Assembly (NCBI GenBank): GCA_029975295.1
Contig: JARKPK010000105.1
Coordinates: 1-50,549, forward strand
DNA length: 50,549 nucleotides
Source of the DNA: Thermoguttaceae bacterium
GTDB lineage: Bacteria > Planctomycetota > Planctomycetia > Pirellulales > Thermoguttaceae
Direction of reading: 5' to 3'
The notes beneath the pieces are model-generated. The model saw nothing but the letters and a program-made list of their open reading frames with translations. It did not search any database and had not been told where the DNA came from. The first letter of the stretch is position 1; every line of letters begins with the position of its first letter. The position numbers and the translations under genes are program-made. Positions 1 through 50,549 of the stretch are shown here, piece by piece.

Positions 1-786
1 TACGCCATCGAGTACGACTATCTTCCGCCCCAGCAGCTTTATCCTTGGCTGGAAACGAAGGCGGTTTCGGGCCTATTCCTGGCCGGGCAGGTCAATGGCA
101 CTACAGGCTACGAGGAGGCGGCCGGCCAAGGGCTGATTGCCGGCGCCAACGCAGCCCTGATTCCGGCCGGTCGAGAGCCTTTGCTGCCCACCCGAAACCA
201 AGCGTACCTGGGCGTGATGATCGACGACCTGGTCACCCGTTCGGTCGCCGAACCGTATCGCATGTTCACCAGCCGGGCCGAATATCGGCTTTCGTTGCGG
301 CACGACAACGCCGATCGGCGATTGACGCCGCTGGGTCGTTCGGTCGGGCTGATCGACGATGCGCGCTGGCGGCGTTTTTCCACCAAGGCGGAACAGATCG
401 AACAAACGGCGCGCCTCTTAGAAACCACCCGCTGCGGCGAAGCCACCTTGGCCAAGGTGCTCCGCCGGCCCGAGACGTGTTGGGCCGATGTGGTCGCCCT
501 TTGCCCGGCACTGGGCACGGTTCCGGCCGACGTTGCCGAGCAGTTGGTTTGCGACGCGAAGTACGCCGGCTACTTGGTGCGTCAAGAGGGAGAGATTGCG
601 CGCTTGCAGCGGTTGGCGGCCCAGAAGATTCCGGTAGATTTCGACTACTCAACCGTCAGCCACCTTCGGGCGGAAGCCCGCGAGCGGCTTTCCCAGGTTC
701 GGCCGATCGACTTGGCCCAGGCTTCGCGGATTAGCGGAATTACGCCCACCGACATTGCGCTGCTGGTTATGCGATTAGGTCGATAA
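1..786 (+). CDS. mnmG: MnmG (GidA), tRNA uridine-5-carboxymethylaminomethyl synthase, C-terminal part
   Basis: The frame is open from the first base, so the 5' end lies outside the window; about 261 residues remain of a family usually near 620. The fragment carries the conserved MnmG stretches [18 protein letters not shown] followed by RHDNAD, and a C-terminal helical domain ending in a typical [11 protein letters not shown] segment, which in this family contacts MnmE and tRNA. With MnmE the enzyme uses FAD and methylene-tetrahydrofolate to modify the wobble uridine of certain tRNAs in the cytoplasm. The stop is followed by a promoter for the next gene and no clear terminator is seen. The FAD-binding half is not visible. 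Confidence 0.95.
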
Positions 787-1088
787 GTTGTTTTGGCAGA
801 AAAGTTTGCGTCAAGAAAACTCATCTTGACTGGTTCCGGAAGATAGCTATAATTGGCGGCAAATGGCAACTTCGGTAAAGTCGGAAGAGCCGGAGGAGCC
901 TGCTGGTTGTAACTAGCTTAGGGAGATGAGGGGTTTGCGTCCCTCGCGAATTCAGGGCGGTTTCAGGCCAGTTTACCACGGAGGACTAGAAGCTCGGACG
1001 CCCAAGGGCCGACACTGGGAATCTGAGTTTCGCTGACGCCGATCGCACCCCAAGAAAGTGCGGTCGGTCGAAGGGATGGTGCAGCAAG
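787..1088 (+). other. Intergenic leader between mnmG and the HTH response regulator
   Basis: About 300 bases without a gene. It holds a near-consensus promoter (826-853) with an inverted repeat overlapping its -35 box, then a leader of roughly 230 bases. The leader contains a small stem-loop with arms GAGGG and CCCTC near 920-945, of unknown role. Confidence 0.6.
826..853 (+). promoter_or_regulatory. Sigma-70-type promoter upstream of the HTH response regulator
   Basis: TTGACT at 826-831 and a perfect TATAAT at 848-853 are separated by 16 bases. An inverted repeat, TCAAGA at 811-816 and TCTTGA at 824-829, overlaps the -35 box and could be an operator. The next gene starts at 1089. Confidence 0.7.
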
Positions 1089-1673
1089 ATGAAGACTGTG
1101 TTCACAACCGGCGAGGCGGCCAAAATCTGCAAAGTGAGCCAACAGACCATTATTCGTTGCTTCGATTCGGGTCAGCTCAAGGGGTTTCGGGTGCCGGGAA
1201 GCCGCTTCCGCCGCATTCCCCGCGATCAGCTTTTCCTGTTCATGCGCGACAACGGCATCCCCACCGACGCCTTGGAAAGCGGCAAGCGGAAGGTGCTGAT
1301 TGTCGACGACGACCAAGAGCTGGTCGAATTGATCACCGATGTCCTCGACCGCGACGGGCGATTCGAGGTCAAGTCGGTCAATAACGGGTTCGACGCCGGC
1401 ATGATGGTCAAGGATTACCATCCCGACCTGATCGTGCTCGACGTGATGTTGCCCGACATCAACGGTAAGGAAGTGTGCCAACGCGTCCGCAGCGACAAGG
1501 CGCTCGACGACGTTCGAATCATCTGCATCTCGGGCATGGTGGAGGAAGACAAGGTCAAGGAGTTGCGCGACGCCGGAGCCAACGACTTCATGCACAAGCC
1601 GTTCGAAGTCGAACGACTGGTCGAGCGGATGTGCGCCCACCTCGATATGGAAGTGCCCGTATCGCGGTTCTAA
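1089..1673 (+). CDS. Response regulator with N-terminal excisionase-type HTH and C-terminal receiver
   Basis: 194 residues. Residues 1-57 form an excisionase/BldC-like winged HTH (TTGEAAKICKVSQQTIIR, then a wing around RVPGSRFRRIP), so it should bind DNA. Residues 68-190 form a CheY-like receiver with acidic pocket DDD at 73-75, phospho-acceptor D118 in LDVMLP, S148 and K170 in HKP. The domain order is the reverse of OmpR/NarL regulators. Likely role: a transcription factor controlled by phosphorylation, perhaps by the histidine kinase gene that follows at 2048. The ATG lies 12 bases after GAAGGGA and is the natural start of the HTH. The DNA target is unknown. Confidence 0.85.
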   Translation: MKTVFTTGEAAKICKVSQQTIIRCFDSGQLKGFRVPGSRFRRIPRDQLFLFMRDNGIPTDALESGKRKVLIVDDDQELVELITDVLDRDGRFEVKSVNNGFDAGMMVKDYHPDLIVLDVMLPDINGKEVCQRVRSDKALDDVRIICISGMVEEDKVKELRDAGANDFMHKPFEVERLVERMCAHLDMEVPVSRF

Positions 1674-2047
1674 GCGAAACCGGCGCGGCCACTGGCGCTC
1701 GGAACAGCAACCCAACCAATCCGGCGGTGGGCAAGCCGCGGTCGGCAGACAGGCAACGCATCGGCCGTCGCGCCGCTATGCCGCCCATCAACAACGAGCG
1801 GCGTTGGGGCCAACGCCGTGCGATCGGGCGTCAACCCTTGATGTGCGCAATGGCCCGGGTGCATGGGCGGTTGCGCAGGTGATCTTCAGCCTAGGGCGAC
1901 CTCGCAGATGAATCCGTGGAAAACGGAAAGCGGCCGAAACGGGCCAGACGCGCCGGTGAGCCGCTTTTCCGCCTCGGCAGCCGATCTTTCTTCTTACGCG
2001 GACCAGCGTGGCGGCCTGCCGCTGAAGGGTTTCCGAGGAGATCGGCC
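1674..2047. other. Gene-free gap with two inverted repeats
   Basis: Between the response regulator and the kinase. GCGTTGG (1801-1807) and CCAACGC (1810-1816) form a near-continuous palindrome. TGCGCAA (1844-1850) and TTGCGCA (1871-1877) form a second inverted repeat with 20 bases between the arms. Neither is followed by a T-run, so they look like binding sites or transcript structures rather than terminators. Short open frames here lack coding features. Confidence 0.5.
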
Positions 2048-2836
2048 GTGAGCGGTTCTGCGCCGGGGGGCGAACCCGACGATGCCGGCTCGCAACGCCT
2101 TGAGCAGCTCAAGCTGGAAGCCTTGGCCGATTTTGCGGCCGGGGCGGGCCACGAGATGAACAACCCGCTGGCGGTGATTGCCGGCCGGGCGCAGTTGCTC
2201 TTGAGCGACGAACCCGATCCCGAGCGTCGCGCCTCGTTGGCGCTGATATGGGCGCAGGCCCAGCGCGTTCACGAAATGATCGCCGATGCGATGCTCTTCG
2301 CTCGCCCCCCTGCTCCGCAATTCGAGCAAGTCGAATTGGTTGCGCTGCTCGGTCGCGTGCTCCGCGAGGCCGCTGCCGAGTTGCCGGAGCGAACCGTGCG
2401 GCTCGAGTGGGGCGAGGTCCAGCGGTCGGCCCGCAGCGATTCGGGCGTGCTTCTTGTGGGCCGCCTGCCCGATCGGCCCCTGTCGGCCCAGGCCGATCCT
2501 GATCAATTGACCGTCGTGTTCCGGGCGTTGCTGCGCAATGCGGTCGAGGCGGTGGGGCCGGGCGGTCGGGTTGAACTTTCGGCCCAGGGCGAAGCGGATC
2601 GGGTGATCGTCGAAATCGACGACGACGGCCCGGGCATTCCCGATGAGGCTCGCTCGCACGTCTTCAACCCGTTCTATTCCGGTCGGCAGGCCGGCCGGGG
2701 CCTGGGCATGGGCCTTTCCAAGGCGTGGCGGCTGGTCGGCCTGCACGGCGGGTCAATCACCGTGGACCGTTCGCCGCTGGGCGGAGCGCGTCTCCGCGTG
2801 GAAATTCCCTATCAGCCGTGTCGCATCGACGCATGA
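2048..2836 (+). CDS. Soluble histidine kinase (HisKA + HATPase_c)
   Basis: 262 residues from a GTG at 2048, chosen because GAGGAG sits 7 bases upstream; the frame is also open upstream to a GTG at 1916 without a good ribosome site. Residues 20-85 form the dimerisation/phospho-acceptor domain with H35 in GHEMNNPLAV. The ATPase domain follows, with an N box (LRNAVEA), G1 box (DDDGPGIPDE) and G2 box (GRGLGMGLS). No sensor domain or membrane segment is present, so the signal must come from a partner or from the cytoplasm. Its position after the HTH-receiver gene makes that protein a plausible partner, by inference only. Confidence 0.87.
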   Translation: MSGSAPGGEPDDAGSQRLEQLKLEALADFAAGAGHEMNNPLAVIAGRAQLLLSDEPDPERRASLALIWAQAQRVHEMIADAMLFARPPAPQFEQVELVALLGRVLREAAAELPERTVRLEWGEVQRSARSDSGVLLVGRLPDRPLSAQADPDQLTVVFRALLRNAVEAVGPGGRVELSAQGEADRVIVEIDDDGPGIPDEARSHVFNPFYSGRQAGRGLGMGLSKAWRLVGLHGGSITVDRSPLGGARLRVEIPYQPCRIDA

Positions 2837-3020
2837 TGCGCAGGTGGGGAATCATCGCGCCGGCAAGAGAATCCGCGCGCTTTGTCCCGGCGAGGAACCA
2901 CGGGCTAGGCATTTTTTCAGCGCAAGGCGCATCGCAGAACCGAACCCGCCTTGGCCGGGCAACCCCACGCTGGTTCTTCGCGCCGAGCGTCGGCCGGCGG
3001 TTGCATTTCATCTCGAGATG

Positions 3021-3896
3021 TCACTTCTCCGGCGTCTCGCGTTGGTACACTCGGACATAGTCCACTTCCATCGCGGTTCCGTCGATTTTGTCGGTCACTT
3101 CGCCCGCCCACTTCATCACGGCCGAGCTGAACCACACGGGCGCCTCGCCGTGGCAAATCGTGTTCGGCTCGCGGCGGATTTCTCGTCCTTCGAAAAACCA
3201 CACCAATTCATCGACATTCCACAGCAGGCCGTAAACGTGGAAATCGCGGCCGAGATCTTTGCCCTCGGCGCGATAAGTCTTGGGCTTCGACCAATGCTTG
3301 CCCGACCAATTGTGAATGTTCATATGGATTTTGTCGGGCCAGTGGCCTTCGCAGATGTCGATCTCGAAACGGCCCGACTGCTCGGGCATTTCCTTGGGGT
3401 GAGGAAATTGTCCCGAGTCGGCCGTTGAGCCCGAGGCCGTCGCTGAGCCCGAGGCGGTCGGTTTGCTCGGGGCGACGGTCATGATCCAGAACGAATTGTT
3501 CAATCCCGTCGCGGCAGCGAATCGGTAGCGGGCCTCGAAATACCCGTATTTGAACTGCCGCTTCGTCCACATCGAGCCGGAGGTCCATTGCTGCCCTCCG
3601 CGGTCTTCTTTGCGGTTGAGAATTCGGCAGAGCCCGTCTTTCGCCACTACGTTTTCGCGCCACCGGCTGCAAAGAATGTGCCCGCTCGGTCCATTCTGGA
3701 AGTGCCAATGCTTGTCCAGCCCGTCGCCGTCGGCATTGAACTCATCCTGAAAGACGAGCGTCCATCGGCCCTCGGGCGGATCGGCCCGCAACGTCGCGGG
3801 AAGGGCCAGAACAGCCGCGGCGGCGACAATCGCCGCAGCCCGCAGGAAATACGATCGGGCAACGCTCGGACGCCGAATGCACGCGGTGTCGTTCAT
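3021..3896 (-). CDS. Secreted glycoside hydrolase family 16 (beta-glucanase-like)
   Basis: 291 residues. The ATG at 3896 follows GGGGAG by about 8 bases. Residues 1-33 are a signal peptide (basic start, then LRAAAIVAAAAVLALP, cleavage near LRA). The rest is a GH16 jelly-roll domain: WTLVFQDEFN near the start, the catalytic motif EIDICE (nucleophile and acid/base Glu flanking the Asp) in the middle, and the terminal strand MEVDYVRVYQR. GH16 enzymes hydrolyse beta-1,3/1,4-glucans or galactans outside the cell; the substrate cannot be read here. An insertion rich in Ser, Ala and Thr (around PTASGSATASGSTADSG) sits in a loop before the active site. Convergent with the kinase gene. Confidence 0.9.
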   Translation of the reverse strand: MNDTACIRRPSVARSYFLRAAAIVAAAAVLALPATLRADPPEGRWTLVFQDEFNADGDGLDKHWHFQNGPSGHILCSRWRENVVAKDGLCRILNRKEDRGGQQWTSGSMWTKRQFKYGYFEARYRFAAATGLNNSFWIMTVAPSKPTASGSATASGSTADSGQFPHPKEMPEQSGRFEIDICEGHWPDKIHMNIHNWSGKHWSKPKTYRAEGKDLGRDFHVYGLLWNVDELVWFFEGREIRREPNTICHGEAPVWFSSAVMKWAGEVTDKIDGTAMEVDYVRVYQRETPEK

Positions 3897-4005
3897 TGTT
3901 CCACTCCCCGTCGCATTGATCGCCCGATGGGCGTTGCCGAACAACGCTGCGCAAACAACCCGGCCATCGGCTGCCGCTGAGCCGGCGCACGTTGATTCGG
4001 CCCGA

Positions 4006-5334
4006 TCAACCCAGCCCGTACTTGGCCAGCTTGTCGCGGAACGTCGAGGGCTTCATGCCTAACGCCGCGGCGGCCGCCGACTTGTTTCCGCCCGATGCGT
4101 TCAGGGCCGCCAGCAACAATTCTCGCTCGGTTTGTTCGATCATGCTTTGGAAATCGCCGCTGAGGGTGCGGGCCGCCGAGGCGGTGTTCGTTTCCATCTC
4201 GGCGCCGAGCAGGTCGGCGGTGATCTGCCCTCCGCCCACCAGAAACGCCCGTTCGAGCGTGTGCAACAACTCGCGGACGTTGCCGGGCCAATCGTGGCGC
4301 TGAAGCAACTCCAAGGCGGGCGGCTCGACGGCGAAAGGCTGGCCGCGCGCGATTCGCTGCAAGAGATGCTCGGTCAACGCCGGCACGTCTTCGCGGCGAT
4401 CGCGGAGCGGGGGTATGTTGATGCGAAGGACATCGAGCCGATAGTACAAGTCTTCACGGAACTCGCCTCGGCTGATCTTCTCCAGCAGGTTCTTTTTCGT
4501 CGAGGCGATGATTCGCACGTCGGCCTTGATCAGCGTTGTGCCGCCCACGCGTTCAAACACCTTCTCCTCGATGGCGCGGAGCAGTTTCGATTGTTGTTCC
4601 AGCGGGATGTCGTCCACATCGTCCAAGTAAAGGGTGCCCCCCTCGGCCAAGTCGAACCGGCCCTTGCGTTGCTGCTCGGCGCCGGTGAACGACCCTTTTT
4701 CGTGGCCGTACAGCTCGCTCTCGATCAGTTGCGGCGGGAAGAGCGTGCAGCCCACCTTGACGAACGGAAACGCCGCCCGATGGCTGGCGCGGTGAATCGT
4801 TTGCGCCAGCAGGTCTTTGCCCACGCCCGTTTCGCCGAAAAGCAGCACGTTGGCGTCGGTTTTCGCGCAAATCTCAACCATGCGGCGCACCCGCCCGATG
4901 GCCTGCGACTGGCCGATCACCCGCGCGTCGGCGCCGATGCCGGCGGCAGGCCGGTCGCCGGGCGCCGTGGCGGTCCGCTTGCGCTCGATGCGGGTCAGCA
5001 GCGGAAAAAGGTCTTCGTTGCGAAACGGCTTGGTGAGAAAGTCGAACGCCCCCTGCTTAACCGCCTCGACCGCCACAGGAATGCTGCCGTAGGCGGTCAT
5101 CATAATCACTTCCAGGTCGGCCAGCGGGCCTTGTTTGATCCGTTTGAGCAATTCCAGTCCGTCGATGCGGGGCATCTTCAAGTCGGTCACCACCACGTCG
5201 AACGTTCCCTCGGCAAGTCGTTCGAGGGCCTCGGCGCCGTCGGCGGCCGCAACAACGTCGTGCCCCTGCCCGGCCAAGTCGTCGGCCAGCGTAATTCGCT
5301 TGATCTTCTCGTCTTCGACCACCAAGATGCGCAT
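4006..5334 (-). CDS. NtrC-family sigma-54-dependent response regulator
   Basis: 442 residues in the full family order. Receiver at 1-120 (acidic pair ED at 7-9, phospho-acceptor D51 in TDLKMP, Lys in TKPF). AAA+ domain with Walker A GETGVGKD, sigma-54 contact loop GSFTGA (the usual GAFTGA with Ser), Walker B GGTLYLDDVDD and an arginine-finger region RIIASTKKN...FREDLYYRL. Fis-type HTH at the C-terminus (NKSAAAAALGMKPSTFRDKL). It should activate sigma-54 promoters when phosphorylated. The ATG shares one base with the stop codon of the upstream glycosylase gene (TGATG), implying translational coupling. No cognate kinase is adjacent. Confidence 0.93.
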   Translation of the reverse strand: MRILVVEDEKIKRITLADDLAGQGHDVVAAADGAEALERLAEGTFDVVVTDLKMPRIDGLELLKRIKQGPLADLEVIMMTAYGSIPVAVEAVKQGAFDFLTKPFRNEDLFPLLTRIERKRTATAPGDRPAAGIGADARVIGQSQAIGRVRRMVEICAKTDANVLLFGETGVGKDLLAQTIHRASHRAAFPFVKVGCTLFPPQLIESELYGHEKGSFTGAEQQRKGRFDLAEGGTLYLDDVDDIPLEQQSKLLRAIEEKVFERVGGTTLIKADVRIIASTKKNLLEKISRGEFREDLYYRLDVLRINIPPLRDRREDVPALTEHLLQRIARGQPFAVEPPALELLQRHDWPGNVRELLHTLERAFLVGGGQITADLLGAEMETNTASAARTLSGDFQSMIEQTERELLLAALNASGGNKSAAAAALGMKPSTFRDKLAKYGLG

Positions 5335-6008
5335 CAACAACACTCCGGCTCGCGCGGGCCGCCCGGCGGAAGCAATTCCCGCAACGGGCAAGCCGCGCAC
5401 ATCGGCCGCTGTTTGCGGCAACATTCTTTGCCTACCCGCACCAACAGCGCATGGCACTCATTGTACAATGCCGGATCGTCGGGCAGCGAATCGACAAACA
5501 GCGTTTGCAGGGCGTGATAGTCGGCGTCGGCATCCGCCCAGCCGTGCCGGAAAGCCACGCGTTTGGTGTAGGCGTCGACAACGAACACCGCCTTGCCGCC
5601 CGCATAAAGCAGAATCGAGTCGGCCGTTTCCGGCCCAATGCCGTTGATCGCCAGCAATTGCTCGCGGAGCCGATCGACCGGTTGGGCGAACATCGTTTCC
5701 AGCGAGCCGCCATACTGCTCGACAATCAACGCCAGCAATCGCTTCAGCCGTTGCGCCTTCAGGCGGAAGTAGCCGGCAGGCCGCAACAACTCTTCGAGCT
5801 CGGCGGTGGGCAGGTCGTAAAGCCGCCGCAGATCGAGCAAGTCCTCTTGGCGCAAGTTGGCGATGGCCCGCTCGACGTTCCGCCAACTGGTGTTTTGGGT
5901 GAGCAAGGCGCCGACGATCACCTCGAAGGGGGTTTCGCCGGGCCACCAATGCTGCGGCCCATAGGCCTCAAACAGCAGCCGATAGGCTTTTAGCAATGTG
6001 CCCGCCAA
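5334..6008 (-). CDS. HhH-GPD DNA glycosylase / endonuclease III-like protein
   Basis: 224 residues if the TTG at 6008 is used; it lies 8 bases after GGGAGG. The frame extends upstream to 6149 with poor start signals. The HhH-GPD fold is clear: LLTQNTSW near residue 36, helix-hairpin-helix INGIGPETADSILLYA at 121-136, catalytic Asp D145 in VVDAYTKR. The Lys that makes endonuclease III bifunctional is Glu (E127), as in monofunctional members. The Fe-S region has C197-x6-C204-x2-C207, but the fourth Cys at its usual spacing is replaced by Leu; a CC pair ends the protein. Likely a base-excision-repair glycosylase. Coupled to the downstream sigma-54 activator, an unexpected pairing. Confidence 0.82.
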   Translation of the reverse strand: MAGTLLKAYRLLFEAYGPQHWWPGETPFEVIVGALLTQNTSWRNVERAIANLRQEDLLDLRRLYDLPTAELEELLRPAGYFRLKAQRLKRLLALIVEQYGGSLETMFAQPVDRLREQLLAINGIGPETADSILLYAGGKAVFVVDAYTKRVAFRHGWADADADYHALQTLFVDSLPDDPALYNECHALLVRVGKECCRKQRPMCAACPLRELLPPGGPREPECC

Positions 6009-6344
6009 ACGTCCAACCTCCCGCCGAGCGGCAATCGATCGCAGCAAGATATTCCTGCAACATGGTTTGCGCCTTGCCGCCCATATCGCCCGCCCGCCGC
6101 GCATAATCGAATATTCTGGCAAGGATAGCCGCTTTTTCGCGGAGTTCAAGCAACCGTCGGCAGGCGGACGAAATAGTCAGCAGTCGCCGCGCGGCCATCT
6201 GCGCGGCACGTGTCGGCCCGTGTCGATCACGGAGCGTCGTCGCAGCGTCGTTGGCGCTTCGGGGAAACCGGGGGCGAACGATTATCGCGTCGGGCTCGCG
6301 ACGAACACGGCCGCCCCACCAACAGATGCCGCCGGTGCCGCGCC

Positions 6345-7073
6345 ATGAGTGAAGCCGTTGTCGCCCTGCCGCAAGATGCCGCCGAGGGCTACTTCGACGA
6401 ATCGCGCCGGCCGTTGGTCAGCTTGGCGTTCATTGCGCCGCTGCTGGTGTGCTATGAAGTCGGAGTGCTTGTACTCCGCGTGCAGAACGGCGCCGACGCC
6501 TGGATGCGGAAGTGGCTCGACCTGCTCGGCTTCAGTCAGCACTTCCTCCTGCCGCTGCTGACCGTGGGCATTCTGCTGGGATGGCATCATGTGAGCCGCC
6601 GGCGCTGGACGGTCCGCGGCAGCGTCCTCGCCGGCATGGCGGCCGAGTGCTGCCTGCTGGCCATGCTGCTTTGGCTGGTTTTCAAAACCCAATCGATGGT
6701 TTGGAATTGGGCCATCGCACCCGTAGAAAACCACCTGGGCCGCCGCGCCACCCTCTGCGTCGGCTTCCTCGGAGCAGGCATCTATGAAGAACTGCTCTTT
6801 CGGGTGATTTTGCTTTCGGGCACGATTTGGGCGCTCAAGGGCGCTATTGCCCAGCCCACCCTGCGAGCAGCTTTGGCGATTGCCGCAACGAGCACGGTCT
6901 TCGCGGCCGCCCATCATGTCAGCATGGCCGGCGTGGTTGGCGAGCCGTTTGCTTGGAGCAGTTTCGGGTTCCGCGTGTTGGCCGGCGGGTTCTTTTCCGT
7001 CGTCTTTCTCTATCGAGGCTTCGGGGTCGTCGCCGGGGCCCACGCCGCGTACAACATTCTGGTCGCTGCCTGA
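6345..7073 (+). CDS. CPBP-family intramembrane glutamic protease (CAAX/Abi type)
   Basis: 242 residues with six or more hydrophobic segments. The three family signatures are in order: EELLFR (EExxxR), FAAAHH (FxxxH) and HAAYN (HxxxN) near the C-terminus, which form the membrane-embedded active site in Rce1-like proteases. Substrates of bacterial members are mostly unknown; proposed roles include peptide maturation and bacteriocin immunity. The ATG at 6345 begins MSEAVVALPQ. Divergent from the glycosylase gene, with about 340 bases between them holding no other gene. Confidence 0.88.
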   Translation: MSEAVVALPQDAAEGYFDESRRPLVSLAFIAPLLVCYEVGVLVLRVQNGADAWMRKWLDLLGFSQHFLLPLLTVGILLGWHHVSRRRWTVRGSVLAGMAAECCLLAMLLWLVFKTQSMVWNWAIAPVENHLGRRATLCVGFLGAGIYEELLFRVILLSGTIWALKGAIAQPTLRAALAIAATSTVFAAAHHVSMAGVVGEPFAWSSFGFRVLAGGFFSVVFLYRGFGVVAGAHAAYNILVAA

Positions 7074-7386
7074 GCAGCCCGCTTCTGTTTGGCCAAGCCG
7101 CAGTCGCTGCCCCAACGCTTTCGCCCACCAATGCCGCCCCACCGCGGCCGACCCCGGTTACGCAACAACCCCAACTTAACGATCGAAAGCCGGCCGCCGA
7201 ATCGGGGAAAAAGGGCGAATCGGGTTGCGGGGGGCCAAGCCGATCTGGCATCGGCTCGGCGCGTTTGTTACTATCGCCGCCCAACCTCGACGCCGGGCGT
7301 CGCGGCCCGATGGACCAACGGACTGGTCATCGCGGCAAACCGGGATGGAACGATTCGATCCGACCTTGGCAAGGAGTGCCTGGGCC
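7074..7386. other. Gene-free gap upstream of the SPOR-like protein
   Basis: About 310 bases. Open frames on both strands are short and lack recognisable motifs. No hairpin with a T-run is seen. The frame of the next gene extends into this gap to 7225, but the signal peptide argues for a start at 7387. Confidence 0.4.
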
Positions 7387-8508
7387 ATGCAAACTCGCGG
7401 GATGGTCTTTTTTGCGCTGTGTTGGGCAACGTGGACCTTGGGGGCGGCCGTGGCGGAAGCGGCGCCGCCGTGGGGCGCGCTGTTCACGTCTTCCGTCGAT
7501 GCCGACCCGGAAAAGCCCTATCGCCTGAGCGAAACCAATGGGCCGTGGATGATCCTCGCATGCAGTTTTTCGGGCGAGGGCGCCGCCGAGCAGGCGCATC
7601 AACTCGTTCTCGAGTTGCGCAGCCGTTACAAGCTCGAAGCCTATGTGCATAAAGTGCGCTTTCAACTGGGCGAAGCGCCGGTTCGCGGGGTGAACCGCTT
7701 CGGCGAACCGCGCCGCGGCAAATACCGTCCGGGCAGCGAGATCGAGGAATACGCCGTGATGGTCGGCAACTACTCGACGGTGGACGACCCCGAGGGCCAA
7801 AAGGTGCTGAACAAACTGAAGTTGGCTCGGCCCCAATGCCTCGAGCTGCGCGAAGACCGGCCGACCAACCAAACGCTGGCCGGCTGGCGTTTGGTGCAGC
7901 GACAGGTTCAATCGGCTTTGGGCAGCGATAAAAAAACCCTTGGGCCGATGGGCCACGCCTTCGTCACCACCAACCCGCTGCTCCCGTCCGATTACTTCAA
8001 TGCCCAAGGGATCGACGAATTCGTGCTGCGGCTCAATAGCGACGTGAAACACTCGCTGTTGAACTGCCCGGGCAAGTTCACCGTGAAAGTGGCCACATTC
8101 ACCGGAGAAGTGATTCTCGACCAAAAAGAGATTCAACAAAGCCAGCAACGGGATCAATCGAGCAAGCTGATTGAGGCCGGCGAGAAGGCCGAAAAACTGA
8201 CCGAGGCGTTGCGCAAGCTCAACTACGACGCCTACTGCCTGCACGACCGCTATGCTAGCATCGTGTGCGTGGGCAGCTTCGAGTCGGTGGGCACGCCCCG
8301 CCCCGATGGAAAAACCGAGATCGATCCGCAGATCTACCGCATTATGGAAACCTTCCGCGGCGAACCGGTCGATGTTCCCGGGCAAAACGGAGCGATCAAA
8401 CCCAAACAATTGGTCGGATTGTACTTCGACATCCAACCCGTGCCTGTGCAAGTGCCCAAGGTTTCGATCGGGGCCAGCTACAGCCGCAGCCTGCTCTCAA
8501 CGCGTTGA
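7387..8508 (+). CDS. Secreted protein with two SPOR-like halves, function unknown
   Basis: 373 residues from the ATG at 7387, with AAGGAG 10 bases upstream and a signal peptide directly after it (MVFFALCWATWTLGAAVAEA, cleavage near AEA). Two segments have the alternating pattern of a SPOR fold: around 46-80 (PWMILACSFSGEGAAEQAHQ, then YKLEAYVHKV) and around 235-300 (FTVKVATFTGE, an Ala/Glu/Lys-rich helix, then YDAYCLHDRYASIVCVGSF). SPOR domains bind denuded peptidoglycan in other bacteria, but this is a fold-level guess. The protein ends in a short basic tail. First of a run of exported proteins on this strand. Confidence 0.75.
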   Translation: MQTRGMVFFALCWATWTLGAAVAEAAPPWGALFTSSVDADPEKPYRLSETNGPWMILACSFSGEGAAEQAHQLVLELRSRYKLEAYVHKVRFQLGEAPVRGVNRFGEPRRGKYRPGSEIEEYAVMVGNYSTVDDPEGQKVLNKLKLARPQCLELREDRPTNQTLAGWRLVQRQVQSALGSDKKTLGPMGHAFVTTNPLLPSDYFNAQGIDEFVLRLNSDVKHSLLNCPGKFTVKVATFTGEVILDQKEIQQSQQRDQSSKLIEAGEKAEKLTEALRKLNYDAYCLHDRYASIVCVGSFESVGTPRPDGKTEIDPQIYRIMETFRGEPVDVPGQNGAIKPKQLVGLYFDIQPVPVQVPKVSIGASYSRSLLSTR

Positions 8509-8986
8509 CGGCGGGTTGCCGCGTCGCCACTGCTCCGGTGAACCATCGGTTCCTCCCCGAACCCGTCAGCGGCTCCGTAAAGAACCATCGGCCCGGTCAG
8601 CGGCGGCCTCAGCGGGCCGGGGGCCCGTTGGGCGTTGGGTTGCCCGGAAAAAAAGGGGAGGTGGACTCCCGGGATTCGCGGCCATCTGGTCCTATCCCGC
8701 TAATTAGTGCGGCTCGGACAGCCCAGGTAGCCGGCCCATTCGCGCGTGGGGCGGTCCTTGCCAGGGGGCCGTTGCCAGACGGCCGGGCATCGCACGGCTG
8801 GAGGCAATACGATCCAGCTTGACGAGGTTCGAGCGGGATGGGTACGCTATTAGCAGAGATACCCTTGCCGGAATTCGGCGGCAACGGGGCACGTCGCCCG
8901 CCGACGCCTGCTCATCTTGCGCCGTTTGCCGGTTTTTACTATCGATGCTCTGCCTGCGCCGCATCGCCGGTGGGACGAAGGACGAA
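8509..8986. other. Gene-free gap with a weak promoter candidate
   Basis: About 480 bases between two exported-protein genes. Near 8624-8637 there is a G/C-rich hairpin with arms CGGGC and GCCCG and no T-run. TTGACG (8819-8824) and TACGCT (8843-8848), 18 bases apart, make a weak promoter candidate for the HEAT protein. No convincing coding frame. Confidence 0.4.
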
Positions 8987-10219
8987 ATGGACAAGCTGAT
9001 CGATCGGAACATGTTAAGCCGCCCACCACGATTAATGCTTGCCTGCGGCGTTGTTGCAGCCGTCCTGCTCGGGGCGCTGGGTGGTGGCAGCCGGCCGCTT
9101 GGGGCGGCCGAACAGCCCACGGGCGAACAACCGGCGGCGCCGCCTGCCGCCGCGCCGGCGGCAACGGGCCCGGTGGAAGAGATGGCCGTCGATGCCGCGC
9201 TGGCCCGGCGGATCAACGAAGTGCGCGAAATCCGACAGCGGGCCACCCCGCCCGACGACGCGCAACGTCGGCTTCTGGAGGAGTACTACTCGAAATACGC
9301 CCTGGCCCGTTGGACGCTCAAAGAGAACGAGGGCAAGCTTTCCGATGGCACCGCGCGGAGTTTCCGCCGCGAGCTGCGGAATGATCTGACCTATCCGCGC
9401 AGCGGCGCGCACGACGCGCTGAACGAGATTGCGTTGAATGTGTTGCAGGGGATCGCCAAGGGCAATTATCACCCGGCCGCGCGCTACAACGCCATGATGG
9501 CCATCGGCGAATTGAACGAGATCGAACCGCAAGGCAGCGATCCGGGCAAGCCGTGGAACAAGACGGTGCCGGTGATGCTGGCCGCCGTGGCCGATCCCCA
9601 GCAGGCCGACTATGTTCGCGTGGCGGCGCTGCTGGGCGTTCTGCGGCACGTTCGCGCGAAAGGCCTCACCGATGAGCTGCGTCAGAACGTGACCGACGCT
9701 TGCCTGCGCCTGGTCAACGCGACCCAACCGCCCGCCGGCCGCACGCCGGACGGCCACGCGTGGCTGAAGGCCCAAGCGGCCGACATACTGGGCGAGTTGG
9801 GCCGACCCGGGCCAAAGGGCGAAGTCCTCGTCGGCTTGGGCAAGATGGCCGGCGATCGTTCCACGCTGCTGTTGGCCCGCCGCGCCGCTGTCCGCGCGCT
9901 GGCCAAGATCGATCCGGCCGGCGCCTCGCCCGAAAACGCGGCCACGGCCGCGTTGGGGATTGCCGCCTTCGTTCACGACATCTGCCAAATGGAAGAAGAC
10001 GCCGGGCTGGTCGGCCGCCGCATCAAAGAACGAATCGCCATCGCGGACGAGGCCGCCAAACGTCTTCAGCCGGTGGTGGGCGAGGGGAAAGGGCGCGAGT
10101 ACCTGGCCGTGGTCCAGCCCGTTTTGAAAGACTTGGTTGCGGCCCTGAGCAGCTCGGAATCGACGGCACTGCCCGTCATCCGACAACAACGCGAGAAGCT
10201 TCAACCGCTGCTGAATTGA
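8987..10219 (+). CDS. Secreted HEAT-like repeat protein, function unknown
   Basis: 410 residues from the ATG at 8987 (AAGGA 4 bases before it); an in-frame ATG at 9011 is an alternative. A signal peptide is evident (LMLACGVVAAVLLGALGGGSRPLGAAE), followed by a low-complexity Ala/Pro linker. The body is mostly helical with HEAT-like pairs, for example RYNAMMAIGELNEIE, YVRVAALLGVLRHVR, AWLKAQAADILGELG and LARRAAVRALAKID. Such repeats usually form protein-binding solenoids. The next gene is also a HEAT protein, 91 bases downstream, so the two may be co-expressed. No enzymatic motif was found. Confidence 0.8.
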   Translation: MDKLIDRNMLSRPPRLMLACGVVAAVLLGALGGGSRPLGAAEQPTGEQPAAPPAAAPAATGPVEEMAVDAALARRINEVREIRQRATPPDDAQRRLLEEYYSKYALARWTLKENEGKLSDGTARSFRRELRNDLTYPRSGAHDALNEIALNVLQGIAKGNYHPAARYNAMMAIGELNEIEPQGSDPGKPWNKTVPVMLAAVADPQQADYVRVAALLGVLRHVRAKGLTDELRQNVTDACLRLVNATQPPAGRTPDGHAWLKAQAADILGELGRPGPKGEVLVGLGKMAGDRSTLLLARRAAVRALAKIDPAGASPENAATAALGIAAFVHDICQMEEDAGLVGRRIKERIAIADEAAKRLQPVVGEGKGREYLAVVQPVLKDLVAALSSSESTALPVIRQQREKLQPLLN

Positions 10220-10248
10220 CCAACAGTTGAAGGGCTCTTCCGGCAGTG

Positions 10249-10276
10249 CAGGAAGTACGGCGGGACAAGCCCGTTG
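10249..10276. repeat. Degenerate ACAAG-loop hairpin between two HEAT genes
   Basis: The core at 10261-10273 is CGGG, then ACAAG, then CCCG, with partly paired flanks. It has the same loop as the stronger hairpins at 21674 and 23701 and the reverse complement of the loop at 21616. It is preceded by a fragment resembling the GGCAGTG part of those repeats, so it looks like a decayed copy. Confidence 0.5.
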
Positions 10277-10310
10277 CGGCACCCGCCTTGGGCGAAAAGG
10301 ATTGAGCCCG

Positions 10311-12674
10311 ATGGACGCAAAATGTTTCTCGCACCGATCGAGCCGTTGGGCGAAAGCGGGTGAACGATTGCTTTGCGGCGGACACGGCGGCCGCGTCGAG
10401 TTGCGTTGGGCGACGATTGGCGCTGCGGCGTTCTTCTGTGCCGTCATCGCCGGCTGCGGACATTTTCCCAGCGGCCCTCGCTGGCCTTTGAACGCCGCCG
10501 ACGAACAGCGCGCCGGCGATCCGCGCGCATGGCAACGGGATGCAAGCAAGGCGTCCTTGGATCGGCCCGACGATGCCGCCCGCGCCACAGCCGATGGACC
10601 AAACGACCCGGCCGACGACCGCGAAATCTTGGCCCGCGCCGCGATTCCAGACGCCCAGGGACGGAAGCTCAGCGTGTGGAGCCGCGCTCCGGAAGGCAGC
10701 GGACGCCGCTGGCGTTATGGCGACTTGGAGCAGATGGCCGAACGGCCCGCCGACCAGCGCACCGGCCTGCACCGCTGGACGAAAGCCGCCGATCTGGTCA
10801 CGGCGGGCAACGCCGCCATCGTTCTGACCCGCTGGGGCGATTCATCGGGGGCGGCCGTTTTGCCGCGCGTGGCGCGTGCGGCTCATTTGCCGGTGGCGAT
10901 GCGCTGTGCGGCGGTCGAGGCGCTTGCCTCGATCGACACGCCCGAGGCCGCCGAGTCGTTGCGCGCATTGCTTACGGAACATCTTTCTGAAAGCCGCGAT
11001 GCGCTCTGTCCGCCGGAGCTGGCGGCCGAGTTGCTCATCGCGTGCGCTTCGCGGAGCAACCGGCCGACCGACGAGATCTACCTTCGCTCGCTGACAAGTC
11101 GTTCGCCCGAGGTGCGTTGGGCGGCCTTGCAGCGCTGGCGGCACGAGGGCGACCCGCCCGACGAGGCGGTCGCGCTTCACGACGACAACGATCCGCGCGT
11201 TCGGGCCGCGGTATTGGAAATCCTGTGCCGCGCCAAGCATCCCGACTCGTTCGATCGCTGCCTGCACGCGCTCCGCGATGTCGATTTGAAGGTGCGATTG
11301 GCCGCCGTGGCCGGTTTGGGCACGCACCGGGGCGACGCCCGGGCGCGCCGGGCCCTGGGCGAACTGCTGTCGTCGGATCACAGCGAAACGACCCGCGCGG
11401 CCGCCGTGGCTGCGTTGGCTGCCGCCGGCTGGCCCGACGACGCATTAGCCGCTGCCGCCGACGCCTCTTGGCGGGTGCGCGAGGCGGCCGCAAAGCAGCT
11501 AGCCACGTCGCGCGGCCGAAACGCCCGCCACGCCGCGCAACGATTGCTCGCCGACGCCAGCAGCCGCGTGCAGCAAGCGGCCGTCGCCGGCGTGGCGCAA
11601 TGGCCTATCGAGGAATCGGGCGAAATGCTGCTGGCGGCCATGGAGAGCACTTCGCTGATCGTGCGTCGCGACGCCGCCGACGCGCTGGCCGAACGATGGC
11701 CGATCGCCCGCCGCTTCTCGGCCGACGCAGGCGGGGAACATCGGGCCCAGGTTTTGGCCGAGTTGCGGCGCGAGTTCCGCCGGCGCCATCCCTCATCGAC
11801 CGAAGCGCAAGCCGGCGCCGCCGCCCACGCCGAAGCGGCCGAAGCGTCCGACCGGCATCGCGACGAGGCGGCCGCAAAACAAATCGAACAGCTCGGATCG
11901 CTCGATGTGATCGAACGGCGGCGAGCGGCCGGCGAACTGGCCCGCCTTGCGGCCGAGCGGCCTCTGTCGCCCGAACTTGCCGAACGCATTTACCAGCGCG
12001 CCGCCGCCGAGTCGGACGCCCTGGTTTGGCAGAGCTTGCTGACGGCCGTTGCGCGCGGCGGTCCGGCTTCGCATCAGTTGGCTTATGTCGGGCTGAGCCA
12101 TCCTTCGGCCGATGTGCGTCGCCGGGCCTGCGAACTGTTGGCCCGCGACCCGTCGCCCGCTCATCGGACGGCCCTGGCGCCCCTGCTGGCCGACCGCAAC
12201 ACCAGCGTCGTCGCCGCGGCCCTGCACGCGCTGGCCGCCGGCGGGCAGATCGACGATCGACCGTCGGTAAAACGCCTGCTGGGGCACTCGAACGGACAAG
12301 TGTGTTTCGAGGCGGCCGCCGCACTGGCCCTCGTGGACGACCCGGCCGGACGCACGGCGCTTGAGCGCTTGGCCTATTCCGACGATCCGCATTTGCAACG
12401 CCAAGCGGCCGAGTTGATGGGGCGGCTCGGACTCCGCGAGTTCGTCCCCGCGCTGGTCCACATGCTCGACGGACAGGTCAGCGTGCAGCGAGCCGCCTTG
12501 GCCGCCCTGCCGCTTTGCGTGGGCTACGATGCCGCCGAACCAGCCGAGGCCCGATCGCCCGAGCGTGCCTCGGACGGCATCGCGCACCCGGCCGAAGAGC
12601 CCGAGGCCGCGCCGCCCCGAAATACCTCGGAGCGAATCGCCCGCTGGAAACAATGGGCGCGCCAAGAACACTGA
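10311..12674 (+). CDS. Large HEAT-repeat lipoprotein
   Basis: 787 residues from the ATG at 10311, with AAAGGA about 9 bases upstream. The N-terminus has basic residues, then a hydrophobic stretch ending in lipobox VIAGC near residue 49, so it is probably lipid-anchored. A long array of HEAT/PBS-lyase-like repeats fills the rest, each with a helix pair and the recurring pattern VRxAAxxALA (for example PRVRAAVLEILCRAK, LKVRLAAVAGLG, WRVREAAAKQLA, SSRVQQAAVAGVA). Such arrays are common in planctomycete exported proteins and suggest a scaffold or binding function. It ends in an acidic/Pro-rich tail. A rho-independent terminator follows at 12781. Confidence 0.83.
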   Translation: MDAKCFSHRSSRWAKAGERLLCGGHGGRVELRWATIGAAAFFCAVIAGCGHFPSGPRWPLNAADEQRAGDPRAWQRDASKASLDRPDDAARATADGPNDPADDREILARAAIPDAQGRKLSVWSRAPEGSGRRWRYGDLEQMAERPADQRTGLHRWTKAADLVTAGNAAIVLTRWGDSSGAAVLPRVARAAHLPVAMRCAAVEALASIDTPEAAESLRALLTEHLSESRDALCPPELAAELLIACASRSNRPTDEIYLRSLTSRSPEVRWAALQRWRHEGDPPDEAVALHDDNDPRVRAAVLEILCRAKHPDSFDRCLHALRDVDLKVRLAAVAGLGTHRGDARARRALGELLSSDHSETTRAAAVAALAAAGWPDDALAAAADASWRVREAAAKQLATSRGRNARHAAQRLLADASSRVQQAAVAGVAQWPIEESGEMLLAAMESTSLIVRRDAADALAERWPIARRFSADAGGEHRAQVLAELRREFRRRHPSSTEAQAGAAAHAEAAEASDRHRDEAAAKQIEQLGSLDVIERRRAAGELARLAAERPLSPELAERIYQRAAAESDALVWQSLLTAVARGGPASHQLAYVGLSHPSADVRRRACELLARDPSPAHRTALAPLLADRNTSVVAAALHALAAGGQIDDRPSVKRLLGHSNGQVCFEAAAALALVDDPAGRTALERLAYSDDPHLQRQAAELMGRLGLREFVPALVHMLDGQVSVQRAALAALPLCVGYDAAEPAEARSPERASDGIAHPAEEPEAAPPRNTSERIARWKQWARQEH

Positions 12675-12780
12675 ACCGCGTCGCCGCTGCCTCGAGTCGG
12701 AGCGGATGCCGGTGGGACGGTTGCGCCCGCCGCCGCAGTCGAGCCGGCACGCCCACTGCTGCCGTTTTGCCGGCTCGAAT

Positions 12781-12810
12781 CCGGCCGCAGTCGGGCCGGG
12801 CCTTTTTTTC
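12781..12810 (+). terminator. Rho-independent terminator after the HEAT lipoprotein
   Basis: CCGGCC (12781-12786), a 7-base loop, GGCCGG (12794-12799), two or three bases, then seven T residues (12803-12809). Confidence 0.75.
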
Positions 12811-13102
12811 ACCGGGTTTTGCAAAGGCGTTCCCTTCGCGTTTTTCAGCACGGCAACGGCCCGGGCTGCCGGGTTTTGCCGACGCGCAAGCATTGGCGAC
12901 AGCAGCCGAATGCTTGCTGCCCCAAATAGGTGCCACAGCCGATTCAAAGCCGCTGCCAACGCAGCGAATCGCCCGAAGCTCGTGTTGGGTGCGGCCGAGC
13001 CGCTTCGATTGATTTCGCGGTATTATCCGTGTTTCGGCGGGAACTCCGCCCGGAAGGGCGGCTCGGTTTCTTCAAACGATCGGCGACGCCTGCCGGGGAA
13101 CG

Positions 13103-13111
13103 TGATATAAT
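13103..13111 (+). promoter_or_regulatory. Extended -10 promoter element before the dehydrogenase-like gene
   Basis: TGATATAAT matches the extended -10 consensus (TGn followed by TATAAT) exactly. No good -35 box is seen, as expected for this class. It lies about 95 bases before the proposed start. Confidence 0.5.
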
Positions 13112-13205
13112 CCCGGCATTGGGGCCGCGGCCGGCCCACGGTTGGGGCGTTCGTAGGGCGCCGGTTTACGGTGGTGTGGTGTTCTTGCCGGATAGGGCCG
13201 TCCTG

Positions 13206-14519
13206 GTGAGTCATTTCGTCGAACGTCGGTCGCCGGAATCGTTGCAGCGCCGCGCGCTGGACAACGTGGCTCGGCTGCTGGAGTACAACCGCAACGCCGT
13301 AGCCCAATGGGCCGCCTCGGCGCCGCCGGCGCGCACCGTGGGAATCGTCGGCGCCGGATCGATGGGAGCCTATCTGGCGGCCGTCGAGGTGCAACACGGC
13401 GTTCCCACCATCATCACCGACGGCGACCGCCGCGTGCTCTGCCGGTTGGGCGAGCGGGTGGCCGACGAATTGTCGCGCGAGATTCCCGCAGAATCGGCGC
13501 AGGAACGCGTGGATCATTTGCTGACCACGAGCATTTCGCTCGGTCCGGTGCTCCGCAGCGACTTGGTGATCGAGTCGATCGTTGAATCGACGGCCGCAAA
13601 ACAGAAGCTCTTCGCCGAGATCGAACCGCAACTGGCGCCCGAGGCCGTGCTGCTGACCAATACGGGCACGATTTCGGTGGGCCGCCTGGCGGCTGCGCTG
13701 CGCGAGCCGGCTCGTTTTTGCGGGATTCGCTTTTGCCAACCGCTTCGGCAACGGCCGTTGGTCGAAATTGTTCGCGCGCCGAAAACCAGCGACCGCACGC
13801 TTGCCGTTGCCGTGCAACACGCGGCCGCCTTGCAGCGGATGCCGGTCGTCGTTTCCGACGGCCCGGGGTTTATGATCAGCCGGCTGCTCATCCCGTACCT
13901 GTGCGCGGGGGTCGATCTGCTGTCGGTCGGGGCGCCGCCGGCGGCCGTGGAAGACGCGGCCGTTCGCTTCGGCATGTCGATGGGGCCGCTGCGGTTGATT
14001 GACGAGATCGGCCTCGATCGGCTGCTGCAACACGGCGGCGAGGTTTCGCCGATGCTCGGCGACAAAGAACCCGTCTATCGTCTGCTGGTGGAAATGGTGA
14101 AGCACGGTCGGACGGGGCGCGCCGCCGGTGCGGGATTCTACGATTATCCGCACGGCTCAGCCGTCCAGCCCGCCGTCAGCCGCGAAGCCGGCGAGTTGAT
14201 CTCGGCCGCGATCGACGGGCAAGAGAACCTCAACGATCACGCGCTGACCATGTCGTTGATTCTGCCGATGCTGATCGAGGCGGCGCGAATGATCGAGGAA
14301 CACCGCGTTTCCGACCCGCGCGACATCGACTTGGGAATGCTCTACGGGCTGGGCTTCCCGCCCACCAAAGGCGGACTGCTCTGGTGGGCCGACAATCTCG
14401 GCGCCGCGCGCATCACCGAGATGCTTCGCCCCTTGCCGCGCTTCGTCGCTCGGCTGGAACCGCCGCCGTTGCTGCACCGGCTTGCCCGCAGCGGCGGCCG
14501 ATTCTATGGTTCCCCATAG
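13206..14519 (+). CDS. 3-hydroxyacyl-CoA dehydrogenase family protein with altered active site
   Basis: 437 residues from a GTG at 13206 (weak AGGG 9 bases upstream; GTG codons near 13176 are alternatives). The Rossmann NAD-binding motif is GIVGAGSMGAYLAA at 46-59. Next comes the family stretch DLVIESIVES, then LLTNTGTISV, then the region FCGIRFCQPLRQRPLVEIVR. In active dehydrogenases this last segment reads HFFNP...LVEV and supplies the catalytic His-Glu pair. Here the His position is Arg (R175), while the Glu 12 residues later (E187) is kept. A C-terminal 3HCDH domain follows, with GRAAGAGFYDY and LGFPPTKGGLLWWAD. It resembles the dehydrogenase half of FadB/FadJ without the hydratase half. 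Substrate and activity are uncertain. Confidence 0.8.
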   Translation: MSHFVERRSPESLQRRALDNVARLLEYNRNAVAQWAASAPPARTVGIVGAGSMGAYLAAVEVQHGVPTIITDGDRRVLCRLGERVADELSREIPAESAQERVDHLLTTSISLGPVLRSDLVIESIVESTAAKQKLFAEIEPQLAPEAVLLTNTGTISVGRLAAALREPARFCGIRFCQPLRQRPLVEIVRAPKTSDRTLAVAVQHAAALQRMPVVVSDGPGFMISRLLIPYLCAGVDLLSVGAPPAAVEDAAVRFGMSMGPLRLIDEIGLDRLLQHGGEVSPMLGDKEPVYRLLVEMVKHGRTGRAAGAGFYDYPHGSAVQPAVSREAGELISAAIDGQENLNDHALTMSLILPMLIEAARMIEEHRVSDPRDIDLGMLYGLGFPPTKGGLLWWADNLGAARITEMLRPLPRFVARLEPPPLLHRLARSGGRFYGSP

Positions 14520-14667
14520 GCAGCCGCGCGGCACAGTGGACAACGCCAACCGCGCGGTGCGCCGATCCGGCGGCCGCCCCATCGGCCGCGCGGAGGCACG
14601 ATCGATCGCATCGAAGGGCCAGCAAGAGAATCACATGGAACCGCACCGCAGAGAAAACCAACATGGG

Positions 14668-16533
14668 ATGATCAACGCGTCGATGGTTGACCGCCGGGCG
14701 CATGGTCGGGGGCTTCTTTCCATCATTTGCGCCGTTTGCGTGTGGGGAGCGTTGGTTTCGGCTGCTCCCGCGATATCCGCGTTCGCCGCCGAGGCCGAGC
14801 CGCGCGCCGGGGCCGAGCCGCCCGAATCGCCCCCGGCCGATCCGCAAACGATTGCCCGATTGATTGCCGAATTGGGCCATGCCGATTTCTTCGTCCGCGA
14901 ACGCGCCCAACAGCAATTGGAGCAGATCGGATACGACGCCTTCGACGCCCTTCAAGCGGCCGCCTCGCACGAAGACTTGGAGATCGCCGCGCGGGCGCGC
15001 TACTTGCTCCGCGTGTTGCGCGTCGATCTGACGCGCAAAGGCGATTCGGAAGATGTGCGCCGGCTGCTGGCCGACTACGACGGCCTGCCTGTGCCGCAGC
15101 GCCGCGAACGGATCGAAAAACTGGCTCAGTTGCCCGACGCGAAGGGCGCCGAGGCGATCGGACGACTGATTCTTTACGAACGCTCGCCCGCGCTGGCCAA
15201 AGCGGCGGCATTGGCTTTGATTGCCGGCGACCCGACCTCGCCGCCGCAGGGCGACGCGGCGCGCAGCCTAAGGGACCTGTTGCGGCGCAGCCCGCGCCCG
15301 CCGGCCCAGTGGGTGCAAACGTGGCTGGGGTGGACGAGCGATTCGACTGCCGCGCTGTCGCAGTGGATCAAGCACGTTGAAACCGAAATCCGCCTGCAAC
15401 AGGAAGGCTCGAGCGAGAGTTCGGGGGAGATCGTCAGCGGGTTGTTGAAGATCCAGTTCCAATGGCTCAAGCAGCTAAAGAAGTCGGACGAGGCCATGGC
15501 CGTGGCCGCTCGATTGACCGAGTTGCAGATCAGCGAACCGGAAACGCTGCTCGACCTGACGCGATGGCTGATGGCGCAGAAGGCGTGGAAGTTGATCGAC
15601 GACCTGGCCCAGCGCAATCCCGCCCCCTTTCAGGATCAGCCCATTCTGGCCTACGCCCGCGCCTGGGCCGTCAAGCAGTTGGGCGATGGGGCCCGGGCCG
15701 AACAACTGGCAGCCGCGGCTTTGGCGGCCTCGCCCGGCCGCGAGCTGCAACCCCTGTTGGAACACATGCGCACGGCCATCGCGCTGAGGCAAATGGGGAT
15801 GTTTCCATGGGCCGAGGCCGAGTATCGGCACGTGATCGGGCAAATGGCGGGCAATCACCCGCTGGCGGCCAACGCCCGATTTTCGCTGGCCGAGATGCTG
15901 CACGACCAGCAACGCGACGACGCGGCCGCCAAGGTGCTGGAAGAAGCCTTGGCCGCAGCGGGCGGCAAGAAGCCCCAAGCCGCACTGGCCGACCGCTCGA
16001 CGGCCGAGATCGCCTCGCGGATGCACTTCTTTTTCGCATGCGACGCCGAGCGGCAAGGCCGCCGCGAACTGCAAAAAGACCACCTGCTGCAAGGCCTTGC
16101 CGTGGACGAGCCCGACATCGATCTGCTGATCATGGCCAACCGGTTCGACGGATTCACCGCCGAACAGCGAAACAGCGTGGCCGCGAAAATCAAACAAATG
16201 TCGGACGAGCTGCTGCAAGACATTGCCAACGAGCCGGAAAACCCCATCTACTTGAATCAGTACGCCTGGTTGGCCGGCAACACCAGCGGCGATCGGGCCG
16301 TGTTGAACGCCGCCCTGAAGCATTCGACCCGTTCCTTGGAGCTAAGCCCGAACAATGCCGGATACCTCGACACCTTGGCCCATATTTATGCGGCGATGGG
16401 CGATTTCGAGAAGGCCGTCCGCCATCAATCGCGCGCTGCCGAGCTCGAACCGCACAACGGACTGATCTCGCGCCAACTCGAGAAATTCAAGGCCGAGTTG
16501 CAGCGGCAGAAGGCCGCCCCGGCCAGATATTGA
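14668..16533 (+). CDS. Secreted HEAT + TPR protein, function unknown
   Basis: About 621 residues; the ATG at 14668 is preferred because a signal peptide follows it (basic start, then LLSIICAVCVWGALVSAAPA). ATG at 14635 and 14683 are alternatives, and none has a strong ribosome site. Residues 55-110 contain a HEAT-like module typical of planctomycete exported proteins (IARLIAELGHADFFVRERA, then AARARYLLRVL). The middle and C-terminal regions are helical repeats of TPR type, clearest at the end (GYLDTLAHIYAAMGDFEKAV). Probably a periplasmic protein-interaction scaffold; no catalytic motif was found. Confidence 0.8.
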   Translation: MINASMVDRRAHGRGLLSIICAVCVWGALVSAAPAISAFAAEAEPRAGAEPPESPPADPQTIARLIAELGHADFFVRERAQQQLEQIGYDAFDALQAAASHEDLEIAARARYLLRVLRVDLTRKGDSEDVRRLLADYDGLPVPQRRERIEKLAQLPDAKGAEAIGRLILYERSPALAKAAALALIAGDPTSPPQGDAARSLRDLLRRSPRPPAQWVQTWLGWTSDSTAALSQWIKHVETEIRLQQEGSSESSGEIVSGLLKIQFQWLKQLKKSDEAMAVAARLTELQISEPETLLDLTRWLMAQKAWKLIDDLAQRNPAPFQDQPILAYARAWAVKQLGDGARAEQLAAAALAASPGRELQPLLEHMRTAIALRQMGMFPWAEAEYRHVIGQMAGNHPLAANARFSLAEMLHDQQRDDAAAKVLEEALAAAGGKKPQAALADRSTAEIASRMHFFFACDAERQGRRELQKDHLLQGLAVDEPDIDLLIMANRFDGFTAEQRNSVAAKIKQMSDELLQDIANEPENPIYLNQYAWLAGNTSGDRAVLNAALKHSTRSLELSPNNAGYLDTLAHIYAAMGDFEKAVRHQSRAAELEPHNGLISRQLEKFKAELQRQKAAPARY

Positions 16534-16665
16534 CTCGGCCGATATAGTGCCTTTGAGGCGCCGATCGGAACGGCCTCGCCGCCGAGTCGCACCGCTTGTC
16601 TGACGATCATTCGAACGATCACACCGGCCGCACGGTTACACACATGCTCCAGAAGGGGGGGGAAG

Positions 16666-17466
16666 ATGCCGACGCTGTCGATCGCCGACGAACGGTTCCA
16701 CTACGTCGAAAAAGGGCAAGGCCATCCGGTCTTGCTGGTTCACGGATTCCCGTTGGACCACACGATGTGGGACGAACAGCTTGACGGGCTGGCCGACCTT
16801 GGACGACTGATCGCCCCCGACCTCCGCGGCTTCGGCCTAAGCCGCGAGGCAAGCACGGAGGGCCTGTCGATCGAACAATTCGCCGACGACCTGGCCCATC
16901 TCCTCGACGCCCTGTGGATTAGCGAGCCGGTGGTGTTCTGCGGGCTTTCGATGGGCGGATATATCGCCTTCGAGTTCTGGCGGAAGCACGCCGACCGCGT
17001 GCGCGGGCTGGTGCTGTGCGACACCCGCGCCGACGACGACGCCCCCGAGACGAAGGCGGCGCGGCAAACCATGGCCGCCCGAGTGCGAGAACAGGGCATC
17101 GAGGCGATTGTCGAGGCCATGCAGCCGCGCATGTTTTCGCCCTGCACGTCGGCCGATCGCCCCGGCGATGTCGAACGCTGGAAAGCGATGGTCCGCGGTT
17201 GCCCGGTCGATACAGCCGCCGCCGCGCTGTTGGCGATGGGCCGGCGCCGCAACTCGACCGAGTTGCTGCCTGCAATCGACCGCCCAACACTGGTCGTCGT
17301 CGGCGCCGACGACGTAACGTCGCCCCCGGGGGAAATGCGGGCCCTGGCCGCCGCTGTGCCCAACAGCCAATTCGCCGTCATTCCCGACGCCGGACACCTC
17401 ACGCCGATCGAAAACCCGGCCGCGTTCAATCGCGTTTTGGGCGACTGGCTGAATCGTCTCGGTTGA
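16666..17466 (+). CDS. Alpha/beta-fold hydrolase
   Basis: 266 residues; an AAGGGGGGGGAAG run just before the ATG serves as ribosome site. The alpha/beta-hydrolase pattern is complete: oxyanion-hole HGFPLDH at 26-32, nucleophile elbow GLSMGG with S95, acidic residue in VVGADDVTSPP, and catalytic His in PDAGHLTPIENP near residue 244. No signal peptide, so cytoplasmic. Relatives include esterases, haloperoxidase-like and 3-oxoadipate enol-lactonase-like enzymes; the substrate cannot be assigned. Convergent with the sugar isomerase gene. Confidence 0.88.
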   Translation: MPTLSIADERFHYVEKGQGHPVLLVHGFPLDHTMWDEQLDGLADLGRLIAPDLRGFGLSREASTEGLSIEQFADDLAHLLDALWISEPVVFCGLSMGGYIAFEFWRKHADRVRGLVLCDTRADDDAPETKAARQTMAARVREQGIEAIVEAMQPRMFSPCTSADRPGDVERWKAMVRGCPVDTAAAALLAMGRRRNSTELLPAIDRPTLVVVGADDVTSPPGEMRALAAAVPNSQFAVIPDAGHLTPIENPAAFNRVLGDWLNRLG

Positions 17467-17650
17467 ACCAGTCCGCCTCGTCGTGATGGAACCCGTCTGC
17501 GCGCGCCTGTCCCCGGGCGGGCCAACCACGGCAACACCGATTCGCCGCCCCGCGGCTTGCGGGACAGTGCGCGAACTGGAAGCTGCTTTGCCGCTTGCGG
17601 CGCTGCGGTTGGCGGGTTCGCTGGCTTCGGCTTTGCTGATCGCAGCATTG

Positions 17651-18466
17651 CTAGCCGGCAAGGCAGCGCTTCATGTAGTCGATGCTGTTGCGCGCCAGGG
17701 TCTCGACGCCGGGCGTGTAGTCGAACACTTCCACCGACACCCAGCCGCGGTATCCCACTTCGCTCAGCGCGGCGAAGATCGGCACGAAGTCGAGTTCGCC
17801 GAAGCCCGGGCCCTGCCGGTTCGGATCATTGGCATGGAAATGGGCCATCGCCGCGTGATGCCGGCGGATCAGCTCGGGAATCGGATCGGCCTCGGCCGCC
17901 ATCGCCTTGCAATCGAGATGCAGCCGCACGCGCGGATGCCCCACGCGGTCGATCAGTTCCATCGCCTCGGCGGCCGTCGTCACAAAGTTCGTCTCCACCG
18001 GGGCCAGCGGCTCCAGCGCCAGGGTTACGCCGCGGGCTTCCAGCCGCGGACCGAGCGACGAAAGCGTCTCGACCGCGTAGTCGGCCGCTTGGCGCGGCGA
18101 AACGCCCGGCAACACATTGCGCTGTTGCGGCGAACCGAGCACCATCACCCGCCCGCCCAGCTCGGCGCAAAGCTCCACCAGCGCGCCGAGATACTCCGCG
18201 GTTTTCGCGCGGATCGACGGGTCGGGGCTGGTCAGGTGAAACCCCTCCGTTTTGGCCAGCAGCCAGTGCAGCCCGACCACTTCCAGCCCGGCCCGCTCGG
18301 CCGCCCGGCGGATTTCCGTGCGGCGGGACGACGAAATATCGTGCGCATACGTGCTGATCGTGAACGGGGCGATCTCCACGCCCTCATAACCGCACTGTGC
18401 GGCGAACGCGAACCCCTGCTCGAGCGAGCGGTCTTGAAACGTCTCGTTGCAGATGGCAAATCGCAT
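17651..18466 (-). CDS. Sugar phosphate isomerase/epimerase-like TIM-barrel protein
   Basis: 271 residues; the ATG at 18466 follows GGGAG by 8 bases. The sequence has the AP-endonuclease-2/xylose-isomerase-like pattern: GYEGVEIAP near the start, VVGLHWLL, a metal-site Glu in LALEPL, RLHLDCKAM, HFHANDPNRQGPG and WVSVEVFDY at the end. These Glu, Asp and His residues normally hold a divalent metal. No signal peptide, so cytoplasmic, unlike the Tat-exported relative at 47006. Probably acts on a ketose or inositol derivative. Confidence 0.85.
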   Translation of the reverse strand: MRFAICNETFQDRSLEQGFAFAAQCGYEGVEIAPFTISTYAHDISSSRRTEIRRAAERAGLEVVGLHWLLAKTEGFHLTSPDPSIRAKTAEYLGALVELCAELGGRVMVLGSPQQRNVLPGVSPRQAADYAVETLSSLGPRLEARGVTLALEPLAPVETNFVTTAAEAMELIDRVGHPRVRLHLDCKAMAAEADPIPELIRRHHAAMAHFHANDPNRQGPGFGELDFVPIFAALSEVGYRGWVSVEVFDYTPGVETLARNSIDYMKRCLAG

Positions 18467-18623
18467 GATCTCGTCTCCCATTCTCCGAATCGAGCCGCCT
18501 GGCCGCTTCCGGCATCGGCGGTGAACAGCACGGCCGACGCCGACGGCCGACAATCGCGCCGCGCCGCAAGGGCCGTCGGGCAACAAAGCAACGCGGCGGC
18601 AACGATCTTCCGGCCGAAGCCGC

Positions 18624-19514
18624 TCAGCGCCGCACGAAACGGCGGCGGGCAGGGCCTCGCGGCACGTTGGTCGCCGGGGCGCTGACGGTCGGCTCGGGCG
18701 AACCGGTCAACGCATCGCCGGCGCGGCAGGCCGATAGGCGGGCCTCGATCTGCGCCGCATACTCCGGCGAAAGCTCGAAGCCGATGAATCGGCGTTCCAG
18801 CTTCTTGGCCACCGCCAAGGTTGTTCCGCTGCCCGCCATCGGGTCGAGCACGATCTCGCCCGGGTTGCTCGTGGCCCGAATGATTCGCCCGAGGAGTTGC
18901 TCGGGCATCTGACAGCCGTGCCAACCCTGCCGCTCTTTGAACGTGCCGCACACTCGCGGAAAGTACCAAGTGTCTTGATCGGCGGCAAACCCCTCGGGCA
19001 GGTCTTGCGGCCGCAAAATCCAAGTGTCGTCGGGAACGCGCCCCTTCGGGTTCGCCCGGTGGTCGTTGTACACCAACTGCCGCGCCGAGGGCACGCGGAT
19101 CGCTTCGTCGTTGAAGGTGAACTGTTTGGGATCTTTCGTCATCCAGAACAGATGGGCGTGCGATCGGGTGAACTTCGTGTCGCAATGCACGCCGAAGGTG
19201 TAATACCAAACGATCCACCCCCGGCACTGCAAACCAAGTTCGCGCTGCATCAGCACCTTCAGCTCGGCCGCGTATTCGTCGCCGATGGCCAGCCAAAACG
19301 CCCCGTCGGGCTTCAGCGTGCGCACCACTTCGCCCATCCAACTCTTGCACCAGTCGAGATACTCGTCGGCCCGGCGGCGGTCGTCGTAAACGTCGTACCG
19401 GTAACCAATGTTAAAGGGCGGATCGGCAAACGCCAAATCGACCGAACCGCTTTCGATCTCCGCCAAGCCCAGCAAACAGTCTTCGTTGTAAATCCGATCA
19501 ACTTCCTTGCTCAT
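18624..19514 (-). CDS. Orphan beta-class DNA methyltransferase (N6-adenine or N4-cytosine)
   Basis: 296 residues from the ATG at 19514; an in-frame ATG at 19535 is an alternative. The catalytic motif IV, DPPF at 31-34, comes before the AdoMet-binding motif [10 protein letters not shown] near residue 236, which is the beta-class order. DPPF favours N6-adenine but does not prove it. No restriction gene is adjacent, so it is an orphan, possibly with a regulatory role. It is not closely similar to the methyltransferase at 22502 (DPPF versus SPPY). A basic Arg-rich tail ends the protein. Confidence 0.87.
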
Positions 19515-19827
19515 CACGCCATCTCGCCGCGCCATCAATTATTAGGAAGGTTCGCCGTTCGCCCCCCTGCGCTTGTGGTGGGCCCGAACGGCAGCCGCCG
19601 GCCGAAAGCGTTCCGGCCGCAATGGCGCAAATGATAGCACAACCATCGCCCCGAGGCACGAGCCCGGCGATCGCGCCGCCGAAAAATAATCGCGAGCCCC
19701 TTTCGACAGCGGATGCCCGAACCGGCAGGCAACCGACAGCCATGCGCGGCCCGTGCGGGCATCTGCGATTTCACAACGGCACCGGGCGGCCGTGCAGCGC
19801 GGCCGAGGCACGGCCGTGGCGCCCCGC

Positions 19828-20802
19828 CTACCGCGGCGGTAAGCTGCCGGCCGCTGCCGCCCCGGCGGCCGTGGCCGGCGTTAGCGCCTCCGGATCGACC
19901 GTTTGGCGAATCTTCACCGAGAAATCGGGCGCATCGCGATAGAGCCAGGCGGCGTAGTTCACCCGCGCGCGGCGCTGAGTTTCGACGAACGAAAGCTCCG
20001 TATCCAACAGCCCCAAGTCGTAGGCCAACTCGGCCGAATAGCCGGGCAGCAGCACGCGGTAGTCGTAGGGAACCCGATCGGGAAAACACCGATTGATGTG
20101 GTTGCGAATGTTCGTCGTGCAGTTGTTCGTCAGCGTGTCGTAGAACTCGGGCTCGGCCGCCAGTTTGTTCACCCGATGCAGCACGTCTTCAAATAACTTG
20201 CGGGCCTGTTCCGGACGTGCCTTGGTGCGGTAGATATACACATTCGCCCGCCATTGCAAGCAGTTCTTCAGGATCAGGTCGCGTTCGTCGGCCAGCACAT
20301 ACATCAGTTCGTATTGACGGAAAAACCCTTTGATCGGGCTGTACTTTTCGCCGCGTTCCTTACGGATCTCGACAGAAAGCCCCACGTAGTCGCGATTTTC
20401 GAAGCCGAAGCTGAGCATCGTATGCGCAATGCCTGGCGTGTCGTTGAACGGCACCACGATGAAATCGACCGACGTCACTTGATCGAGATTGAAGGTTCGA
20501 TCGTAGTAATGCACATCGAAGTCGTCGATCGTGCGGTAGCGGATGTTGCGGATGTTGCGCACGGTGACTTCTCGACCGCGAAACTCGGCCGTGGGCAGCA
20601 CCGCCTGATCGGTCGTCCAATCACGATCGTTCGAGGGGATCAGCGTCTTAAGGAAGGGCCGTTCGGACCAGTCGGCCGGCGGCGGCCGATAGGCCACCGG
20701 CTCGATGCCTGTGGTCGAAATCGACGAGCAGCCGAGGCAGGCGGCAACCGCGGCCAAGATGGCAACGGCCGGCCAAGCAAAAAGGCGCTGGCAGCGGCCC
20801 AT
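19828..20802 (-). CDS. DUF4105-type lipoprotein
   Basis: 324 residues from the ATG at 20802 (the frame is open far upstream, but without a signal peptide). Residues 1-25 are a lipoprotein signal (FAWPAVAILAAVAAC) with a lipobox read as VAAC; a second Cys follows in LGCSS. The body matches the DUF4105 pattern I know from envelope proteins: VTVRNIRNIRYRT, HYYDRTFNLDQV, HTMLSFGF, then the conserved YDTLTNNCTTNIRNHIN with an NCT motif, and a YSAELAYDLGLLD end. The Cys and His suggest a papain-like or NlpC-like fold, but that is inference. Molecular function unknown. Confidence 0.8.
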   Translation of the reverse strand: MGRCQRLFAWPAVAILAAVAACLGCSSISTTGIEPVAYRPPPADWSERPFLKTLIPSNDRDWTTDQAVLPTAEFRGREVTVRNIRNIRYRTIDDFDVHYYDRTFNLDQVTSVDFIVVPFNDTPGIAHTMLSFGFENRDYVGLSVEIRKERGEKYSPIKGFFRQYELMYVLADERDLILKNCLQWRANVYIYRTKARPEQARKLFEDVLHRVNKLAAEPEFYDTLTNNCTTNIRNHINRCFPDRVPYDYRVLLPGYSAELAYDLGLLDTELSFVETQRRARVNYAAWLYRDAPDFSVKIRQTVDPEALTPATAAGAAAAGSLPPR

Positions 20803-21523
20803 TGGTCGAAAAGCGACGGGAAAGACGCACAGTGAGCCGACAGTTCGATCGCTTGACCCATTCACCCCAGCGATCCTCCAACCCGGCCGGCCTCCGATCG
20901 ACACGCAACGCTCGGGCGCGCAGGCCGGCCCTTCGCCGTCGGCAAACGACGGCGCGAATTCGCTCGGCCAAACGCGGCCCGATACTCTCACGCCCGCAGG
21001 CGACATCGACACACTCCGGCAACGCGGCGGATGCCCGGCACACGGACGGGCGGCACGTGCCGCCCTCGCGCGCATCCAAACGTTGCTGCCACTGTTACAT
21101 TCGCAAACGGCACGCGAAAACCCAGTGCTCGCGTCCTCCTGTTCCAGAGCCTCGACGATTGGTTCTTGCTCTGCCCCACAGTCCGGAACATTCCGTTCGC
21201 TAAGAACGGCTCGCTCGGCGCCTATTGCCGCCAACCTCCCCGACTTTCACCAAGCGCAGGGGGCTCCGCTGCCGCGGTCGAAACGGCACAAACCGAAACC
21301 GCGGCGAGAAAACCCTCTGCGGGGCGGTGCGGGTAGATAGCGTATTTGGGCGGGGTACGCAAGGCGAGTTTCGCTTCGCCCAACGATTTGTTAAGATGGC
21401 GGAATCGTCGCGGCCCAGCAGTGCTAGCAGTGCTACCGGCGACATTGCCCGCCGGTTTCGCCGACATCATCCTGCTTCCGTCGCCGCTGTCGGTCACCAA
21501 GGCCGAATTGCGCCAACTTCTTC

Positions 21524-21576
21524 GCCCTCTTGTGCCTTACGGCACCGCGATAGCCGAGCTATCGCGGCCACCCGGC
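21524..21576. repeat. Partial composite repeat with perfect 10-bp hairpin
   Basis: Contains CCGCGATAGC (21545-21554), loop CGA, GCTATCGCGG (21558-21567), a perfect palindrome. Its flanks (CTCTTGTGCCTTACGGCA before, CACCCGGC after) match the right-hand copy near 23810-23858 almost exactly. Confidence 0.85.
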
Positions 21577-21615
21577 CGCAAAACAAGCGGCTGCCACAGC
21601 AAACCTGGCGGGTGC

Positions 21616-21638
21616 CACGGCGGGCTTGTCCCGCCGTG
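21616..21638. repeat. Hairpin CACGGCGGG / CCCGCCGTG with CTTGT loop
   Basis: Arms 21616-21624 and 21630-21638 are perfectly complementary. The loop CTTGT is the reverse complement of the ACAAG loop in the neighbouring hairpins, so the element is the same type in the other orientation. Confidence 0.8.
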
Positions 21639-21669
21639 CTCGATCCTTACGGCCGAGTGAAGCCAAGTT

Positions 21670-21832
21670 CCTGCACTGCCGGACAAGCCGGCAGTGGCAC
21701 CCAATCGACCGATGCCCTCACCCTCCGGGCAGTGGCACACAATCGGCCGATGCTGCCCCATCGGCAGGGGCACGTTTCCGCCATCTTGTGCCTCACGGCC
21801 CCGCGATAGGCGAGCTATCGCGGCCGCCCGGC
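21670..21832. repeat. Composite repeat, left copy flanking the restriction-modification cassette
   Basis: About 163 bp. It starts with hairpin CACTGCCGG-ACAAG-CCGGCAGTG (21674-21696), continues through CAATCGGCCGATGCTGCCC, and ends with hairpin CCGCGATAG/CTATCGCGG (21801-21823). It aligns in direct orientation along its whole length with 23697-23858, with scattered differences. Confidence 0.85.
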
Positions 21833-21893
21833 GATCTCGCAACGACCCGATTTAGGTGCAAGACGCGCCGAGCCCTTACGTGCCGACGATGAT

Positions 21894-22505
21894 TCACGGC
21901 TCAATGCCCAAGAGCACCAACGGCACGGCCGGCACGCCACGGCCCTGACGAATTACGTTGTACAACTCGCCTTCGTAATAAGCCACGCCAGAACTCATCT
22001 GGCTTTGCAGCGATTTCATCGGCAGAATCTCGACGCCCACATCGATCTGATCGCCCACGTAGAAGGCCAAGTGCTTGACGAAGAGATCGTAGGCCACAAA
22101 CGCATATTTGCCGAATTGGACCTCGACGGCCACGCGCTCTTTGACGAAATCCGTTTGATTGTAACTGAAAATCGGCGTCTCTCCGGCCGATTCGATTTCG
22201 CGTTTCTGCTCGTCGCGGGGCATTGTCAGCGTCTTTCGGATAAGTCGCTCGTCGCGGGTCACCCAGTAGCTGACGCGGTTTTCGCACCAGTTTTGCGAGC
22301 GGAAGAGTTTGCGGAAGGCCGCGTTCATTGCGATCGGGCTGAAAAGCGTTCGCCCCTGCTTCGTTTTCTCTTTAGATTGTTTCGTGCGGCAGGCCGCGCC
22401 ATCGACAGCGGCAACGACCGATCGAATCTCCTCCCACAAACCGGCGCGATGCACCAAAAGGTACTCCAAACCGTTGAGGTGCGAGTAGGTTTCGACGATC
22501 TTCAT
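21894..22505 (-). CDS. Type II restriction endonuclease, BglII/BstYI family
   Basis: 203 residues. The sequence looks very close to the BstYI/BglII family as I remember it: MKIVETYSHLNGLEYL at the start, TKQSKEKTKQG near 41-51, and YYEGELYNVIRQGRGVPAVP near the end. The active-site pattern of BglII (Asp, nine residues on Glu, then Gln two further) is present as D119, E128 and Q130 in SYNQTDFVKERVAVEVQFGK. These enzymes cut GATC-centred sites (BglII AGATCT, BstYI RGATCY); which one applies here cannot be decided by eye. The ATG overlaps the methyltransferase stop by four bases (ATGA), so the toxic enzyme is made after the protecting one. The gene appears intact. Confidence 0.92.
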   Translation of the reverse strand: MKIVETYSHLNGLEYLLVHRAGLWEEIRSVVAAVDGAACRTKQSKEKTKQGRTLFSPIAMNAAFRKLFRSQNWCENRVSYWVTRDERLIRKTLTMPRDEQKREIESAGETPIFSYNQTDFVKERVAVEVQFGKYAFVAYDLFVKHLAFYVGDQIDVGVEILPMKSLQSQMSSGVAYYEGELYNVIRQGRGVPAVPLVLLGIEP

Positions 22506-23476
22506 TCCGGTTCCGCCCCTTCGAGTTTCAAGCCGGCTTGGATCGCGCCGATCGACGTTTCGGGTTCCTTCCATGGCGCGACCGTCAGCCGGTTTTGCGA
22601 CGTGCCGGGATCGTAAACCGGGCGATCCATCGGTCGGGTGCGCAACGTGCCTTCGAAGGCGCGCATGGTGCGCTCTTTCGCAATGCGAACATATTCTTCG
22701 ACGGTTTCCGCGCCCGCCCCGCGGCGTTGCCGCAGAATGGCGGCCGCGATCGTCGTGCCCGCTCCTAGAAACGGATCGAGCACCCAATCGCCGGGGTTCG
22801 AGAGAGCGAGCACCAACCGCTCGACCAGCTCGACCGGAAATTGACAAGGATGCTCCGTCTTTTCGACGTGGTTGTTCTTCACATTGGGAATAACCCAAAG
22901 ATCGCCCGGGTTCTTGCCCAGCGGATTGCAGGAATATTCGCCGGCGCGAGGCCCTTTGAAATGCTTCTTGCCCGGATATTTCTGCGGCACGCGCACCGCA
23001 TCGAGATTGAAAACGTAATCTTCGGTCTTTGTGAACCAGAGAATCGTTTCGTAGCGGCCGGAGAATCGCCGCGTGCAGTGCAGCCCGTGCTCGAAATGCC
23101 AAATAATGCGATTGCGGAGCCGCAGCCCCAACTGTGCAAAGACGGGATAAAGCACTGTGTCGAGGGGAACAATGGCCCCTTTATCGACGTAATTACCGAC
23201 CTGCCAGCAGATGCTGCCCCTCGGCGAAAGCGTGCGCACGCATTGGCGGATCACGCGGGATTGCTGCTCGACATACAGGTTGAGATCGAGCCTCTTCTCG
23301 TACTTCTTGCCGATATTGTACGGTGGCGAGGTTACAACGAGCTGAATAGATTCATCGGGCACACTGGCGAGAAAATCGAGACAGTCGCCGTGGAAAACGA
23401 CGGCCGACTCGGACAGCGCGAACAAATCGGCAATCCGGTGCTGCGGCGGAAACAAGCTCGTCGATTTCACTTCCAT
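22502..23476 (-). CDS. DNA methyltransferase of the BstYI/BglII-like restriction-modification system (N4-cytosine type)
   Basis: 324 residues. Catalytic motif SPPY at 50-53 (TSPPYNIGKKYE) precedes AdoMet motif I, DPFLGAGTT at 234-242: the beta-class order, with the SPPY form typical of N4-cytosine methyltransferases such as M.BglII. The central part holds the target-recognition region (about 120-215). It should methylate the same site that the overlapping endonuclease cuts. The ATG at 23476 has no clear ribosome site, so the message may be leaderless. The operon has no separate controller gene. Confidence 0.92.
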   Translation of the reverse strand: MEVKSTSLFPPQHRIADLFALSESAVVFHGDCLDFLASVPDESIQLVVTSPPYNIGKKYEKRLDLNLYVEQQSRVIRQCVRTLSPRGSICWQVGNYVDKGAIVPLDTVLYPVFAQLGLRLRNRIIWHFEHGLHCTRRFSGRYETILWFTKTEDYVFNLDAVRVPQKYPGKKHFKGPRAGEYSCNPLGKNPGDLWVIPNVKNNHVEKTEHPCQFPVELVERLVLALSNPGDWVLDPFLGAGTTIAAAILRQRRGAGAETVEEYVRIAKERTMRAFEGTLRTRPMDRPVYDPGTSQNRLTVAPWKEPETSIGAIQAGLKLEGAEPE

Positions 23477-23977
23477 AAGAAATGGCGTGAGAAAGCGTCC
23501 ACCAAAATGGCGGCGTGATTTTAGGACTCACAAGTATCGCGTGGCCGCGGGCGGTTGCGATCCGGACGGCGCCGGCCTCCTCGAATTCGCACGGGCGGGC
23601 GGTGGCGACGGAACCAGGAGGATACCGGCCAATCCGGCGGGCTACGCCACCGGCGGCACTGCCAGGCCTTTCAACCGCCTGTCAGTTTACCGAAAGCCTG
23701 CACTGCCGGACAAGCCGGCAGTGGCACGCAAACAGCCAATGCCGCCCTACCGGCAGTGGCAAACAATCGGCCGATGCTGCCCTGTCGAAAGTGTCGCACC
23801 TTTCCGCCCTCTTGCGCCTTACGGCACCGCGATAGCCGAGCTATCGCGGCCACCCGGCGGAGTTTCAGTCGGACAATTCCCGGACGCTCTCAAATAAAAT
23901 GCTTGCTCAAGCCCTCGTGGGCAACACAGATTACGACCGCTACCAAGTGCGATTGCAAATACTATTTCAACGGGCTG
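23477..23977. other. Gene-free region with the right-hand composite repeat
   Basis: 500 bases upstream of the restriction-modification operon. It must contain that operon's promoter; a TAAAAT on the minus strand near 23519 is the only hint. The composite repeat occupies 23697-23858. No coding frame is convincing. Confidence 0.55.
23697..23858. repeat. Composite repeat, right copy flanking the restriction-modification cassette
   Basis: Direct repeat of 21670-21832. Hairpin CACTGCCGG-ACAAG-CCGGCAGTG at 23701-23723, shared middle CAATCGGCCGATGCTGCCC, and perfect hairpin CCGCGATAGC-CGA-GCTATCGCGG at 23827-23849. Confidence 0.85.
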
Positions 23978-25159
23978 CTAGGCGCCCGAGTCGCGGACGC
24001 GGCGTCGGTACTGGGCGGGGGTCATGCCCAGTTGGGCCTTGAACACTTCGCCCAGATATTGGCGGTGGACGAAGCCCGCCCGATGGGCCACTTCGTCGAT
24101 GGGCAGGTCGGTCGAATCGAGCAATTCGCACACGCGGCGGAGGCGGACGCGGCAGATTTCGTCGTGGATGGTGCGCCCGAGGTGGCGGCGGAATCGTCGC
24201 TGAAGCGTGCTCCGCGATGCCGGCACCTGGGCCAGCACGTCGTCGGCGCCGATGCCGTCGCAGGCATGGCGGCGGATGAAGCTCAAAGCCCGAACCAGCA
24301 GCGGATCGTCCACGGCCAGCACGTCGCTCGAGAGCCGCGTCACCACGCCCAACGGCGGAACGTAGATCGGCCCCTCGGGCGGCGGCCCGCCCGACATCAT
24401 CCGATCGAGCAATTGCGCGCCGCGGTAGCCCACGTGAAAATGATCGGGCTCGACGCTGCTCAGCGGCGGATCGCAGATTTCGCACAGCGGCTCGTCGTTA
24501 TCGACGCCGACGACGGCCGCTTCTTCGGGCACGGCCACGCCCACCCGCCGGCAGGCTTCCAACAGCAGTTCCCCGCGAGGATCGTTGCAAACCATGATGC
24601 CCAACGGGCGCGGCAGGCCGGCCACCCATTGAGCCAAGTGGTTTTGCTGCCGTTCCCAGTCGCTGGCGCGGGCCGACTCAGCCGGCAGCAAACATTCGGC
24701 GCACTCGAAGCCCGCCCGACGCACTGCGGCCGCGAACGCCGCTTGTCGCGCCTCGGCCCAGGCCGCCCCGCTGATGCCGCAATAGCCGAACCGCCGGAAG
24801 CCGCGTTCCAACAGATGTTGAGCAGCCATCTCGGCCACGGCTCGATCGTCGGTATGCACCAGCGGCAGGCCGACGTCGGGCACCATCCCCAGCACATCCA
24901 CCGCCGGCAGGCCGGTGGCCAGCACCGCTCGGGCGATGCTCGGCGTTTGCACCCGAGCGATAATGCCGTCGCCGTTCCAATCGGCGATCCATTGCGGCAC
25001 GTCTTCTTCCAGCCCGCGCGGCTGGTGGTAGATCGCCCACGGGCCATGCTCGCGGACGTATCGGGCAATGCCGCGGAGGATGTTGCGTCCCGAGGCAAGC
25101 GAGGTTTCGACGATCAGGGCGACCTTTTTCGGGCTGCGCGATTGCACATTTCGTTGCAT
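23978..25159 (-). CDS. XylR-type AraC-family transcriptional regulator
   Basis: 393 residues; ATG at 25159 with AAAGG about 9 bases upstream. Residues 10-275 form a LacI/periplasmic-binding-protein-like sensor domain (KKVALIVETSLASGRNILRG at the start; HTDDRAVAEMAAQHLLERGFRRFGYCG; VVGVDNDEPLCE). Residues 285-393 form an AraC-type double HTH (SRSTLQRRFRRHLGRTIHDEI and PIDEVAHRAGFVHRQYLGEVFKAQLGMTPAQYRR). This is the architecture of E. coli XylR, which binds a sugar and activates sugar-use genes. Divergent from the GH2 gene, it probably controls that enzyme in response to a sugar product. Confidence 0.9.
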   Translation of the reverse strand: MQRNVQSRSPKKVALIVETSLASGRNILRGIARYVREHGPWAIYHQPRGLEEDVPQWIADWNGDGIIARVQTPSIARAVLATGLPAVDVLGMVPDVGLPLVHTDDRAVAEMAAQHLLERGFRRFGYCGISGAAWAEARQAAFAAAVRRAGFECAECLLPAESARASDWERQQNHLAQWVAGLPRPLGIMVCNDPRGELLLEACRRVGVAVPEEAAVVGVDNDEPLCEICDPPLSSVEPDHFHVGYRGAQLLDRMMSGGPPPEGPIYVPPLGVVTRLSSDVLAVDDPLLVRALSFIRRHACDGIGADDVLAQVPASRSTLQRRFRRHLGRTIHDEICRVRLRRVCELLDSTDLPIDEVAHRAGFVHRQYLGEVFKAQLGMTPAQYRRRVRDSGA

Positions 25160-25512
25160 GAAAGACGGCCTTTCGCGCTTGGCGCCGCGCCGGTTCGGGG
25201 TTGAGTTCGATCGATCCGTCGACAAAGCCAACTCGGGATGCCGCCGCGAACAATCGACGTAACAGCATACAACTTCATTTGTTGCGCATCTATTGTAAAC
25301 GAAGGAGTTGTCCGGCGACCAGTGTGCGATGGGAATCAGTCGGCGGCCGGAACCGCTGACCGAAATGTTGCATCGCCTGCCCGGAAACCTGCTGGACCCG
25401 GCGAAAAACCCGGTTAGACTGGTGTTTGGATTTCCGTGGGGCGCTCGCCCGGCAGGGTTCTGCTGCCGCGGCGGCCGACTGGTCGCACATCGACATTGGA
25501 GGAGCAAACGCC
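25160..25512. promoter_or_regulatory. Divergent control region between the XylR-type regulator and the GH2 gene
   Basis: 353 bases. The stretch 25264-25300 is unusually AT-rich for this genome and contains a short inverted repeat CAAC-ttcattt-GTTG (25270-25284), plus TTTACA and TATGCT on the minus strand at a spacing too long for a normal promoter. It is the best place for the regulator's operator, but no site can be fixed by eye. Confidence 0.35.
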
Positions 25513-27750
25513 ATGACGAATCGTTTCATTCAGACCTTGTCGTTGTCGGCAGCGACGCTTGTGTTGCTCGGCAGCCCGATCGCCCGCGGCGACGAAGCCT
25601 GGAAACCGCAGGGCAAGCTGCTCACCAAGTTCGCCGCCGATGTGAATCCGCAGAGTCCCTTGCCCGAATATCCGCGGCCGCAAATGGTTCGCGGCAACTG
25701 GACGAACCTCAACGGGCTGTGGGACTACGCCGTCCGGCCGCGCAACGCTCAGCAGCCCGAGTCGTTCGACGGCAAGATTCTCGTGCCGTTCTGCATCGAG
25801 TCGGCTCTGAGCGGCGTGGCGCGCGCCGTCGGCCCGGAGAATGAGTTGTGGTATCGCCGCACGTTCCAAGCGGAACCGCTCGGCTCGAACCGCTTGCTGT
25901 TGCATTTCGGCGCGGTCGATTGGCAGGCGACCGTGTGGGTCAACGGGCAAAAGGTGGGCGAGCACACCGGCGGTTACGATCCGTTCAGTTTCGACATTAC
26001 CGACGCGATTCGCGCCGACGGCCCGCAAGAGCTGATCGTCAAGGTTTGGGACCCCACCGACAAGGGCTTTCAGCCGCGCGGCAAGCAAGTGCTCAACCCG
26101 CACGGCATCTGGTACACGCCGGTGACGGGCATTTGGCAAACCGTGTGGCTCGAAAAAGTGCCGGCCGCGCACATCGCCGGCTTGACCATCACGCCCGACG
26201 TGGACAACCAATGCGTGCGAATCACCGTGGCCGCCGCAGGGCGGGGCGCGGAGCAGGCGCAGGTCGAGTTGACCGCGTCGGCCGCAGGGGCCGACGTCGC
26301 TTCCGCCCGCGGCGCGCCGGGCCAGCCGATCGAACTGAAGATCCCGCAGCCGAAGCTCTGGTCGCCCGACGATCCGTTCCTATACGACTTGAAGGTGCGG
26401 CTGAACGCGGGCGACGCAAGCGACGAAGTCGGCTCGTACTTCGGCATGAGGAAGATCGAAGTGCGCAAAGACGAGGCCGGCATCAATCGCCTGTTTCTCA
26501 ACGGCAAGGCGCTGTTCCACATCGGTCCGCTCGATCAGGGTTGGTGGCCCGACGGGCTGTACACCGCGCCGACCGACGAGGCGCTGAAGTTCGACGTGGA
26601 GATCACGCGCAAGATGGGCTTCAACATGGCCCGCAAGCATGTCAAAGTCGAACCGGCCCGCTGGTACTACTGGTGCGACAAGCTGGGCCTGATGGTGTGG
26701 CAAGACATGCCCAGCGGCAACAACAACGGCGACGAAGGCCGGGCAAACTTCCGCCGCGAGTGGAAGGCCATTATCGACGCCTTCCGCAACTATCCGTCGA
26801 TCGTGATGTGGGTGCCGTTCAACGAAGGCTGGGGCCAGCACGACACGGTCGAAATCACTCAATGGACGAAGCAGTACGATCCGTCGCGACTGGTCAACAA
26901 CGCCAGCGGCTGGACCGATGCCGGAGTCGGCGACGTTCACGACATCCACGCCTACCCCGGCCCCGGGGGGCCGAAGCTCGAAGAGCATCGGGCCTTCGTC
27001 ATCGGGGAGTTCGGCGGGCTGGGATTGGTGGTCCGCGGGCACCTTTGGCAGGAAGAGAAGAACTGGGGCTATCGCAGCTTCGACAATGCCGAAGAACTCC
27101 TAGCCGCCTACGAAGGTTTGATGCTGGCGCTGCATCCGCTGATCGGCAAGGGCGTGGCGGCGGCCGTCTATACGCAAACCACCGATGTCGAGATCGAAGT
27201 CAACGGGCTGATGACCTACGATCGCAAGGTGATCAAGATCCCCGTCGAGCGGTTGGCCGAGATGCACGCGCGGTTGCATCAACCGGCGCCGAAGATCAAA
27301 ACGCTTCTGCCCAGCGCGCAAGAGGGGAAATACACCTGGCGCTACACCACGGCCGAGCCGGGCAAGAGCTGGCCGCAGCCCGACTTCGACGACAAGAGCT
27401 GGACCGAAGGCGTCGGCGGGTTCGGCACGGAAGGCACGCCCGGAGCGATCGTCGGCACCCCTTGGAAGACCGATCGCATCTGGCTCCGTCGCGAGTTCGA
27501 ATTCGATGGGCGCGCGGTGGGCCGGCTCTATCTGGTGATGCACCACGACGAAGACGTAGATGTGTACCTCAACGGACAACGCATCGCCAGTTTGAAGGGA
27601 CACACCATCGACTACCTGACGGTTCCCACCCGCGACGCGCAGAAGCTGCTCCGCCAAGGCCGCAACGTGCTGGCCGTCCACTGCCGGCAAACCCGCGGCG
27701 GGCAATACATCGACGTCGGCTTGGCCGAGGCGGTGGAAGAGCAGAAGTGA
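25513..27750 (+). CDS. Secreted glycoside hydrolase family 2 (beta-galactosidase/glucuronidase-like)
   Basis: 745 residues; GGAG lies 8 bases before the ATG. Signal peptide at 1-26 (LSLSAATLVLLGSPIARG). Then the GH2 order: sugar-binding jelly roll (NGLWDYAVRP, WYRRTFQ, VWVNGQKVGEHTGGYDPFSFDIT), immunoglobulin-like domain, and a TIM barrel with acid/base Glu in PFNEGWGQ and nucleophile Glu in VIGEFGG. A C-terminal jelly-roll extension (RIWLRREFEFDG, YLNGQRIASLKG) may bind carbohydrate. GH2 enzymes remove beta-linked galactose, glucuronic acid or mannose; the substrate is not clear. The segment RKHVKVEPARWYYWCDKLGLMVWQDMP is typical. Likely induced through the divergent XylR-type regulator. Confidence 0.92.
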   Translation: MTNRFIQTLSLSAATLVLLGSPIARGDEAWKPQGKLLTKFAADVNPQSPLPEYPRPQMVRGNWTNLNGLWDYAVRPRNAQQPESFDGKILVPFCIESALSGVARAVGPENELWYRRTFQAEPLGSNRLLLHFGAVDWQATVWVNGQKVGEHTGGYDPFSFDITDAIRADGPQELIVKVWDPTDKGFQPRGKQVLNPHGIWYTPVTGIWQTVWLEKVPAAHIAGLTITPDVDNQCVRITVAAAGRGAEQAQVELTASAAGADVASARGAPGQPIELKIPQPKLWSPDDPFLYDLKVRLNAGDASDEVGSYFGMRKIEVRKDEAGINRLFLNGKALFHIGPLDQGWWPDGLYTAPTDEALKFDVEITRKMGFNMARKHVKVEPARWYYWCDKLGLMVWQDMPSGNNNGDEGRANFRREWKAIIDAFRNYPSIVMWVPFNEGWGQHDTVEITQWTKQYDPSRLVNNASGWTDAGVGDVHDIHAYPGPGGPKLEEHRAFVIGEFGGLGLVVRGHLWQEEKNWGYRSFDNAEELLAAYEGLMLALHPLIGKGVAAAVYTQTTDVEIEVNGLMTYDRKVIKIPVERLAEMHARLHQPAPKIKTLLPSAQEGKYTWRYTTAEPGKSWPQPDFDDKSWTEGVGGFGTEGTPGAIVGTPWKTDRIWLRREFEFDGRAVGRLYLVMHHDEDVDVYLNGQRIASLKGHTIDYLTVPTRDAQKLLRQGRNVLAVHCRQTRGGQYIDVGLAEAVEEQK

Positions 27751-27758
27751 GATTGCTT

Positions 27759-27772
27759 TGCGGGGCCCCGCA
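27759..27772. repeat. Perfect 14-bp palindrome between convergent genes
   Basis: TGCGGGGCCCCGCA, with no loop and no T-run, lies just after the GH2 stop and before the end of the convergent ATPase gene. It could help end transcription from either side or be a protein site; there is no direct support for either. Confidence 0.4.
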
Positions 27773-27881
27773 ATAGAGGCGAAGCGCGGCCGTGCGAAGC
27801 TTCACTTCATCCGGTCCGCAGCAGCCTATTCGGTGAAAAACAAGTTGGCTGCCGGTGTCGCTTCAGCGAACCTGGGCGTCG

Positions 27882-30731
27882 CTATTTCCCTCGTTGCTCG
27901 GCCGAAAGACGAGGCAGGTCGAACCAGCGGGCCGAACTCAGCGACCGATAGCGCTCCGGGTGGCAAGTGAACACCAAGATTTGAAACCGAGCGGCGCACT
28001 CGGCCAGCAAGGCCGAGATCCGCTGCATCCGTTCGTCGTCGGTGTAGGTCAGCGCGTCGTCGAAGATCAGCGGCAGGCGTTCGTTTCGGCCCAGCGCCTC
28101 GGCCAGCGCCAACCGCACGGCGAAGTGGATCAGTTCCCATTCGCCGCCGGCCACCGTGTCGAGCGCAACCGCGGCCGATTGCTCCCGCGGCTGAACATCC
28201 TTTGGGCGGAACTCGTCCGAGCAGCCCACCGCAGCGAATCGTTCGCCAACCAGCCGCGCAAGCAGCTCCGCCGCCCGATCGCGCACGGGCTGATGCCATT
28301 GGGCGGCCGCCGCTTCGCGGCACGCATCGTAGGTTTGTTTGAGCAGCCGGATCGCTTCCATCGCCCGCTGCTGCCGAGCGATCTGCGCCTCGACCTCGGC
28401 CCGCTCCTCGGCCGCCCGGCTCCACTCGGCGTAGGTGGCCTGTTGTTCGAGCTGAACCATACGGCCGCGTTTGATATTCAGCGACTCAGACTTTTGCTTC
28501 ACCTCGGCCCGAAGCGCGGCCAACTGCTGTTCCAACGTCTTCAGCTCGGCCGCCGGATCGCCGCCCACGGCCGACAGTTCCTCTTCGGCCCGGCGCAGCC
28601 GCACTCGAGCATCGCTCGCCTCGACGCTGAGTGCGTCCATCTGCTGCCGACGCTGCTCGTCGGTATCGTCGCCTGCCAACCGCCGTTCCTCTTTCTCCAG
28701 GTCGCCGCACTTTTCGCGGAGCAATCGGCACTGCTCTTCGAGCTTATCGAGCTGCCGCTGGGCGGCGGCCATCGCCGTGCGTTTTACCTCGCGAGCGGCG
28801 GCCGCTTCGGCGAAACGTTGATCGAACGCCCCGCGCAGCTCGGCCAACTGACGTTCGAGCGATTCGACCTCGGGCGGGGTTTCGCGCCAGTGGGGGAACT
28901 CGGCAAGCAGCGCATCGCGGGCCGAACGAAGCTCCTCGGCCGCGGCGCGAAGCTGCTCGATGGTGCGCCCGGCGAGCAACTGGTCGCGCCTCGCGCAAAG
29001 CACGGCCCGATCGGCTTCGAGCCGGTTGTGTTCGTCGAAGCGGCGCGCGGCCTCGGCCAAGTCGTTCGTGCCGACCTGGGCGACCACCTCGGCCCATCGC
29101 TTTTCGGCCTGCGCGAGCCGCGCGCGAATCTCGTCGAGCGACATTTTCGGCCCGACCGCGCGCAGCCGCGCCACGCCCGGCAGCCGCAGCTCGACGGCCG
29201 ACGCCCCCCGAATAATGCAACGCCCGCCCCGATCTAAGGCCACCGCCTGGGGCGTTCCGCTCGGTTCTCCCGCTGGCTTTTTTCGCACGGCAGAATCAGA
29301 TGCATCGCAATGCAATGCGTCGGCCATTGCGTCGTCCGCGTTCGATAGGCGGGCGTCGCGCCGCTCTGCGGCCGACGAACGAACGTCTTCGACCAAAACC
29401 TGCTCGACCGATTCCACGGTCAACGGGCTTTCCGCCTCGATCTCTACGCGGATCGAGGCCGACTCCAGGTCGCGCAGCGCCTGTTGGCGATCGAGGTCCG
29501 CGGCGCGCAGCGCCTCTAGTTGCCCGCGCGAAATCGCAGGCCCCTCGGCGCCGATCGCCGCAATCTTCTCGTCGATCAGGGCCGCCTCGGCAAGCGTCTT
29601 TTCGAGCGTCTCTAATCCGGCCCTTACTTCCGCCCACCGCCGGGCGGCCGAAAGCATCGCCTCGTGCTGCTGCCAGCAGGAGCGACCGGCCTCGATCGTT
29701 CGCATCTGCGCATCGCTTTGTTCCCAGGCCTGTTTGGTGCGGGCGGCCTCCTCGGCGACCGCGGCCGCCGACGCCTCGCAGCGTCGCAGTTCGTCGCGCG
29801 TGTTTTCGAGCCGTGTGCGAACTTCTTCCAGTTCGCGGCAGCGCTTGGCCAACTCGATCTGCCGCCTTTCGACGCCCTCAAGCTCCAGCCGGCATTGCTT
29901 CACCCGCCCGATTAGCTCGGCGTACTTTCGCTCTAACGGGCGAAGCTCGTTCAGCCGCGATTCGCATCGGCCGAGGGTGGTTTCACGCTCGCGCAACTGT
30001 TCTTCGAGTTGGGCGATCTCCTCGGCCAGTTGCTCGCGTTCTTTGAGCTCTCGGCCGAGCCGCTCGCAGCGTTCGCTCAGTTCTTTGTACTGTTTTTCCA
30101 ACGCAACGATCGGCGGCGCATTCTTGCCCGACTTGACTCGTCCCTGCGGGGTGAAATACGCGGTGTAGCGATCTTCTACAGACTTGGCAAGCCGGGCGGC
30201 CAGTTCACTGACTCCCTGGCCGCTTAAGCTCCGTTCGATGTGCGAAAGCACCTCGCCCGAAACCTCGCCCAATGCAACCGCCCGTTGCGGACTGAAAAGA
30301 ACCTGGGCGTATCCCCAATGGTTTGGGACGGTGGCGCCCTTTGCCGCCCCGGCCGCAGCGAACAATTGGCGCACTTCTTCGACGGCTCGATCATCGGCGG
30401 CCGTGTTGCTGAACGAATCGCCGGTGCGGCGCGAAAGCTCGGCACGGCGATTGTCGAGCCATCGCTTGAAGATGCGATAAACGCCATCGGAGGTTTCGTA
30501 TTCGATTGTTACCTCCGGCGTCAGCGAGCGGCCCCAGGGGCGCAACTGCTCGATCTCGCTTGATGCCGTGCGGTGCGAATCGAAAAACCCGCGGACCAAG
30601 GCCAGCATCAGCGACGACTTGCCGCTGCTGTTCGGCCCGTGGATGATGTTCAGCCCATCGTCGAACTCACCGACGACGAACGGATCGGCGAAACATTTCC
30701 AGCCGGCCACCTTGAGCTTGCGAATGATCAT
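27882..30731 (-). CDS. SbcC/Rad50-like AAA ATPase (YhaN-like)
   Basis: 949 residues. N-terminal half of the ABC-type ATPase with Walker A GPNSSGKSSL near residue 35. A long coiled coil fills about 220-850, rich in Glu, Arg, Leu and Ala (for example ERCERLGRELKEREQLAEEI), interrupted near 440-540 by a non-coiled stretch. C-terminal half with Walker B LPLIFDDALTYTD and a GGEWELIHFAVRLALAEAL signature region. Its ATG overlaps the stop of the upstream nuclease gene by four bases (ATGA), the standard arrangement of Mre11-Rad50-like pairs. Likely role: ATP-driven DNA end processing or recombination repair on the nucleoid. Confidence 0.88.
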   Translation of the reverse strand: MIIRKLKVAGWKCFADPFVVGEFDDGLNIIHGPNSSGKSSLMLALVRGFFDSHRTASSEIEQLRPWGRSLTPEVTIEYETSDGVYRIFKRWLDNRRAELSRRTGDSFSNTAADDRAVEEVRQLFAAAGAAKGATVPNHWGYAQVLFSPQRAVALGEVSGEVLSHIERSLSGQGVSELAARLAKSVEDRYTAYFTPQGRVKSGKNAPPIVALEKQYKELSERCERLGRELKEREQLAEEIAQLEEQLRERETTLGRCESRLNELRPLERKYAELIGRVKQCRLELEGVERRQIELAKRCRELEEVRTRLENTRDELRRCEASAAAVAEEAARTKQAWEQSDAQMRTIEAGRSCWQQHEAMLSAARRWAEVRAGLETLEKTLAEAALIDEKIAAIGAEGPAISRGQLEALRAADLDRQQALRDLESASIRVEIEAESPLTVESVEQVLVEDVRSSAAERRDARLSNADDAMADALHCDASDSAVRKKPAGEPSGTPQAVALDRGGRCIIRGASAVELRLPGVARLRAVGPKMSLDEIRARLAQAEKRWAEVVAQVGTNDLAEAARRFDEHNRLEADRAVLCARRDQLLAGRTIEQLRAAAEELRSARDALLAEFPHWRETPPEVESLERQLAELRGAFDQRFAEAAAAREVKRTAMAAAQRQLDKLEEQCRLLREKCGDLEKEERRLAGDDTDEQRRQQMDALSVEASDARVRLRRAEEELSAVGGDPAAELKTLEQQLAALRAEVKQKSESLNIKRGRMVQLEQQATYAEWSRAAEERAEVEAQIARQQRAMEAIRLLKQTYDACREAAAAQWHQPVRDRAAELLARLVGERFAAVGCSDEFRPKDVQPREQSAAVALDTVAGGEWELIHFAVRLALAEALGRNERLPLIFDDALTYTDDERMQRISALLAECAARFQILVFTCHPERYRSLSSARWFDLPRLSAEQRGK

Positions 30732-31879
30732 CGGCGCGACTCGTGCCAGAGGCTGAAAAGTTCCATCAACGCCTCGGCGGCAATCGCCGAACGATCGGCC
30801 GCCGCAGGCGCTGCTGCTGCGGATCCGGCGCAATCGTCTGCGCCGCCGTCGCTGCAAGCCCACTGCTGCAACTGCCGGGCGGTTTCGCACCAAGCGACCG
30901 AAGGCAGCTCGCTGATCCAGCCGAAGTCGTCGGGACGGGGGCGAAGCCGCTCGTCGCGCAGGCGGAAGAAGAGCATCCTCGCCTCGGCCAACTCGCACAA
31001 GCGATCCACCTGCGGACGCCGTTCCACCGAGATCGTACCGCTCAGCTCGACCTCCAACAGGGTGCCGTCGGGCCGCTCCCATCGCTCGATCCGCTCGATC
31101 AATTCAGGCAGTTCGTCGCCTCCGCGCAGCGCGCATTCGATCCGTTCCCAACGCAAAATGCCGCTTCTTAGTGGAGTGATTCGCGGAACCGCCCGAGGCG
31201 CGTCGATCTCTACCAGCAGCACGTTGCCGCTGTCGCGCTCGCCGAACTTGGTCGTCTCGTGCGTGCCGCTGTAGGCGAAGCGCGTCGGGCCGGCCGAGGG
31301 ATCGGGATGCGTCGAGTGCCAATGGCCCAGCGCCAGGTAGTCGAGGCCGGCTCGTTCGACCACCGCCGGGTCGATCGGGTGATCGTCGTCGGCGCCCACG
31401 CCGCGCAGCGATCCGTGGGCCAAACCCAGGGCGATCGTGGCCGGGTCGTCGTGCCGGGGAAGCCCGCGGGTCGGGTCTTCGCGGCTGTGCGCGGCATACA
31501 CCGGGCAGGGATAGAGCACGGCCCCGGGCAGGGCGACTGGTTCCCGCGAATCAAGAATGCGAATGTTCCTATGCGAGGCCCAGGCAAGGTGCAGCCACAG
31601 CGAGCCGGGCTGCCACGGGTCGTGATTGCCGGGCAAGATGAAGACCCGTCCGGGGAACGCGCCGAGGATGTCGGCCGCCTGCTGGGCCAACGCCCGCGGC
31701 ACGGCATGGTTCTCGAAGGTGTCGCCGGCCACCAAGATCATCTCGGCCGCGTGCTCGCGGGCCAATTCCACCACACGCCGCGCGGCCGAAAGCCGAGCGC
31801 CGCGCACCACGTCGGCCTTCGAGCCGGCCTGCGCCGCGCACATGCCCAACTGCCAGTCGGCCGTATGAATGAACCGCAT
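30728..31879 (-). CDS. SbcD/Mre11-like DNA repair metallophosphoesterase (YhaO-like)
   Basis: 383 residues. Calcineurin-like phosphoesterase motifs in order: HTADWQLG at 5-12, VAGDTFEN, LPGNHDPW and LALGHWHS. The first motif of most Mre11/SbcD proteins has His where this one has Gln (DWQLG); the other metal-binding residues are kept. C-terminal part lacks clear motifs and may cap or bind the ATPase. Overlaps the downstream Rad50-like gene by four bases, so the two are translated together. It should have Mn-dependent nuclease activity, gated by the partner ATPase. Confidence 0.87.
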   Translation of the reverse strand: MRFIHTADWQLGMCAAQAGSKADVVRGARLSAARRVVELAREHAAEMILVAGDTFENHAVPRALAQQAADILGAFPGRVFILPGNHDPWQPGSLWLHLAWASHRNIRILDSREPVALPGAVLYPCPVYAAHSREDPTRGLPRHDDPATIALGLAHGSLRGVGADDDHPIDPAVVERAGLDYLALGHWHSTHPDPSAGPTRFAYSGTHETTKFGERDSGNVLLVEIDAPRAVPRITPLRSGILRWERIECALRGGDELPELIERIERWERPDGTLLEVELSGTISVERRPQVDRLCELAEARMLFFRLRDERLRPRPDDFGWISELPSVAWCETARQLQQWACSDGGADDCAGSAAAAPAAADRSAIAAEALMELFSLWHESRR

Positions 31880-32070
31880 GACTCAACACCGTCCGCTTAT
31901 TCGGGCTTGCGTCCGCTTCCAAAAGCCAAGATTCTTCGAGCCCATCGGCCGGCCGACCATTCCCGCCAACCCGCTCGAATGATCTGATCGCCGCTTGCAA
32001 TCGCTCACGGGCGGCTTCGGCGCGAACGCCGAGGGCATCGAACTCCGGCCGGCCGCGCGCGCCAAGCGTC

Positions 32071-32862
32071 TTACGCCGATGCGTTCTGCGCGGACATGTT
32101 TTGCGCCGATGCGGCGGCTGCGCCGCGGGCCGAAGCCGCCCGACGCCGGAGCAGATAGAACCAGATGATACCCGCCGAAAGACAGACCGCAAGCCACAGG
32201 GCCGCGTGCCCGTAGCGAAACAGGTAGAACGTCAGCCGCGAGAACTCGTTGAGCACGGCCGCCACACCGCGCGGATCGCGCCACCACGAGTCGGCCGAGA
32301 AGCCGTCGCCCGGGGCCGAAAACACCGACACCCGCCGCGCTGCGCCGAGCACGCGCTCGGCCGTCCATTGCGAACGACGCGCGTGGAAGAACTCGGTTAC
32401 CAGCACGACCTTGGCCTCGGGCTTGTCGGCCAGGTAATCGGCCAGCGCCGCCGCTTCGTCGTAGGTCGTCGCACAATTCCTGCCGATCACCGTGATCTTT
32501 TCCGGCGGCACGCCTAGTGCGACGAGTATTCGCGTGGTCAGCTCGTGAAACTCGGGCAACTCGCCGCGACGGGCGACCTCGGCCGACGCGATGTGCGAAA
32601 CGAGGATTCGGTCCACCCGGCCTTGCCGATAGAGCGCCGCGGCCGCGGCCGGACGGGTGGCCATTCCACCGCCGAGTACGTAGGCGAAATCGGCCTTCGC
32701 CGGCGCCGGGCCGCCGGTGTCGAGCCACCGCGCCAGCGCCGATTTGACCGACGGCCGACGCGCCGCGGCCACAATCATCACAACCGCAAGTAGTACCAAC
32801 CCCGCGATGACACAGGCCCGACCGCAGGGACAGCATGGCCCGTTCTTCTGCAAATCGGTCAT
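32071..32862 (-). CDS. DUF218 (YdcF/ElyC/SanA-like) membrane protein
   Basis: 263 residues. A transmembrane segment near 16-36 (CVIAGLVLLAVVMIVAAA) is followed by the DUF218 domain: DFAYVLGGGMATRP, ALYRQGRVDRILVS, GVPPEKITVIGRNCATTYDEA and VVLVTEFFHARRS, whose ARR is typical of the family. A second hydrophobic segment near the C-terminus (AALWLAVCLSAGIIWFYLL) suggests two membrane passes with the domain outside. Family members act in envelope polysaccharide or peptidoglycan processes, mechanism unclear. The ATG overlaps the stop of the paralogous upstream gene by four bases. Confidence 0.83.
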   Translation of the reverse strand: MTDLQKNGPCCPCGRACVIAGLVLLAVVMIVAAARRPSVKSALARWLDTGGPAPAKADFAYVLGGGMATRPAAAAALYRQGRVDRILVSHIASAEVARRGELPEFHELTTRILVALGVPPEKITVIGRNCATTYDEAAALADYLADKPEAKVVLVTEFFHARRSQWTAERVLGAARRVSVFSAPGDGFSADSWWRDPRGVAAVLNEFSRLTFYLFRYGHAALWLAVCLSAGIIWFYLLRRRAASARGAAAASAQNMSAQNASA

Positions 32863-33845
32863 GGCGACGACTCGCTTTCCGCCGCCGACAACGGAGCGGC
32901 GATCCGCCCTTCGAGCATCTTCATCAACGGATCTGCTTTCCAAAGATCGTCGGGCGGCCGATCGTCGGCCAAGGCCGCCGCCAGCAGGCCCTGCCAACCG
33001 TTGACGAGCCGTTTCACCCCATCGCGCGAGCGCCACCAGTCGCCGCGGTCGGTCTCGGCGCCGGGCAGCGGCAGCAGGCCCACCCGCGCAGCGACCTCAG
33101 GCGGAAAAACGGCGTCGAACATCCGCGCGATCCGGCCCGTTTGAAACTCATCGAAGACAACCAAAGCGCGCGTATTCGGCCGCGAGGCCAAATGCTCAGC
33201 CAGCCACGCGGCCGCCGCACGCTCGTCGCGGAACCGCTCGTCGGCGATCTTCACCGCCGACTCTGATACCCCGCGGGCGATCAGTTGCCGCCGGACGAAC
33301 TCACCCGAGGAAGGCATCGCCCCGAGTTGAACCGGCACCGGCGGCAGGCTATCGAGCACCAGCACCTGCACCTTCGCGCCGGACAAGGCCGGCGGTGGCA
33401 GATCGTTCGCGCTCTGCCCCGCATGCGCGCTTTGCCCATCATTGGTGCTCTGCTCCGACGGGCCGCGATCAGCGTCCTGGTTCTTGCGTGCGGCGTCATC
33501 GGCTGCGGCGGCAGGAATGTGCAAGACTTCGTTGCCAATGCGTTGGCCCAACAGCTCGGCGACGGCATCGTACTGGGCCGGGCGATAGTACGACTGCGTA
33601 TCGCCGAAAAGAACCACGATTTGGTAGTTCTCGATCGGCCGATCCGCAATGCACGGCGACGCCACCGCACGAAGCAGCGGCCGATGGAACACGGCCAGCA
33701 ACAGGATCGCGGCCGCAGCGAACCAAACCCAACGCCCGCCCGCACCACAGCAACGGCAACCAACGCCGGTGCGCAAGAAACAGCACAGGACGGGCACCGG
33801 GCAGGCAACCGGCGCACCGTCCTGTGAAGCTAAGGAGGTCTTCAT
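32859..33845 (-). CDS. Membrane protein, divergent DUF218-like paralogue
   Basis: 328 residues. One transmembrane segment near 39-56 (WVWFAAAAILLLAVF). The downstream gene aligns with its C-terminal half: GVSESAVKIADERFRDERAA matches GVPPEKITVIGRNCATTYDEA in pattern; TRALVVFDEFQTGRIARMFD matches the VVLVTEFFHARRS region; and DWWRSRDGVKRLVNGW matches SWWRDPRGVAAVLNEF. The family's ARR is replaced by TGR. Residues 110-150 are a low-complexity linker with short QSA/QST-type repeats, next to DNA that resembles the ACAAG hairpin (33375-33402). Likely works together with the next gene. Start ATG 33845; no good ribosome site. Confidence 0.7.
   Translation of the reverse strand: MKTSLASQDGAPVACPVPVLCCFLRTGVGCRCCGAGGRWVWFAAAAILLLAVFHRPLLRAVASPCIADRPIENYQIVVLFGDTQSYYRPAQYDAVAELLGQRIGNEVLHIPAAAADDAARKNQDADRGPSEQSTNDGQSAHAGQSANDLPPPALSGAKVQVLVLDSLPPVPVQLGAMPSSGEFVRRQLIARGVSESAVKIADERFRDERAAAAWLAEHLASRPNTRALVVFDEFQTGRIARMFDAVFPPEVAARVGLLPLPGAETDRGDWWRSRDGVKRLVNGWQGLLAAALADDRPPDDLWKADPLMKMLEGRIAAPLSAAESESSP
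33375..33402. repeat. ACAAG-type hairpin relic inside a coding region
   Basis: GCGCCGGACAAGGCCGGCGG lies within the linker of the divergent DUF218-like gene. It resembles the TGCCGGACAAGCCGGCAGTGG core of the composite repeats, with one extra base, followed by the same TGGCA. Confidence 0.45.
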
Positions 33846-33983
33846 CAACAAGCTGTGTTTACAGCGTCACTGCCCGATCGGCAGCCGCAGTGGACGGCCC
33901 GACAGCGATGAACCCTGGGCGCTGCCGCCAGCGCGCTTTCGGGCGCGCCGGCGATCGAACCGCGGCAAAAAGGTTGTGGATTC

Positions 33984-34796
33984 TTAGGAAACGCGACGCC
34001 GCCGGGTGTAAACCAACCCCAGCGCGCCGGCAGCAAAAGCCAAGGCCAAAGCAGCCGGTTCCGGCACGGGCTCGACCGTCGGATCGACCGCCACGCGCTT
34101 CTTATCGATCGAGGCGACGGCCCCTTGCGAAGTCATCGCGGCCAAGATGTTGTCCATCGTGTAGTTCAGCTCGGTCGCCATGCCCGAAATGCCTTTGGCC
34201 GCCAACGCGCCGGCGATGTCGAAGGTGAGCGTGGTGGTCCAATCTTGCGAGACGAGCGAGAACGGCGGGTAGTTGGCCAGACTGTCTTGTCCCGAGGTCG
34301 GTCCGCTGGGGAGCAGATTCGTGTAGGTTCGCGTCGGCGAGACGAGGATCGACGTCGGCAGAGCCACACCATCGACCTTCGTGATCTCGATCAGGGCCGG
34401 AGTGCTGACTTGCACAATCCCGGTGGCGCCCGCAATGCCTGCTAGCGAGTAGCCGCCGAAATCGCTGAATTGGAGGCTTGTGATACCGAAGCCGTCGGCC
34501 GCCTTCATGCGGAATTTCAACAGCCCATCGGTAAGATCCACTCCACCGGCCGCACCCGACTGCGCATAGAATCCCGTCGGATAGAACACTAAAGAGTCGC
34601 CGACAACAGAAGGCGTTCCGAACAAAGGTTCCGGATCGCCGGCATGACTGGACTCGACGATGTCCTCGTAAACGACGTTGGCCCCGGCCAGAGTGACCGG
34701 AATCGTATCGGCGGGGGCGCTGAGAGAAAACACCACCATCGACAGTAGCGCGCAAGCGCATACTGCGACACGTCGCACGAACTTACCCGCACACAC
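33984..34796 (-). CDS. Exported PEP-CTERM protein
   Basis: 270 residues starting at GTG 34796, fixed by a strong ribosome site (AAGGAGG, 5 bases before). Signal peptide at 1-30 (CACALLSMVVFSLSAPA). C-terminus is a PEP-CTERM sorting signal: VPEPAALALAFAAGALGLVY, then a basic tail RRRR. In other bacteria an exosortase (EpsH/XrtA type) cleaves this motif and the protein is delivered to the surface or biofilm matrix; no exosortase is in the window. The middle (VYEDIVESSHAGDPEPLFG, then beta-rich segments) has no recognised domain. Followed on the same strand by the DUF218 pair. Confidence 0.88.
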   Translation of the reverse strand: MCAGKFVRRVAVCACALLSMVVFSLSAPADTIPVTLAGANVVYEDIVESSHAGDPEPLFGTPSVVGDSLVFYPTGFYAQSGAAGGVDLTDGLLKFRMKAADGFGITSLQFSDFGGYSLAGIAGATGIVQVSTPALIEITKVDGVALPTSILVSPTRTYTNLLPSGPTSGQDSLANYPPFSLVSQDWTTTLTFDIAGALAAKGISGMATELNYTMDNILAAMTSQGAVASIDKKRVAVDPTVEPVPEPAALALAFAAGALGLVYTRRRRVS

Positions 34797-35253
34797 CGCT
34801 GCCTCCTTAGGACTTTGCCCGGCTAGTTCAACCGAAGATGCTCAATCTACCTACCTGCACAACCCTATCGTCTCGATGGGTTGCATCGACTTTAGGGTTA
34901 CGATCGATGCTAACACCAATTCCCCTGATGTCAAGAAAAATGCCTGTGCGATAGGTCGATATTCTGGAAAATAGCGCAAAATGCATAAAATCCGACGAGT
35001 ATCCCCGGCGAGGCGCACCCGGAAAAACAGAAGATAAATTGTTGTTTTTCCTCAAGTTGCAGCGAAAAAGTCCACCGCCCGATTCCGCCCGCCACGGAAA
35101 AAGGCCTCCCCCCGCACGGGGCACAGCCTGGCGACCACTGGGCGAGCGGAACCCGACAGTCCCAGAATTCAGCCCGGCAATTTTCTCCATGAAAAGCGCC
35201 GAGGCGATCGGAAGCCCTTTGAGGTGACCGCTTGGTCGGGGCCTGTTCGTCGC
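34797..35253. other. Gene-free region containing the PEP-CTERM promoter
   Basis: 457 bases. The left part holds the minus-strand promoter at 34907-34934. The rest is relatively AT-rich around 34930-35060 and has no coding frame with recognisable features. Confidence 0.5.
34907..34934 (-). promoter_or_regulatory. Promoter of the PEP-CTERM gene
   Basis: Read on the minus strand: a perfect TTGACA (34934-34929), 16 bases, then TAGCAT (34912-34907). The start codon is about 110 bases downstream. Confidence 0.6.
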
Positions 35254-36426
35254 TCAGCCGCCGTCGGTGGCCAGTTGCCACGCAACCCGACACGCTTGCT
35301 CGAACTCCCCCAGGTGGAGCCGCTCGGCCGTGGTATGCATGTTCTCTTGGCCGCAGCCCATCGTAACCGTGGGGATGCCGTGGGCGGTCATCCAGTTGGC
35401 GTCGAGTCCGCCGTTGGAGATGTTCCGCACTGGTGAAAGGCCCATGCGCCGCAAGGCGTCCTCGGCCGCCGCCAGGCTAGGGTCGTCCGACGATAGACGG
35501 AAGGCTTCGTAATCCAATCGCCCCTCGATCACTGCTTGACCGCACTTCCGATCGCTGTTGCGGACCGCCTTGGCGGCACGGCGGAAGGCGCGCTCGATCG
35601 CTTGGACGATTCGCTCGCGAAAGCGCGGATCGTGGCTTCGCGCCTCGGCGCGGAGATGGGCTTCGGGCGTCACCACGTTGGTTGCGTCTCCAGCGTGAAT
35701 CACCCCGATGTTGCTCGTGCCGCGGCGGTCGCCTTTTTCGACTCGGCCCAACCAGCCGTCGCGATGGAGTTCCGCAATCGCGCAGCCGGCAATCGTGATC
35801 GCGCTGACGCCTTTCTCGGGCGCAACTCCGGCATGGCTGGCCAAGCCCGAAATGCGAATATCCATGCGGTATCCGCCCGTGGCGCCGATCGTCACTCGGC
35901 CTGCCGGCCCGCCATCGAAATTGAACGCCAGTTGCGGGCGGCCGAGCATGGCCGTATCAGCGAATCGAGCGCCGTACAGCCCGATCTCCTCTTGCACCGT
36001 CCAGAGGAAGGTCAACGGAGGGTGTTGGGGACGCTCGCGCAACACGCGCAGGGCTGCATAGAGAATGGCGGCCGTTCCGGAACGGTCGTCGGCGCCGAGG
36101 GCGGTTTGCGGATCGGCGGGAACGAGGTAGCCATCGCGCTCGACAGGCCGGGCGCCTTGGCAGAGCGGCACGGTATCGACGTGGGCCATCAGCATCCGCC
36201 GCGGCCCGCGACGCCGGCCGGGAATCTTCAAAATCAGATTGCCGCATTGGCCCCCGAACGGACTTCGCCGATTCGCGCGATCGAAGCGAATCCAAGCCGG
36301 GTCGGCGCCGCATTGCCTCAACCGCTCGACGAGGAAATCCATCACCTCTTGTTCCCGCGTGCTGGGGCCGGGAATCGCAAGCAGTTGGGTGACCAGTTGT
36401 TCCGGTTCGCTGATGGTGCGTTTCAT
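35254..36426 (-). CDS. M20-family metallopeptidase (peptidase T-like)
   Basis: 390 residues from the ATG at 36426. The di-zinc M20 pattern is complete: MAHVDTVP (first His and the following Asp), GADDRSGTA (bridging Asp), VQEEIGLYG (catalytic and ligand Glu), AFNFDGG (Asp) and GCGQENMHTTAERL near the end (His). The central dimerisation domain is present (ITIAGCAIAELHRDGW). It resembles peptidase T and M20 aminoacylase-type hydrolases, which cleave small peptides or amides in the cytoplasm. No signal peptide. No strong ribosome site was seen. Confidence 0.9.
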   Translation of the reverse strand: MKRTISEPEQLVTQLLAIPGPSTREQEVMDFLVERLRQCGADPAWIRFDRANRRSPFGGQCGNLILKIPGRRRGPRRMLMAHVDTVPLCQGARPVERDGYLVPADPQTALGADDRSGTAAILYAALRVLRERPQHPPLTFLWTVQEEIGLYGARFADTAMLGRPQLAFNFDGGPAGRVTIGATGGYRMDIRISGLASHAGVAPEKGVSAITIAGCAIAELHRDGWLGRVEKGDRRGTSNIGVIHAGDATNVVTPEAHLRAEARSHDPRFRERIVQAIERAFRRAAKAVRNSDRKCGQAVIEGRLDYEAFRLSSDDPSLAAAEDALRRMGLSPVRNISNGGLDANWMTAHGIPTVTMGCGQENMHTTAERLHLGEFEQACRVAWQLATDGG

Positions 36427-37148
36427 CGAAGGGCGCCTGTTCGAAACTGGTGGTTTTGGTTCGCTCCCCGCGGATCGGCCATCGATTGGTGCTCGGAAGA
36501 CCCATGCAGTCTTGCGGCAGGGCGGCGGTCCGTAGAAGTCGGCCGCCTGCCGATCGGGTTTGTTGGATTTCCGTTCCGAGCCTCGAAGACGAGACCCAAT
36601 GGCCCCGGCGCCCGGCAGCCGCGGCGGGCAATGCGTCCCGGGGGGAATGAACCCCGGAAACGGCCGATCGTCCCTACGGCGCGGCAGCGCACAAACCGAG
36701 GAGCTCCGCGGCCACCAATATAAGGGCAACGCGCGGGGAAAAGAAGCCGATCGCCGCGCAAGCGAGTCGGCTGCGTTGTTGCGTGCGGCATACCACCCGT
36801 TGCGATAGCGCTGCGACGCCACCGTCAAGAAGCTGTGGTCAAGGGCCTGCGACGCAATCGGCCTCCCGCAAGCGCCGCCGCGCCGTCGGCACAGGCGGCC
36901 ATGCTCAGGACGTATCGAGCTGAAGTGCGGTCATGGACCGGTGCGGCAAGACGGCCCATCGCGGGCCAAGCGGCAGCCGACCGACGTCGATTGAGGCCCG
37001 GAGACGGCCGTAGAAGCCGGCATCGCCCGGGCGAGCCGACAGCCGGCCGCATTGAGGAAACCAATCCGACGCCTTGAAGCAATCAACCGGCCGTGCCGGC
37101 GCAATCACTCAGCCGCTTCAAAGAAACCAACGGGCTGCGTCAATAGTG
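36427..37148. other. Gene-free region between the peptidase and the CheY-like gene
   Basis: 722 bases. Short frames on both strands have no recognisable features. One hairpin, CCGGGG (36638-36643) and CCCCGG (36652-36657) with an 8-base loop, has no T-run. Nothing else is seen. Confidence 0.45.
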
Positions 37149-37532
37149 TCAACCGGCTACGCCAGAGCAAACGGTGATGCAGCCATTGACGGTTTGTTGC
37201 AGTTGTTCGGGCAAGAAGGGCTTGGCGATGAAATCTTGCGCGCCTTTACGAATGGCTTCGGAGATCAGCTTGGTTTGGTTCAGCGCGCTGATGACGACGA
37301 TTTTGGCGTCGGGATCTTCGTTGAGAATGTGTTCGAGCGCGTAGATTCCGTCGGTTACCGGCATAACGATGTCGAGAGTCACCACGTCGGGCCGCAGCTC
37401 GCGATACCGTTCGAGGGCCTCTTGTCCGTTGCCGGCTTCACCGGCGACTTCCCAGCCGTCGGCCGAGAGGGCCTCGGCGATCATCCGCCGCATCAACAAC
37501 GAATCGTCAACGATCAGCACCTTCTTGGTCAT
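37149..37532 (-). CDS. Single-domain response regulator (CheY-like)
   Basis: 127 residues; GGGAG lies 7 bases before the ATG. The receiver fold is complete: acidic pair DD at 9-10, phospho-acceptor Asp in VTLDIVMP near residue 53, Ser in VVISALN, Lys in AKPF. No output domain, so it signals by protein contact, as CheY or Spo0F do. No histidine kinase or chemotaxis gene is adjacent, so the partner is unknown. Confidence 0.92.
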   Translation of the reverse strand: MTKKVLIVDDSLLMRRMIAEALSADGWEVAGEAGNGQEALERYRELRPDVVTLDIVMPVTDGIYALEHILNEDPDAKIVVISALNQTKLISEAIRKGAQDFIAKPFLPEQLQQTVNGCITVCSGVAG

Positions 37533-38041
37533 GGTCCGACTCCCGTTAGGGGTGAACGATCATCGCTCGCTTCCCGTTTCGGCCCATGGCCGGAATCGTG
37601 CCGCCGAACCTTTCAATGGCCGGCGCCGGGCAGTTCGGCCGTCCGTTGTTGCCGCGGCCGATGGCCGGCCCTCCGGCCGAATTGCGAGCACCTGGTCGGA
37701 AAAGTATAGGTTGCCCTGCGGCGTCGTGATGCCGCTGAAACGGTCTTCGCGATCGGGAAGGCGGACCAGGACACGTCGGGCCGGCCCGACCCCCTAGTGA
37801 TGTGGCCGAGCCGTTCGACGTTCGCCGCGGTTGCACCGGTGTTCGGGCGAACGCGGCGGAACAATCGATTCGTTCGGCACAACCGGCCGGCAACGGTGCG
37901 CCGACTGTGCGCCACAAGCCGCACAGCCGCTCCGGCCGAGGGAATGGTGAGCTTAGGCCGTCAAGGCAACCGAATCGAATAATGACAAACCATCGTTCGA
38001 CGGCGCACCGTTGGGCGCGGGTCGCAGAGGAGGACCGGGCC
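37533..38041. other. Gene-free region between divergent genes
   Basis: About 510 bases between the CheY-like gene and the small membrane protein. It must contain promoters for both, but none matches consensus well. No hairpin or convincing coding frame was found. Confidence 0.4.
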
Positions 38042-38338
38042 ATGATGGACCTGACACGCAATCAATTTTTCTTGATCGGCTTCGTGGCGTTGCTGTTGGG
38101 GTTGGAGTTCCGCGCGGTGGAGGCCTTCGAACTCAACGCCGAGTTCAGCCAAGTGCTCTTCAAACAGGCGGCCCCGCCGTTGGCCGCCGTCAACAGCGCC
38201 TCGCAAACCTTCGCCGGAACTCAAGGGCCGGTGGTCAAGAAGACCGTTCGCCCGCCCGACTGGCTCGGCTGGTCGCTGATGTCGATCGGCGGCGTGCTGA
38301 TCCTCCATAGCTGGGCGATGAAGAAACCCGGCGCGTAA
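38042..38338 (+). CDS. Small membrane protein of unknown function
   Basis: 98 residues from tandem ATG codons at 38042/38045, with AGGAGG 8 bases upstream. Two hydrophobic segments: 7-24 (QFFLIGFVALLLGLEFRAV), which could be a signal anchor, and 72-90 (WLGWSLMSIGGVLILHSW). The region between (FELNAEFSQVLFKQ, then a Ser/Ala/Gln stretch) should lie outside the cytoplasm. I do not recognise the family. The clear ribosome site and hydrophobic pattern support a real gene. Convergent with the porin gene. Confidence 0.7.
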   Translation: MMDLTRNQFFLIGFVALLLGLEFRAVEAFELNAEFSQVLFKQAAPPLAAVNSASQTFAGTQGPVVKKTVRPPDWLGWSLMSIGGVLILHSWAMKKPGA

Positions 38339-38577
38339 GCGAAATCGCGGAAAACCAAAAGCGGCCGTAGCGGAGCGGAACGCCCAATCGGCCGATTCGA
38401 TCAGCACCGCGCCGGCCGATCGCGCCGACCCGGTCGCCGCCTCGCCCCCAAGTTGCGAGAACGGCAAGAAACAGCCGCGGCGCGAGTTCGAGGCCGTCTT
38501 TCGGCATCTCGAAGTTCGCGCCGCTGCTGCTTCGTAGGGGGACGACTTGTGCCCAGAGGACTTATGCCCTGGGGCAA

Positions 38578-40083
38578 TCAGAACGTGTACTTCGCCATGA
38601 ACTCCAAGCGGATCGATTCGCCCGGCGTTTTGCCGACATACAGCGTGCGCCACGAGCCGAGTTCCAAGCCCGCCTGGAACTGTTTGGTGATGTCGTAGAT
38701 CAGGTTGCCCCAGACGACCGAGTTGTATCGCCGCGCGGCGGGCGAAGACAAATCGCGATCGAGCGGGTCGTCGAAGCTGTAACCGACGTTGGAATGCAAC
38801 CGCGGGGTAACGTCGTACCACAGTTGCAGCCAGCCGCCGCGATCGTAGATGCCGCGACGGAATCCGGTATCGACGCCTTGCAAGATGCCGCCCAAGTAGG
38901 CGCCGAGGTTCGATCCGATGAAGTACTCGCCCTGGAAGCCGAATCGTTCCGTGATCGGCACGCGCAGATCGACGTTCATCGACCAAGTGCGGAGATAAAC
39001 GTCGTCGCGAGCCGGCGGCGCGAGGAAGTCGTACACCACCTCGCCGATGTGGCCGGAAACGCCGAGGGTAATCGGCAGGCCGCCTTTGCCGCGTTCGCCG
39101 AAGGTCAGTGCGGTCCGTCCCATCAGCACGGGCCAAGGCGAATGGTCGCCGGTCACCGTGCCCGTGCCCAGGCTGCTGGGAACATCGGCGATGATGTTGC
39201 CGTTGAGCGAGCCTTGCACGGTCCACAGCAGTGTATCGCTGAAGGCGAAGTAGCGTTCGCCGCGGAACTGGGCCCGGCGGTAGCCGATGTTGCCCGCCCC
39301 CCAGTTGATCGAGTACATCACGGTCGTCGGATTCAACGGCGAGATGACATCCCAGGTTTGGCCGGCCAAAATGCGGAAGGTTTCGTCTTTGGCTTCCCAG
39401 TAGGCGTGACGCAACAGCACCGAACCTTTGTTCTCGGTGGTGAAGTTGCCTTGGAAGTCGATTTCCACCTTGCCGCCGGTGGCCGCGCAGTTGAAGAAGG
39501 GGATGCGCGGGCCGGCCACGTCGAAGCCGACGCGCGTACTCTTCGCATCGACGTGGAACGCCGGCTCGCCCTGATCTTGGGCCGAGAGCACGTAGAGCGT
39601 GTAGTCGCCGGCGTTGGAACGCTCGGTTTCGTACACCATGTTGGCCCACAGCCAAGCGTAGGGGATGATGGTGAAGTCGCCCTTCTTCCAGACGAGCTTT
39701 TTCATCTCCGCCTTCAGTTCATCGAGCGTGTAGTATTCGTCTTGAGCAGCCGGCGGGGCCGCAGCGGCGGCGTAGGCCGGATCGGGCGCGGCCTGAACGG
39801 GCGCGGCAACGGGCCCGGGCGACGACGCCTGCCCGTCCCAAAGCGGCGCTTCGCTGGGCGCCGACGACGGGGCCGGCACGCTCGGGGAGTGCCACGAGGG
39901 CGCGTAGCCCGAGGGCGCGTCCGTCGGCGGAAGCGGCGCGACCAACCCCGGCGGGCTGGGCATCGCCTCCCAAGAGGTCGATTCAGGTTGGGAGATCGCG
40001 GGGTAATGGGGATAGTCGGCAGCCGCCACGCCGCCAATGGCGACGGTGAGCAGACAGCCTCCCAGAAAACGCGATGGGAACAT
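38578..40083 (-). CDS. DcaP-like outer-membrane porin
   Basis: 501 residues; TGGAG lies 9 bases before the ATG. Signal peptide at 1-22 (FLGGCLLTVAIGGVAAA), then a Pro/Ala/Ser-rich linker to about 110, a short coiled segment (YYTLDELKAEMKKLVWKKGD), and a beta-barrel with alternating hydrophobic strands. The stretch from DAKSTRVGFDVAGP through VEIDFQGNF, LLRHAYWEAK and FRILAGQTWDVISP resembles DcaP-type channels. The last residue is Phe (MAKYTF), the usual signal for outer-membrane assembly. It should allow small solutes, perhaps dicarboxylates or peptides, to cross the outer membrane. Other barrel families are possible. Confidence 0.8.
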   Translation of the reverse strand: MFPSRFLGGCLLTVAIGGVAAADYPHYPAISQPESTSWEAMPSPPGLVAPLPPTDAPSGYAPSWHSPSVPAPSSAPSEAPLWDGQASSPGPVAAPVQAAPDPAYAAAAAPPAAQDEYYTLDELKAEMKKLVWKKGDFTIIPYAWLWANMVYETERSNAGDYTLYVLSAQDQGEPAFHVDAKSTRVGFDVAGPRIPFFNCAATGGKVEIDFQGNFTTENKGSVLLRHAYWEAKDETFRILAGQTWDVISPLNPTTVMYSINWGAGNIGYRRAQFRGERYFAFSDTLLWTVQGSLNGNIIADVPSSLGTGTVTGDHSPWPVLMGRTALTFGERGKGGLPITLGVSGHIGEVVYDFLAPPARDDVYLRTWSMNVDLRVPITERFGFQGEYFIGSNLGAYLGGILQGVDTGFRRGIYDRGGWLQLWYDVTPRLHSNVGYSFDDPLDRDLSSPAARRYNSVVWGNLIYDITKQFQAGLELGSWRTLYVGKTPGESIRLEFMAKYTF

Positions 40084-40966
40084 GACCAGAGTCTCCAGGG
40101 GTTGGTTGGGGCCGGCGGTGCGCCGAGTGTTGCACGGGCAACAGGGTGGGAACATCGGCAGGCGGGAATCGCCGAGCAACCCGATGGGGAATCGGGCGCG
40201 CTCGGTGTCCTCTCAGTTCGGTCATGCAACGAGCCCGTCGGGCAACAGGGCGTTCTTCTCGGGGTGAACGCGAACCTGCCGTTGCTTTCCCGCTGAGAGC
40301 CGATAGGAAGTTCGACGCACTCGTCTCTGCCGCGGGCCTACATTCCCCCTATCGACGCTGTTTTTGAAATACTTGATACGCTGAGCACAAAGCACATCTG
40401 CGCCATGACTGTTGCGCCGTGAAGTTTCGCTAGTCTCCTCAAACGGAATAGAACCGGCCCAATGCGCGTCCGTGGAACCACCGGCACAAAGGGGCGTCCG
40501 CTACAACCAAGCATCTCGTCGGAAACCGACCATCCAACACATCGCGATTCGGATCGGCACGTGTCGGACAAGCAGGGACAAACCCCGTTCGAACAGTTGC
40601 TTGTTGGAGACCGAACCGATTGCTATAATCCCGCAGCCGACTGGCGTTCGTGGTGATCGAAACGCGCCGCCAATTGCAATTGCGGGGCGCAGATCGAGAC
40701 TCGGCCGCGACAGCGGCCGTGCGGCGGCGCGGGTCAGGCGCAGTCGACCGTCGCCGGCCTTGGGTTCGCATTGCTTTCGGTTTTCCACGGCCGCAACTCC
40801 CGGCCATTTGTGTGTCCAACCACCGAGAGATTGCGGCCTTTGCTGAAATCGCTAGTTGTGCCGATTGCAAGGGTTGTTTCGGTGCGGAATAGGTTGTCCG
40901 TATCGATCGGATTTCAACAATCAGCGATGGGCGATCGAACTGCGATTGCCGAAGGAGAACCGCGCG
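40084..40966. other. Gene-free region with the purC promoter and long leader
   Basis: 883 bases between divergent porin and purC genes. It holds a good promoter at 40601-40629, then a leader of about 330 bases before purC. The leader includes several G/C-rich inverted segments, but I recognise no riboswitch. Small frames here lack support. Confidence 0.5.
40601..40629 (+). promoter_or_regulatory. Promoter upstream of purC
   Basis: TTGTTG (40601-40606), 17 bases, then a perfect TATAAT (40624-40629) preceded by TGC, giving an extended -10 (TGCTATAAT). Confidence 0.65.
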
Positions 40967-41854
40967 ATGAGCTCGACAGTCGTCTTGCAGACAGCGATTC
41001 CCGGCCTGTCGGTCCGACGGGGCAAAGTCCGCGATGTGTACGACTTGGGCGACCGGCTACTGCTGGTAGGCACCGATCGCATCAGCGCCTTCGATTGGGT
41101 GATGCCCAACGGCATCCCCGACAAAGGCAAAATCCTCACGCAGATCGCGGCCTTCTGGTTCGAGCTGCTCGGCGAGCCGAACCACCTGATCACCACCGAC
41201 GTGGAAAAGATGAATCTTCCGCCTGAGGCCGACCGCGCCCAATTGGCCGGCCGAACCACGCTCTGCCGCAAAACTCAGGTGATCCCGATCGAATGCGTGG
41301 TGCGCGGTTACCTGGCCGGCTCGGGCTGGGCCGAGTATCAACGCAATCAAACCGTATGTGGCATCCCGCTGCCCTCGGGCTTGCGCGAGTGCGACGAATT
41401 GCCCGAGCCGATCTTCACCCCGGCCACCAAGGCCGAAACCGGACACGACGAGAACATCACATTCGAACAGATGGCCGAGATCGTCGGACGCGCGTTGGCC
41501 GAGGAGCTTCGCCGCCGCAGTCTGAGCATCTTTTCGCGCGGGGTGGAATACGCCCGCCAACGCGGCATCATCATTGCCGACACGAAGTTCGAGTTCGGTC
41601 GCGTGGGCGACGAGATTCTGTTGATCGACGAAGTGCTCACGCCCGACAGCTCGCGATTCTGGCCGGCAGAGTTGTACCAGCCGGGCAGGAATCAACCGTC
41701 GTTCGACAAGCAGTTCGTGCGCGACTGGCTGGTCTCGGCCGGGTGGGATAAGAACAGCCCGCCGCCGGTGTTGCCCGATGATGTCGTCGCCCGAACCCGC
41801 GAGAAGTACATCGAGGCGTTCGAAAAGCTCACCGGCCGAAAATTCGTGCCGTAG
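40967..41854 (+). CDS. purC: Phosphoribosylaminoimidazole-succinocarboxamide synthase (SAICAR synthase)
   Basis: 295 residues; AAGGAG lies 9 bases before the ATG. Family motifs in order: [28 protein letters not shown] at the start, [26 protein letters not shown] in the middle, [24 protein letters not shown], and QFVRDWL at the end. The enzyme joins CAIR and aspartate using ATP in purine synthesis. Length fits the larger PurC form found in many bacteria and yeast. No other purine gene is in the window, so it is expressed alone from its own promoter with a long leader. Confidence 0.96.
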
Positions 41855-42179
41855 CAGCGCAGCCAAGAGCGCGGCGAAGCGATTGATCGGGAGATGCGCC
41901 CGCTGCCCTTGCGCAGAATTCGCGCGTATTCGCGATCCTTCGCGGCCGATTCTTCCCCGATGCGCATTCCTTCGCGGAAGAATCCGATCGCGGCCGCGAG
42001 CCGACAAAAAAAGACAGGGGCAAGGCGCTCGACGAGAGCATCCTCGCCCCTGCCAGCGGGGGCTCGTTGGTTGTGCCGCAATCGCTTGCGTTGGAGTGAT
42101 CCAACCGTTCGAGCGTTCGGCGGCACGCCTTTCGATCGCTAATCAATCAGTACGGCTGCGTTGCCGCGGCAACGTTCGC
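41855..42179. other. Gene-free region with a minus-strand terminator
   Basis: 325 bases between the convergent purC gene and the sigma-factor operon. Contains the terminator at 42006-42052. No gene is supported here. Confidence 0.6.
42006..42052 (-). terminator. Rho-independent terminator of the ECF sigma/collagen-like operon
   Basis: On the minus strand: CAGGGGCGAGG pairs with CCTTGCCCCTG (11 bp with one G-U), an inner GCTC/GAGC pair, then TC and seven T residues (A-run at 42006-42012 on the plus strand). It lies about 130 bases past the last operon frame. Confidence 0.85.
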
Positions 42180-42673
42180 TCACGCTTCGTCGTCCCAGCC
42201 GTCGCCGGGGCCGAGATCGGCTTGTTTGCCGCCCGGGCCGCGACCGGGACCGCCTGGGCCGCGCGGAGGACCGGCTTCCGGCCCTCGCTGCGGACCACGC
42301 CCTGGGCCCTTCGGACCCATTCCCGGACCAGGACCTTTGCCGGGGCCACCCGGAGGGCCGAACTCGGGCCCGCGATCACCATCCATCGGCGGACCCTGGG
42401 GCGGACCAAACCCCGGGCCATCGGGGCACGGACCCTGCGGGCCCATCCCCGGGCCAGGACCACGTCCCGGACCCTGCGGGCCCATTCCCGGACCAGGGCC
42501 ACGCCCCGGACCCTGCGGGCCCATTCCCGGGCCAGGACCACGTCCCGGACCTTGCGGACCCATTCCCGGGCCAGGGCCACGCCCCGGACCTTGCGGACCC
42601 ATTCCCGGACCAGGGCCACGCCCCGGACCTTGCGGCGGTCCGAACTCGGGGTCATCCGGCTGATCCCACGGCG
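42180..42673 (-). pseudogene. Gly/Pro-rich repeat frame, out of phase with its probable 5' part
   Basis: This frame reads tandem MGPQGPGRGPGPG units followed by a Gly/Pro/Arg-rich end and an acidic tail (GDGWDDEA). Upstream of the repeats it reads APWDQPDDPEFGPPQGPG, with no ATG, GTG or TTG before the repeats; the first ATG is inside the repeat at 42602. It is in the -1 frame relative to the gene starting at 42922, whose stop falls at 42674. So it is probably the C-terminal part of one secreted Gly/Pro-rich protein, separated by a frameshift (real, programmed, or a sequence error). Confidence 0.55.
42431..42625. repeat. Five tandem 39-bp repeats encoding MGPQGPGRGPGPG
   Basis: Units begin at 42431, 42470, 42509, 42548 and 42587, each 39 bases, with a partial sixth. 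Units end in GTCCC or GCCCC in the order 1, 2, 1, 2, 2, hinting at duplication of a 78-bp pair. The unit length is a multiple of three, so copy-number change would keep the frame. Confidence 0.85.
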
Positions 42674-42922
42674 CTATGCGATGGCCCAGGTCTGGCGGTC
42701 TCCGAAGGGAGGCGGCAGACTGCCGCTTTGAAAGGAGTTCCTCATGGCAGAATCGAAGAGTGTGGTTTCCGCGGATTCACGGTCGTCTCCGCCGCGGGGC
42801 GGGCCGCCGCGCTGCGCCGCCTCAACAGTGCTTTGCAGCAGCCACAGCGTGCCGACGAAGGCCAGGGCTCCGATCCCGCAGCCCAACCATCGTCCGAAAC
42901 CCATTCGTTGCATCACGCCCAT
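42674..42922 (-). CDS. Exported small protein, probably the 5' part of a Gly/Pro-rich secreted protein
   Basis: 82 residues; GGGAGG lies 7 bases before the ATG at 42922. A signal anchor or signal peptide covers about 10-36 (WLGCGIGALAFVGTLWLLQSTVEA), followed by QRGGPPRGG and a polar segment, then LPPPFGDRQTWAIA and the stop. The frame is clearly used at its 5' end, because the other frames have stops there. A -1 shift near 42690-42760 would join it to the Gly/Pro repeats downstream. As it stands it would be a short exported peptide. Fourth gene of the sigma-factor operon. Confidence 0.65.
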   Translation of the reverse strand: MGVMQRMGFGRWLGCGIGALAFVGTLWLLQSTVEAAQRGGPPRGGDDRESAETTLFDSAMRNSFQSGSLPPPFGDRQTWAIA

Positions 42923-43221
42923 CGAAACACCTCCCTACACTCCAACCATTCCCGGGCACACCGCTTCGCGCTGCACCGTGCGGCGCGTCGCGGCCGTGCG
43001 GAGACCATCACCCGTCGAGTCGATTCGGCCCTTGGCCGCATCCGTGCGAACCGACGACAGATCGACCGCAGGATCGACCCGTGCCGTCGGCGTCCGGTGC
43101 GCACGCCTCTGACCACCGGAACAACCGCTCGCGGGCCGCGCCCCCGCAAAAGCACGCGGCGCCGTCAGCACACAGATTCGTTACCTCCTTCGAGCAAAAG
43201 GAACATCCTGCAAGCCGCCAC

Positions 43222-44124
43222 TCAGAACTGAAGATCATCCAGCCCCAGCAATTCCGCCACACGGCGCTGAATGATCTTGTCTTGCGCCTCGTTGCGTCGT
43301 TCGATCGACTCGCGGAGTCGTTTCACCTCTTCTTCAATCCGCTTCAGTTCGAGCATCCGCCGCTCTTGCCGAATGCGGAACTGCTTGGTTACCACTTCGG
43401 CCAATTGCTTTTTGACTTCCTCTTTCTCGGCCTCGGGGATACGGCGGAATTGGGCGGCCAACTCGTGCGAGCGTCGATCGAGTTCATTCTCTTCGACCAT
43501 CAGCCGATGCATCTCGGGATCGACTGGCCCCATACCGGCCGGGTCGCCCCACGGACCGCGCGGGCCGGGGCCCATCGGGCCACGCGGACCCTGCGGGCCT
43601 TGCGGACCCATCCCTTCCGGACCTGGACCCATGCCCGGACCAGGACCGCGGCGACCATACGGTTGCTCCGGACCCCGCGGGCCTTCCGGCGGGCCTACCG
43701 GACCGTCTTCCACATCGGCCGGGCCGCGCCGGCCAGGGCCGCGCTGAAAACCTTGACCCGGGCCGCGACCTTCGCCGTCGCGCGGGCGGTCGGGCGGGCC
43801 GAGCCGATCACCAGGGCCTCGCGGGCCGGGGCGGTCGCCTTCGCGCGGGCGATCACCCTCGCGCGGCGGCCGGAAATCGTCGTCAAGATCGCGCGGCGGC
43901 GGCGCGTCGGGCCGTTCGCGCGGCGGACCTTCCCCGCGCGGGCGAGGCGGACCGTCGGGCCGTTCTCGCGGAGGCGGCGCTTCGTCGCGTTCGCGCGGAG
44001 CAGGGGCATCCGTCCGCGGCGGATCGCGCGGTGGCGGGTCTTCGCCCGCCGCAGCCGAACGAACGGCCAGCCAACCTACGACCATCGCCACCAACAAACA
44101 CGGCAATAACCATTTCAGTCGCAT
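43222..44124 (-). CDS. Secreted Pro/Arg/Gly-rich, partly collagen-like protein with C-terminal coiled coil
   Basis: 300 residues; AGGAG lies 8 bases before the ATG. Signal peptide at 1-25 (WLLPCLLVAMVVGWLAVRSAAA). Residues 27-125 are rich in PPRE/RPR/GDRP, then 125-200 contain Gly-X-Y-like runs (GPQGPQGPRGPMGPG). Residues 205-300 are a charged helical region (EEVKKQLAEVVTKQFRIRQE, then LKRIEEEVKRLRESIERR) that should form a coiled coil, ending with LLGLDDLQF. No catalytic motif. It follows the anti-sigma-like gene by 17 bases, so it is probably made under the ECF sigma factor. Possibly a structural envelope protein. Confidence 0.75.
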   Translation of the reverse strand: MRLKWLLPCLLVAMVVGWLAVRSAAAGEDPPPRDPPRTDAPAPRERDEAPPPRERPDGPPRPRGEGPPRERPDAPPPRDLDDDFRPPREGDRPREGDRPGPRGPGDRLGPPDRPRDGEGRGPGQGFQRGPGRRGPADVEDGPVGPPEGPRGPEQPYGRRGPGPGMGPGPEGMGPQGPQGPRGPMGPGPRGPWGDPAGMGPVDPEMHRLMVEENELDRRSHELAAQFRRIPEAEKEEVKKQLAEVVTKQFRIRQERRMLELKRIEEEVKRLRESIERRNEAQDKIIQRRVAELLGLDDLQF

Positions 44125-44141
44125 CGAAAACACTCCTGTTC

Positions 44142-44957
44142 TCAGAAGTTGGTTCCTTCGAGATCCCAACGAAGCTGGTCCAACCGGTCCGTCAATCCGC
44201 TGGACTGAGCCAGCGCGCCATACTCAATTTGCGCGGTCGCCTCGGCTGCCGCCGCGATCATCTCGTCGAGCTGGTCGTCCCAGGCCAGTTGATCGCCGAT
44301 TTCGGCCGGATGGTCGGCCGACGCGATCGGCTCGACCGGCTCACTTGCCGTTGTCGCCACGGCACGGCTGGGTTCGTGGGCAACCGGCTGCGTTGCTTCC
44401 GAATCTGGCGCAGTCGGTTCCACGGCCGTCGGTGTGCTTGGTGCTTGAGAAGATTGAGAAGAACGCGCCACCGACGTGCCACCGGCCGCGCCCGATTGCG
44501 GATGCTGCGACTGGGGGTTCTCCGTGGCGGCGATCTCCGCCGGTGCGCCCTGGGGGCCTTTGGAGGCGGGCTGATACCATCGCGTAGCCGCCCAAAGCAC
44601 GGCCACCAACACAAGCGCCGCGGAGAACGCCCATTGCAGCCGGCGCCAACGCGCCGATGAGCTTGCCGCCTCCCTTCGGCCCGAATGCGCCGAGGCCGGC
44701 TCGGCCGCCGGTTCGAGCGATCGCGGCCGGGGCAACTCCTCGGGCGTGCGCGATGCCAGTTCCTTCAGCGCGGCCGGAACCTCGCCCGGGGCCATCCCCG
44801 CCTGTTCGATCAACGTGCCCAGCGCCAACCAAGCCGCCCGAAGCTGCTCTTCGTCGGGCCCCTTTGCGCCCGAGGGCGCGGCCGAGCGCGGTGCGGTGGC
44901 CGATTCGATCAGCCGCCGCAGCTCGGCATCATTGTGTTCATTGTGCGACTGGGTCAT
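44142..44957 (-). CDS. Membrane-anchored anti-sigma-like protein
   Basis: 271 residues. The N-terminal ~105 residues are cytoplasmic and helical (DAELRRLIESA, EEQLRAAWLALGTLIEQAG), followed by a transmembrane segment at 109-126 (WAFSAALVLVAVLWAATRW) and a Ser/Thr/Pro/Ala-rich region outside, ending with an acidic helical tail. The ATG overlaps the sigma-factor stop by four bases (ATGA), the usual arrangement for an ECF sigma and its anti-sigma. There is no zinc-finger HxxxCxxC motif, so it is not a ZAS-type anti-sigma. The role is inferred from position and topology. Confidence 0.7.
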   Translation of the reverse strand: MTQSHNEHNDAELRRLIESATAPRSAAPSGAKGPDEEQLRAAWLALGTLIEQAGMAPGEVPAALKELASRTPEELPRPRSLEPAAEPASAHSGRREAASSSARWRRLQWAFSAALVLVAVLWAATRWYQPASKGPQGAPAEIAATENPQSQHPQSGAAGGTSVARSSQSSQAPSTPTAVEPTAPDSEATQPVAHEPSRAVATTASEPVEPIASADHPAEIGDQLAWDDQLDEMIAAAAEATAQIEYGALAQSSGLTDRLDQLRWDLEGTNF

Positions 44958-45490
44958 GGCATGAATTCCGCTAATTGCTTGCGAAGCGACTCCAACGCCC
45001 GGCGGCAGTGGCTCAGCGCGGTGTTCAACGGGCAGCCCAACGTCTCGGCGATTTCATCGAAGGAGAGCTGCCCGTAGTAACGCAGGAACAGCACCCGTTG
45101 CTGCACAGGGGTTAGTTCGGCCAGCGCGCCGTCGAGCCGGGCGACCGCCTCTGCTTGGGCCAACTGCCCGGAAGGCTCGCCCTGCCCCGATTGCGGCTGG
45201 AGTTCCTTCCATTGTTCGTCCGACACGGTAACCTCGCGCTGCCGCCGGCGGCCGTGGTCGCACGCCAGCCGGTCAGCAATTCGGAACAAGTACGCCCGAA
45301 CGCGCCCTTGCTCGCGGTAACTGCCGCGCCCCCGCCACGCCCGCAGGAACACCTCCTGCGTCAGGTCGTCGGCGGACGCCGCGTCGCGGAGCATGGCGAA
45401 CAGGTATCCGCGCACGGCCGCACCGTGCTCGCGGACCCATTCCGCGAAGCTCTCGGCAGACGTGGCTGTCGTCGTCTTCGCAGGCGTCAT
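44954..45490 (-). CDS. ECF-type RNA polymerase sigma factor
   Basis: 178 residues. Region 2 spans about 20-85 (AAVRGYLFAMLRDAASADDLTQEVFLRAW, then RAYLFRIADRLACDHGRR), which binds core polymerase and the -10 element. Region 4 spans 120-170 (ALAELTPVQQRVLFLRYYGQLSFDEIAETLGCPLNTALSHCRRALESLR), the HTH for the -35 element. Between them lies a short variable linker. It heads an operon with an overlapping anti-sigma-like gene and two genes for secreted Gly/Pro-rich proteins, so it probably controls an envelope response and may regulate itself. Confidence 0.93.
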   Translation of the reverse strand: MTPAKTTTATSAESFAEWVREHGAAVRGYLFAMLRDAASADDLTQEVFLRAWRGRGSYREQGRVRAYLFRIADRLACDHGRRRQREVTVSDEQWKELQPQSGQGEPSGQLAQAEAVARLDGALAELTPVQQRVLFLRYYGQLSFDEIAETLGCPLNTALSHCRRALESLRKQLAEFMP

Positions 45491-45737
45491 CTGGAACTCT
45501 TAACGCGGCAACGGGCCAGTTATTGCAGGCCGGGGCGAAAAAACGATTCCCCGCAGCGAGAGGGCGGCGAACCCTTCAGCCCGACGCCCGCCGCAAGCCA
45601 CACGACCCAAAGCTATTACGAAGCGGGCGCAGCCGACCGAGCGCCATTTCGCGGGCCCCACGGCCGCCGATGCGCCGCCGAGACAAATGCGGACGATATA
45701 ACCTGTTTGCCGGAAGGGCGTTGCGCCGTGCCGCCGG

Positions 45738-46763
45738 TCAGCCGGCAAGCGACGTGCCGCGGCGGCCCGAGGCCGTCTCGACCACCCCCGGCGGCGTTTC
45801 GCCCCGTGCAAACGCGGCGATGTTCTCCACCGTTTGCCGGGCGATGGCCTCCAGCGCCGGCCGAGTGAAATAGCCCTGATGCCCGGTGATGATCACATTG
45901 GGGAAGGTCAGCATGCGGGCGAACACATCGTCTTGGATCACCTGGTTCGACAAGTCTTCGAAGAACAGCTCTTCTTCTTCCTCGTACACGTCGAGGCCGA
46001 CGGCCCCGATGTGCCCGCTCTTGAGCCCGCGGATGACCGCCTCGGTATCGACCAGCTTGCCGCGGCTGGTGTTGATGAGCATCACCCCCGGCTTGGTCAG
46101 GCTCAGGCTGTCTTCGTTGATGATCCGATAGGTGCCCGGGGTGAGCGGGCAGTGGAGAGTGATAATATCCGACTCGCGGCAGAGATCGTCGAGTGCGACA
46201 TAGCGGGCGCCCAACGCCTCGACCTCCGAATTGCGAACCAGATCGTAGGCCAGCAGCCGGCACTCGAAGCCGGCTAAGATTTTGGCGACGATCGCGCCGA
46301 TCTTGCCGGTGCCGATGACGCCCACCGTGCGGCGAAACAATTCGGCCCCCAGCAGCCCTTCGAGGTTGAAGTTGCCTTCGCGCACACGGTTGTAGGCCTT
46401 GTGCAATTTGCGATCGAGCGAAAGCATCAGCGCCACGGTCAGCTCGGCCACGGCATGGGGCGAATAGGCGGGCACGCGGGCGACGACCACGCCCAACCGT
46501 TCGGCCGCCGCCAAATCGACGTTGTTGTAGCCCGAACACCGCAGCGCCACCAATCCTACGCCCATTTCGTGCAGAACGCTGAGCGCCGGCTCATCCACAT
46601 GGTCGTTCACGAACACGCACACCGCCCGGCACCCGCGGGCCAGCGGGGCCGTCGATCCGTTCAGCCGCGTTTCGAAGAAGACCAGTTCGATGTCGCTTCC
46701 CTGGGCGGCAGCCCGAAGAAATTCCTCGTCGTAGCTCTTGCTGCTGAAAACGGCGATCTTCAT
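45738..46763 (-). CDS. ldhA: D-lactate dehydrogenase (2-hydroxyacid dehydrogenase, LdhA type)
   Basis: 341 residues, closely following the E. coli LdhA pattern: MKIAVFSSKSYDEEF at the start, CVFVNDHVDEP, LRCSGYNNVDL, RVPAYSPHAVAE. The NAD-binding motif is GVIGTGKIG at 148-156. The catalytic triad is R234 (NTSRG), E263 (in the run YEEEEE) and H295 (TGHQG). It reduces pyruvate to D-lactate with NADH in fermentation; related enzymes accept other 2-keto acids. The run of five Glu at 261-265 is a small oddity. No ribosome site is obvious before the ATG. Confidence 0.88.
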   Translation of the reverse strand: MKIAVFSSKSYDEEFLRAAAQGSDIELVFFETRLNGSTAPLARGCRAVCVFVNDHVDEPALSVLHEMGVGLVALRCSGYNNVDLAAAERLGVVVARVPAYSPHAVAELTVALMLSLDRKLHKAYNRVREGNFNLEGLLGAELFRRTVGVIGTGKIGAIVAKILAGFECRLLAYDLVRNSEVEALGARYVALDDLCRESDIITLHCPLTPGTYRIINEDSLSLTKPGVMLINTSRGKLVDTEAVIRGLKSGHIGAVGLDVYEEEEELFFEDLSNQVIQDDVFARMLTFPNVIITGHQGYFTRPALEAIARQTVENIAAFARGETPPGVVETASGRRGTSLAG

Positions 46764-47005
46764 GGCAAGGAAACACTATTGCTGCGAATGTTGCCCGCTT
46801 GGAACGGCTTCTCTCAGAATCGTAGCCGATCCGGCAAGCGACCGCGCAGCCCCAGCGCCGAAATAGCGATCCAAGAAAGACACCGGCCCCCCCGATGCCT
46901 CGGCACGAGCACGCCTCCGAAAGAGGCGGCGCGAGGTCGATCTCGGAACGGTTCCTCGCAGCACGCGAGCTTGCCGGTTGCCTTGGTCCAGTCGCCGTTG
47001 GCGTT

Positions 47006-48028
47006 CTAGCTCGACGCCTTCTCGCCCCGCAACCGTTTGAGCAATGCGATTTCGGCCGTGACGATGGTCTTAGCTTCCTCGGGCTGCTTTTTGCCGAGCG
47101 ACTCATTCTCGATGCACAGATCGCCGCGGTAGTTCGCCCGGCGCAAAATGGCAATCACCTTGGCGAAATCAATGTCGCCTCGATCGATCGGACAGTGATA
47201 CTCCGAATACTTGTAGCCCATCGGGCGCTGCTGTTCGCGGAGTTCTTCCGGATAAGCGATGCTCTTGCAGTGGGTGTGAAAGACCCGCGAGGCGAAGCGC
47301 TCGTAAATCGCATAGAGCTTGCTGAGCGGATGCCCAAACCAGTAGAAGTTGGCCGTATCGAGCGTCAGGCCCAGCCGCGGAGAATCGACGCGGCGGAAAA
47401 GCTCGTCGAGGAAGTCGGGATCGTTGGTCGTGTTGCCGTGATTCTCGATGCCGAATCGCACCGGCAGCTCGGCCGTAGCCTCGATGATTCGCTTCAAGGC
47501 GTCTGCCGCCTGCGGCAGAAAGGTCTGACGATCGAGCTTCTCGGGCACTACGTCGATGCGAATGACGGGGCAACCGATGGCGGCCGCCGCTCGCGCCGCC
47601 CGCTCGGTCCACTGCACCTCGACGTCGGGCCGCGATGCAAAGCGATTGTGCATGCACAGCGCCGCCACGCTCACTCCGGCCGCCCGAGCGTCGGCCGAAA
47701 GGCGGTCGGCCTCTTTGCCCGAGGCCAGCGAATACTTGCCTTCGGGACGCGGCAGCCGGGGCAGTTCGAGCTGCTCGTTGATTTCCACCTCGACGGATTC
47801 AGCCCCAATCGCTTTCAGGCCGGCCCAGCAGTCGTCGGCCTTCAACGGGCCGAGCATCGCATCGCGCATCCCCACCGGCCAACGGCCCGCCTCCTCAGAA
47901 GGCGCGGCGGCCCAGACCGACACAGGTCCGGTTTTCACAGAAGCGGCGGCCGCGGCCGCCAAAGCACCGCCGAGAAAACCGCGACGACGGAACTGCTGCG
48001 GGACAACTCGCTGAGAAGACGAATCCAT
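47006..48028 (-). CDS. Tat-exported sugar isomerase/epimerase-like TIM-barrel protein
   Basis: 340 residues from the ATG at 48028, with AAGGA 8 bases upstream; an ATG at 48037 is too close to that site. The N-terminus has a twin-arginine signal (RRRGFLGGALAAAAAASV, cleavage near VWAAA). The body has the AP-endonuclease-2/xylose-isomerase-like pattern: LKAIGAESVEVEIN, VAALCMHN, PVRFGIENHGN with a metal-ligand Glu, LGLTLDTANFYWFGHP, RVFHTHCKSI, DIDFAKVIAILRRANYRGDLCIENES. Such exported isomerase-like proteins are abundant in planctomycetes and tied to extracytoplasmic sugar processing; the substrate is unknown. Confidence 0.87.
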   Translation of the reverse strand: MDSSSQRVVPQQFRRRGFLGGALAAAAAASVKTGPVSVWAAAPSEEAGRWPVGMRDAMLGPLKADDCWAGLKAIGAESVEVEINEQLELPRLPRPEGKYSLASGKEADRLSADARAAGVSVAALCMHNRFASRPDVEVQWTERAARAAAAIGCPVIRIDVVPEKLDRQTFLPQAADALKRIIEATAELPVRFGIENHGNTTNDPDFLDELFRRVDSPRLGLTLDTANFYWFGHPLSKLYAIYERFASRVFHTHCKSIAYPEELREQQRPMGYKYSEYHCPIDRGDIDFAKVIAILRRANYRGDLCIENESLGKKQPEEAKTIVTAEIALLKRLRGEKASS

Positions 48029-48535
48029 CGAAACCATCCTTTCGGTTCTGTGGTGACACGCGATGCATACTGGCTGGTAAGTCGCTGCCAAACCGGCAGA
48101 CCAATTCGCAATTCAGCCTCACCTTACCGAAGACCACCAAACCACCCAAACCAACATTCTGCCCGATTGTTGGCTATTATCAGCTCGTTAGCAATCTTCA
48201 ACGCGATGGCGAGGGACGGCGGGCCTTGGAGCCGGTCGGCGGCTGGGAACGATGCGCGGGGCTGGCCGACTGGGCGCGCGGCCGCGGCCGAAGCAACGGC
48301 TCGGCGATGCCAGACGACAGGTCGAAAAATGTAACCGACGCTTCGCCTTTACTTTACGTCGCAGGCATTCGGAGGGGAAGGGTTTGTACGGCCGCCGGCA
48401 ACTGCCGGGAGCGGTTTGGCCTCGAATCGTCGATCTCGGCGGATTGTCGGAGGATTCGGCTCCGATTATACTGTTCGGTTTAGACTTTGCCGATCGGACG
48501 ACCGATTGGCCGGCGGTTCCGGCGAACCTAATGCT
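48029..48535. other. Gene-free region with the promoter of the FabZ-like gene
   Basis: About 507 bases between divergent genes. The right end holds a promoter at 48444-48472. On the minus strand, GATAAT near 48180 is a possible -10 box for the Tat-exported protein, without a good -35 box. No coding frame. Confidence 0.45.
48444..48472 (+). promoter_or_regulatory. Promoter of the FabZ-like/fabG/acpP cluster
   Basis: TTGTCG (48444-48449), 17 bases, TATACT (48467-48472). The FabZ-like ATG lies about 64 bases downstream. Confidence 0.6.
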
Positions 48536-49039
48536 ATGCGATTTGCGTTGATCGATCGAATCGTCGAGTTGACGCCTGGCGAGCGAATCGTCGCGATCAA
48601 GACTTTGACGCTTTCGGAAGAGTACCTTTGGGACCACTTTCCCAACTTCCCGGTGATGCCGGGGGTGCTCATGCTGCAAGCGATGACCGAGGCGGCCTCG
48701 TGGCTGATCCGCGCCACCGACGATTTCGCCCAAAGCATCACGGTGCTCCGCGAAGCGATGAACATCAAGTTCGCCCAGTTCGTCGAGCCGGGCCAAGAAT
48801 TGCGCATCACCGCCGAGATCGCCAATCACGGACCGAATGAAACAACGGTCAAGGCGAAGGGCGGCGTAGAGGGCCGCACAATCGTTTCGGCCAAACTGGT
48901 ACTGAAACACTACAATTTGGCCGATCGAAGCCCCGACTACACCCAGGTCGACCTTTCGCTTCGCGCGGAGTTGGTCCGCCACTTTCGCAACTTGAATCGG
49001 ACTGTGCAAGTGCGGCAGCCGCAGGCGGAGGCGGGTTGA
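48536..49039 (+). CDS. FabZ-like hot-dog dehydratase homologue with Gln in place of the catalytic Glu
   Basis: 167 residues. Hot-dog fold with the FabZ active-site segment HFPNFPVMPGVLMLQAM. The catalytic His is present (H34), but the residue 14 further on, Glu in FabZ (Asp in FabA), is Gln (Q48; codon CAA). The remaining strands fit the family (FAQFVEPGQELRITAEI). FabZ removes water from 3-hydroxyacyl-ACP; with Gln this protein may be slow, act differently, or bind acyl chains only. It is the first gene of a cluster with fabG and an acyl carrier protein, which supports a role in acyl-chain synthesis. Confidence 0.82.
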   Translation: MRFALIDRIVELTPGERIVAIKTLTLSEEYLWDHFPNFPVMPGVLMLQAMTEAASWLIRATDDFAQSITVLREAMNIKFAQFVEPGQELRITAEIANHGPNETTVKAKGGVEGRTIVSAKLVLKHYNLADRSPDYTQVDLSLRAELVRHFRNLNRTVQVRQPQAEAG

Positions 49040-49183
49040 AACGACAGTCGGGCTGGGCGGCCGCTGAAAGCCGTCCTGGCAGCCAACCGCAGAACAGATC
49101 GGGCCGTCGTATCGCATGATCGGTCAGAATTCACGGTGGCGACAGCGGAGTGTCAGGGGCGCGCACTATCGAGCGAAAGATCA

Positions 49184-49939
49184 ATGATGCGATTTGAAGG
49201 AAAGACCGTCTTAGTCACCGGCGGCAGCCGCGGCATCGGCCGAGCGGCGGTGATGCGATTTGCACGCGAGGGCGCCAAAGTGGCGTTCCTCTACCGCAGC
49301 CGGCAAACCGAAGCCGACGAACTGGCCGCCCAATTGCGCGACGCGCCCGGCGAAGTCCTCGCCTTCCAGGCCGACGTGCGCGACGCGGCTCGGGCCGATG
49401 AAATCGTCAACCAACTGCTCGACCGCTGGCAACGGCTCGATGTGCTCGTCAACTCGGCGGGAATCGTGCAAGACGGGCTGATGGGGTCGATGACCCGGCA
49501 ACAATGGCTCGACGTGATTGAAACGAACCTGGGCGGCACGTACAACTACTGCCATGCCGTGACCCAGCCGATGTTGATGCAGCGCAAAGGCAGCATCATC
49601 AACATCTCGAGCACGGCCGCCGATTTCGCGGCCCGAGGACAAGTCAACTACGCGGCCAGCAAGGGCGGCATCAACAGCCTGACCCGCGCCCTGGCCAAAG
49701 AACTGGCCCAGCGCAACGTCCGCGTGAACGCCGTTGCGCCGGGCATGATTGAAACGGAAATGAGTCAGGCGGTCCGCAACTTGGCGAACGACCAGATCGT
49801 CAAAGCCATCCCGATGCGCCGCATCGGTCAGGCCGACGAAGTGGCCGCGCTGATCGCCTTCCTCGGATCGGACGAAGCAAGCTACGTCACCGGCCAGGTT
49901 TGGCGGATCGACGGCGGCCTGAGTTTGGGAAGTCACTAA
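49184..49939 (+). CDS. fabG: 3-oxoacyl-ACP reductase (FabG-type short-chain dehydrogenase)
   Basis: 251 residues from the ATG at 49184 (a second ATG follows directly). Classic SDR features: NADP-binding TGGSRGIG at 12-19, NSAG at 90-93, catalytic tetrad N115, S142/S143, Y156 and K160 in YAASKGG, and the FabG-like end ASYVTGQVWRIDGG. It reduces 3-oxoacyl-ACP with NADPH in acyl-chain synthesis. Position between a FabZ-like gene and an ACP gene supports this role over other SDR functions. Confidence 0.9.
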   Translation: MMRFEGKTVLVTGGSRGIGRAAVMRFAREGAKVAFLYRSRQTEADELAAQLRDAPGEVLAFQADVRDAARADEIVNQLLDRWQRLDVLVNSAGIVQDGLMGSMTRQQWLDVIETNLGGTYNYCHAVTQPMLMQRKGSIINISSTAADFAARGQVNYAASKGGINSLTRALAKELAQRNVRVNAVAPGMIETEMSQAVRNLANDQIVKAIPMRRIGQADEVAALIAFLGSDEASYVTGQVWRIDGGLSLGSH

Positions 49940-50286
49940 ATAGAGCAAGGGCAGAACAGGGAACGCGGCTTGCCGGCGTTGTGCGCGCCTTCGGGCCGAT
50001 CCGTTAGGCGCGCAGCCGCTTTCTCTGGAGTGCAGACCTATTTCGCGCCGACTTCGCGTGGAACGAGTGATCGGACGCAATGCGAGAATCGCGGTCCGCG
50101 GCGCTGGTTGGCGAATCGCGCCGCTTTCGGTTCTCGGCGTTTTTTGCGGAGGGCCGGCCGGCACAGCGGCCGCCCGGGCGGAACGCGCCGATTTCCGTCG
50201 CCAACCAACGGCGGCAAAAAACGCGGAGCGAATCGGAACAGCAAACGAGAAACAGAATTCTTTCATCCATCGGGAGGTGTGTTGTC
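49940..50286. other. Gene-free gap between fabG and the acyl carrier protein
   Basis: 347 bases. Frames crossing this gap lack motifs. No clear terminator or promoter is seen; GGGAGG just before 50287 is the ribosome site of the ACP gene. Confidence 0.4.
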
Positions 50287-50549
50287 ATGCCGTCGAACGA
50301 AGAGATCTTCGAGAAAATCCGCACTGCGTTGGTCGATGCCTTGGGCGTCGATGAAGAGGAGGTCCGCCCCGAAGCGACCTTGGTGGGCGATTTGGGCGCC
50401 GAGTCGATCGACTTCCTCGACATCGTCTTTCGCCTGGAAAAGGCGTTCAACATCAAAATCCCGCGCGGCGAATTGTTTCCCGAAGACATCCTCACCGATG
50501 CGAACTACGTGAAAGACGGCAAGGTGACCGAAGCCGGGCTGGCGGAAAT
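50287..50549 (+). CDS. acpP: Acyl carrier protein, truncated by the window end
   Basis: GGGAGG lies 9 bases before the ATG. 87 residues are visible. The phosphopantetheine-attachment region reads GAESIDFLDIVFRLEKAFNI; the Ser of AESID takes the place of the usual DSL motif, so it is a divergent ACP, as in several secondary-metabolite or special-lipid systems. Residues 1-30 give helix I (EEIFEKIRTALVDALG). The reading frame continues past the window edge, so the C-terminus and any following ketosynthase gene cannot be seen. Confidence 0.88.
   Translation, partial: MPSNEEIFEKIRTALVDALGVDEEEVRPEATLVGDLGAESIDFLDIVFRLEKAFNIKIPRGELFPEDILTDANYVKDGKVTEAGLAE

What the first reader, a model, noticed from the sequence alone, without database searches (positions are those of the whole stretch)
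21670..23858. BstYI/BglII-like restriction-modification operon framed by ~163-bp direct repeats
The endonuclease/methyltransferase pair (21894-23476) lies inside a 1.86-kb segment bounded by two directly repeated composite elements that align over their whole length (21670-21832 and 23697-23858). A third partial copy lies just outside at 21524-21576. This layout suggests the cassette was inserted by, or could be lost through, recombination between repeats, with no transposase in sight. Seen: repeats and gene pattern. Known: restriction-modification genes move often. Inferred: repeat-mediated mobility.
Basis: partly seen in the sequence, partly recalled or inferred. Interest (0 to 1): 0.75.

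Follow-up and report, generated by a model that had tools for sequence, protein, structure and literature searches.

The report
Restriction genes amid dispersed palindromic repeats
A probably foreign BstYI-type DNA-cutting and DNA-protecting gene pair sits between two look-alike repeats, but those repeats belong to a family scattered through the genome, with matching transposase genes elsewhere, so they more likely mark where the pair landed than what moves it.

Summary
In detail: an intact BstYI-type R-M operon (M 22502-23476, R 21894-22505, minus strand) lies between direct repeats 21670-21832 and 23697-23858 (84% identical). Repeat-mediated mobility is mostly not supported. The repeats combine two dispersed palindromes, A and B; the right copy gives 55 matches in this 5.0-Mb genome, and 71 of 78 palindromes in fetched stretches are intergenic. 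Each palindrome also flanks, inverted, a REP-associated tyrosine transposase (RAYT) gene elsewhere: C85 for A, C178 for B. The framing copies are not each other's closest relatives; a sister tree is rejected by the AU test on 8 full-length copies (p=0.033), not on all 14 (p=0.094). The left copy is half of a longer array. Low GC and relatives in many phyla point to horizontal arrival. Best reading: a foreign R-M operon in a REP-rich gap. No empty-site genome was available. Side result: 5 of 64 other BstYI-type loci have close direct repeats, against 2 of 366 control intervals, in line with published insertion by target duplication. Known parts, mildly interesting combination.

The parts
21894..22505 (-). 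R gene: BstYI-type restriction endonuclease, 203 aa, intact
   Evidence: PF09195 E 8.1e-34; PDB 1sdo BstYI E 2.5e-93 over residues 1-203 of both; 135 of 203 identical; PADLOC REase_II E 4.7e-97
22502..23476 (-). M gene: N6/N4 DNA methyltransferase, 324 aa, upstream of R and overlapping it by ATGA; contains TSPPYNIG (SPPY, recalled as typical of N4-cytosine enzymes)
   Evidence: PF01555 E 1.1e-53; nearest solved chain RsrI methylase E 3.5e-40; sequence
21523..21832 (+).
   Evidence: matches L138 (C14) over 305 columns and L141 (C174) over 257, both at 77%; both of those lie at contig ends
21543..21572 (+). Palindrome B (CCGCGATAG..CTATCGCGG)
   Evidence: DNA hairpin fold z -4.15
21613..21638 (-). 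Palindrome A' (variant of A with both stem arms changed)
   Evidence: fold z -2.17
21674..21699 (+). Palindrome A (CACTGCCGG..CCGGCAGTG)
   Evidence: fold z -3.95
21799..21828 (+). Palindrome B, 3 mismatches
23697..23858 (+).
   Evidence: A at 23701-23726, B at 23825-23854; fold z -4.16 and -2.63
21424..21485 (+). Arm of a 62-base inverted pair (79%) outside the left array
23604..23665 (-). Other arm of that inverted pair, just before the right array
19828..20802 (-). Left neighbour gene, Lnb_N domain protein
   Evidence: PF13387 E 1.3e-38; gene limits from my codon model
23978..25159 (-). Right neighbour gene, AraC/XylR-type regulator
   Evidence: PF13377 and PF12833; gene limits from my codon model

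Best explanation
A horizontally acquired, intact BstYI-type (probably RGATCY) restriction-modification operon lies in a long intergenic gap that also holds several REP-type (repetitive extragenic palindrome) arrays. The framing repeats are two modules of a dispersed composite of two palindrome families, A and B. Each family has a REP-associated tyrosine transposase (RAYT) gene between inverted copies elsewhere in the genome, and these transposases presumably spread the palindromes. Most likely the operon landed inside or beside an existing array, where A-B modules already stood head to tail as they do at other loci, so the direct repeats are the split ends of that array and not a product or motor of the insertion. 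Shown: dispersal, palindromes, RAYT genes between inverted A or B copies, tandem A-B modules elsewhere, low GC, intact reading frames. Inferred: the order of events, RAYT action, restriction activity and specificity.
For: Dispersal: 55 matches of the right copy in the genome; 14 A-B composites compared, 12 of them outside the window, 8 of the 14 full-length. Intergenic by my codon-model gene calls: 71 of 78 A/B palindromes in 31 sources (window, 29 fetched stretches chosen because they held matches, and L163). RAYTs: 3 Y1_Tnp matches in the genome. The C85 gene lies between A copies at 1483-1508 (minus) and 2177-2202 (plus); the C178 gene lies between a minus and a plus B copy. Both pass the NCBIfam cut-off for REP-associated tyrosine transposase (85.9 and 113.1 bits, cut-off 80); the third, on C124, does not (59.6) and has no A or B in its 3.3-kb stretch. 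Tandem modules with no gene between them: A-B-A-B on C157 and A-B-A-A'-A-B on C17. Non-sister copies: left nearest to C174 (145 of 163), right nearest to C17b (117 of 127, a shortened copy) and then, of full-length copies, C157b (133 of 150); each other 138 of 160; AU test rejects sisterhood on the 8 full-length copies, p=0.033. Foreign origin: 58.4% GC against a mean of 64.7 (sd 2.5) for 487 sliding windows of the same size, of which only 1 is as low; 515 relatives of R, of which the best 80, at 72-81%, come from many phyla.
Against: Sisterhood of the framing copies is not rejected with all 14 copies (AU p=0.094) or by KH and SH tests on the full-length set (p=0.064). Close direct repeats are commoner around this R-M type than around control intervals (5 of 64 other loci against 2 of 366), so framing may not be coincidence. 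Codon usage of the operon is only mildly unusual (M sixth lowest of 38 genes, R not in the lowest eight). No inter-module spacer shared by both sides of the operon was found that would fix the insertion point. The longer arrays on C14 and C174 lie at contig ends, so what follows them is unseen. My gene caller missed the C85 RAYT gene, so 'intergenic' is approximate. I did not compute how often chance would frame a gene pair. No empty-site genome was available.
Confidence: 0.62

Rival explanations
1. Insertion with long target duplication: the operon inserted into a REP module and duplicated about 160 bases of it, and the two copies then diverged.
For: Direct orientation and near-complete length match. 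The same R-M type has close direct repeats of at least 34 bits in 6 of 65 usable loci including this one, inverted 0 of 65, cross-locus 0 of 192, gene-bounded controls 2 of 366. In two of the three other loci checked genome-wide the repeat is confined to the operon's two borders: a perfect 33-base hairpin in L108 (2 matches in the genome) and a 64-base stretch in L055 (besides one weak 22-base match). Literature: insertion with long target duplication is mentioned for R-M genes in passages of PMC3031569.
Against: Each copy has a nearer relative elsewhere and the sister tree is rejected by the AU test at p=0.033 on full-length copies (0.094 on all). The left copy shares a stretch with C174 that the right copy lacks (alignment). 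Tandem A-B modules exist on C157 and C17 without a gene between them.
Confidence: 0.15
2. Repeat-mediated mobility: the operon came in, or can leave, by homologous recombination between REP arrays, or was carried as a RAYT-mobilised unit.
For: Direct repeats sharing exact blocks of 31 and 20 bases. RAYT genes that go with both palindromes are in the genome. REP elements are described as hot spots for IS transposition (abstract of PMC1525189). In L091 the same R-M type is also framed by a dispersed repeat.
Against: Identity is only 84% with short exact blocks. The genome has no second BglII-type endonuclease gene. REPtrons are said not to appear to transpose as a unit (passage of PMC6006769). 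In L108 and L055 the framing repeats are not dispersed.
Confidence: 0.13
3. The operon arrived first in an ordinary gap and REP modules were added on both sides later, independently.
For: The palindromes settle mainly between genes (71 of 78); the two arrays have different nearest relatives.
Against: It needs two separate additions in the same orientation close to the operon; a pre-existing tandem array needs one insertion.
Confidence: 0.1

Closest known systems
BstYI (PDB 1sdo, 1vrr, 2p0j) and the BglII/BstYI endonuclease family PF09195, with an upstream N6_N4 methyltransferase
   Same: Full-length match 1-203 to 1-203, 135 of 203 identical; M upstream of R on the same strand in 81 of 82 loci compared
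   Different: No structural difference seen; activity and specificity not tested
REP/BIME elements with REP-associated tyrosine transposases (RAYT, REPtron)
   Same: Short palindromes, mainly intergenic, clustered, with RAYT genes between inverted copies
   Different: Fewer copies counted than the more than 100 per genome called usual in the abstract of PMC2817692 (seen in the listing); A lacks the GT(A/G)G head; two palindrome families with separate RAYTs recur joined in one composite
Insertion with long target duplication of R-M genes (Nobusato 2000 and Furuta 2010: only their reference entries were seen, content recalled)
   Same: R-M genes between direct repeats without a transposase
   Different: Here the repeats are dispersed and probably not sister copies
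Rickettsia palindromic elements and other intragenic REPs (passages of PMC3733652)
   Same: A palindromes also lie in frame inside three protein genes of this genome
   Different: Different sequence family and, judging by the genome's look, a different phylum

Membership tests
BstYI/BglII type II endonuclease (PF09195) | Score over the curated family cut-off and full-length alignment to BstYI | tested here: met
   117.1 bits against cut-off 26; 1sdo 1-203
BstYI/BglII type II endonuclease (PF09195) | Cleaves RGATCY | not testable with these tools
   no assay; BstYI is compared as an isoschizomer for RGATCY in passages of PMC10734518
Type II R-M system | Endonuclease gene next to a methyltransferase gene | tested here: met
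   M and R overlap by ATGA; M upstream of R, same strand, in 81 of 82 loci, none found in the other
REP / BIME | Short imperfect palindromes able to form hairpins | tested here: met
   eight stretches folded, z -2.17 to -4.84
REP / BIME | Mainly extragenic | tested here: met
   71 of 78 in fetched stretches, by my gene calls
REP / BIME | High copy number (usually over 100 per genome) | tested here: inconclusive
   38 A-type and 10 B-type matches at up to 3 mismatches; looser variants were not counted genome-wide and arrays at contig ends make this a lower bound
REP / BIME | GT(A/G)G head next to the palindrome | tested here: inconclusive
   B read on its minus strand is GTGG followed by the stem; A has GTGC (sequences; consensus from passages)
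RAYT / REPtron | Y1 transposase of the REP-associated type flanked by two inverted REPs | tested here: met
   C85 with A and C178 with B; 2 of the 3 Y1_Tnp genes found
RAYT / REPtron | The transposase cuts and spreads these palindromes | not testable with these tools
   inferred from the association only
Insertion with long target duplication | The two repeats derive from one target sequence | tested here: inconclusive
   nearest relatives lie elsewhere; AU p=0.033 on 8 copies, 0.094 on 14; KH and SH not significant
[quoted passage not shown]
   one genome of the genus held; flanking genes not together in the 9 stretches fetched

The most novel reading that the evidence does not exclude
BstYI-type R-M cassettes have a habitual, transposase-free way of entering chromosomes that leaves direct repeats of about 30-160 bases, and in this planctomycete-like genome REP arrays cut by RAYTs served as the entry point. 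The REPs would then be landing sites for defence genes, in arrays fed by two different RAYTs.
Probability: 0.1. Interest if true: 0.6.

Novelty: new member of a known kind. Interest (0 to 1): 0.3.

Why it matters
It shows how a striking 'framed cassette' can come from a genome-wide repeat family, and which checks separate the two: copy count, nearest-relative test, and a search for the repeat's own transposase. It also adds two palindrome families with matched RAYT genes that recur joined in one composite. The side result, an excess of close direct repeats around BstYI-type operons, is a testable hint about how restriction genes enter chromosomes without their own transposase.

Tried and rejected
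Local duplication of the repeat by the insertion: weakened by the nearest-relative and AU tests, not excluded. Mapping the insertion point by one inter-module spacer shared by both sides of the operon: nothing found. Empty site in relatives: regulator orthologues at 65-68% (3 stretches, L154-L156) and Lnb_N orthologues at 54-69% (6 stretches, L157-L162) lie without the other flank; these 9 are a small part of the hits, so synteny in the rest was not looked at. Repeats around the G007 copy of the operon: no A or B palindrome in the 20-kb stretch L043 at up to 4 mismatches. A second R-M pair at 18624-20089: the upstream open frame has no family match in Pfam or PADLOC and overlaps the Lnb_N gene, so the methyltransferase at 18624-19538 is probably an orphan. 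Integron-type ends as the cause of the L091 repeats: considered, not tested beyond a fold.

On the direct-repeat control: the 34-bit threshold was chosen after seeing the distribution. At 22 bits the counts are 9 of 65 against 23 of 366, at 26 bits 6 against 6, at 30 and 34 bits 6 against 2. The 65 loci are those of 82 (80 outside loci, G007, the window) with a detected M and 400 bases on both sides; the 80 outside loci are the best of 515. Controls came from 61 of the 65. An earlier, coarser control gave 3 of 53 against 1 of 159 at 50 bits. Genome-wide uniqueness of the framing repeat was checked for L091, L108 and L055 only, not for L045 and L056. The literature searches cover open-licence PubMed Central papers only, and I claim no absence from print. 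The glycosyltransferase on C5 had no solved relative at E <= 1e-20.

Full report
What is there. The window is contig C159 of a 5,011,136-base genome in 190 contigs. Two genes on the minus strand overlap by ATGA: M at 22502-23476 and R at 21894-22505. R is a BstYI orthologue: PF09195 E 8.1e-34, PDB 1sdo E 2.5e-93 over its whole length, 135 of 203 residues identical. M is an N6/N4 methyltransferase whose nearest solved relative is RsrI methylase. Its TSPPYNIG motif suggests an N4-cytosine enzyme (recalled).

The repeats are a dispersed family. The right copy with short margins gives 55 matches in the genome, in both orientations, with 40 of 65 first-look candidates scored. It is built of two palindromes, A (CACTGCCGG..CCGGCAGTG) and B (CCGCGATAG..CTATCGCGG), about 125 bases apart start to start. 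Pieces of A and B give 38 and 10 matches at up to 3 mismatches, against none for reversed controls. Eight single-stranded stretches with A, A' or B fold into hairpins (z -2.17 to -4.84). In the window, 29 stretches fetched because they held matches, and L163, 71 of 78 palindromes lie between genes called by my codon model; that model missed at least one real gene (the C85 RAYT), and two of the seven intragenic cases (C125) were not examined. Matches to the right copy were found in 23 of 100 other genomes of the family, with at most eight candidates scored per genome and most matches covering only one half.

The repeats have transposases elsewhere. The genome has three Y1_Tnp matches, none in the window. 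The C85 gene lies between two inverted A copies, and the C178 gene between two inverted B copies. Both exceed the NCBIfam cut-off for REP-associated tyrosine transposases; the third, on C124, scores 59.6 against a cut-off of 80. The two proteins are 34% identical over 168 columns. [quoted passage not shown] So A and B look like two REP families, each with a RAYT, that recur joined in one composite. That RAYTs spread them is inferred.

The framing pair is probably not a matched pair. Among 14 composites, the left copy is closest to one on C174 (145 of 163). The right copy is closest to a shortened one on C17 (117 of 127) and, of full-length ones, to one on C157 (133 of 150); left and right match at 138 of 160. 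A tree that forces them to be sisters is rejected by the AU test with the eight full-length copies (p=0.033) but not with all 14 (p=0.094), and KH and SH tests do not reject it (p=0.064 and 0.098). The left repeat is part of a longer array, B-A'-A-B, that matches C14 over 305 columns and C174 over 257, and the stretch between its first B and its A is shared with several loci. Those two arrays lie at contig ends, so what follows them is unseen. On C157 (A-B-A-B) and C17 (A-B-A-A'-A-B), modules stand head to tail with no gene between. An operon that lands in such an array is framed by direct repeats without any duplication.

The operon is probably foreign. The segment between the repeats has 58.4% GC; of 487 sliding windows of its size (step 100, mean 64.7, sd 2.5) only one is as low. 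Codon usage is only mildly unusual. R has 515 relatives in the species-level genome collection, and the best 80 (72-81%) come from many phyla. It also occurs in 5 plasmid records, 4 records of 2 Burkholderia phages, and 7 viral contigs. Of 39 other genomes searched with M, one (G007, 73%) has a close relative. There the neighbours differ: across the 60 kb fetched, only the operon, the second methyltransferase and one more window gene match well. Its R gene is frame-shifted in the record.

Other framed places. Palindrome clusters lie within about 3 kb of each other at several places: around the two RAYT genes, around genes on C85 of which one has a phage tail-completion domain, and on C5, C103 and C19. 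Framing as such is thus not special to the R-M operon; I did not compute its chance rate.

A control across the R-M type. In 65 loci (of 82) with a detected M and 400 bases on both sides, 6 have a direct repeat of at least 34 bits between the two flanks: this window, L108, L091, L056, L045 and L055. None of the 65 has an inverted one, and none of 192 cross-locus pairings reaches the score. Of 366 other gene-bounded intervals in 61 of these loci, 2 do; without the window, 5 of 64 against 2 of 366, Fisher p=0.001. The threshold was chosen after the fact; at 26 bits it is 6 of 65 against 6 of 366. L108 has a perfect 33-base terminator-like hairpin on both sides, present only there in its genome at up to 3 mismatches. 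L055's repeat is also found only at the two borders, besides a weak 22-base match. L056's is a piece of a ribD-like gene start (gene name recalled). L091's repeat is dispersed (15 matches at E <= 1 in its genome). L045 and L056 were not checked genome-wide. This fits insertion with long target duplication, mentioned for R-M genes in a passage of PMC3031569. The main survey, Furuta 2010, was not held; only its reference entry was seen, and what it found is recalled.

What remains open. Only one genome of the genus is held. Orthologues of the two flanking genes do not sit together in the 9 stretches fetched, so the empty-site test could not be made. Restriction activity, specificity and RAYT action are untested.

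Verdict. The layout is real and explained mostly by known things: a mobile BstYI-type R-M operon in a REP-rich gap. Repeat-mediated mobility stays possible but is not the best reading.

Noticed in passing
L128:1794-3332 (C103), L125:2341-3738 (C5), L132:2234-3544 (C74): A palindromes lie in frame inside three protein genes: a MurA-like gene (about 80 extra residues against solved MurA chains), a glycosyltransferase between its two Pfam halves, and a heptosyltransferase (about 100 extra residues). All five copies examined are read in the same frame and give GATAGLPGSA-like peptides. Intragenic REPs are known in other bacteria (passages of PMC3733652).
   Followed up: partly
C17 and C157 (L135, L136): Two loci share the same order of two distinct A-B modules (C17a with C157a, C17b with C157b in the trees), as if whole arrays are copied.
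   Followed up: no
window 18624-19538: A second N6/N4 methyltransferase gene about 2.4 kb from the operon, without a recognisable endonuclease partner; a 63% relative lies on the same G007 contig as its R-M operon, about 31 kb away.
   Followed up: partly
L043 near 14135 (G007): The R gene of the closest family relative is frame-shifted in the record, either a decayed endonuclease or an assembly error.
   Followed up: no
window 23892-23972 and L146:391-471: An 81-base stretch just right of the right array recurs at 84% identity on C129; it is not A or B.
   Followed up: no
L091:3720-3790 and 5669-5735: In a Cloacimonadota record the BstYI-type operon is also framed by a dispersed repeat of about 70 bases, with 15 matches at E <= 1 in its genome.
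   Followed up: partly
G000 contig ends (C157, C14, C17, C174, C105, C179): Palindrome arrays lie close to contig ends, so they probably break the assembly, and the copy count is a lower bound.
   Followed up: no
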